Shown one piece after another: positions 1 through 41,534 of a stretch of 41,534 bases of DNA. Origin of the DNA: Betaproteobacteria bacterium (lineage in GTDB: Bacteria > Pseudomonadota > Gammaproteobacteria > Burkholderiales > Burkholderiaceae); contig CANCIL010000004.1 in the NCBI GenBank assembly GCA_947378095.1, positions 1 through 41,534 on the forward strand. Reading direction: 5' to 3'. Position numbers and translations under genes: made by a program. The notes below the pieces were generated by a model. It was not told the DNA's origin, did no database searches, and worked only from the letters and a program-made list of their open reading frames with translations. Numbering within the stretch: the first letter of the stretch is position 1; every line of letters starts with the position of its first letter.

Positions 1-44
1 ATATATATTAATTATTCCACCATGAATTGCTCTGAAAGGACATT

Positions 45-917
45 GTGAATAGAACAGTAGTAGCAGAAGTTGAATCCTTTTTTGATCCAGAGACTTGGAC
101 CTTCACTTATGTCGTCTCTGCAGGCAAGGGGAGTCCCTGCGTCGTGATTGATTCTGTCCTGAACTACGACTCTAATTCAGGAAGAACAACAACGCGTTCT
201 GCAGATCAGGTGATTGAATTTATTCAAGCCAAACAATTAAAGCTCGAATGGATTCTGGAAACACATGCCCACGCAGATCACTTAACTGCAGCGCCTTACC
301 TTCAAGAGAAATTGGGTGGCAAGTTGGTGATCGGAGATCACATTGTGAGCGTGCAAAATGTCTTTAAAGGTGTCTTTAATTTAGATTCTGGTTTTGCAAC
401 AGATGGCTCGCAATTCGATCATCTATTAAAAGAAGGTGAAGCATTACCATTTGGGGGTCTCTCGCTGAAGGCATTGTTCGTTCCTGGACATACTCCAGCC
501 TGCATGGCTTATGAAATTGACGATACTTTATTTGTCGGTGACACCTTATTTATGCCCGATGTCGGTACAGCTCGTTGCGATTTCCCGGGTGGTGATGCTA
601 GAACGCTGTATCAATCTATTCAGAAAATCTTGGCCTATCCAAAGGAAACTAAGCTGTATATGTGCCATGACTATCCACCTAATGGCCGCAATGTAGAGCA
701 TTGCACAACCGTAGGTGCAGAAAAAGCCGGAAATATTCACGTTCACGACGGGATCACTGAAGAGCAATTTGTGCAAATGCGTATCAAGCGTGATAGCACT
801 CTAGATATGCCTAAGCTCATATTGCCTTCCATTCAAGTCAATATTCGGGCAGGTCACTTTCCTGAGCCAGAAAGTAATGGCAAGTCCTATCTCAAGATTC
901 CACTAAATGCGCTCTGA
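45..917 (+). CDS. MBL-fold persulfide dioxygenase-like hydrolase (Blh/ETHE1-like)
   Basis: GTG start; metal-binding motif THAHADH; GHTPACMAYEI; followed by a BigR-like ArsR regulator and a DUF2892 protein, as in bigR operons. Confidence 0.85.
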   Translation: MNRTVVAEVESFFDPETWTFTYVVSAGKGSPCVVIDSVLNYDSNSGRTTTRSADQVIEFIQAKQLKLEWILETHAHADHLTAAPYLQEKLGGKLVIGDHIVSVQNVFKGVFNLDSGFATDGSQFDHLLKEGEALPFGGLSLKALFVPGHTPACMAYEIDDTLFVGDTLFMPDVGTARCDFPGGDARTLYQSIQKILAYPKETKLYMCHDYPPNGRNVEHCTTVGAEKAGNIHVHDGITEEQFVQMRIKRDSTLDMPKLILPSIQVNIRAGHFPEPESNGKSYLKIPLNAL

Positions 918-1236
918 TATGAATATGACGATTTCAAAATCTGAGTTAAAGAAAATGCAGGCATCAGCAGACGATGCCTGCAAGTTAATGAAGGTACTCT
1001 CGAATAGAGATCGCATGATGCTCTTATGTGAGATTGCCCAAGGTGAAAAATGCGTGGGTGAGTTAGAGGCTGCTCTAGATTTGCATCAACCTACGCTGTC
1101 ACAGCAATTGACCGTATTGCGCAAAGAAAAATTAGTAAAGACCCGCAGAGAAGGCAAGCAAATCTTTTACACGCTTTCTAGTCAGGTTGCAGTTGCAGTA
1201 ATGGGCTTGCTCTATAAGCACTATTGCAAGAAATAA
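907..1236 (+). CDS. ArsR/SmtB-family HTH regulator, BigR/SqrR-like (start may be 919)
   Basis: wHTH core LHQPTLSQQLTVLRKEKLVKTRREGKQIFYTLS; cysteines in LLCEIAQGEKCVGEL and near the C-terminus (HYCKK), as in persulfide sensors. Confidence 0.85.
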   Translation: MRSDMNMTISKSELKKMQASADDACKLMKVLSNRDRMMLLCEIAQGEKCVGELEAALDLHQPTLSQQLTVLRKEKLVKTRREGKQIFYTLSSQVAVAVMGLLYKHYCKK

Positions 1237-1277
1237 AGTTTGAAATAAACGGATTTACAGTTTGATAAAGGGAGTAC

Positions 1278-1496
1278 ATGATGAAAACTAACGTTGGTGG
1301 TATTGATCGGATCCTGAGAATCTCTGTTGGGGCGCTATTAGTGGCTTTGGCAGCAACGAATGTTGTGGGTTGGTGGGGATGGTTGGGCTTAATTCCTCTA
1401 GCAACTGGACTCTTTCGCTTTTGTCCGGCCTATCCTTTGTTGGGTATCTCGTCTTGCGGAAGTACGGACAAAGGATCAACAGCAAGTAAGTCTTAA
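1278..1496 (+). CDS. DUF2892 (YgaP-like) small membrane protein
   Basis: MKTNVGGIDRILRISVGALLVALAAT...GLFRFCPAYPLLGISSC is the characteristic DUF2892 pattern. Confidence 0.85.
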   Translation: MMKTNVGGIDRILRISVGALLVALAATNVVGWWGWLGLIPLATGLFRFCPAYPLLGISSCGSTDKGSTASKS

Positions 1497-1531
1497 TTTA
1501 GTAGTAGGCAATATAGAAAGGGGTGCATCGT

Positions 1532-1549
1532 GAGGTGGGCCTCTTTTTT
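1532..1549 (+). terminator. Weak intrinsic terminator after the sulfide module
   Basis: GAGG-TGGG-CCTC followed by a T run. Confidence 0.4.
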
Positions 1550-1561
1550 ACCGCCAGCTTA

Positions 1562-1996
1562 TTAAGAGGGCTGAATTCTGGAAGATCTAAGGCTCCATTT
1601 CATAAAAACATGAATCATGAAGATCGCAAAAAAGACTAAGCCAGTAAGCCAGTGAAACTGGATGGTGGTTTCACGAAGCTCAGCAGGACCGTAATACAGC
1701 ATTCCGCCAGTAATGACTAGAGTTAATAGAAAACCGAGTTGGGTAAATCCACTAAAGTACTTTCTTTTTGATTGAAGCCCCGCTTTGAGGTGAAAGGGCA
1801 ATACCGATCCTAGGGCGATGCTTGCTAACATCGCTGAAAGACCATGGCTTGCCAACACTAGATGATTGCCCAGGAGGGCACGCTCAATCTGAAATTCATG
1901 ACCCACTAGGTAGGCGCTTCCTGTTGCTGAACAGGTCAACATACCTGCAATCACAAAAGTGCGCTGCCAGGCCGGCATTTTTCCTAGTTGTCTCAT
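1562..1996 (-). CDS. Small multi-TM membrane protein, possibly cytochrome b/DUF4405-like
   Basis: ORF runs to 2038, but the likely start is the ATG at 1996 in an ATGA overlap with the apbE stop; several TM helices with histidines (NHLVLASHG; FHWLTGLVFFAIFMIH). Confidence 0.65.
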   Translation of the reverse strand: MRQLGKMPAWQRTFVIAGMLTCSATGSAYLVGHEFQIERALLGNHLVLASHGLSAMLASIALGSVLPFHLKAGLQSKRKYFSGFTQLGFLLTLVITGGMLYYGPAELRETTIQFHWLTGLVFFAIFMIHVFMKWSLRSSRIQPS

Positions 1997-2814
1997 AAGG
2001 TGATTTCGATTGCTCGTGCACCGTAACGGGCAAAACAAGGATGGTGCTGTTGTCTTGAGAGTGCTAATACCTTTGTTAGCGCATCAGCATATACGCACTC
2101 CTTAGCCAAAACCGAATAAGAACCAGAAAACTGCCTATACATACCAGCACTTGTTTGTGCAAGGGGATTAATGATGTAGCTTCCTTGTTGATCTCTTTTG
2201 GAAAAATACAAAGCACTTGTTGCGATCGCTCCATTAGATAGTGAGCCTACTTCAATTAAGTGCCTTGGTAATTGGGGGTTGCGAAGATAAATCGTTTGGG
2301 GCTGATTTCCAAAGACTCGCAAATCGCCACCAGCATTTACAGTCCCACCGCTTACGCCTTCTGCGATCAGTGCTTTAACTGCCTCATCTACTGCAAAGCC
2401 TTTGGCAATTCCGCCCAGATCAAGGCAGATTGGACGTATTGAGCTAACTCTGTCATGGTCAATAAAGTAGAGATCTTCAATTCCGCCAATGTCATAACTT
2501 GAGATATCGATATGGCTTGGCAATAAGCCTGCAGCAATGAGGCGATGGCCAATTCCGCAATTAAATAAACCACCGGAGTGAGTATGTAGATCTTGTGCAA
2601 TTCTGAGTATGCGGGCGGTCCATGGATGAATTCGGATCGACTTGCAATGTACTCGCGCATTAATCATGGAGAGCTCACTCTGAGAGTCATGAAAGCTCAT
2701 TAGTTGCTGGACTTTTTCTATTTGATCAAAGGCGTATTGGATTGCCTTATCTCCGTTTTGATCCTCGATCGATATCTCTACATAGGTTCCCAGCAGGGGC
2801 TTGCAGCGTCTCAT
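1993..2814 (-). CDS. apbE: FAD:protein FMN transferase (ApbE family)
   Basis: MGTYVEI-like N-terminus (LLGTYVEISIED), LDLGGIAKGFAVDEA, NAGGDLRVFG, ADALTKVL motifs. Confidence 0.9.
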   Translation of the reverse strand: MRRCKPLLGTYVEISIEDQNGDKAIQYAFDQIEKVQQLMSFHDSQSELSMINARVHCKSIRIHPWTARILRIAQDLHTHSGGLFNCGIGHRLIAAGLLPSHIDISSYDIGGIEDLYFIDHDRVSSIRPICLDLGGIAKGFAVDEAVKALIAEGVSGGTVNAGGDLRVFGNQPQTIYLRNPQLPRHLIEVGSLSNGAIATSALYFSKRDQQGSYIINPLAQTSAGMYRQFSGSYSVLAKECVYADALTKVLALSRQQHHPCFARYGARAIEITL

Positions 2815-3368
2815 TTTTTACTTTGAACTAGGGGATGCTTGAGAGTTAACTCATACAAAACTGCAACCCGCTTCACGCCATCGCTAATATGTTTACATGA
2901 CAGGGTGGCGCCCCCAATGTTTTGAATATCTTGATTGAGCTTGATTGGATCACTGGCATTTTTGCCAACAAATTGTTTTCGCCATTGAGCTTCTGCTACT
3001 TCGTAGCCATAAGACTCAACATATTCTAGGATTTCAATTCCAGTAATGTTGCCGCTAGGGTTGAGCCCTACGGCATACGTAATCATTTCATGTTTACCTA
3101 CTACTTCATCGACGATAAACCAGCCCCCATCACTGGTTTTCCAAATTCGATCTCCTTGAAAGGGGTGGCGAATACTTGAAGCAATTCGCATCTTTTCCTG
3201 AAGATCGTCTGTAATAATGATCGGCATTTTGCTCAGCTGCTTATTAGGCATCAGTATTTTTTGTGCCTGCTCTATCGAAAGATAGATTTTGGCTTGAGCA
3301 ATCATCGGTGAGCTGATCATGGCTAAGCCTGCAATTACCAGTGGGTGAGGTTTCCAGTTCATCGTCAA
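2811..3368 (-). CDS. FMN-binding domain protein, probable exported flavinylated carrier
   Basis: N-terminal signal-like segment; GLNPSGNITGIEILEYVESYG...; IGGATLSCKHISDGV resembles the (S/T)GAT flavinylation motif; ATGA overlap with apbE. Confidence 0.85.
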   Translation of the reverse strand: MTMNWKPHPLVIAGLAMISSPMIAQAKIYLSIEQAQKILMPNKQLSKMPIIITDDLQEKMRIASSIRHPFQGDRIWKTSDGGWFIVDEVVGKHEMITYAVGLNPSGNITGIEILEYVESYGYEVAEAQWRKQFVGKNASDPIKLNQDIQNIGGATLSCKHISDGVKRVAVLYELTLKHPLVQSKK

Positions 3369-3379
3369 TGTTCTGTTAC

Positions 3380-4294
3380 TTAACTTAAAGGGAATCCCAC
3401 TTTGAGAATGAATTCATTCACAGAATGACTATCCCAAACTCGAGCATTTGAGCACTCTGCTGTGCCGTCACCCATACAAGTATTGCCCTTTAATTGATAG
3501 CGCCATGCACCTGTGACCCACCAGTCCTTGCTTGCGTAATGAACATTAGGGCCGATAAAGGTGGCTTTTTGAACTTGGTTCTGCAGGTTGTAACTGGAGT
3601 AATCATTGTGAAGTCGGGCCTCTACGCCTGCTGACCACTTCGGTGCAAATCGATAACTTGCCCCTAACAAAATGTCGAGCATCGACTCAGGAACATTGCC
3701 ATTACCAACAAACTTCAATTGCTCGTTAGCAACAACGACGTTCCCAGCCAAGATTAGTCGATCATCAATAAAGTTTGATTGCAATAACAGACGTGCTTCA
3801 ATCTCATTTTTGTTTCTGCCTAATGTGGGCTCAAGATAAAGCCCCACCCCTACTGGAGAAGTCACTGGATTGGTGATTCGATAAATGGCCTCTAATGAGC
3901 CGCCTTCAATGCCACTTTTTCTGTAGGCGGTACTTGGATCGTGGCTTTCGGGGACGCCATAACCACCAGTGCAAGTAGCTAAGTCATCGCATGCTTCAGG
4001 ATTGGTGTAATTCTGATTGGCATTAGTGTAATAGGAGTTGATATAGCCCGCAATTTGTAAGTCATTGGTAAGGCCATATTCCAACTCAGTTCTTGCAGTC
4101 CAAGCTTCATAGGTGCCTGAGGCTTGCTGCTGATTGAGTTGTAGGCGTTGTTCAAATTCAAGACTTCCTTTGGGCTGAAGATCTAGCGTGTAGATCCAGC
4201 CAAAGACACCTTCGCCAGCATGGGCGATGGGGCTTGATAAAAGAGTGGCAACACAAAGACTAGTGGCAAGTGGCTTTTTGAAAGTAAATGTCAT
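3380..4294 (-). CDS. Outer-membrane/beta-barrel-like protein (DUF6662-like)
   Basis: Signal peptide ending AHA; GEGVFGWIYTLDLQPKGSLEFEQ; alternating amphipathic strands; C-terminal LKVGFPLS. Confidence 0.6.
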   Translation of the reverse strand: MTFTFKKPLATSLCVATLLSSPIAHAGEGVFGWIYTLDLQPKGSLEFEQRLQLNQQQASGTYEAWTARTELEYGLTNDLQIAGYINSYYTNANQNYTNPEACDDLATCTGGYGVPESHDPSTAYRKSGIEGGSLEAIYRITNPVTSPVGVGLYLEPTLGRNKNEIEARLLLQSNFIDDRLILAGNVVVANEQLKFVGNGNVPESMLDILLGASYRFAPKWSAGVEARLHNDYSSYNLQNQVQKATFIGPNVHYASKDWWVTGAWRYQLKGNTCMGDGTAECSNARVWDSHSVNEFILKVGFPLS

Positions 4295-4322
4295 GTTTTA
4301 AGTGAGGTTGTTGGAAAATGTA

Positions 4323-4377
4323 ATTGAGAATGGTTCTCAATATAACATGTCAAATGAGAATAGTTCTCAATTGAGAA
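4323..4377. promoter_or_regulatory. Tandem Fur-box-like palindromes upstream of the flavin/OMP cluster
   Basis: ATTGAGAATGGTTCTCAAT (4323-4341) and AATGAGAATAGTTCTCAATT (4353-4372), then a further TGAGAA half-site (4372-4377); left half-sites are 30 bp apart. Confidence 0.75.
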
Positions 4378-4446
4378 AATGACCATTATTGAAAAAATGG
4401 CGGTCTTTGTAGGGGCTTTAACTTTTGCTTGTAAGATTTATCTTCA

Positions 4447-4689
4447 ATGGATGCCCAAGCCTTAGAGAAACTGGTTTTAATGAAGATGCCTTTTGGTAAA
4501 TATGCCGGTCGAGCCCTGGCTGATTTGCCGGGGAATTATTTAGCTTGGTTTGCTCGTGAAGGATTTCCGCAGAGCGAACTTGGTCAACTATTGGAGTTGA
4601 TGCATACCCTTGACCACAATGGTCTACGCGGTTTGCTTGCGCCTATTCAACGGGCGCATGGCTTAGAGCAAAAATCGAAATTACTTTGA
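4447..4689 (+). CDS. DUF3820 family protein
   Basis: MPFGKYAGRALADLPGNYLAWFAREGFP is the DUF3820 signature. Confidence 0.85.
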   Translation: MDAQALEKLVLMKMPFGKYAGRALADLPGNYLAWFAREGFPQSELGQLLELMHTLDHNGLRGLLAPIQRAHGLEQKSKLL

Positions 4690-5694
4690 GCGGACGATAG
4701 CCGTCACCCTTGCGCGTTCATATTGAACGCCGGGAGATTCTGGTGGGCTGCTTTGACTTAACTCCGGCTGCATCTGTGTTTGCGCTTGAATCTGTGTGGC
4801 TAGCTTTTGTGCGAGGTCGCGATTGCGATCAAATTGAATTTGTATGCTTACAACCTTACCTTCCTTGATCTGGCTGATGAGTTCGCTCATCTTCTTGGGA
4901 GATTCATCATCAAAGAAGATGGGGTACCAAGCGCCAATTGGCGTGGCTTTAGGTTTGATATTGTCTGCCGCCTTTGCACTTGTAACCTGAGGCTTCAGGG
5001 GAAGATGAAAATCAATCCCGGTTTTTTGGACTAACTCCTCATAAGAAATTGGCGGACTCATATTTGCTTCATTGGTGTTTTCTATCCAATAGGCCCAAGC
5101 CAAATTTTTATTCGGGTCATAAACCAGTTTGAAGAGGTGGCTTGGAATCGTGACTCGTCCACTACCAATGCTTCCGGATTTACCAACAGACCCGGTGTAA
5201 ACATAAATATCACCGCTAGCGCGTTTGATGTACTGCCTGGTCGGCTCTTCCACATTCTTTGACCAGATACCCTGATTATTTTGTCTTGCCTGCGGCATCA
5301 TATTGGCCAGCGAAAAGGACTGAGCCATAGACTGATCGGTGTGCATATCCCCTGCGGGGGCATTGTGCCCCCTGTCATAGCCACTCCCGCGGTAGTCAGA
5401 GAGCTGAGCCCGTTCCGCAAAGGGCAGGCGGGCTTCTTCATAGAACTGGTTTGTCCTTTTGGGGTGAGGCGCTAAGAACTGTTTGTGGTGCAGCTTCTCA
5501 ACCGTGTAAATGGGTTTTTTATCCTGCGGCGAATAGTAGATGGCAAATCCATCAAAACAAAGATCACGTCCAGCTTGGTGGCTAGTAGGGATTTGTTGAT
5601 TGGGAAAGAGCTCTTTGCATTGATCAAATAAGGCAAATGCACTGAAGTGAGTCAGCAGCAGGGCTAAAAGCAGGACTTTGCGAATGGCTTTCAT
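4681..5694 (-). CDS. Exported DNA/RNA non-specific endonuclease (NucA-like)
   Basis: Signal peptide; YDRGHNAPAGDM (DRGH catalytic motif), SFSLANMMPQARQNNQGIW. Confidence 0.9.
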   Translation of the reverse strand: MKAIRKVLLLALLLTHFSAFALFDQCKELFPNQQIPTSHQAGRDLCFDGFAIYYSPQDKKPIYTVEKLHHKQFLAPHPKRTNQFYEEARLPFAERAQLSDYRGSGYDRGHNAPAGDMHTDQSMAQSFSLANMMPQARQNNQGIWSKNVEEPTRQYIKRASGDIYVYTGSVGKSGSIGSGRVTIPSHLFKLVYDPNKNLAWAYWIENTNEANMSPPISYEELVQKTGIDFHLPLKPQVTSAKAADNIKPKATPIGAWYPIFFDDESPKKMSELISQIKEGKVVSIQIQFDRNRDLAQKLATQIQAQTQMQPELSQSSPPESPGVQYERARVTAIVRSK

Positions 5695-5950
5695 AGCGTA
5701 TTAGTGTAGGGCTTACTCAGTTGCCAGAAAATTCTCCCATGTGATCTTATGAGTAAGGTTAGCTGCACGGCTAGTCCAAATTGAGGGGAGAAGCGAAGTC
5801 ATTGAGTCCATAAATTGGTCAGTAGAGGTCTATTTAGGTAAAGAAATGAAGTGATCTGTGAGTATGGGTCTGGCTACTACCGGTAGAAATAAGAAAGGCC
5901 GTAATCACTAGATGTATGGTTTTAACCAAGGAATTTTCATCCCGAATAGT

Positions 5951-5978
5951 AAAAAAGTCCGAATTTGGCCACTTTTTT
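5951..5978. terminator. Terminator-like hairpin in a large intergenic region
   Basis: AAAAAAGTCC-gaattt-GGccACTTTTTT imperfect stem with A/T tracts. Confidence 0.35.
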
Positions 5979-6111
5979 ATAGTGTGAAATTAGTGCCTCC
6001 TTACATCTTTAAGTCATTGATTTTGTTTAATAAAATACCGATGATTGTGCTCATATTCGGGATCTCCCTTAAATTCAGATCAAAAAGTAATGGAATTTAC
6101 TTTCTTTATTC

Positions 6112-6140
6112 TTGACTTGATATAAGAACCTTTTTAGGAT
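6112..6140 (+). promoter_or_regulatory. Candidate sigma70-type promoter for the transglycosylase gene
   Basis: TTGACT, 17-bp spacer, TAGGAT; about 75 bp upstream of the ORF. Confidence 0.4.
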
Positions 6141-6214
6141 GACCCATGTTTTTTACATATTGCACTGCAACATAAACACAGCTTCTGAGTTTTATCGAGC
6201 ATGGCAAAAAATGA

Positions 6215-7219
6215 ATGAGTAAATGTTTATCTAACAATTTGAGTGATATGCAGGATTCAAAGCCAATGACCTTGGCTCCGAAAGAACTGCTTGCCCACGC
6301 TATGGCTCCTGTCTATAGAGTGATCAATGGCATCCTCGTTGTGTCTGTATTTATGGCGGTTGGCCTTTGGCTCTCCGGTAATGGAACAAATGCCGGGCCT
6401 TTTGATTTGGCTCGTGTTTTGGTGCCCGATGAGGCTCGTCACATGGTCTGGAGCAATGGCTTTGGCGTGCTTGATCAATACAAAGAGCCCCCAGTGATTG
6501 CCGATGCGGTTGCGAGTGATTCAGGCATTGCAGCCGTGCTCTATAGCAAGCCTGCGGTTACCCCTGGTAATACGTCTAATGCCGGCCTTGCTAGTGCTAA
6601 ACAGCAAACCATTGCCTTGCTGATGCCATCAGTGGCCCAGGTGCAGGTGAAATCGATTTCCCATTTGTCTGACCGTATACCGAGTTCAAAGGTAGATCCT
6701 CAAGCATTGGATAACAACTTGATGGGGTCCATCCAGAACCAACGTGCAATTGCTGATTTCTTTGAGAAGAAATACAACTTGGATCGCAGCAAGATTGAGG
6801 AATATGTTTCGAATACTGTATTGATCGCAAAAGAAGTCAATATTGATCCAGTGTTATTGCTGGCAGTGATCTCGATTGAGTCTAACTTTAATCCCAATAG
6901 GAAGAGTCGTGCTGGCGCTGAAGGCCTCATGCAGGTGATGACTTCTGTACACAAAGAAAAGTACGAACACTTTGGTGGCATCTCAGATGCTGTTAAGCCT
7001 GAAGTGAATATTCGGGTTGGCGCCTACATATTGAAGTACCTGATTGCAACTGCAGGTTCTTTGCGTAACGGCTTGAAGTTTTATGTTGGCGCCGCTAATG
7101 CAGAAGATGATGGTGGTTACGGCGACAAAGTGATGGCTGAAAGAAATCGTCTGATCGACTTGTGTCAAGATCGCCCTGGCAATCGCTTAACCTCGAATGG
7201 AAAAAATATTCGCTCATAA
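6215..7219 (+). CDS. Membrane-anchored lytic transglycosylase (SLT domain); start may be 6248
   Basis: N-terminal TM; LLAVISIESNFNPNRKSRAGAEGLMQVM and VGAYILKYL. Confidence 0.85.
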   Translation: MSKCLSNNLSDMQDSKPMTLAPKELLAHAMAPVYRVINGILVVSVFMAVGLWLSGNGTNAGPFDLARVLVPDEARHMVWSNGFGVLDQYKEPPVIADAVASDSGIAAVLYSKPAVTPGNTSNAGLASAKQQTIALLMPSVAQVQVKSISHLSDRIPSSKVDPQALDNNLMGSIQNQRAIADFFEKKYNLDRSKIEEYVSNTVLIAKEVNIDPVLLLAVISIESNFNPNRKSRAGAEGLMQVMTSVHKEKYEHFGGISDAVKPEVNIRVGAYILKYLIATAGSLRNGLKFYVGAANAEDDGGYGDKVMAERNRLIDLCQDRPGNRLTSNGKNIRS

Positions 7220-7237
7220 GTATGTCATAAGCAAAAC

Positions 7238-7264
7238 AAAGGCCACCCTGAGGTGGCCTTTTTT
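7238..7264 (+). terminator. Intrinsic terminator
   Basis: AAAGGCCACC-CTGA-GGTGGCCTTTTTT. Confidence 0.85.
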
Positions 7265-7313
7265 ATTGGTATGAACTACTAAGTTAGTTCACAGCCTTAG
7301 CTCATAGTGTCGC

Positions 7314-7661
7314 TTAATTGACACCATGAAGCTCAACATCAAATACCAGGGTTGCATTTGGTGGAATGACACCACCAGCACCACGTGCTCCATATCCCAT
7401 TTCTGAAGGAATGATCAAAGTGCGTTTACCGCCCACTTTCATTCCAGCAACGCCTTCATCCCAGCCCTTAATCACATGACCGGCACCCAGGGGAAAGCTA
7501 AAAAGTTGTCCGCGATCTAAAGAGCTATCAAACTTTTGACCTTTGTGATCAACCGCTTTGTCGTCGAAAAGCCAGCCTGTGTAATGCACATCAACATGAT
7601 TGCCTGCTGTCGCTTCTTTTCCTTCACCTACTACCGTATCAATTTTTTGGAGTTCGCTCAT
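7314..7661 (-). CDS. FKBP-type peptidyl-prolyl cis-trans isomerase
   Basis: [59 protein letters not shown]. Confidence 0.95.
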
Positions 7662-7770
7662 GATGGTTTTCCTATTTCATCTAAAAATGACTGACTAGTA
7701 TATTCTGAGCGGTATTGATTATCTAGGTTTAAAAAACTCCTTAGAAACCCCCACAGAAACTCCTTAGCGC

Positions 7771-8787
7771 ATGACTCAATTTTGGCCACAATCCGCATAT
7801 AAGACCTTGCTACCCAGTCCTGATGGTCAGCTTCTGGTGACAGATGACTTTTTAAGGACGTATTTGCAAAGACCTGAGCTTAGTCTGGTTCCAGAGTCTT
7901 GTGAGGCTGAGCAGGCATTGCATGCCCGTTTAACTACCAATCCACGTGCAGAAGTGAGTGAGGCAGAAATTGCGCAAATGGCAGATGAAGATATCCAGGA
8001 GAACTACCGTGTTTGGCTGCGCTATCGCAAGCGCCTATTGGCCGCCAACTCGCTGGAAGCTTTCTATATGAGTTTGTTTCAAGGCGAAGGTGTGGATGTA
8101 CCGCCTTTGTTTGTGGCCCAACTGGCACAAATCTTTGTTCGCCATATTTTGGGGGAGGAGGCCGATCCCCTGGAGGTCAAAATGGGAGAGTTATTTTTCA
8201 GAACCCAAAAAATCAGCGTGATGGAAGATGGGGTTGTGATGGGGGCCGATGATGAAGTCGTAGCTCGCAATTTACAAGCTGGTGAAACTGGCAATATATT
8301 GGACTTACTCAAAGGCAAGGCCCTAGCGATGCGATCAGCTGACCTGGATGTTTTGCACGAGGCAAATGCGAGCGAGTATTGGGCGCGCGACGAAGATTTT
8401 GATTTAGCTGTCCAGCTGAACTTTGGGCACGAGCCGATTAATCGCTTTAGTCGTCTTCTAGAAAAATGGATTGAACATTTTGTAGGAGTTAAAACCCGAA
8501 TTACCCCAATGCAACAGATTACCGATCCCAAGTGGTCTTGGCACGTGGGTTTAGATGCTACCGCTACGGGGATCTTGAATAAGCTTTACAACAAAGAGCC
8601 ATTAGATACAGAGGAGTTAGAGCTAATCATTTGCTTGTTCCGTCTTGATTTTATTGACGAGGCGGCTGTAGCCAAAGCGCAAGTAGGTAAGCCAGTGTAT
8701 TTAGCTATTGCAATGAATGAGCAAAAGCAATTAAAGCTAAAACCTCAAAATCTATTATTTAATCTACCCTTGGCAAAAGCATCTTAG
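7771..8787 (+). CDS. Conserved hypothetical protein, DUF6352-like
   Basis: Long coding ORF; FWPQSAYKTLLPSPDGQLLVTDDFLRTYLQRPELSLVPESCEAEQALH resembles the DUF6352 family as I recall it. Confidence 0.7.
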   Translation: MTQFWPQSAYKTLLPSPDGQLLVTDDFLRTYLQRPELSLVPESCEAEQALHARLTTNPRAEVSEAEIAQMADEDIQENYRVWLRYRKRLLAANSLEAFYMSLFQGEGVDVPPLFVAQLAQIFVRHILGEEADPLEVKMGELFFRTQKISVMEDGVVMGADDEVVARNLQAGETGNILDLLKGKALAMRSADLDVLHEANASEYWARDEDFDLAVQLNFGHEPINRFSRLLEKWIEHFVGVKTRITPMQQITDPKWSWHVGLDATATGILNKLYNKEPLDTEELELIICLFRLDFIDEAAVAKAQVGKPVYLAIAMNEQKQLKLKPQNLLFNLPLAKAS

Positions 8788-8805
8788 TCAAACTTGGCTA
8801 ATGAC

Positions 8806-9996
8806 TTATTTCTTCTGTTTCTTGTAATAACTGCTTAAGTAAATAAGGGCGCCAGCAGTAATAAATACCGGAATCAGGGATCCTAGATTCAGAATATTCC
8901 AGCCCTGCGAAGTAATGAGTGCGCCTGAGCCAAACGAAGTAAAAGCCATCGTTCCAAAAACAAAAAAGTTGATGGCTGCTTGAGCCTTATCCCTCTCTTC
9001 GGGCTTATAGGCTGTCATTGCTAGAGAAGTCGATGCAGTGAATAAAAAATTCCATCCCACGCCGAGCAAAAAGAGTGCAATTAAAAATTGATGTAGATCT
9101 AATCCTGTTAATGCTATCGCGATACAGATGAGATTGAGCGCAACACCAAGCCCCATGATTTTCAGTGTGCCAAAGCGCTGAATTAAGGAGCCGGTAAAAA
9201 ATCCTGGGGCGAACATACCAATCACATGCCATTCCAATACCAGTGCTGTATCTGAAAAAGGCAGTCCACAGATTTGCATGGCTAGCGGGGTGGCGGCCAT
9301 GAGCAAGTTCATCACTCCATAGCCTAGAGCCGCGCCAATCACAGCCACCATAAAAACAGGCTGAGACAAAATCTCCTTTAGGCTTCGGCCGTCTGATAGA
9401 TGATGTTTGGTTTTGAATTCTTCTGGGAAGTGGATGAATTGCATCACGCCAATTCCGATGAAGCCTGCAATAGATAAGGTGAGGTAAGCGCCTAAAAAAG
9501 CCGTATCAAATAGATTTTTTGTCCAGGATGCCAAATTCGGTCCAATGACGGCTCCCAGGATGCCTCCAGCCAGGACCCAGGAAACTGCTTTATCGCGTTG
9601 ACTGAGCTCCGTGAGTTCGGCAGCGGCAAAACGGTAGAGTTGCCCGTTGGCGCTGTAATAGCCAGCGATAAAGGTGCCAGCCACGAGGAGCCAAAAGTTT
9701 TTGCTGATGGCAGCATAGGCGCATAGGAGGGCGGAGAGTACGGCAACCAATAGGCCTAATTGAAACGAGATTTTGCGTCCAAAATAATTTTGAGACTTCG
9801 CCACAATCGAAGTGGAAAAGGCGCCTCCAACGACATAGCCCATAACGGGCAGGGTGGCCATCCAACTTACTGGTGCCAGGCTTAGGCCCACTAAGCCATT
9901 AATGGCGATAAAGGTGACGTTGTTAGTCAGGAAAAGACCTTGGCAAACAATCAGCAACACCAAGTTTTTATTGAGTAGGGGGTGTTTACTGGACAT
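8806..9996 (-). CDS. MFS transporter
   Basis: About 12 hydrophobic segments, MFS-type loops, 396 aa. Confidence 0.9.
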   Translation of the reverse strand: MSSKHPLLNKNLVLLIVCQGLFLTNNVTFIAINGLVGLSLAPVSWMATLPVMGYVVGGAFSTSIVAKSQNYFGRKISFQLGLLVAVLSALLCAYAAISKNFWLLVAGTFIAGYYSANGQLYRFAAAELTELSQRDKAVSWVLAGGILGAVIGPNLASWTKNLFDTAFLGAYLTLSIAGFIGIGVMQFIHFPEEFKTKHHLSDGRSLKEILSQPVFMVAVIGAALGYGVMNLLMAATPLAMQICGLPFSDTALVLEWHVIGMFAPGFFTGSLIQRFGTLKIMGLGVALNLICIAIALTGLDLHQFLIALFLLGVGWNFLFTASTSLAMTAYKPEERDKAQAAINFFVFGTMAFTSFGSGALITSQGWNILNLGSLIPVFITAGALIYLSSYYKKQKK

Positions 9997-10141
9997 GGAT
10001 CAGAGTTTAAGGCGCTTTTGGGAATCGAGCTCTCTTGGTGGATTCCCTTAAATTGGGCCTCCTCTGCAGTTTTGAGGGGCAAATATGGCATTTTTGCTGA
10101 TGCCGATGATTTAAAATAGAAGACTCGCCTCATTGGCAAAG

Positions 10142-10203
10142 AGCCGCTAAAAGTGGCTTGCAGAATGCAGAACGTGAGAGTGGCAGGGTAAAAACCTGAC
10201 TCT
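10142..10203 (+). ncRNA. Structured 5' leader upstream of icd, candidate cis-regulatory RNA
   Basis: Hairpin AGCCGC-TAAAA-GTGGCT (10142-10158) and bulged hairpin AGAGT-gg-CAGG...CCTG-ACTCT (10177-10203), ending about 30 nt before the icd start. Confidence 0.45.
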
Positions 10204-10232
10204 GTAAATTTATCAATATCGAGGAAATATTA

Positions 10233-12467
10233 ATGGCTTCAGAGAAATCAAAGATTATTTACACCCTGACAGATGAGGCGCCCCTTTTGGCAACTTGCGC
10301 ATTTCTGCCGGTCATTCGCACTTTTACAGCTCCCGCAGGAGTAGAGATTGTGAAAAGCGACATCTCTGTAGCCGCACGTATTCTTGCTGAATTCCCAGAG
10401 TATTTAACTGAAGAGCAAAAAGTTCCCGATAATTTGGGCGCGCTTGGCAAGATGACTTTGATGCCAGATACCAACATTATTAAGCTACCTAACATTAGCG
10501 CCTCAGTACCTCAATTGCTGGCTGCGATTAAAGAATTGCAGACTAAGGGTTACAAGATCCCCAATTTCCCAGATGATCCGAAGAATGATGAGGAAAAATC
10601 TATTCGCACTCGATATTCCAAGTGCTTGGGTAGCTCAGTAAACCCAGTCTTGCGCGAAGGTAACTCAGATCGTCGTGCTCCAAATGCTGTAAAACAGTTT
10701 GCTCGTAAGCACCCCCATTCCATGGGTGAGTGGAGTCAGGCTTCGCGTACCCATGTTTCACATATGCATGGTGGAGACTTCTACTCAAGTGAGAAGTCGA
10801 TGACGATGACCAAGGCCTGCGATGTGAAGATGGACTTGGTTACTAAGAGCGGCAAGACCATTGTGCTCAAGCCAAAAGTCTCATTACTCGCTGGCGAGAT
10901 TATCGACAGCATGTATATGAGCAAAAAAGCCTTGTGCGAGTTCTACGAAAAAGAAATCGAAGATGCTTATAAGACTGGCATGATGCTTTCCTTGCACGTG
11001 AAGGCAACCATGATGAAGGTCTCACACCCTATCGTGTTTGGTCATGCTGTAAAGATTTTCTATAAAGACGCTTTTGCGAAACATGCCAAACTCTTTGAAG
11101 AGTTGGGAGTGAATGCCAATAATGGTATGAGCAGCTTGTACGAAAAAATTAAGACTTTGCCTGAATCGAAGCGCGAAGAAATTATTCAAGATTTACATGC
11201 TTGCCACGAGCACCGTCCTGCTTTAGCAATGGTGGATTCTGCTAAAGGTATTACGAACTTGCATTCTCCAAGCGATGTGATTGTGGATGCTTCCATGCCT
11301 GCCATGATTCGTGTTGGCGGAAAAATGTGGGGCGCCGATGGTCGTTTACATGACACCAAAGCGGTTATCCCAGAAAGTACTTTTGCCCGTATCTATCAAG
11401 AAATGATTAATTTCTGTAAGACTCACGGTAACTTTGATCCAACGACGATGGGGACTGTACCTAACGTTGGTTTGATGGCTCAACAAGCAGAAGAGTACGG
11501 TTCGCATGACAAGACTTTTGAGATTCCAGAAGCTGGAGTGGCCCGTATCGTTGCTGATGATGGCACTGTGTTGCTAGAGCAAAATGTAGAAGAGGGCGAT
11601 ATCTGGCGCATGTGCCAAGTAAAGGATGAGCCTATTCGTGACTGGGTCAAGTTGGCGGTAAATCGTGCACGCCTATCTAATACGCCAGCAGTATTCTGGT
11701 TGGATGAGTACCGTCCACATGAGGCTGAGCTCATCAAAAAGGTGAACACCTATTTGAAAGATTATGACCTGAAGGGTGTTGATATCCAGATCATGTCTCA
11801 GACTCGTGCAATGCGTTACACCCTAGAGCGTGTGATTCGCGGCAAAGATACGATTTCTGTTACCGGTAATATTTTGCGTGACTACCTTACTGACTTGTTC
11901 CCAATTATGGAATTAGGTACTAGTGCAAAGATGTTGTCTATCGTGCCATTGATGGCTGGTGGTGGCCTCTTTGAAACGGGTGCTGGTGGATCTGCGCCTA
12001 AGCACGTTCAACAGTTGGTGGAAGAAAATCATTTGCGCTGGGATTCCTTAGGTGAGTTCATGGCTTTGGCTGTATCGCTCGAAGACATTGGTGATAAAAC
12101 AGGTAATGCCAAAGTCAAATTACTGGCACGTACATTGGATGAAGCTACCGGCAAATTGTTAGATAACAATAAGTCACCTTCACCACGCACAGGTGAGTTA
12201 GATAACCGCGGTAGTCAGTTCTATTTAGCAATGTATTGGGCTGAAGCTTTAGCTGCTCAAACAGAAGATAAAGAATTGCAGGCCTACTTTGCACCTTTGG
12301 CTAAATCCCTTGCTCAAAATGAGCAGAAGATTGTGGATGAGTTCAAAGCAGTGCAAGGTAAACCAGCTGACATCGGCGGTTACTATGTAGCGGACTCAGA
12401 AAAGTGCAAAGCGGTGATGCGTCCAAGCGGCACCTTTAATGCTGCTTTGAAGGCTGCTAGAGCTTAG
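10233..12467 (+). CDS. icd: NADP-dependent isocitrate dehydrogenase, monomeric type
   Basis: 744 aa; [75 protein letters not shown]. Confidence 0.97.
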
Positions 12468-12485
12468 TCGTGTTTTTGACTAGTA

Positions 12486-12519
12486 CGAAAAAGGCAAACT
12501 CTCGGGTTTGCCTTTTTCG
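12486..12519 (+). terminator. Intrinsic terminator after icd
   Basis: 14-bp perfect stem CGAAAAAGGCAAAC-TCTCGG-GTTTGCCTTTTTCG. Confidence 0.9.
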
Positions 12520-12588
12520 TTATGGGCAATAAGCGCTAAAGCGAGATCAGTAGCACAATAGAGGTATTACTTCTGATAAAGGACTGAT

Positions 12589-13551
12589 ATGTCTTTTTTT
12601 GATCCCCATATTCTGCCAAGCGATATTACGCCTAAGGCGGTTTTTGAAAACCGTCGCAACTTAATCAAAGCCGCTGCTGCTGGCAGTTTTGGTATGGCAT
12701 TAGCGCCTTGGTTTTCACGACAAGCCCTGGCTGCAAGTCCTGAAAAATTAGCGGCTACTTTAAATGCTGCTTATGCTACCAAGGAGGAGTTAACGCCTTA
12801 TAAGTATGTAACGGGTTACAACAACTTTTATGAATTCGGGACTGATAAGGCTGACCCTGCAGCATATGCTGAAAGTTTGCAGACACGTCCTTGGACTGTA
12901 TCGATCGAAGGGTTGGTAAAAAAACCCATGACTTTGGATATTGACGCTTTACTCAAGCTTGCCCCGATGGAAGAGCGCATCTATCGCATGCGTTGCGTAG
13001 AGGGTTGGTCGATGGTGATTCCATGGGATGGATATTCATTATCCAAACTCATTAGCAAAGTAGAGCCCTTGGGCTCAGCAAAGTTTGTCGAATTTATTTC
13101 TTTGGCAGACCGTAAGCAGATGCCGGGCATTAAGAGCAACATTATTGATTGGCCCTATCGCGAGGGACTGCGCATGGATGAGGCAATGAATCCATTAACG
13201 CTGTTGACCTTTGGTCTTTATGGCGAAGTGCTACCAAAGCAAAATGGTGCCCCTGTGCGTATTGTGGTTCCTTGGAAGTATGGATTTAAGAGTGCTAAAT
13301 CGATTGTGAAGATTCGTTTTACAGAAGAGATGCCTAAAACCAGTTGGAGTCAGTTTGATGCACGTGAGTATGGTTTCTACTCTAATGTGAATCCGCAAGT
13401 GGACCACCCACGTTGGAGTCAGGCAAGCGAAAGAAGAATTGGTGATGCTAAGGGCGCGTTCGCTCCTAAAATTAAAACGCAGATGTTTAATGGCTACGGT
13501 GATCAGGTAGCCAGCCTCTATTCAGGCATGGACTTGAAGAAGTTTTATTAA
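12589..13551 (+). CDS. msrP: Protein-methionine-sulfoxide reductase catalytic subunit (YedY)
   Basis: Tat-like signal [18 protein letters not shown]; molybdopterin motif [31 protein letters not shown]-like [20 protein letters not shown]. Confidence 0.95.
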
Positions 13552-14109
13552 ATGATGAAGAAATACCATCTTGTTTTACTGGGGATCACTCTCGCATTTC
13601 TCCATATTCAGGTGCAGGCTCAAACGAGCGATGCTCCTGTTAAAACCATCGCCTCACTAGATGTCCCGCGTTATCTGGGTACTTGGTATGAGATTGCTAA
13701 ATTTCCGAATTGGTTTCAGAGGAAGTGTGCGAGCAATACCAAGGCGGTCTATTCCATTAAACCTGATGGCAATCTGCGGGTGCTCAATAGTTGCAAACAG
13801 GCTGATGGAGAAGTCTCCGAGGCAGAAGGCGCTGCTAGACAAATTGGTGCTAAAGATTCCCCTAAATTAGAGGTTCGCTTTGCACCTGCCTGGCTCTCAT
13901 TCTTGCCAATGGTGTGGGGTAACTATTGGGTAATTGATTTGGATAGCCAGTATCAGCTTGCAGCAGTAAGTGATCCAAGGCGTGAGTATCTCTGGATTCT
14001 TTCTAGAATGCCCCAATTAGACCCCAAGGCATATGAAGAATTGTTAGGCCGTTTGCAGGCTCAACAGTTTGATGTTCGTAAGCTAGAAATCACTCTGCAA
14101 AAGAATTAA
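13552..14109 (+). CDS. Lipocalin family protein (Blc-like)
   Basis: Signal peptide; LDVPRYLGTWYEIAKFPNWFQRKC; NYWVIDLDSQYQLAAVSDPRREYLWILSR. Confidence 0.95.
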   Translation: MMKKYHLVLLGITLAFLHIQVQAQTSDAPVKTIASLDVPRYLGTWYEIAKFPNWFQRKCASNTKAVYSIKPDGNLRVLNSCKQADGEVSEAEGAARQIGAKDSPKLEVRFAPAWLSFLPMVWGNYWVIDLDSQYQLAAVSDPRREYLWILSRMPQLDPKAYEELLGRLQAQQFDVRKLEITLQKN

Positions 14110-14128
14110 TCCCAATCTAATCGATTAG

Positions 14129-15061
14129 ATGAGTTCATTATTGCTGCCACCAGGAATAGAAATTTACGAAAGAGGTTGGCTTTCGGCAAACAATATTTTC
14201 CACTTCGGTGATGGCGATGTTTCTATTGTGGATACCGGCTATTACGCCCATTCCAAGATGACCGTGGATATCGTCACTAACGCTCTCAAGAAGAATGGCC
14301 TCAGCAGCTTAAACAAGATTATTAATACCCATCTTCACTCGGACCACTGCGGTGGCAATGCTGCCTTACAAGAGCATTTTGGATGTGAGATTTATGTTCC
14401 CGCTGCTGAAGCACTAGCCGTGCAGGACTGGAACGCAGACCTGTTGAGTTATGAAAATCTAGGGCAGGATTGTCCTCAATTTAGCCATCATGGTATTTTG
14501 ATTCCTGGCCAAGAGATATTACTGGGGCGATACCTTTGGCAAATATTGGCCGCTCCGGGACATGACCCTCATTCGGTGATTTTGTATCAAGCCGAGCATG
14601 GCATTTTGATTTCTGCTGATGCATTATGGGAAGAGGGCTTTGGTGTGATATTCCCTGAGCTATGGGGTGAGCCTGGATTTGAGGAGGTTGCGCAAACTCT
14701 GGATCTGATTGAAGCCTTGCCGGTTTCCTTGGTGATTCCAGGGCATGGAAGACCTTTTACTGATCTCGCCAAATCTATTGAGACAGCTCGATCTCGCTTG
14801 GATTACTTAGCGTCTAGCCCTGATCGAAATTCGAGGCATGGCGCTAAAGTGCTGCTCAAATACAAATTGTTGGAGTGGCAAAAAATAGAAATGCAAGCAG
14901 CTCATCGTTGGATTACTGATACACCCGCCTTGCAACATGCTGCGAAACAATTGCATATGGGCATGGATGAATTTGCGCAATGGTTGCCGCAAGCCCTTGT
15001 CAAATCAGGTGCGGCTAAATTAGAGGGCGCATACTTAATGAATCATGAACCTACTTATTGA
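14129..15061 (+). CDS. MBL-fold metallo-hydrolase
   Basis: NTHLHSDHCGGN, APGHDPHSVILY, IPGHGRPF. Confidence 0.9.
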   Translation: MSSLLLPPGIEIYERGWLSANNIFHFGDGDVSIVDTGYYAHSKMTVDIVTNALKKNGLSSLNKIINTHLHSDHCGGNAALQEHFGCEIYVPAAEALAVQDWNADLLSYENLGQDCPQFSHHGILIPGQEILLGRYLWQILAAPGHDPHSVILYQAEHGILISADALWEEGFGVIFPELWGEPGFEEVAQTLDLIEALPVSLVIPGHGRPFTDLAKSIETARSRLDYLASSPDRNSRHGAKVLLKYKLLEWQKIEMQAAHRWITDTPALQHAAKQLHMGMDEFAQWLPQALVKSGAAKLEGAYLMNHEPTY

Positions 15062-15076
15062 AGGGCAATCCCATAT

Positions 15077-15841
15077 ATGAAACACACCGTTTTGATAACT
15101 GGAGCCACAGCAGGATTTGGAGAGGCGACAGCGCGACGATTCTTGGCTAATGGGCATAAAGTGATTGCTGCTGGTAGAAGAGCGGAGCGATTAGAGGCGC
15201 TGAAAGCATCACTGCCCGCAGATCAGCAAAAAGACTTATTTACTTTGGTGCTAGATGTTTGCAATAACGCACAAGTCGAGGGCTTCATTGTAAATCTTCC
15301 AGCAGCTTTTTCTCAAATCACAATCTTAGTCAATAACGCCGGTCTTGCGCTTGGATTGGATCCTGCGCACAAAGCATTGATTAGTGATTGGGATCGCATG
15401 ATGGATACCAATGTCAAGGGCTTGGTTCATATGACGCATGCTGTGTTACCAGGTATGGTTGAGCGTAAATGTGGGCACATCATTAATATTGGATCAGTTG
15501 CAGGCCTCTATGCGTATGCTGGTAGCAATGTGTATGGGGCTAGTAAGGCTTTTGTAAAGCAATTCAGTATGAATTTACGTGCAGACCTGATCGGAACACC
15601 GCTAAGAGTAACGTGTATTGAACCTGGCTTAAGCGCCGGCACAGAGTACTCAAATGTTCGGTTTAAAGGAGATACCGCTCGTGTTGAAAAGATCTATCAA
15701 GGAGTCGAGGCCTTAAGTCCTGATAATGTGGCAGAAGCTATTTATTGGACGGCAACCTTGCCATCTCACGTGAACATTAATGCCCTAGAGATCATGCCGG
15801 TACAGCAATCCTTTGCTGGTACAACGGTCTACCGCGGTTAG
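15077..15841 (+). CDS. SDR family oxidoreductase (YdfG-like)
   Basis: TGATAGFGEATAR, NNAGLALG, YGASKAFVKQFS. Confidence 0.95.
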   Translation: MKHTVLITGATAGFGEATARRFLANGHKVIAAGRRAERLEALKASLPADQQKDLFTLVLDVCNNAQVEGFIVNLPAAFSQITILVNNAGLALGLDPAHKALISDWDRMMDTNVKGLVHMTHAVLPGMVERKCGHIINIGSVAGLYAYAGSNVYGASKAFVKQFSMNLRADLIGTPLRVTCIEPGLSAGTEYSNVRFKGDTARVEKIYQGVEALSPDNVAEAIYWTATLPSHVNINALEIMPVQQSFAGTTVYRG

Positions 15842-15848
15842 CGGGGAG

Positions 15849-16412
15849 CTATTCTTTCCATTGGTAAAACTGTGGATAGACTCGCATAACGACTGGGCCA
15901 TCAAAATCCCAAGATTTGCATTTACCTAAGTAGAGCGGTGGCTTTTTCTCATCCGGATGAAACAAGGCGCCTGGAATAGATTGAAAAGCCGCTGTTGCTA
16001 AGTTATTCAGAAGATCGCGTAAATGCGTGCAGCCCTGTATCCCGCCTAGGTGCGTTTCAATCGTTTTGCGCCAGCCTTTTCCAAGTCGCGCTCCGATGAG
16101 TGCATCCATGGGTGGAACAACTTCTGGGCACTCTGGATGTGGATGCGCATCCATCGACACCTCAATAGCCTGTATCACCAGCTCTTTATTGACTGTTACT
16201 CGAATCCACATGTCGTGGATTGCTTCGCCAGGAGTCCAGGTTCTACTACCTGTTGTGAAGGGGTGGGATTTGGTATCTTTCAAATGCGCCTCAATATCCC
16301 AAAGTCCATCTTCACGGGCAAATCCATTAAAGCTGATCTCTCGTGAATGTAAAGGGGTGCGTGGTTTAGGGTTGCTTAGCATGATGTGTTGTCGCATTTC
16401 AAGGTCATGCAA
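15849..16412 (-). CDS. DUF2889 domain-containing protein (start may be 16382)
   Basis: REDGLWDIEAHLKDTKSHPF, GEAIHDMWIRVTV, GWRKTIETHLGGIQGCTHLRDLL. Confidence 0.9.
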   Translation of the reverse strand: MHDLEMRQHIMLSNPKPRTPLHSREISFNGFAREDGLWDIEAHLKDTKSHPFTTGSRTWTPGEAIHDMWIRVTVNKELVIQAIEVSMDAHPHPECPEVVPPMDALIGARLGKGWRKTIETHLGGIQGCTHLRDLLNNLATAAFQSIPGALFHPDEKKPPLYLGKCKSWDFDGPVVMRVYPQFYQWKE

Positions 16413-16501
16413 GTGATGATAATGAATTGCCTACATCCCTGCCGAACAACTGTCTGTGCAATGATGAGAGAAAGCGCTCTGTAGTATGCTCTGCTGCATA
16501 T

Positions 16502-17227
16502 ATGGCAAAACCAATTTCCCTTGAAAAAATACTTTTTAGCCAAGGCTTCGGCACGCGCAGGTATTGCGCGGACCTAGTCTATGCAGATTTAGTAAAGGTT
16601 AATGGCGTCTTAGCAGAGGATCCTGAAGAGCGTATCGCCACCGATGATTTGTTACTCAACGTAGAGGGCAAGGATTGGGAATACCATGAAAAGGCCTATA
16701 TCGTTTTTAATAAGCCGCCTAACTATGAGTGTTCTCATAAAACTACGCATCACCCTAGCGTATATAGCCTTTTGCCCAGCCCCTTTGTTGAGCGTGGCTT
16801 GCAATGTGTGGGACGTCTAGACTATGACACTACGGGTTTATTGCTGATTTCAGATGATGGGCAATTTATTCACAAAATGACGACACCCAAAAAAAATATT
16901 GGCAAGGTCTATCAAATCACTACGCCTAATCCGATTACTGAAAAGCAAATCGATCATTTGTTAAAAGGTGTTGTGTTGGATGATGATCCCAAACCTTGTT
17001 TTGCGACAGCATGTGAGCAAGTGTCTGAAAATATCTTGGCAATGACCATTGTTGAAGGACGCTATCATCAAGTAAAGCGAATGATGGCTGCAGTAGGTAA
17101 CCATGTGGACCAGTTGCATCGCAGTCAAATTGGCGCTTATCGCATGCCCGCTGATTTGGCCCAAGGGGAGTGGCGTTGGCTATATCCAGATGATTTAAAA
17201 CAACTCTCTCAAAGCATTGATCAATAG
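16502..17227 (+). CDS. RsuA/RluB/E/F-type pseudouridine synthase
   Basis: S4-like N-terminus; VGRLDYDTTGLLLISDDG; EGRYHQVKRMMAAVGN; upstream in-frame ORF start at 16427. Confidence 0.95.
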   Translation: MAKPISLEKILFSQGFGTRRYCADLVYADLVKVNGVLAEDPEERIATDDLLLNVEGKDWEYHEKAYIVFNKPPNYECSHKTTHHPSVYSLLPSPFVERGLQCVGRLDYDTTGLLLISDDGQFIHKMTTPKKNIGKVYQITTPNPITEKQIDHLLKGVVLDDDPKPCFATACEQVSENILAMTIVEGRYHQVKRMMAAVGNHVDQLHRSQIGAYRMPADLAQGEWRWLYPDDLKQLSQSIDQ

Positions 17228-17233
17228 GCCACT

Positions 17234-17545
17234 ATGTTACTAAGCGAAACCGATATTCGTGCTTCCTTATCTTTATGGGAAGTGGATACCCAAAACCAAG
17301 TCATTACTCGTACATTTATATTTGCGGATTTTATTCATGCATTTGAATTTATGAAGCAATGCGCTCAATATGCAAATGAGATAGACCATCATCCAGATTG
17401 GTCTAATTCATGGAATAAAGTAGTCGTACATCTATCAACCCATTCAGCCGGGAAGATAACTAAATTAGATATCGATTTTGCTCAGAAGATGGATGTTCTT
17501 GCTGCGCAGATTAATGCTCATCCCCCTCAAGATCCTCTTCGTTGA
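17234..17545 (+). CDS. phhB: 4a-hydroxytetrahydrobiopterin dehydratase
   Basis: FADFIHAFEFMKQCAQYANEIDHHPDWSNSWNKVVVHLSTHSAGKITKLDIDFA. Confidence 0.93.
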   Translation: MLLSETDIRASLSLWEVDTQNQVITRTFIFADFIHAFEFMKQCAQYANEIDHHPDWSNSWNKVVVHLSTHSAGKITKLDIDFAQKMDVLAAQINAHPPQDPLR

Positions 17546-17726
17546 TACTCATGAGAATGGTGGCTAATAAGCCATAAACCACTTCGGTGGCAATCATGCC
17601 ATCTTCATCCAGTTCGTCAATAAGGTCGTTTAGGCGGTCTTCAGTAGGTTCATTGAGCAAGGTCATGGCGCACTCGCACCCATAGTCAAAGTCTTCGTCG
17701 TTCTGGGTTTTGTCTTCGTTTGTCAT
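17511..17726 (-). CDS. Small highly acidic hypothetical protein
   Basis: Likely start ATG at 17726 (MTNEDKTQNDEDFDYGCECAM...); protein-like but unknown; 3' end overlaps phhB by 35 bp. Confidence 0.5.
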   Translation of the reverse strand: MTNEDKTQNDEDFDYGCECAMTLLNEPTEDRLNDLIDELDEDGMIATEVVYGLLATILMSINEEDLEGDEH

Positions 17727-17925
17727 GGTTATCCTTAGTTGAGTCTTCAGAATAGCAAATTCAGCGTTAATTCGATAGTAGAGCCCGGAGATATATTGCT
17801 CCAAAGAGCTCAAATTCTTGGTTTTCTCGCTAAGTCGATATGTCTGGACATCGGGTTTATATGCACTGCAAAATATCCATATTCATTTATAGTGTTCTAA
17901 AAATAAAACCACCAATGGAGGCAAC

Positions 17926-18423
17926 ATGCAGTTAAGTGTTAATGGTCAAATGTTCGACATTGATGTTGAACCAAATATGCCCTTGCTTTGGGCAATTCGC
18001 GAGGCTGTTGGTCTCACTGGCACGAAATATGGGTGTGGAGTTGCGCAATGTGGAGCCTGTACTGTTTACATGAATGGTGAACCAGTGCGCTCTTGCTCAA
18101 TTCCGGTTTCCGCTGTGGGTAGCGCGAAGATCACCACGATCGAGGCCCTCTCTAAAGATAATTCTCATCCAGTGCAAAAAGCCTGGATTGCATTAGACGT
18201 TCCGCAGTGTGGCTATTGTCAATCTGGTCAGGTGATGGCAGCTGCTGCTTTGCTCAAAAGAATTCCTAAGCCAACCGATGCTGATATAGATAATGCAATG
18301 TCAAATCTATGCCGTTGCGGTACCTATCAAAAAATTCGGGACGGTATCCATGTAGCCTCTGGACAGAAAAAATTAGCGGATGTGTTGGCGCAGTATGAAG
18401 CATCTCCAGCGACTCGTGGTTAA
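17926..18423 (+). CDS. iorA: (2Fe-2S)-binding subunit, isoquinoline 1-oxidoreductase alpha-like
   Basis: [24 protein letters not shown] and [16 protein letters not shown]...[11 protein letters not shown]. Confidence 0.9.
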
Positions 18424-18433
18424 GGAGATAGAC

Positions 18434-20665
18434 ATGACAATAGATCTACAAAGTAAGACTTTAGAAAGCAACTCACGTCGCGAATTTATTATCAAAGGCA
18501 CCTTATTGGGTGGCGGTTTGATGTTGGGGGTCGGCGCTATTCCAGATTTAGCCTTCGCACAAGCAGACACTAAATATGATCCCAATACGCCAACGAAGTA
18601 TGGCGATGCTGAGGTGAATGCCTGGGTCAGCATTCTGCCTGACGAAACTGTTTACATTAGAATCGCCCGCTCAGAAATGGGTCAGGGTACGCGTACCGGA
18701 TTGGCACAGCTTGTCACGGAAGAATTAGAGTGCAATTGGAAAAAAGTGAAAACTCAATCTGCAACACCAGCTCAAAGCTTGGCTCGCAAACGGGTTTGGG
18801 GTGAGCATGGTACTGGCGGTAGCCGCGGTATTCGAATTTCTGAGGACTATGTTCGTCGTGGCGCAGCAGCAGCTCGCATCATGCTGGTTCAAGCAGCTGC
18901 GAATCAGTGGAATGTTCCTGTCAGCGAGCTCAAGGTGGATAAAGGTGTTATTACCCACGTACCTACTGGACGTAAAACGACTTATGGCAAGGTGGCAGAG
19001 CTCGCGTCTACTTTAACTCCGCCTGATCCAAAGAGTATTACGCTCAAAGATCCTAGAAATTGGAAGGTAGCGGGTCAACCTTATGCTCGCATCGATACGG
19101 CTAATAAAGTAAACGGTACAAAGGTATACGGTGCAGATTTGCAGTTGCCCGGTATGTTGTCTGCATCCATTAAATCTTGCCCTGTTTTTGGCGGTAAGCT
19201 GGTTAGCTATGACGAATCCAAGATTATGGGTATGCGTGGCGTCAAGGGTGTTGTTAAAGTAAATGACAGCACGGTTGCCGTAGTAGCTGATACTTGGTGG
19301 CGTGCTAATAAAGCATTAGGTTCTTTGCCTATCGTATGGGATGAGGGCAAAGGCGCCAATGTTTCACAAGATGACATCAATAAAATGTTACGTGCTGGTC
19401 TTGATGAGCAGGGTGATTTTTGGCAGCGTAAAGAGGGTGATGCACCTGCCGCTATCTCGGGGTCAGCCAAGAAGGTAGAGGCGATCTACTTCACTCCATA
19501 TCGTGCTCACGTCACAATGGAGCCGATGAATGCTACGGTCAAGATTACAGGTGATCGTGCTGAAGCATGGGTGCCCACACAAAATGGTGAAGGCTCTTTT
19601 GCGGCCTTGTCGGAGGCCACTGGATTTCCTTTGGAAAAGTGTGAGGTCTACAAACTAGATTCTGGTTGTGGTTTAGGTCGCCGGGGTTCTACTCAAGACT
19701 TCACTACTTATGCAGCTAAAGTTGCACAAAAATTTCCAGGCGTTCCTGTGAAGGTGCTTTGGAGTCGTGAAGAAGATCTCACGCACGATTTCTATCATCC
19801 GATTGCCATGGCAAAGATGACTGCAGGATTAGATAGCTCTGGAAATGTAACCGGGATGCATATTAAAGTTGCAGGACAGTCGATTAATGCTCTGGCATCA
19901 CCCCAATCAATCAAAAACGGAAAAGATGAACGTCAGCTCCAGGGTTTTTATGAAAAAGGTCCTGATGCACAACTAGGTTATACCTTCCCAACCTTGCTGA
20001 CTGAATACGTCATGAAGAACACCCATGTCCCAGTTGGACCATGGCGTGGTGTGAATACTAATCAGAACGGTATTTTCATGGAATGCTTTATGGATGAGTG
20101 TGCAAAGGCTGCAGGAAAAGATCCAGTGCAATTTAGACAGGCTCTCATGCAAAGTCATCCAAAGCATTTAGGTGTGTTAAATGCTGCCGCTAAAAAAGCA
20201 AATTGGGATAAGCCATTGCCCCCAGGAAACTTTAGAGGTGTTGCGCAATTCATGGGTTATGCCAGTTACTCTGCTTGTGTTGCAGAAGTCTCAGTGCAAA
20301 ACAACATTGTGAAAATCAATCGCTTGGTATTTGCTTTGAACTCAGGCCATGTCGTCAATCCATACCTGACTCGCGAGCAAATCGAGGGTTCAGTAGCGAT
20401 GGCTTTAGGCGCTATCTTTACTCCTGAGATTAGCGTCGAAAATGGCCGCATCAAGGAGCAAAACTTGGATTCCTATCCACTGCTTAAGCTATCTTCTACG
20501 CCACGTATTGAAACGGTTTTGGTTCCAACCTATGACTTCTGGGGTGGGGTTGGTGAGCCAACGATTTGCGTAGTGGGTCCGGCGGTAGCAAATGCTATTT
20601 CTGCCGCAATTGGTAGGCCTGTTCGTAACTTCCCGCTTTATAAGGAAGGTTTGAGCTTAGCTTAA
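18434..20665 (+). CDS. iorB: Molybdopterin-binding subunit, isoquinoline 1-oxidoreductase beta-like, Tat-exported
   Basis: NSRREFIIKGTLLGGGLML signal; SEMGQGTRTGLAQLV, GGSRGIRIS, VPVGPWRGVNTNQNG, GVGEPTICVVGPAVANAI; ORF extends upstream to 18380. Confidence 0.92.
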   Translation: MTIDLQSKTLESNSRREFIIKGTLLGGGLMLGVGAIPDLAFAQADTKYDPNTPTKYGDAEVNAWVSILPDETVYIRIARSEMGQGTRTGLAQLVTEELECNWKKVKTQSATPAQSLARKRVWGEHGTGGSRGIRISEDYVRRGAAAARIMLVQAAANQWNVPVSELKVDKGVITHVPTGRKTTYGKVAELASTLTPPDPKSITLKDPRNWKVAGQPYARIDTANKVNGTKVYGADLQLPGMLSASIKSCPVFGGKLVSYDESKIMGMRGVKGVVKVNDSTVAVVADTWWRANKALGSLPIVWDEGKGANVSQDDINKMLRAGLDEQGDFWQRKEGDAPAAISGSAKKVEAIYFTPYRAHVTMEPMNATVKITGDRAEAWVPTQNGEGSFAALSEATGFPLEKCEVYKLDSGCGLGRRGSTQDFTTYAAKVAQKFPGVPVKVLWSREEDLTHDFYHPIAMAKMTAGLDSSGNVTGMHIKVAGQSINALASPQSIKNGKDERQLQGFYEKGPDAQLGYTFPTLLTEYVMKNTHVPVGPWRGVNTNQNGIFMECFMDECAKAAGKDPVQFRQALMQSHPKHLGVLNAAAKKANWDKPLPPGNFRGVAQFMGYASYSACVAEVSVQNNIVKINRLVFALNSGHVVNPYLTREQIEGSVAMALGAIFTPEISVENGRIKEQNLDSYPLLKLSSTPRIETVLVPTYDFWGGVGEPTICVVGPAVANAISAAIGRPVRNFPLYKEGLSLA

Positions 20666-20680
20666 CAAGTTCAGCAACCC

Positions 20681-20712
20681 AAAAAAGGCCACCGCAAGGT
20701 GGCTTTTTCTTT
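20681..20712 (+). terminator. Intrinsic terminator after iorB
   Basis: GCCACC-GCAA-GGTGGC then TTTTTCTTTTTT. Confidence 0.85.
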
Positions 20713-20748
20713 TTTGCCATTCTAAAAATATGTCGTCTAATATGTCTT

Positions 20749-21330
20749 ATGCTTTTTCTAAAGACTAGCTTTTTTATTCTCTCGCTAATGCCGCTGGCTC
20801 GCCTCGTGTGGCTTGGAACGCATGATGACTTGGGTGCTAATCCAGTAGAGTGGATTACCCGTTCAACAGGCACTTGGGCCTTGGTATTCTTATGCATCAC
20901 CTTGGCGATGACGCCACTACGTCTTTTGACTGGTTCGACTATATGGGTCAAGATGCGACGCATGTTTGGGCTATTCAGCTTTTTTTATGCTTTACTGCAT
21001 TTCCTTATCTGGATTTGGCTTGATCAAAATTTTGATGTGTATGCCATGTTTAAAGATGTCATGGATAGACCTTTTATTACGATGGGTTTTATTAGCTTTG
21101 TATTGCTAATACCTTTGGCCTTGACATCTAATCAGTGGTCCTTGCGTTCACTTGGTAAAAATTGGAGCCTATTGCATAGATTGGTATATGTCATTGTCTG
21201 TACTGTAATAGCCCATTATTGGTGGCATAAAGCAGGCAAGAATGATCTTGGAACGGTCAGCATCTATGCTGTGATTATTTTGCTATTGCTCACTTTCCGG
21301 ATTCCGAAAGTGAAACAATATTTCAAGTAA
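20749..21330 (+). CDS. msrQ: Heme-binding membrane subunit of MsrPQ (YedZ)
   Basis: Multi-TM; NPVEWITRSTGTWALVFLCITLAMTPLRLLTG; FYALLHFLIWIWLDQ; LHRLVYVIVCTVIAHYWWHKA. Confidence 0.93.
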   Translation: MLFLKTSFFILSLMPLARLVWLGTHDDLGANPVEWITRSTGTWALVFLCITLAMTPLRLLTGSTIWVKMRRMFGLFSFFYALLHFLIWIWLDQNFDVYAMFKDVMDRPFITMGFISFVLLIPLALTSNQWSLRSLGKNWSLLHRLVYVIVCTVIAHYWWHKAGKNDLGTVSIYAVIILLLLTFRIPKVKQYFK

Positions 21331-21336
21331 TTCGAC

Positions 21337-22227
21337 TTAGAATTCTCTTTGATAGCGTAATGCTAAGCGCCGACTTTCAAAAAATCCGTTTTTAATTTCC
21401 ATATCACGACCATATTGCAAGGTGATACGTCCAATGGGATAGTGAGCAACTGCACTGAGTAAATACCGTTGGGTATTAACGGTATTGTTTTGGTAAGCAT
21501 TCCCTATAGTAGTGGCGCCGCCAGCAACATAAAAATAACTCGCGCCCAGAGTGTAGGTTTGATCAATTCTAAGAATCGGCCCTAATTGGGCAGTTGTTAA
21601 TGGTTTTTGATTAAGGGATGTAGTTCTGCCGGAGAAGCATGCTGCTGCGCACTGATTATTAGCGCCAAACCACATCGTATCTACTGCAATCATGCCGTCT
21701 AGATTGCTCATGATGGGTTGCTGGTAACCCATTTGCAAATCTGCTTTCCAACGATTCTCACTCAAATTAAAAGCTTGCTGGCTGTTATAGCTGCCGGTAG
21801 GCGCGATGAGATAGCCGGCTACTCCAAGATAACGTCGAGCCTGTCGGTCAGAGTAGGGCCAGATTGCCGTCATCAATGCCAGATCGCCAATGCCAGTATC
21901 GGACGAGTATGCTGATAAAGATCCAGATGGCTTAAGAGTGCCATAAGGAAGTTGTATGTAGGAAGCTGCAGGCAAATCTGCAATCGCATAAGTCGTACTA
22001 AAGCGAAGCTGCGCAGCTTGTCCAGTAATAACGGGACTTGCGAAGGGTTTAGAGCTGACTACTGATCCGTTTTTATAGTAGGTGTCATTATCAGTATTGA
22101 GATAGCTGACGCTGACATAATTTTTTCCAGGTAGCGGCGCAATAATATCGTTCGGCTGCAAGTCAACAGCCCAAGCTGGGTGAGCGCAGATCAAAATAAT
22201 TGCTGGGGCTATTTGTTTAAAACGCAT
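21337..22227 (-). CDS. Outer-membrane transporter-like protein (SphA/MetA-pathway of phenol degradation family)
   Basis: Signal peptide; GDLALMTAIWPYSDRQARRYLGVAGYLIAPTGSYN; C-terminal LALRYQREF. Confidence 0.8.
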   Translation of the reverse strand: MRFKQIAPAIILICAHPAWAVDLQPNDIIAPLPGKNYVSVSYLNTDNDTYYKNGSVVSSKPFASPVITGQAAQLRFSTTYAIADLPAASYIQLPYGTLKPSGSLSAYSSDTGIGDLALMTAIWPYSDRQARRYLGVAGYLIAPTGSYNSQQAFNLSENRWKADLQMGYQQPIMSNLDGMIAVDTMWFGANNQCAAACFSGRTTSLNQKPLTTAQLGPILRIDQTYTLGASYFYVAGGATTIGNAYQNNTVNTQRYLLSAVAHYPIGRITLQYGRDMEIKNGFFESRRLALRYQREF

Positions 22228-22269
22228 GCTTTATTTTACGCAATTGAGGCATTTTTGTTCAACTAGTGA

Positions 22270-22893
22270 TTAGTCTTCAAATATAAGCTCTGGGATTGAT
22301 GTGAGATTGAGGAGGTCTTTTGCTGTGTCGGGAGTAGCATTTAACCAGTCATTAAAAAGCTCGGGCCTCAAGGGCAGTACCGTCCGTTTCTCGTCTTCTG
22401 GTTTATGTAGGCGATTCATGACGGGATGCTCATCCGCATTGATAGTCAGCATTGAAAAAGATACGATTAATTCTCCCGTTTCTGGCTCTGTCCAGGTATC
22501 CCAAATGGAGGCTATAGCCATGGGTTGCCCGTTGGATTGCTTTATTCGGGTTCGAACAGCCTTACCCGATTCATAGCTGGGTTCATAAAATGCATCAGCT
22601 AAAGCTAAAGCGTAATGGCGCTTTGACCAGGCATGTTTATATGATGGCTTCTCAGCAACAGTTTCCGTTCTGGCGTTATAGGTTCTTCTGCCAAAATCAC
22701 CATCCTTCGCCCAAGAGGGTATGAGGCCAAAGCGGGCCAAACCAATTGCCGTTCGTTCAGTGTTGTGACTCTTTAAAACAATAGGGCCAGGATAGGCTGG
22801 AAATATGTCATGAGAACTGGTGACGGGAAGAGCTAAGTCGAAATGGGATTTAACCCAATCTACATTAACGGTGGGTAGATATTGAACGCACAT
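22270..22893 (-). CDS. SOS response-associated peptidase (YedK/HMCES, SRAP)
   Basis: Catalytic Cys2 (MCVQ), ARFGLIPSWAKD, YNARTETVAEKPSYKHAW, DAFYEP, EHPVMNRLHKP. Confidence 0.92.
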   Translation of the reverse strand: MCVQYLPTVNVDWVKSHFDLALPVTSSHDIFPAYPGPIVLKSHNTERTAIGLARFGLIPSWAKDGDFGRRTYNARTETVAEKPSYKHAWSKRHYALALADAFYEPSYESGKAVRTRIKQSNGQPMAIASIWDTWTEPETGELIVSFSMLTINADEHPVMNRLHKPEDEKRTVLPLRPELFNDWLNATPDTAKDLLNLTSIPELIFED

Positions 22894-22916
22894 ATCAAAA
22901 AACGCTTAGTTCGTAA

Positions 22917-23582
22917 TCAGCTCTTAGGCAGTACTTGTTGTAAGAAGCGAGAGATATCGATGAGCTCTTCATGATTGACTGAGTGTTCCATGGGGTATTC
23001 ATTCCAATCTACCGGATAAGCTAATTTTTCTAGCAATGCATGGGAAGCTTGGGCCCTATCTAAAACAACAACTGGATCATACGTGCCATGGGCCATAAAA
23101 ATGGGCGTACTCTGATTGGCGCTATGTTTCTCGATGTTTAAAGATAGGGCTAAAGGCAAGTAGCCAGACAAAGCAATAATGCCAGCCAGTTGATGGGGTA
23201 AACGTAAACCAATGTAGAGTGCCATCGCACAGCCTTGCGAGAAGCCAGCAAGCACAATATGTCGATAATCAATACCGCGTTGAACTTCACGTTCGATTAA
23301 TTCAATAATAGAAGCGGCAGAGCGTTTAATACCATCCGCATCTTCCTGATCCATCAGATTTCTACCCAGGATGTCATACCAGGCTGGCATAACATATCCG
23401 CCATTGACGGTTACGGGCATGCTGGGCGCGCTAGGGAAGATGAATCGAATTGCCAGATTTTCTGGAAGATGTAACTCTGGAATGATGGGGACAAAGTCAT
23501 TACCATCGGCGCCGAGTCCGTGCAGCCAAATTACTGAGCAAGTAGGGTTAGGTGAGGTTTCAAGTTCTATACAAGGTAGCAT
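22917..23582 (-). CDS. Alpha/beta hydrolase, carboxylesterase/phospholipase family
   Basis: VIWLHGLGADGNDFVPI, LAGFSQGCAMAL, MAHGTYDPVV, EYPMEHSVNHEEL. Confidence 0.95.
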   Translation of the reverse strand: MLPCIELETSPNPTCSVIWLHGLGADGNDFVPIIPELHLPENLAIRFIFPSAPSMPVTVNGGYVMPAWYDILGRNLMDQEDADGIKRSAASIIELIEREVQRGIDYRHIVLAGFSQGCAMALYIGLRLPHQLAGIIALSGYLPLALSLNIEKHSANQSTPIFMAHGTYDPVVVLDRAQASHALLEKLAYPVDWNEYPMEHSVNHEELIDISRFLQQVLPKS

Positions 23583-23669
23583 GGCTTGATCATCTATATT
23601 GATATGGAGTGATCATTGTAGTGTTTTGAGCTCACTGGTTTCAGTGGCTCATTCATTAATCGAATGCCA

Positions 23670-23888
23670 TTAGTTTTCTATCACCACGAAATCACCACAG
23701 GACACTTTTTCCCTGAATTGGGAGAAGGAAAACAAGGCTTTTATTTGCCTAGTTACCAATACTTCAATTTTTCCTTCTGGGGTGAGATTAGCAAAATACT
23801 CGCCAACCGGAAAAGGGGTCTCCAGGCTATTTTTTGAGTCGTTTACTTGAGTGAGAAGTGTCTGACTTTTAGTAATTTTGATAAGCAT
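23670..23888 (-). CDS. Hypothetical protein, 72 aa
   Basis: ORF with protein-like composition; no recognised domain. Confidence 0.4.
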   Translation of the reverse strand: MLIKITKSQTLLTQVNDSKNSLETPFPVGEYFANLTPEGKIEVLVTRQIKALFSFSQFREKVSCGDFVVIEN

Positions 23889-23907
23889 GCCTTATCTTAA
23901 GAACTAA

Positions 23908-24480
<573 letters not shown>

Positions 24481-24489
24481 GCTTAAGTC

Positions 24490-24915
24490 GTGAGCTCTCA
24501 ATATTTATTTGTTTATGGCACGCTGAAGTCTGACGCTACCAATGCACATGCAAAACAGTTTCATTCGCAAGCGCAATTGATTGGCGCGGCTGCATGGCAG
24601 GGGTGTTTATATTTGGTTACGAACTATCCTGCAGCTATAGCCTCATCTAATCCGCAAGACCGGGTAATTGGAGAGTTATGGAAACTGATTGATCCCGAGC
24701 CATTGCTGCAAGCTCTAGATGAGTATGAAGAGTGCGCATCTTCTAGCCCACTTCCTCATGAGTATCAACGTTTAATTCAGCCTATAGAATTTAATGCTCA
24801 AGTGATTCAAGCTTGGATTTATATTTACCTGCCCAGTACTGCCGAGCTTGCAAGGATTGATTCTGGCCTATTTATTAACCAGAATCAAAAATTGCTTAGA
24901 CGTAGCGCGCAATAA
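24490..24915 (+). CDS. Gamma-glutamylcyclotransferase family protein
   Basis: LFVYGTLKSDATNAHAK, ALDEYEEC. Confidence 0.9.
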   Translation: MSSQYLFVYGTLKSDATNAHAKQFHSQAQLIGAAAWQGCLYLVTNYPAAIASSNPQDRVIGELWKLIDPEPLLQALDEYEECASSSPLPHEYQRLIQPIEFNAQVIQAWIYIYLPSTAELARIDSGLFINQNQKLLRRSAQ

Positions 24916-26152
24916 ATACTTTATCGCCCTGAGGCTTGAGTTCAATCCAGACGAAATGACCAGAGCCGGGAGCAACATCGATGGCTTCATTTTTGCTATT
25001 CCACATTTTCTCTAATGTGATGTCATGATTGCCAACTGGCTCGATGATTTCTAATTTATCACCGACTGCAAATCGATTTTTGACATCAATCTTGACTCGT
25101 CCTGCAGCCTGATCTATTTCGATCACTTCGCCAACATACATGCTGCGACCAGATAATGAGTGGCCTCTCATGTAGAGCTGGTATTCCTTGTCATGGTGAC
25201 GCTCGTAAAAGCCATCGGTATAACCACGATTAGCCAAGCCTTCGAGACTTCCTAAAAGTGCTGGATTTAATGGACGACCTGCAACAGCATCATCAATTGC
25301 AGCGCGATAAGATTGGCTTGTGCGAGCAACGTAGTAGGGTGACTTGGTGCGTCCCTCGATTTTGAATGAGTCCACACCCATTTTAGTCAGTCGTTCAATG
25401 TGTTCGATGGCACGCAGATCTTTGGAGTTCATGATGTAAGTGCCATGTTCATCCTCTTCGATTGGCATGAGTTCACCAGGCTTGCCAGTTTCTTCTAGTA
25501 GGAAGACGTCTCCACTAGCTGCTTCTTCTGCTGGGAGCACTTTATAGTCCCAACGGCACGCATTGGTACAGGCGCCTTGATTGGGATCGCGATGAGACAT
25601 GTAGCCTGAGAGAAGGCAGCGTCCAGAGTAGGCCATACATAAAGCGCCATGTACAAAAACTTCTAATTCCATTTCTGGACAATCTTGCCTCACCTCTTCG
25701 ATCTCATCAAATGAGAGTTCGCGAGATAGGATCACTCTAGAAATTCCAACTGATCGCCAAAACTTAGCAGCAGCACCATTCACGGTATTAGCTTGAACCG
25801 ATAAATGAATTGGCATATCTGGCCATGCTTCTCTTGCCATCATGATGAGCCCTGGATCAGACATGATCAAAGCATCTGGTTTTAAGTCCACTACAGAGGA
25901 CATGTCTTTGATATAAGTGCGAGTCTTGCCACCATGCGGCAATACGTTAGAGACTAGGTAGAATTTCTTGCCAAGCGCATGGGCAGTATCAATACCCTCT
26001 TTCAACACCTCTATCTTGCCGAAGTCATTATTACGAACTCGTAGTGAGTAACGAGGTTGTCCGGCATAGATTGCATCCGCTCCAAAATGAAAGGCGGTTT
26101 GCAACATATTAATGCTGCCGGCAGGGGCAAGAAGTTCTGGTGTTTTCATCAT
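24896..26152 (-). CDS. trhP: U32 family peptidase (TrhP/YegQ-like tRNA hydroxylation protein)
   Basis: ELLAPAGSINMLQTAFHFGADAIYAGQPRYSLR; ELEVFVHGALCMAYSGRCLLSGYM; KIEGRTKSPYYVA. Confidence 0.93.
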   Translation of the reverse strand: MMKTPELLAPAGSINMLQTAFHFGADAIYAGQPRYSLRVRNNDFGKIEVLKEGIDTAHALGKKFYLVSNVLPHGGKTRTYIKDMSSVVDLKPDALIMSDPGLIMMAREAWPDMPIHLSVQANTVNGAAAKFWRSVGISRVILSRELSFDEIEEVRQDCPEMELEVFVHGALCMAYSGRCLLSGYMSHRDPNQGACTNACRWDYKVLPAEEAASGDVFLLEETGKPGELMPIEEDEHGTYIMNSKDLRAIEHIERLTKMGVDSFKIEGRTKSPYYVARTSQSYRAAIDDAVAGRPLNPALLGSLEGLANRGYTDGFYERHHDKEYQLYMRGHSLSGRSMYVGEVIEIDQAAGRVKIDVKNRFAVGDKLEIIEPVGNHDITLEKMWNSKNEAIDVAPGSGHFVWIELKPQGDKVFIARYV

Positions 26153-26170
26153 CCGCCTATTTTATGAGTT

Positions 26171-27043
26171 TTAGCGATTAAATGAGTTGATGGCCTCAGC
26201 AAGGGCAAGAATGCGCTTTGCATCCTGTATATGGAGCTCTTCAACCAATTTTCCGTTGAGTACGGCAATACCCGCCCCAGATTGAATTGCCGCTTCATAG
26301 GCGGCAATTCTTTGTTGGGCCTCTTCAATTTCTGCAGGGGATGGTCCGAAAGTCTCATTGGCAAGGGCAATTTGGCTGGGGTGAATGAGCGTTTTGCCAT
26401 CAAAACCCATATCCCGCCCTTGAATGCAAGATGATCTCAGGCCTGGCTCATCATCAAGAGAGAGATGCACACCGTCTAGTGCGCAAAGTTGGTGAGCGCG
26501 TGCAGCTAAAACAGATAGTGAAAGCGCTGTGAGTGTTTCTTCTCGGCCTGGTGTGTGACGTGCATGTAAATCTTTGACTAAATCAGACGTGCCCAGAACT
26601 AGCGCCTCTAGTGATGGGTGTGCGCTACAAATTTCTGGAAGTTTAAAAATAGCCATCGGTGTTTCAATCATGGCCCAGATAGTTAGTTGATGTGACGAGT
26701 TGAGTTGCCTCAGTTCTTCGGCTACTGCTTGGATTTGGGCGGCGGACTCTACTTTAGGCAATAGGATGGCATCTGCTTTACTGTGGGCAAATACTTTTAA
26801 ATCATCCAATCCCCATGGCGTATTAAGTCCATTGATTCTGACTACCGCCTCTCGATGACCAAATCCAGACGCTAAGGCAGTATGGACGTTAGCGCGTGCT
26901 GCAACTTTCGCATCTGGAGCAACTGCATCTTCCAGATCTAATATAAGAGAGTCGGCAGGAAGAGATTTGGCTTTTTCAAGTGCTCGTGTATTGGCTCCAG
27001 GCATATACAACACTGAGCGTCTAGGTCGATTGGTATTAATCAT
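26171..27043 (-). CDS. CoA ester lyase, HpcH/HpaI (CitE-like) family
   Basis: RRSVLYMPGANTRALEKAKSLPADSLILDLEDAVAPDAK; GFDGKTLIHPSQI. Confidence 0.93.
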   Translation of the reverse strand: MINTNRPRRSVLYMPGANTRALEKAKSLPADSLILDLEDAVAPDAKVAARANVHTALASGFGHREAVVRINGLNTPWGLDDLKVFAHSKADAILLPKVESAAQIQAVAEELRQLNSSHQLTIWAMIETPMAIFKLPEICSAHPSLEALVLGTSDLVKDLHARHTPGREETLTALSLSVLAARAHQLCALDGVHLSLDDEPGLRSSCIQGRDMGFDGKTLIHPSQIALANETFGPSPAEIEEAQQRIAAYEAAIQSGAGIAVLNGKLVEELHIQDAKRILALAEAINSFNR

Positions 27044-27085
27044 GGTTATTCATGTCGCTTAATAAAAGATCATATATGAGTGCTC

Positions 27086-27805
27086 TTACTTAAATTGCCC
27101 GCCTAGTAACTCAGTAAGTCTTTGCGCACTTGCTTTTACTGTCGAAGCCTGTTTCGTATCAAAGCGATAGGTCGGCATGGTCAGTGTGATGACGCCAATC
27201 AATCCCTCTGCACTAAAGACGGGCGATGAAATACCTGAGATCTCTTTTACCCTATCGCCTGATACAGCAAGCACCATCGCTTCTCGTATCTGAGTATTGG
27301 CTTTACCGGGAGCCCCCTCAAAGGCGCGCAATACTTTCCCTCCGGCACCTTTATCAATAGGCAAAAGATCACCCACCCGAATATGGTCTCGTAAGGCTTG
27401 CTTCGAATCTACTCTATAAAGACAAAGTCGTTTATCACCTTGCCTGACATGAAAGGCAGCACTCTCTTGGGTGGATTTCATGAGCTGCTCTAAAACAGGA
27501 ATCACTACTGTCTCGAGTGATTGCTGTTGCTGATAGGCTGCATTGAGTGAGGCAATAGCTGGACCAAGAACGTACATACCATCAGAACGTTTCATGACTA
27601 AAAGCGCATTGCCTAGTGAGGCAAGCATTCTGAGGGCCGTGCTTTTATAAAGCCCAGTTGCCTCTGCTATTTGGATTAAAGAAAGTGCATTATTTTGTGA
27701 AGAAAAAAGCCGCAAGATCGTCAGCGCTTTATCAACTGAAGCCACCCCAGACTCAGCTATGGCAATTTTTTCTTCGCTTTGCTTGCTTGATTTTCTTGGC
27801 ATAGA
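27086..27805 (-). CDS. IclR family transcriptional regulator (ORF extends to 27877)
   Basis: ALTILRLFSSQNNALSLIQIAEATGLYKSTALRMLASL HTH plus IclR effector domain. Confidence 0.93.
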   Translation of the reverse strand, partial: SMPRKSSKQSEEKIAIAESGVASVDKALTILRLFSSQNNALSLIQIAEATGLYKSTALRMLASLGNALLVMKRSDGMYVLGPAIASLNAAYQQQQSLETVVIPVLEQLMKSTQESAAFHVRQGDKRLCLYRVDSKQALRDHIRVGDLLPIDKGAGGKVLRAFEGAPGKANTQIREAMVLAVSGDRVKEISGISSPVFSAEGLIGVITLTMPTYRFDTKQASTVKASAQRLTELLGGQFK

Positions 27806-27831
27806 CAGTGATGGTGAATTCTGTTTTAATA

Positions 27832-27858
27832 ATAGAACGATATTCCATAGGATAGAAC
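27832..27858. promoter_or_regulatory. Candidate operator in the divergent iclR/mvaB promoter
   Basis: Direct repeat ATAGAAC at 27832 and 27852 (20 bp apart), enclosing an imperfect ATTCCA-N5-TAGAAC dyad. Confidence 0.35.
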
Positions 27859-27861
27859 ATA

Positions 27862-28806
27862 ATGAATTCTGCGTCAACCGATGTTTTGATTAGTGAAGTA
27901 GGGCCGCGCGATGGTTTGCAATCGATTAAGTCCATCATGCCAACTGCTCAAAAAAATAGATGGATCGATGCTTTATATCGGGCGGGCGTTCGGGAGATCG
28001 AAGTCGCCTCTTTTGTTCCAGCTAAGTTATTGCCACAGATGGCGGATGCCGCAGAAGTTGTAGAGCACGCTAAAACACTTCCTGGTTTAACAGTGATGGC
28101 TTTGGTACCGAATTTAAGAGGAGCACAAGCCGCAATTGAAGCTGGTGTACATAAATTAACTTTGCCTGTTTCGGCTAGTGCTGCGCATTCTTTAGCGAAT
28201 GTGCGAAAAACACGCGAAGAGATGATTGAAGAAGTTAAAAAGATTGTTGAGTATCGAAATGCACATGCACCTCAGGTCAAGGTAGAGGCTGGGATAGCCA
28301 CTGCATTTGGTTGTACCTTACAGGGCTTAGTTGCAGAGGATGATGTCATTTGGATGGCTGAACAAGTGATCGCTGCGGGTGCGGATGAGTCTGGCTTATC
28401 GGATACCACAGGCTATGCAAATCCAGCGCAAATCAAAAGATTATTTAAACGCCTTAAAGCGGCTATCGGCAATAAGGCGGGCGCAGCGCATTTACACAAT
28501 ACTCGTGGCTTAGGTCTCGCTAATTGTTTGGCTGCCTACGAAGAGGGTGTCACCTCCTTTGATTCATCTATGGGTGGCTTAGGAGGTTGTCCTTATGCGC
28601 CGGGTGCTTCAGGTAATGTCGTGACAGAAGATTTGGTCTTTATGTTTGAAGCTATGGGAATTAAGACCGGCATTAATTTAGATTTACTATTTGAAGCACG
28701 CAAGCCCCTGCAGGCTGGAGTCCCTAATGAAATACTTTACGGCATGGTTCCTGAAGCTGGAATGCCTAAAGGATTTACGCCTGCAAGCCAATGGAGCCTT
28801 GCATGA
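27862..28806 (+). CDS. mvaB: Hydroxymethylglutaryl-CoA lyase
   Basis: EVGPRDGLQ, EVASFVPAKLLPQMADA, SMGGLGGCPYAPGASGNVVTED. Confidence 0.93.
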   Translation: MNSASTDVLISEVGPRDGLQSIKSIMPTAQKNRWIDALYRAGVREIEVASFVPAKLLPQMADAAEVVEHAKTLPGLTVMALVPNLRGAQAAIEAGVHKLTLPVSASAAHSLANVRKTREEMIEEVKKIVEYRNAHAPQVKVEAGIATAFGCTLQGLVAEDDVIWMAEQVIAAGADESGLSDTTGYANPAQIKRLFKRLKAAIGNKAGAAHLHNTRGLGLANCLAAYEEGVTSFDSSMGGLGGCPYAPGASGNVVTEDLVFMFEAMGIKTGINLDLLFEARKPLQAGVPNEILYGMVPEAGMPKGFTPASQWSLA

Positions 28807-29999
28807 GTGAATTAACTGCCCTTCCATATGCAGGTATTCGCGTAGTGGAGTTTACGCATATGGTAATGGGCCCTACCTGCGGGATGATTTTGGCTGACTT
28901 GGGAGCTGAGGTTATTAAAGTTGAACCAATCGATGGTGATAAGACCAGAAATTTATTAGGTTCAGGCGCAGGCTTTTTCCCCATGTTCAATCGCAATAAA
29001 AAAAGTATTGCGGTCGATATGAAAACTGCCGATGGAATGGAATTGGTCAGAAAGTTAGTCGCTACCGCAGATGTGATTAGCGAGAACTTTAAGCCAGGCA
29101 CCATGACTAAGTTGGGCTTGGATTACGAATCCTTGAAAAAAACCAATCCTCAATTGATATACGTTTCGCATAAAGGTTTTTTACCGGGACCATACGATCA
29201 CCGGACTGCCCTGGATGAGGTAGTGCAAATGATGGGGGGTCTGGCTTATATGACTGGACCCGAAGATAGGCCCTTACGAGCAGGATCTTCCGTTAACGAC
29301 ATTATGGGAGGTGTCTTTGGTGCCATTGGAGTGATGGCGGCACTAAGGCAACGAGAGTTGACTGGTCAGGGACAAGAAATCCAGAGCTCTCTATTTGAAA
29401 ACAATGTGTTTTTGGTTGGTCAGCACATGATGCAATATGCAGTGACGGGTAATCCTGCTAAACCGATGCCTAGTCGCATCTCAGCTTGGGCTATATATGA
29501 TGTGTTCGAAGTGGCAGAAGGCGAGAAAATATTTTTAGCTGTTGTCACTGATACTCAGTGGAAAATCTTCTGCGATGTCTTTAGCTTCGCTGATTTATAT
29601 GCAGACCCTAATCTCAAGCTAAACAATCAACGTGTTCAGGCAAGGCCAAGCTTGATTCCAGAAATAAAAAAACGTTTAGCTGGATTTACTGCAAAAGAAA
29701 TAACAACTATTTTTGAGAAAAATGGACTGCCATTTGCTCCAATTACGCGGCCTGAGCAGTTGTTTGATGACCCACATCTCATTGCAACGGGTGGCTTAGC
29801 ACCTATTACCTTAACGGATGGCCCCAAGGCTGGAACTCAAACAACAACGCCCTTGATGCCCTTAATGATGAATGGCAAAAGGCTGGGAGTGCGTTTAAAT
29901 CCACCTAAAGCAGGGGAGCAAACGCTCGATATTTTGAGTGAGCTTGGATATAGTGCAGATCAAATGAAAAAACTCTCATCCGACGGGGTGATTGCATGA
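28803..29999 (+). CDS. CaiB/BaiF family CoA-transferase
   Basis: GIRVVEFTHMVMGPTCGMILADLGAEVIKVEP; FNRNKKSIAVDMK; ATG overlaps the mvaB stop. Confidence 0.95.
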   Translation: MSELTALPYAGIRVVEFTHMVMGPTCGMILADLGAEVIKVEPIDGDKTRNLLGSGAGFFPMFNRNKKSIAVDMKTADGMELVRKLVATADVISENFKPGTMTKLGLDYESLKKTNPQLIYVSHKGFLPGPYDHRTALDEVVQMMGGLAYMTGPEDRPLRAGSSVNDIMGGVFGAIGVMAALRQRELTGQGQEIQSSLFENNVFLVGQHMMQYAVTGNPAKPMPSRISAWAIYDVFEVAEGEKIFLAVVTDTQWKIFCDVFSFADLYADPNLKLNNQRVQARPSLIPEIKKRLAGFTAKEITTIFEKNGLPFAPITRPEQLFDDPHLIATGGLAPITLTDGPKAGTQTTTPLMPLMMNGKRLGVRLNPPKAGEQTLDILSELGYSADQMKKLSSDGVIA

Positions 30000-30967
30000 A
30001 TAAAAAATTCAATTTAGCTTTAATAACTTTTCTCTTAAGTCTGCACTCCTTGAGTAGTTTTGCTCAAGCTTATCCCGATAGATCTATTAAGCTGATTGTT
30101 CCATACACCCCAGGTGGTGGTACAGATACGGTAGCTCGTATGTTGGCCGAGAAAATTTCATCCGATCTAAAGTGGACCATTCTGATTGATAACAAGCCAG
30201 GGGGCGGCGGAAATATTGGCATGGATCTAGTCGCAAAATCGAAGGCTGATGGATATACCTTGGGTATGGGGCAAACTTCAAACCTAGCTATCAATCCTGC
30301 ACTCATGTCAAAGATGCCTTTTGATGCAGTGAATGATCTTATTCCAGTGGCTTTTGTTGCAGAGGTTCCGATGGTGTTAGTCGTGACTGCAAATTCACCA
30401 TGGAAGTCTTTAGCTGATTTGGTGAGGGCAGCTAAAGCAAAACCTGATTTTTATAAGCAGGCAACCGCTGGTGCTGGCACAGTAGGGCACATCGGTGGCG
30501 AAATGCTGGCAGGTAAGGCAGCTTATACGGTTTCCTATATTCCCTATAAAGGGGCGTCTCCTGCAATTACCGATTTGATTGGAGGTCAAACTGATTTTAT
30601 GTTTGCCACTCCACAATCGGTGCTCGGCATGATCGCTGGTGGAAAGTTACGCGCATTAGCGGTGACATCAGCCAACCGAATTGCTATTCTGCCTAAAATT
30701 CCGACGGTGAGTGAAGAGGGTTATAAGGGGTTTGAGGCAACGGATTGGAAAATTGTAGTTGCCCCTGCTGGTACGCCATCTGATGTGATTAAGAAGGTCA
30801 ATGAAGCTGTTCAGAAAGCACTAAAGCAACCGGCCTTAATTAATAAATTAACAGAAGAGGCAAGCTCTCCGATGTATGGTGACCCTAGTGCGGTGCTGAA
30901 ATATATTCGAGCTGAACAACGCGAGTGGGATGCTGCAGTAAAGGCTGCCGGAATTAAACTAGATTAA
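29996..30967 (+). CDS. Bug/TctC-family tripartite tricarboxylate transporter solute-binding protein
   Basis: Signal peptide; YPDRSIKLIVPYTPGGGTDTVARMLAEK; ATGA overlap with the CoA-transferase gene. Confidence 0.95.
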   Translation: MNKKFNLALITFLLSLHSLSSFAQAYPDRSIKLIVPYTPGGGTDTVARMLAEKISSDLKWTILIDNKPGGGGNIGMDLVAKSKADGYTLGMGQTSNLAINPALMSKMPFDAVNDLIPVAFVAEVPMVLVVTANSPWKSLADLVRAAKAKPDFYKQATAGAGTVGHIGGEMLAGKAAYTVSYIPYKGASPAITDLIGGQTDFMFATPQSVLGMIAGGKLRALAVTSANRIAILPKIPTVSEEGYKGFEATDWKIVVAPAGTPSDVIKKVNEAVQKALKQPALINKLTEEASSPMYGDPSAVLKYIRAEQREWDAAVKAAGIKLD

Positions 30968-32571
30968 TCTTTAATGGCGGCTGCAACACGCCTTGTAATT
31001 TTTGGAGGGTGCTCAAGAATATGAAAGCTATGGCGCTCTTCTTGCATCTTGAGATCTTCGGTTGTAAATCGATCAAATCTTCTTAAATAGTCAGCCCAGG
31101 TTTCGAAGACGAATTCTTCTACAAATCGACCTTGATGCTCCGTATCTTCAAATAGACTCCAAGAAAGTGCCCCTTGTTTTAGGCGAGACTTCCTTGTTGT
31201 AGCCATCAATTTTTTGAACTCTTCTGCCTTCTCGGGCAAGGTTTGATATTCAATAGAAATCACAATAGGCCCCGCATGTAAATCAACATCGGGTATGGGG
31301 AGTGGGCGCTCTATTGGACATACTGGTGTGAAATCTTCCAATGGGTGACGATCGATTCTGAATTTGCGCAGAAAAAATAATACGATTAATCCAAAAATGG
31401 AACTCAAAACAATGCTGGTTACAACGTCAAATTCATCCGCCAACTTGCCCCAGACTGCAGCGCCTGCTGCGCTTCCTCCCATTAAGCCCATTTGATAGAT
31501 CGACATTCCCCTAGCCCTGACCCATCCTGGCAGAGTGAGTTGAGCTGATGTGGTTAAGGAGTTGGCAATGCTAATCCAAGCGGCACCACAGATCAGCATT
31601 AAAAAAGAGGCCAGCCAAATATTAGGCGCAACAACTACGCCAACAGAAGTAAACGCAAGAATAAATAGCCCATAACTAATGAGATCTGTTGATTTGACAT
31701 ATTTTCTTAAGCGGGGTAATTGTGATCCTGCGATGATGGCGCCCAAGCCCAAGCAAGCAAGCAAAAGAGTAAATGTATGGGCATCTCCTCCAAAATGGGT
31801 CTTGGCAATGACTGGTAGCAGTGCAATTAGGCCGGTTGATTGAAAGAAGAATAAAAACGCACGAAAAATAATATTGCGCATGCGATTGGACTGCCATGCG
31901 TATTGCATACCTACACGCATAGCACCCACAAATCGCTCTCCTGGCAGTGTGCTGACATAACCTTGATATTTCCAGCGCATCACCACCACGGTCGTGATCA
32001 CACACAAAACCATATTCAAGGCAAATACATAAGTGCTGCCTGCTAATGCAATGATGGCTCCAGCTGTGAGTGGGCCCACAATGCGTGAAGTATTCATGGC
32101 GATGGCATTGAGTGCCAGTGCAGAGGAAAGAGATTCTCTTGGGACAATCTCAGGAACGATGGCGGCAAAGATAGGCCAGCGCATCGCTAGACCAATTCCG
32201 TTGGTGAAGGTGAGAAAGAGTAATAGGTAGGGATTCAGGACGCCGAATACTAAAGTCAACATCAAGGCTGTTGCATTGGTTGCTAGCCAGATTTGTGCAA
32301 AGACAAAATAGTGCTTGCGGTTAATAATGTCGGCTAGAGCCCCGCTAGGTACACCTAATAGCAATACAGGCAAGCTTGATGCAGTTTGTACCAATGCAAT
32401 TAAGGTGGCTGAAGTGGTTAATGATGTCATAGTCCATGCAGCGGCCACATCGTTCATCCACATACAGATGCTGGCTGTTAACCAGGTTAACCATAGGGTG
32501 CGAAATACTTTATGTCTTAAAGGCGCAAGCCATCCCTCTGAAATTAAGGGTTGGACTTGCAGTTGCTTCAT
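30964..32571 (-). CDS. MFS transporter, MFS_3/transmembrane secretion effector type with soluble C-terminal domain
   Basis: N-terminal 12-TM MFS; C-terminal about 110 aa ABM-like segment (IVISIEYQTLPEKAEEFKKLM...). Confidence 0.9.
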   Translation of the reverse strand: MKQLQVQPLISEGWLAPLRHKVFRTLWLTWLTASICMWMNDVAAAWTMTSLTTSATLIALVQTASSLPVLLLGVPSGALADIINRKHYFVFAQIWLATNATALMLTLVFGVLNPYLLLFLTFTNGIGLAMRWPIFAAIVPEIVPRESLSSALALNAIAMNTSRIVGPLTAGAIIALAGSTYVFALNMVLCVITTVVVMRWKYQGYVSTLPGERFVGAMRVGMQYAWQSNRMRNIIFRAFLFFFQSTGLIALLPVIAKTHFGGDAHTFTLLLACLGLGAIIAGSQLPRLRKYVKSTDLISYGLFILAFTSVGVVVAPNIWLASFLMLICGAAWISIANSLTTSAQLTLPGWVRARGMSIYQMGLMGGSAAGAAVWGKLADEFDVVTSIVLSSIFGLIVLFFLRKFRIDRHPLEDFTPVCPIERPLPIPDVDLHAGPIVISIEYQTLPEKAEEFKKLMATTRKSRLKQGALSWSLFEDTEHQGRFVEEFVFETWADYLRRFDRFTTEDLKMQEERHSFHILEHPPKITRRVAAAIKD

Positions 32572-32580
32572 GGTTCGATC

Positions 32581-33783
32581 TTAGACGCGTTCAATGACCA
32601 TGGCGATACCTTGACCTACACCAATACACATGGTGCATAAGGCATATTGTTTTTGCTGTTCTTCTAGCTCTACAAGAGCTGTAGTAATGAGGCGTGCACC
32701 GCTCATACCCAATGGATGTCCTAATGCGATGGCACCCCCATTAGGATTAACTCGAGCATCGTCATCAGCGACGCCTAATTCGCGAAGTGTTGCAAGTCCT
32801 TGCGCAGCAAAAGCTTCATTGAGTTCAATCACATCGATTTGATCAATGCGCATTCCTAAGCGTTTGAGTAACTTTTGCGAGGCTGGTGCAGGGCCGATAC
32901 CCATAATGCGTGGCGGCACTCCAGCAGTTGCCATGCCAACAATTTTTGCTCTTGGTTTAAGACCATATTTTTTAACTGCTTCTTCGCTAGCAAGTAGAAG
33001 AGCACATGCGCCATCATTTACACCAGAGGCATTACCGGCTGTGACTGTTCCATCGGGCCGCACAATCGGCTTGAGTTTACTGAGCGCATCAATCGTGGTG
33101 GCGCGGGGATGCTCATCTTGAGAAATGACTAGCGGCTCCCCTTTTTTCTGAGGAATGACGACTGGAGTAATTTCTTTAGCAAGGCGCCCATTAGCTTGCG
33201 CAGCAGCTGCTTTATTTTGACTTCTAAGCGCCATTTGATCTTGGTCGGCGCGATTAATCTTGTAATCATCGGCAACATTCTCGGCTGTCTCTGGCATGGA
33301 ATCTACACCATGAGCGCTTTTCATTAGTGGGTTGATAAAACGCCAACCAATAGTTGTGTCTTGTATGGAGTGACTTCTTGAAAACGCAGAATCTGCTTTA
33401 CCCATTACATAGGGTGCGCGACTCATGCTTTCAACGCCACCTGCAATCGCCAGTCCGATTTCACCAGCAGCGATGGCTCTTGCAGCGGTGCCCACTGCAT
33501 CCATTCCAGATCCACATAGGCGATTAATCGTAGCGCCGGGGACTTTGGGTGAGATGCCAGCTAACAATGCACTCATGCGAGCCACATTGCGATTGTCTTC
33601 GCCTGCTTGATTGGCGCATCCATAAATGACTTCATCTACTTCATCCCATTTGACCTGTGGATTACGTTGCATTAAAGCCTTAATGGGCACTGCGCCTAAG
33701 TCATCAGCGCGAACGCTAGATAGGGATCCGCCGTAACGGCCGATAGGGGTTCTGATTGCGTCACAGATATAAACAGAATTCAT
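32581..33783 (-). CDS. Acetyl-CoA C-acyltransferase / 3-oxoadipyl-CoA thiolase-like
   Basis: CDAIRTPIGRYGGSLSSVRADDLGAVPI, NRLCGSGMDAV, GGAIALGHPLGMSGAR, CTMCIGVGQGIAMVIE. Confidence 0.95.
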   Translation of the reverse strand: MNSVYICDAIRTPIGRYGGSLSSVRADDLGAVPIKALMQRNPQVKWDEVDEVIYGCANQAGEDNRNVARMSALLAGISPKVPGATINRLCGSGMDAVGTAARAIAAGEIGLAIAGGVESMSRAPYVMGKADSAFSRSHSIQDTTIGWRFINPLMKSAHGVDSMPETAENVADDYKINRADQDQMALRSQNKAAAAQANGRLAKEITPVVIPQKKGEPLVISQDEHPRATTIDALSKLKPIVRPDGTVTAGNASGVNDGACALLLASEEAVKKYGLKPRAKIVGMATAGVPPRIMGIGPAPASQKLLKRLGMRIDQIDVIELNEAFAAQGLATLRELGVADDDARVNPNGGAIALGHPLGMSGARLITTALVELEEQQKQYALCTMCIGVGQGIAMVIERV

Positions 33784-33797
33784 GATTTTTAATTTAC

Positions 33798-34568
33798 CTA
33801 GTTTGATTTTTTGATCTCAAGCTCAATCTTATCTTTTAATTCAAAAAGTGCGGGGGTGTAGTTTTCCAAAAGTTCATTTAACTTACTTTCTGCTGGGGTG
33901 CTTAAATTAAGGGATGCATAACTTCCATTGAGTAGCTGAACTGAAGTAGAGATCGCAGAAATTTCAGGTAACCAAGTAGCAACACAATACCCTTTATTTG
34001 ACATTGATTCTATGGCCTCATGGATTTCCATCTCTATTTGAGTCCAGTTCTTGATTTTCTGATTTTTCAATTCTTGAAGAAGCTGCGTTCTGCTTTCGAG
34101 ATCTAGCTTAGCAATCCATGCTCTACCCAAAGAAGTTCTCTCGATGGGCACTCTTTGGCCTGCAGCGACCGTTCTCAGGGCAACATTCTTGGTATAGCGG
34201 ATGGATTCTAAATAGACCATTTCAAGTCGGTCAGCTACTGCAAGACCAACATTGAGCTTTAACTTTTCCGAGGTCTTACGCATGATTGGCTCTGCCAGTT
34301 TGATCTCGGTCGAGCCTGTTTTAAAGGCATGACCCAGACATAGGACTGTGGGAGCTAAGCGATAGGCTTGACGGGCTGAATCATGCTCCAAAAACCCGGA
34401 AAGAACTAAGGTCTGGGTAAGGCGGCTAATAGTGGATGGGGGTAAACCAGTCCGTTCCGCGATTTCACTATTACCCAATAGGCCCATACCGGGCTTGAAA
34501 CACCGTAGAATCTCTATCCCCCTAATCAGGGAGCGATTGGTTTTGAAGTTGGGCTTAGCTAATTCCAT
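33798..34568 (-). CDS. IclR family transcriptional regulator
   Basis: RGIEILRCFKPGMGLLGNSEIAERTGLPPSTISRLTQTLVLSGFLEHD; effector domain RVPIERTSLGRAWIA. Confidence 0.93.
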   Translation of the reverse strand: MELAKPNFKTNRSLIRGIEILRCFKPGMGLLGNSEIAERTGLPPSTISRLTQTLVLSGFLEHDSARQAYRLAPTVLCLGHAFKTGSTEIKLAEPIMRKTSEKLKLNVGLAVADRLEMVYLESIRYTKNVALRTVAAGQRVPIERTSLGRAWIAKLDLESRTQLLQELKNQKIKNWTQIEMEIHEAIESMSNKGYCVATWLPEISAISTSVQLLNGSYASLNLSTPAESKLNELLENYTPALFELKDKIELEIKKSN

Positions 34569-34579
34569 CTGGTGGAATT
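34561..34579. promoter_or_regulatory. Perfect palindrome overlapping the iclR start codon, candidate IclR operator
   Basis: AATTCCA-TCTGG-TGGAATT (7-5-7); IclR start codon at 34566-34568. Confidence 0.5.
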
Positions 34580-34653
34580 AAACCATAAATTTTGGGTGGA
34601 TTTCGGCCATACTGCCATACCCATAATCAAACTCATAAAAAACGGAGACCAAT

Positions 34654-35652
34654 GTGCTTTCTAAGCTCGTAAACGTCAAAAGCCTGAAGTGCATTGCCGG
34701 GACTTTGCTTTGTGCGATGGTTTTGAGTATGAGCCCTATTGCAAAGGCTGCTTATCCAGACAGACCAATCAAAGTCATCGTGCCATTTGCCCCAGGTGGT
34801 GGGACAGATTTAGTGGCAAGGACTCTGGGCGTAGCGATGGCTGAAGATTTACGTCAGCCAATCGTCATTGAAAATAAGCCAGGCGGCAGCACTGTTGTTG
34901 GTACCGAAGCGCTTGCTAAAAGTCCTGCCGATGGTTACACCCTAGTTGTCGCGACATTAGCTCACGCTGTTAATCCTAGCTTGAAAGCAAAACTTCCCTA
35001 TTCACAAGATAAAGATTTTGCCCCTGTTATTTTGGTTGGCGTTTCTCCAAATGTGGTTGTTGTCTCAGCAAATAGCCCCTATAAAACATTTTCTGAATTC
35101 TTAGCTGCTGCAAAAGCGAACCCTGGAAAATTATCGTATGCATCCCAGGGAGGTGGTACTTCTGCACATTTAGCTGGTGAATTATTTAACTCAATGACAG
35201 GTACAAAGTTAATCCATGTTCCTTACAAGGGTGCAGGCCCTGCATTAACTGATGTGATTGGTGGCCAGGTAGATGTCATGTTTGCTACTGCATCAGCAGT
35301 TGGCAGTCTTGTAGATGGCGGAAAATTACGCGCACTTGCGGTGACCACTCCGGCACGCTCTCCATCGCCGCAATTATCTATGTTGCCAACGGTTGCCGAG
35401 AGTGGCGTGCCAGGATATTCAGCTGGAAGTTGGTATGGCTACTTTGCGCCTGCAGGAACGCCTTCTGATGTCATTAATAAGTTAAATGCATCCATCAAAA
35501 AAGCGGCACAGTCTTCAGCATTTAAGGCTCGCGTTGAGGGCGAAGGTCTGGTTATTCGAGCTGGAACTCCCGAAGACTTTGGCAAGTTCGTGAAGGCCGA
35601 AGAGTTGCGTTGGCGCACTGTAGTTAAAGACGCCAATATCAGTGCAGATTAA
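34654..35652 (+). CDS. Bug/TctC-family tripartite tricarboxylate transporter solute-binding protein
   Basis: Signal peptide; YPDRPIKVIVPFAPGGGTDLVARTLGVAM. Confidence 0.95.
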   Translation: MLSKLVNVKSLKCIAGTLLCAMVLSMSPIAKAAYPDRPIKVIVPFAPGGGTDLVARTLGVAMAEDLRQPIVIENKPGGSTVVGTEALAKSPADGYTLVVATLAHAVNPSLKAKLPYSQDKDFAPVILVGVSPNVVVVSANSPYKTFSEFLAAAKANPGKLSYASQGGGTSAHLAGELFNSMTGTKLIHVPYKGAGPALTDVIGGQVDVMFATASAVGSLVDGGKLRALAVTTPARSPSPQLSMLPTVAESGVPGYSAGSWYGYFAPAGTPSDVINKLNASIKKAAQSSAFKARVEGEGLVIRAGTPEDFGKFVKAEELRWRTVVKDANISAD

Positions 35653-35674
35653 ACAATATTAGTTAGGAATCGGA

Positions 35675-36466
35675 ATGACTTATCAATTAATTGAACTCGT
35701 CGTAGAGCATGGCATTGCAACTTTGCGCCTGAATCGCCCTGAGAAACGCAATGCGATGAGCGACGATATGCGCTCAGAATTTATTGAAGCCTTGGAGATG
35801 ATTGCTGCAGATAAATCTATTCGTGCTTTAGTGTTAACTGGCAATGGAAAAGGTTTTTGTGCTGGCGGCGATATCTCTGGCATGGAAAAGCGGATGCAGG
35901 CACCAGCAGGCGAAGTTGCCTACAACGGTTGGCATCGTCAGCAACGCGTTCACCACGCAGTTTCTCTTTTGCACACCATGCCCAAGCCAACTATAGCTGC
36001 CGTGAATGGTCCTGCTTCAGGTTTGGGTGCAGACACGGCATTGGCATGCGACTTCATTATTGCTTCTGAAGGGGCAAATTTCACATGGTCATATATCAAT
36101 CGCGGGATTATTCCGGATGGCGGCGGCATGTACTTCCTGCCAAGACGCGTGGGACTGGTAAAGGCCAAGGAATTGATATTTAGTGGTAGAAAAGTAGATC
36201 TAGAAGAGGCTACGCAGATTGGTATCGTGGATCGCATCACTAGTGCAGATGCCTTAGTAGTTGACGCGCAGGCTTGGGCGAAGGAGTTAAGCAAAGGTTC
36301 AGCTACTGCGCTGGCTTTAGGAAAAACAATCCTGAATCAAACCTTTGAAACTACTGCCGCTCAGATCTTTGCGCAAGGAAGCCAAGCCCAAGGGATTTGC
36401 TACACCAGTACTGAACATCGTGAGTCTGTAATGGCTTTTCTAGAAAAAGCAGCTACTAAGAAATAA
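35675..36466 (+). CDS. Enoyl-CoA hydratase/isomerase family protein
   Basis: LRLNRPEKRNAMS, GKGFCAGGDISGM, AAVNGPASGLGADTALACD. Confidence 0.93.
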   Translation: MTYQLIELVVEHGIATLRLNRPEKRNAMSDDMRSEFIEALEMIAADKSIRALVLTGNGKGFCAGGDISGMEKRMQAPAGEVAYNGWHRQQRVHHAVSLLHTMPKPTIAAVNGPASGLGADTALACDFIIASEGANFTWSYINRGIIPDGGGMYFLPRRVGLVKAKELIFSGRKVDLEEATQIGIVDRITSADALVVDAQAWAKELSKGSATALALGKTILNQTFETTAAQIFAQGSQAQGICYTSTEHRESVMAFLEKAATKK

Positions 36467-36479
36467 ATAAGGTAGATAC

Positions 36480-38576
36480 ATGAGTAATGCAATTCAAAAA
36501 TTGATGGAGCCTCGTAGTATTGCGGTAATTGGTGCATCAACCGATCCAAAAAAAACGGCAGGTAGGCCCATCGCGTATTTGCAGAAGCATCATTTCAAAG
36601 GAAAAATTTATCCTGTCAATCCTAGGGTTGAAGAGATTGCCGGCTTGAAATGCTATCCAGATATTGGATCACTTCCCGAGACTCCAGATGTCGCCATCAT
36701 CATGGTAGGCACTGATAAGGCACTTAGTGCAGTTCAAGATTTATCTCAGCGCGGAACACCGGCAGCAATTGTTTTGACAAGTGGTTTTGCAGAGCATGGA
36801 TCAGAGGGTTTAAAAAAGCAAGAAGAGTTAATTGCTGCTGCTGGCGCAATGCGCATTCTGGGGCCTAATACGATTGGCATGGTCAATGTGACCGATGACA
36901 TTCCTTTATCGCCGAGTAGCGCATTAGAGATGGATGAATTTCCAAAAGGTGTTGTCAGTGTGATCTCGCAGAGTGGTGGCATCTTGGGCTCACTTCTTTC
37001 GCGCGCAGCGGCTTCAGGCTTGGGTCTTTCAAAATTAGTTTCCACTAGTAATGAAGCTGATTTAGGAATGGCTGATTTTGTCGATTATTTGATTGACGAT
37101 GCTAGTACCAAAGTGATCGTGTTGTATATCGAGAGTATTCGACATCCAGAACGCTTTCGGGCAGCGGCCTTAAGAGCAAGACAGGCTGGGAAGCCGATCG
37201 TGGTTTACAAGGTTGGCAAGTCCGAGGCGGGTATTAAAGCAGCGGTTTCCCATACCGGCGCATTGGCTGGAACCGACAAAATGTATGACGCCTTATTTAA
37301 ACAAACTGGCATTATTCGTGCGAATAAATTCTCTGACTTTTTGGATATCCCTGCGGCACTTTCTTCTGGAAGAGTTTTAAAGGGTAAGCGCGTTGCCATC
37401 TTGACATCTACTGGCGGAGCAGGAACATTAGTTGCTGATAGTTTGGGTGAATGGGGTTTTGAAACACCTGTGCCTGATGAGAAGACAGCAGCACGACTAC
37501 GCGCCTTGCAGCCTGGCGATCAAGCAGTGTTAGATCGCAATCCAATTGATGTCACTCTTGCTGGCTTGCAGCCAGATTTACTACGGGGCGCTATCAGTGC
37601 ATTGTTAGATAGCCCTAGCTATGATGCCTTGATCTTAATTTTGGGTTCTTCTAGCTTATCGATGCCAGACTTAATGGCAGGTGCGGTGCGTGATTGCATG
37701 CAAACTACTGATAAACCTGTTATTGCTTACGTTAGCCCTCATGCACCAATTGCTGGTGCTTTAATGACAAAGCTCGGTGTGCCTGCGTTCTCACAGCCTG
37801 AAAGTTGTAGCGTCGCTTTATCAAGTATGTTGCATGCCAGTGGTTTGCGAGGTGGCATTACTGCTACGGGTTCCGAATCTGCTATTCCTAAGGATTTGGA
37901 TACTTCTGCATTGCATGGATCTTTGAATGAGCATCAAGCGAAGAATCTCTTTGCAGCATTTGGTATTCCGGGCGTTCGGGAAGTAGTGGTGAATGCGAAT
38001 AAACCCAATTTAGACTCTGTAAAAGATCTAGGTGAAAAATGTGTTCTCAAGATTTTATCTAATGAGATTACGCATAAAACCGAAGTGGGTGGTGTGGCAT
38101 TAAATGTACCCATTGCAGATATCGCAAGCAAACTCAATGCGATGACAGCAGAAGTGAAGACGAAGTCTGGAGCCAATATTGAGCAGTTTCTTATTCAAGA
38201 AATGGCTTCTGGTGGAATGGAGTTCATGGTGGGGATGCACCGTGATCCTTTGGGCACAGCCATTTTGGTTGGAATGGGTGGAGTTACAGCGGAACTCTTT
38301 AAAGATACCAATATGCGTTTGATTTCTCCTGGTAAATCCTTAAGCTCAGCTGAGGTATTAGAGATGTTGCAGGAACTAAAAACATGGCCTTTGCTTAATG
38401 GCTATCGTGGTAGACCTCAATGTGATGTCAATGCTTTGGTAGATGCTATTGTTCAATTTTCAACCATGGTTGCTGCGATGGATGATCGCTTGATTGAATG
38501 TGAAATAAATCCTATCTTTGTCTTCTCTGCAGGTCATGGGGTGAAGGCTGCAGACGGTATTGCTGTGTTGAATTAA
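36480..38576 (+). CDS. ADP-forming acyl-CoA synthetase (acetate--CoA ligase family)
   Basis: CoA-binding domain MEPRSIAVIGASTDPKKTAGRPI; SHTGALAGTD; C-terminal ATP-grasp-like KILSNEITHKTEVGGVALNV. Confidence 0.93.
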   Translation: MSNAIQKLMEPRSIAVIGASTDPKKTAGRPIAYLQKHHFKGKIYPVNPRVEEIAGLKCYPDIGSLPETPDVAIIMVGTDKALSAVQDLSQRGTPAAIVLTSGFAEHGSEGLKKQEELIAAAGAMRILGPNTIGMVNVTDDIPLSPSSALEMDEFPKGVVSVISQSGGILGSLLSRAAASGLGLSKLVSTSNEADLGMADFVDYLIDDASTKVIVLYIESIRHPERFRAAALRARQAGKPIVVYKVGKSEAGIKAAVSHTGALAGTDKMYDALFKQTGIIRANKFSDFLDIPAALSSGRVLKGKRVAILTSTGGAGTLVADSLGEWGFETPVPDEKTAARLRALQPGDQAVLDRNPIDVTLAGLQPDLLRGAISALLDSPSYDALILILGSSSLSMPDLMAGAVRDCMQTTDKPVIAYVSPHAPIAGALMTKLGVPAFSQPESCSVALSSMLHASGLRGGITATGSESAIPKDLDTSALHGSLNEHQAKNLFAAFGIPGVREVVVNANKPNLDSVKDLGEKCVLKILSNEITHKTEVGGVALNVPIADIASKLNAMTAEVKTKSGANIEQFLIQEMASGGMEFMVGMHRDPLGTAILVGMGGVTAELFKDTNMRLISPGKSLSSAEVLEMLQELKTWPLLNGYRGRPQCDVNALVDAIVQFSTMVAAMDDRLIECEINPIFVFSAGHGVKAADGIAVLN

Positions 38577-38594
38577 ATCAAAGCCATTTTTGAG

Positions 38595-39419
38595 ATGACA
38601 CACACTTTAGAAATTCAAACCCAACACATCCCTTATCGGGATGGGTTGGTGGCTTGGCATGAATTCGGAAACCCCGTAGTCAACCAATTGCCATTAATTC
38701 TTTTGCATGGCGGGCACGGTAGCTGGGAGCATTGGGTTCGTAATATTGATACCTTGGCTCAGCACTTTCACGTGTTTGTACCTGACATGCCCGGTTTTGG
38801 AGAATCTTCATTTTTTGACAATCAATTTCAGTCGGGAGTGATTGATCCCATGATTGCCACAATGAATACTTTACTTGGTGAGCATCAAGATATCAATATT
38901 GCTGGTTTCTCCTTTGGTGGTTTTGTTGCCGCCCATTTGGCTAATCAACGTAAACATATTTCTAAACTAGCTCTCTTAGGTAGTGCAGGTCATGGTGGAC
39001 CACGACGTCCAAGGGGTGAACTGCTTGCTTGGCGAGATGTTTATGCAAGCGGAGATATGCCTCGTTTGGGTGAAATCATGAAAGAGAATCTCTTTTTGCA
39101 AATGATTAGCACTTATGACAGGATAGATGCGCAGGCCATTCGTATTCATCAAGACGCTTGCGTAGCGACTCGTTTTAAAAGCAAGCCGATTGCAAGACCA
39201 GGTGGCTTGGCAGGGCAGCTTGAGCAATATCCTGGACCAGCTCTATTAATATGGGGTGAGCATGACCTCACCTGTACTCCTGAATATCTGATTGAAAACT
39301 TAGTCAGTGGGCGCGGTAATAGGGCAAAAGAGCTCGTTGTTGACGCCGGTCATTGGGTTCAATATGAAAAAGCGGATCAAATCAATACTACTTTGATTCA
39401 ATGGTTTGAATCGGTATAA
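38595..39419 (+). CDS. Alpha/beta hydrolase, MhpC/meta-cleavage-hydrolase-like
   Basis: LLHGGHGSWEHWVRN, FVPDMPGFGESS, GFSFGGFVAAHLA, DAGHWVQYEK. Confidence 0.9.
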   Translation: MTHTLEIQTQHIPYRDGLVAWHEFGNPVVNQLPLILLHGGHGSWEHWVRNIDTLAQHFHVFVPDMPGFGESSFFDNQFQSGVIDPMIATMNTLLGEHQDINIAGFSFGGFVAAHLANQRKHISKLALLGSAGHGGPRRPRGELLAWRDVYASGDMPRLGEIMKENLFLQMISTYDRIDAQAIRIHQDACVATRFKSKPIARPGGLAGQLEQYPGPALLIWGEHDLTCTPEYLIENLVSGRGNRAKELVVDAGHWVQYEKADQINTTLIQWFESV

Positions 39420-39423
39420 GAAT

Positions 39424-41484
39424 ATGACAAGTAAAATCCAGATTCATCACGAAGCAGATGTCATGGTAATTACCGTGAACAATCCGCCAATCAATGCGGG
39501 ATCAACCGAGGTCCGTAAGGGCTTATTGGATGCTATTCATCTTTTTCAAGATGATGCCAATCTAGCGGCTGCCATCATTATTGGAGGAGGCAGTACTTTT
39601 ATTGCGGGTTCAGACATTAAAGAGTTTTCTCAGCCTTTAGCAGAGCCCCACTTGCCTAGCGTGATCGCGGCAATTGAAGATTGCCCTAAGGTAGTTATAT
39701 GCGCCTTGCATGGTGCCGCACTGGGAGGTGGGTTTGAGTTAGCCTTAGGTTGTGATGCTCGGATTGCTTTAGAGGGAACAGTAGTTGGATTGCCAGAAGT
39801 TACCTTAGGCATTATTCCAGGGGCTGGCGGTACTCAACGTTTGCCAAGATTAATCGGGATTGAGAAATCCATTGAATTCATCTGCGGTGGAGTTCGAATT
39901 AAGGCAGTAGAAGCCCTTAAGTTAGGCATCATTGATAAGTTGGTAACAGAAGATTTATTAGCTAATGCTGTTATTTATGCTAGATCTTTAATTGGGAAAA
40001 AATCCCGTATTCGCGATATAGCGGCACCACATGCTGAAGCTGACGTTATTCTAGCCGCCTCACAAAAGGCTCTTAAAGTGGGTAAGCAGCGCCCTAACGT
40101 GCACCAAGCAATAAAAATGATCACGAATGTGATGACTATGTCGATAGATCAGGGGCTAGCTACTGAGAGGGAAGTATTTCAAACCTTAAGAGTGGGTACA
40201 GAAGCAAAAGCATTGCGCCATCAATTTTTTGCGGAACGAAAGCTATTTAAAGCCCTGGGCAATAAAGAATCTAAACCCAAGGATTTGAAGCGTATCGCCA
40301 TCATTGGCGCTGGCACTATGGGTTCTGGAATTGCAATTGCTTGTTTATCTGCTGGTTACTCTGTATTAATGTTGGATCAGAATGAAACTGCCCTCCAAAA
40401 TGGCGTTAAGAAGATCAGCGATTTTTATGATGCCCGTGTTGCTGGTGGCAAGATGGCCGCTGATAATCTAACTACATTGCTAAATCGTTTCACATCTTCT
40501 TCTGAATGGAGTGATATTGCTTCTGCTGATTTGGTGATTGAAGCAGTATTTGAGGATATGCAAGTAAAGCATGCGGTATTTGAACAAATAGATACGCATG
40601 CTAATCCACAGGCCTTGCTGGCATCCAATACGTCTTATTTAGATATTGATGCTATCGCCGCTAAAACTAAAAATCCATCGCGTGTATTTGGCTTACATTT
40701 CTTTAGTCCAGCTCAGGTGATGAAGTTGATTGAAATTGTGCGTTGTAAAGCAAGCGATCCCAGCGTTATTGAGGCTGCCTTACAGTTCACTAAGCGCTTA
40801 GGTAAAACACCTGTGATTAGTGCCAATGCCTTTGGATTTATTGGTAACCGAATTTATAACGCTTATCGGCGTCAGTGTGAATTTATGCTGGAAGAGGGCG
40901 CCTATCCAGAGCAAATCGATCAAGCTCTGGAGGGGTATGGTTTTGCTATGGGTCCTTTTGCGGTGGCTGATATGTCCGGCTTAGATATTGCTTGGGCGAT
41001 GCGCAAGAGTTTGGCTGCCACTAGAAATCCAGATCACCGTTACGTCAGTATTCCTGATGCTCTGTGCTTAGCTGGACGCTTTGGGCGTAAAACGGGCTCA
41101 GGTTATTACCTTTACCCGCAAGGGGCAAAATCTGGTGTAGTTGATCCTGTAGTGAAGGGCGTCATTGATGAAGCTAGTGCTGCTAAGGGAATCACGCGCC
41201 GCTCATTTACAGCACAAGAAATTGTTCAGCGTGTTTTATTGGCAATGATGAACGAAATTGCTCACCTAGTATCTGAAAAAGTAGTAGGTGATGTAACGGA
41301 TTGTGATGTTGCACTAGTCAATGGTTATGGATTCCCACGTTGGTGTGGCGGACCGGTGTTTATCGCCCGTGAAATGGGAATGGAAAAGCTGAGATCCGAG
41401 ATGGATGCTTTGGCAAAATGGAGTGGACCTGGGTTCGTCAAAGCTGAGCTTAGTGGTTTATTTGAGACGCATGGATCGGAATAA
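39424..41484 (+). CDS. Bifunctional enoyl-CoA hydratase / 3-hydroxyacyl-CoA dehydrogenase (FadB-like)
   Basis: Crotonase domain GAALGGGFELALGCDARIA; AIIGAGTMGSGIAIACLSAGY; HFFSPAQVMKLIEIV. Confidence 0.95.
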   Translation: MTSKIQIHHEADVMVITVNNPPINAGSTEVRKGLLDAIHLFQDDANLAAAIIIGGGSTFIAGSDIKEFSQPLAEPHLPSVIAAIEDCPKVVICALHGAALGGGFELALGCDARIALEGTVVGLPEVTLGIIPGAGGTQRLPRLIGIEKSIEFICGGVRIKAVEALKLGIIDKLVTEDLLANAVIYARSLIGKKSRIRDIAAPHAEADVILAASQKALKVGKQRPNVHQAIKMITNVMTMSIDQGLATEREVFQTLRVGTEAKALRHQFFAERKLFKALGNKESKPKDLKRIAIIGAGTMGSGIAIACLSAGYSVLMLDQNETALQNGVKKISDFYDARVAGGKMAADNLTTLLNRFTSSSEWSDIASADLVIEAVFEDMQVKHAVFEQIDTHANPQALLASNTSYLDIDAIAAKTKNPSRVFGLHFFSPAQVMKLIEIVRCKASDPSVIEAALQFTKRLGKTPVISANAFGFIGNRIYNAYRRQCEFMLEEGAYPEQIDQALEGYGFAMGPFAVADMSGLDIAWAMRKSLAATRNPDHRYVSIPDALCLAGRFGRKTGSGYYLYPQGAKSGVVDPVVKGVIDEASAAKGITRRSFTAQEIVQRVLLAMMNEIAHLVSEKVVGDVTDCDVALVNGYGFPRWCGGPVFIAREMGMEKLRSEMDALAKWSGPGFVKAELSGLFETHGSE

Positions 41485-41496
41485 GGAAAGCATCAA

Positions 41497-41534
41497 ATGC
41501 ATATTGTGATTTCTGATGACCATCAAGACTGTAT
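41497..41534 (+). CDS. Partial CDS, 5' end of probable D-2-hydroxyacid dehydrogenase
   Basis: MHIVISDDHQDC..., which resembles N-termini of D-isomer 2-hydroxyacid dehydrogenases; preceded by AAGGAAAG; truncated by window end. Confidence 0.45.
   Translation, partial: MHIVISDDHQDC

Follow-up and report, generated by a model that had tools for sequence, protein, structure and literature searches.

A conserved flavin electron-transfer operon with tandem Fur-like boxes in a Polynucleobacter-like bacterium and its possible role in iron reduction

Whether a compact set of genes for an outer-membrane barrel, an FMN-binding protein, a flavin transferase and a small membrane protein serves the acquisition of iron, and by which route its electrons would then travel, is the question raised by the locus at 1562-4377 of a 41,534-nucleotide stretch of DNA, hereafter referred to as the window. 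An earlier note on this DNA had proposed a Fur-controlled, extracytosolic flavin electron-transfer module. The host genome is Polynucleobacter-like (129 contigs, 77% complete, with Polynucleobacter as its nearest named relatives), and the genus Polynucleobacter is highly abundant in fresh water.

Gene content, linkage and distribution

The four genes are co-directional on the minus strand, beginning with an outer-membrane beta-barrel of the DUF6662 family (3380-4294; Pfam score of 45.7 bits against a cut-off of 27, signal peptide), followed by a secreted FMN_bind protein (2811-3368; PF04205, 42.2 bits against 22, signal peptide), an ApbE flavin transferase (1993-2814; PF02424, 128.7 bits against 25.6, without signal peptide) and a DUF4405-like 4-helix membrane protein (1562-1996), predicted to be a di-heme cytochrome b. 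The FMN_bind gene starts at TTG 3368 or ATG 3362, and the conserved start of the membrane protein is the ATG at 1996, the listed open reading frame from TTG at 2038 being too long. ATGA overlaps at 2811-2814 (FMN_bind/ApbE) and 1993-1996 (ApbE/membrane protein) tie the last three genes together, and they are kept in 58/77 loci at the first junction and in 70/72 at the second. The description given in the earlier note, with four co-directional genes, a beta-barrel-like first product (now also predicted as a 12-strand barrel), ATGA overlaps linking the last three genes and a small His-containing membrane protein, is therefore borne out. Beside the operon copies, no second FMN_bind gene and no second ApbE gene was detected in the host genome. 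On the plus strand of the window, at 45-1496, an MBL-fold hydrolase, an ArsR regulator and a YgaP-like membrane protein are encoded in series; this row resembles a sulfide/persulfide detoxification operon and adjoins the flavin operon in many Polynucleobacter.

Synteny within Polynucleobacter is uninformative, because the flanking genes are conserved there too. Outside this genus, FMN_bind, ApbE and the membrane protein are kept together in 53/65 loci while their flanks change, and 31 of these 53 loci carry the DUF6662 barrel and 13 a coiled-coil barrel, with one locus counted under both, the barrel being the first gene in most loci. The conservation of the linkage, which the earlier note had put forward for checking, consequently extends far beyond the genus: the gene set stays together, with differing flanking genes, in Burkholderiales, Moraxellaceae, Lysobacterales and alphaproteobacteria. 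Among the hosts are Sheuella, Duganella, Pseudacidovorax, Polaromonas, Acinetobacter and Lysobacterales, as well as Sphingomonas, Novosphingobium, Bradyrhizobium, Methylocystis and Ideonella, in which the genes are plasmid-borne. When 369 genomes were drawn evenly from the class, 8 of them had a clear FMN_bind orthologue (E < 1e-50), and DUF6662 was found in 6, in 5 of which it lies beside the FMN_bind protein (Fisher 6e-9). At the order level an FMN_bind orthologue is present in 45/300 genomes and 22/134 genera, and at the genus level in 141/186 Polynucleobacter genomes. A search of viral contigs for a virus-borne relative found none. Large genes near the operons of some relatives were suspected to encode TonB receptors, but their N-termini do not appear receptor-like. 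Some relatives encode the FMN_bind and membrane proteins without an adjacent ApbE; these two proteins may constitute the functional core, or ApbE may act in trans.

Predicted redox components and outer-membrane partners

The small membrane protein is modeled as a 4-helix bundle (pLDDT 86.4) in which His 51, 69, 115 and 129 are paired on helices 2 and 4. These four residues are identical in all of the 118-120 homologues compared, among which overall identity falls to 23%, so that the bundle holds four conserved candidate heme ligands and the protein is predicted to be a di-heme cytochrome b. It is related to prokaryotic cytochrome b561 as well as to DUF4405 (PF14358); the window protein scores 17.6 bits against the DUF4405 cut-off of 26.7, and two homologues exceed this cut-off, with 28.7 and 28.9 bits. 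The fold of the model is matched best (TM 0.65, E 0.13) by the cytochrome b subunit of formate dehydrogenase-N, a resemblance that can only be taken as suggestive. It has been reported that purified DUF4405 binds heme b and that DUF4405 genes cluster with apbE (PMC11334425).

The FMN_bind protein carries the sequence NIGGATLS, with Thr155 in DIQNIGGATLSCKH as the predicted site of FMN attachment. The GAT-type flavinylation motif claimed by the earlier note is present, its GAT(L/M)S site being invariant in homologues, but it is a variant of the canonical D-x-x-[ST]-G-A-[ST]: the Asp at position -6 relative to the Thr is absent in 126/127 homologues and present in 1/127, and Gly replaces the usual Ser/Thr at -3 in 62/127, including most Polynucleobacter. 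An Asp is found at -8 in 120/127. Replacement of the Asp of the motif has been reported to have minor effects (PMC12052999). Membership of the RnfG or NqrC families was rejected, as the protein scores 23.8 against 102 bits and 17.9 against 144 bits, respectively. Its signal region keeps a W-x-P motif in 57/78 loci, which is odd for a cleaved signal peptide, and this region may be a retained anchor.

The flavin transferase, which matched 13 solved ApbE sequences, is itself divergent. Against the catalytic triad described for ApbE, Ser241-His257-Asp285 (PMC12052999), the Ser and Asp are kept and the position of the general-base His is variable. The metal-site Thr is replaced in all 120 readable motifs (Lys in 119, Arg in 1), unlike in the aligned solved ApbEs, which serve as the reference here, the loci of DUF2271 clusters being too few and their ApbE match partial; the operon ApbE accordingly lacks the full combination of triad and metal-site Thr. 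Nor does it have a secretion signal or lipoprotein signal such as extracytosolic ApbEs typically carry: none of 13 diverse members has a leader, and the proteins begin at the catalytic domain with MxRC(K/R)PLLGT or a similar sequence. Cytosolic ApbEs are known (PMC12052999). Flavinylation is not assured, given the missing signal peptide, the variable His and the Lys in place of the metal-site Thr; taken with the altered FMN_bind motif, these changes indicate joint divergence of enzyme and substrate. A leaderless ApbE of this kind may modify the exported protein prior to export, or may do so via an unrecognised export route.

The DUF6662 barrel is predicted by AlphaFold to have 12 strands (pLDDT 83.7), and its best Foldseek matches are FapF, a COG4313 channel and NanC, so that the model resembles a narrow channel. 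In many relatives the barrel slot is occupied by an unannotated, barrel-like protein of 430-550 aa with an N-terminal coiled coil, which is unrelated to the DUF6662 barrel and gave no reliable Pfam or NCBIfam match; an identity as an LbtU-like siderophore porin was considered and found no supporting match in these databases. A gene for a MauG-type di-heme cytochrome c peroxidase can precede operons of the coiled-coil type (4941-6194 in locus L208, 4732-5946 in L211 and 4186-5391 in L101).

Fur-like boxes and the iron-transport context

Two palindromes of 20 bp each, AAATGAGAATAGTTCTCAAT at 4352-4371 and AATTGAGAATGGTTCTCAAT at 4322-4341, lie 30 bp apart upstream of the barrel gene and are 90% identical. 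The pattern TTGAGAATRGTTCTCAA was matched 3 times, allowing at most 3 mismatches, against 0.30 expected, and no shuffle reached 3. With a box defined as a match at 12/14 consensus positions in the 200 bp preceding the barrel, at least one is present in 65/65 testable Polynucleobacter loci and two, spaced 27-30 bp, in 61/65, in agreement with the tandem Fur-box-like sites of the earlier note. In the Polynucleobacter loci, the regions preceding the genes for the endonuclease, ArsR, MBL and FMN_bind contained no box. The divergent gene QSregVF_b (4447-4689) shares the intergenic region with the boxes, which could for this reason also act on it.

The host genome has one Fur gene, and other close matches to TGAGAATNNTTCTCA lie upstream of a gene for an fbpA-like periplasmic binding protein and of a HiPIP gene, whose box is perfect. 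A 13/14 site is located 45 bp upstream of feoA (4625-4639 in locus L224); the feoAB box is present in 6/6 genomes examined (the host and five relatives), and in two of the relatives two boxes stand in tandem at a distance of 29 bp, as they do in front of the operon. As the motif is common to the operon, feoAB and the fbpA-like gene, which points to a shared regulon, it is read here as a putative Fur box; the operon has its promoter box in common with iron genes of the same genome, as would be expected of a member of the Fur regulon. Beyond the genus, single good boxes are present in Acinetobacter (TGATAATGATTATTA) and other Moraxellaceae, and boxes are weak or absent in several lineages, especially in those with the coiled-coil barrel (11/47 against about 1 expected).

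Iron transport in the genus offers a further line of evidence. Among 186 Polynucleobacter genomes, 74 have FeoB only, 69 FbpA only, 39 both and 4 neither; the presence of FeoB and that of the fbpA-like ferric transporter tend to be mutually exclusive, which amounts to a ferrous/ferric niche split in one genus. Published gene tables likewise show differences between strains in feoAB and Fe3+ ABC transport (PMC5018217). The module is present in 67/74 FeoB-only genomes, in 38/39 with both transporters and in 33/69 FbpA-only genomes, that is, in 105/113 genomes with FeoB against 36/73 without it (odds ratio 13.5, p 1.6e-11, the significance being overstated by the non-independence of species of one genus, with shared ancestry and incomplete genomes also affecting the counts). 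Its occurrence in 33/69 FbpA-only genomes means that the module is not strictly tied to FeoB. TonB receptors, found in 184/186 genomes, do not discriminate because they are near universal in the genus. For P. asymbioticus it has been described that FeoAB is present and an Fe(III) ABC transporter absent (PMC5018217, PMC6629928), that FeoAB is the only known iron uptake and that feoAB is about 4-fold up under presumed iron limitation (PMC6629928); the main texts of these papers name feoAB and not the genes of the operon. A literature search for expression data on FMN-binding/ApbE genes with Fur or iron limitation, and on DUF6662, returned none.

Fur control of a conserved flavin electron-transfer module is therefore well supported, on account of the tandem box, the boxes of feoAB and fbpA, the linkage, the four-His protein and the co-occurrence with FeoB. 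As to the Fur-controlled extracytosolic module of the earlier note, the conserved boxes, the linkage and the extracytosolic nature of the FMN protein and barrel agree with it, and the ApbE without a signal peptide does not.

Possible functions and relation to known systems

The reading that we consider probable is that the operon encodes a Fur-repressed assimilatory Fe(III) reductase, in which electrons would pass from quinol over heme b and FMN to Fe(III) and the product would feed FeoB. Under iron scarcity Fur would come off the tandem boxes, allowing expression of the four genes. With its four invariant His as ligands, the membrane protein would hold two b hemes and take electrons from the quinol pool, passing them to an FMN that, judging from the protein families, would be attached covalently at Thr155 by the operon's own ApbE. 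The reduced flavin would then reduce periplasmic Fe(III), free or weakly chelated, with the DUF6662 barrel either admitting the ferric source as a porin-like channel or docking the flavoprotein. The Fe(II) formed would be imported by FeoB, or handed on otherwise in species without it. The statement that P. asymbioticus is unable to use Fe(III) (PMC6629928) would count against a ferric reductase if that strain carries the operon.

Other uses of such a chain have been weighed. The flavin chain might spare iron rather than reduce it, replacing heme or Fe-S carriers such as HiPIP under iron shortage and serving a terminal reductase or peroxidase encoded elsewhere. The perfect Fur-like box of the HiPIP gene in the same genome is consistent with this, as are the opposite response of the HiPIP gene to that of feoAB in P. 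asymbioticus (PMC6629928), the known pattern of flavin/cytochrome substitution (PMC8238504) and the position of two homologous operons behind a CCP_MauG di-heme peroxidase gene and the presence, in a third, of an annotated cytochrome c peroxidase immediately before the barrel. However, the membrane protein would itself need hemes, and an iron-sparing role leaves both the FeoB association and a dedicated outer-membrane barrel unexplained; we regard it as unlikely. A redox module that acts in the periplasm on a substrate other than iron, placed under Fur in Polynucleobacter by chance, would account for the many other lineages that keep the genes without Fur-like boxes, but it sits poorly with a box pair in essentially every Polynucleobacter locus and with the single good boxes in Acinetobacter and other Moraxellaceae, and appears decidedly unlikely.

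It would be more improbable still that the operon performs flavin-based extracellular electron transfer, with the barrel carrying or docking the flavoprotein and electrons reaching surface Fe(III) or humics for respiration or iron release. A single FMN on a 185-residue protein cannot by itself span the outer membrane, Fur control points to assimilation, and the barrel is predicted to be 12-stranded and narrow, like the FapF or NanC channels and unlike the wide barrels of porin-cytochrome conduits. The place of the barrel as the first gene in most loci would fit such a role, as would the abundance of Polynucleobacter in humic lakes and the Mtr-like conduits that some of them possess (PMC6344600).

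Returning to assimilatory Fe(III) reduction, its interest lies in a gap in iron uptake, since work on Bradyrhizobium indicates that inorganic Fe(III) needs reduction before FeoAB by a reductase that is unknown (PMC10760861). A related cluster is present on a Bradyrhizobium plasmid. If the reading is true, a compact candidate under Fur control, whose occurrence among 186 genomes follows that of FeoB, would fill this gap, and flavinylation would be extended to operons of a new type and to a divergent subclass of ApbE. A much bolder version, to which we give little credence, would see in the operon the reductase that FeoB-dependent bacteria in general are missing for Fe(III), whether inorganic or bound to humics, with the barrel docking the flavoprotein, iron being reduced while crossing the outer membrane and the FMN being attached by the leaderless Lys-type ApbE subclass, possibly before export.

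In the literature searched, which included few subscription journals, no description was found of the operon composition, tandem boxes in common with feoAB, the FeoB co-occurrence, interchangeable barrel partners or a leaderless Lys-type ApbE. Several known systems nevertheless share parts of the design. The NqrC/RnfG subunits have the FMN_bind domain and GAT site in common with the operon, which has no Nqr/Rnf genes, and P19-FTR1 clusters with an FMN_bind protein are likewise proposed to act in iron assimilation (PMC8238504), whereas P19 and FTR1 are lacking here. The periplasmic ferric siderophore reductases FsrB/FoxB (COG3182) follow the same proposed model of periplasmic Fe(III) reduction and subsequent import by FeoB, but belong to different protein families, and inorganic Fe(III) does not require FsrB, an unknown reductase having been postulated for it (PMC10760861). 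PepSY-like clusters (DUF2271, DUF4198, PepSY, ApbE; PMC8238504) resemble the operon in being Fur-repressed, in combining ApbE with an extracytosolic flavoprotein and in their proposed iron reduction; the operon does not belong to them, having no PepSY, DUF2271 or DUF4198, and a search of the host genome for DUF2271 found none. DUF4405-cytochrome/ApbE clusters (PMC11334425, mSystems 2024), with Proteobacteria among their hosts, also bring apbE together with an extracytosolic flavoprotein and a small membrane cytochrome that has multiple His; their published examples often have a Flavodoxin_4 substrate and a 6-TM DUF4405, in contrast to the FMN_bind protein, four helices, barrel and Fur boxes of the operon. 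The earlier view that no established system has exactly this composition thus holds for the literature searched, but it needs to be qualified, as the design of ApbE, flavoprotein and DUF4405-type cytochrome was already published in 2024 (PMC11334425) and a connection of flavinylation with Fur and iron had been drawn in 2021 from PepSY-type clusters (PMC8238504).
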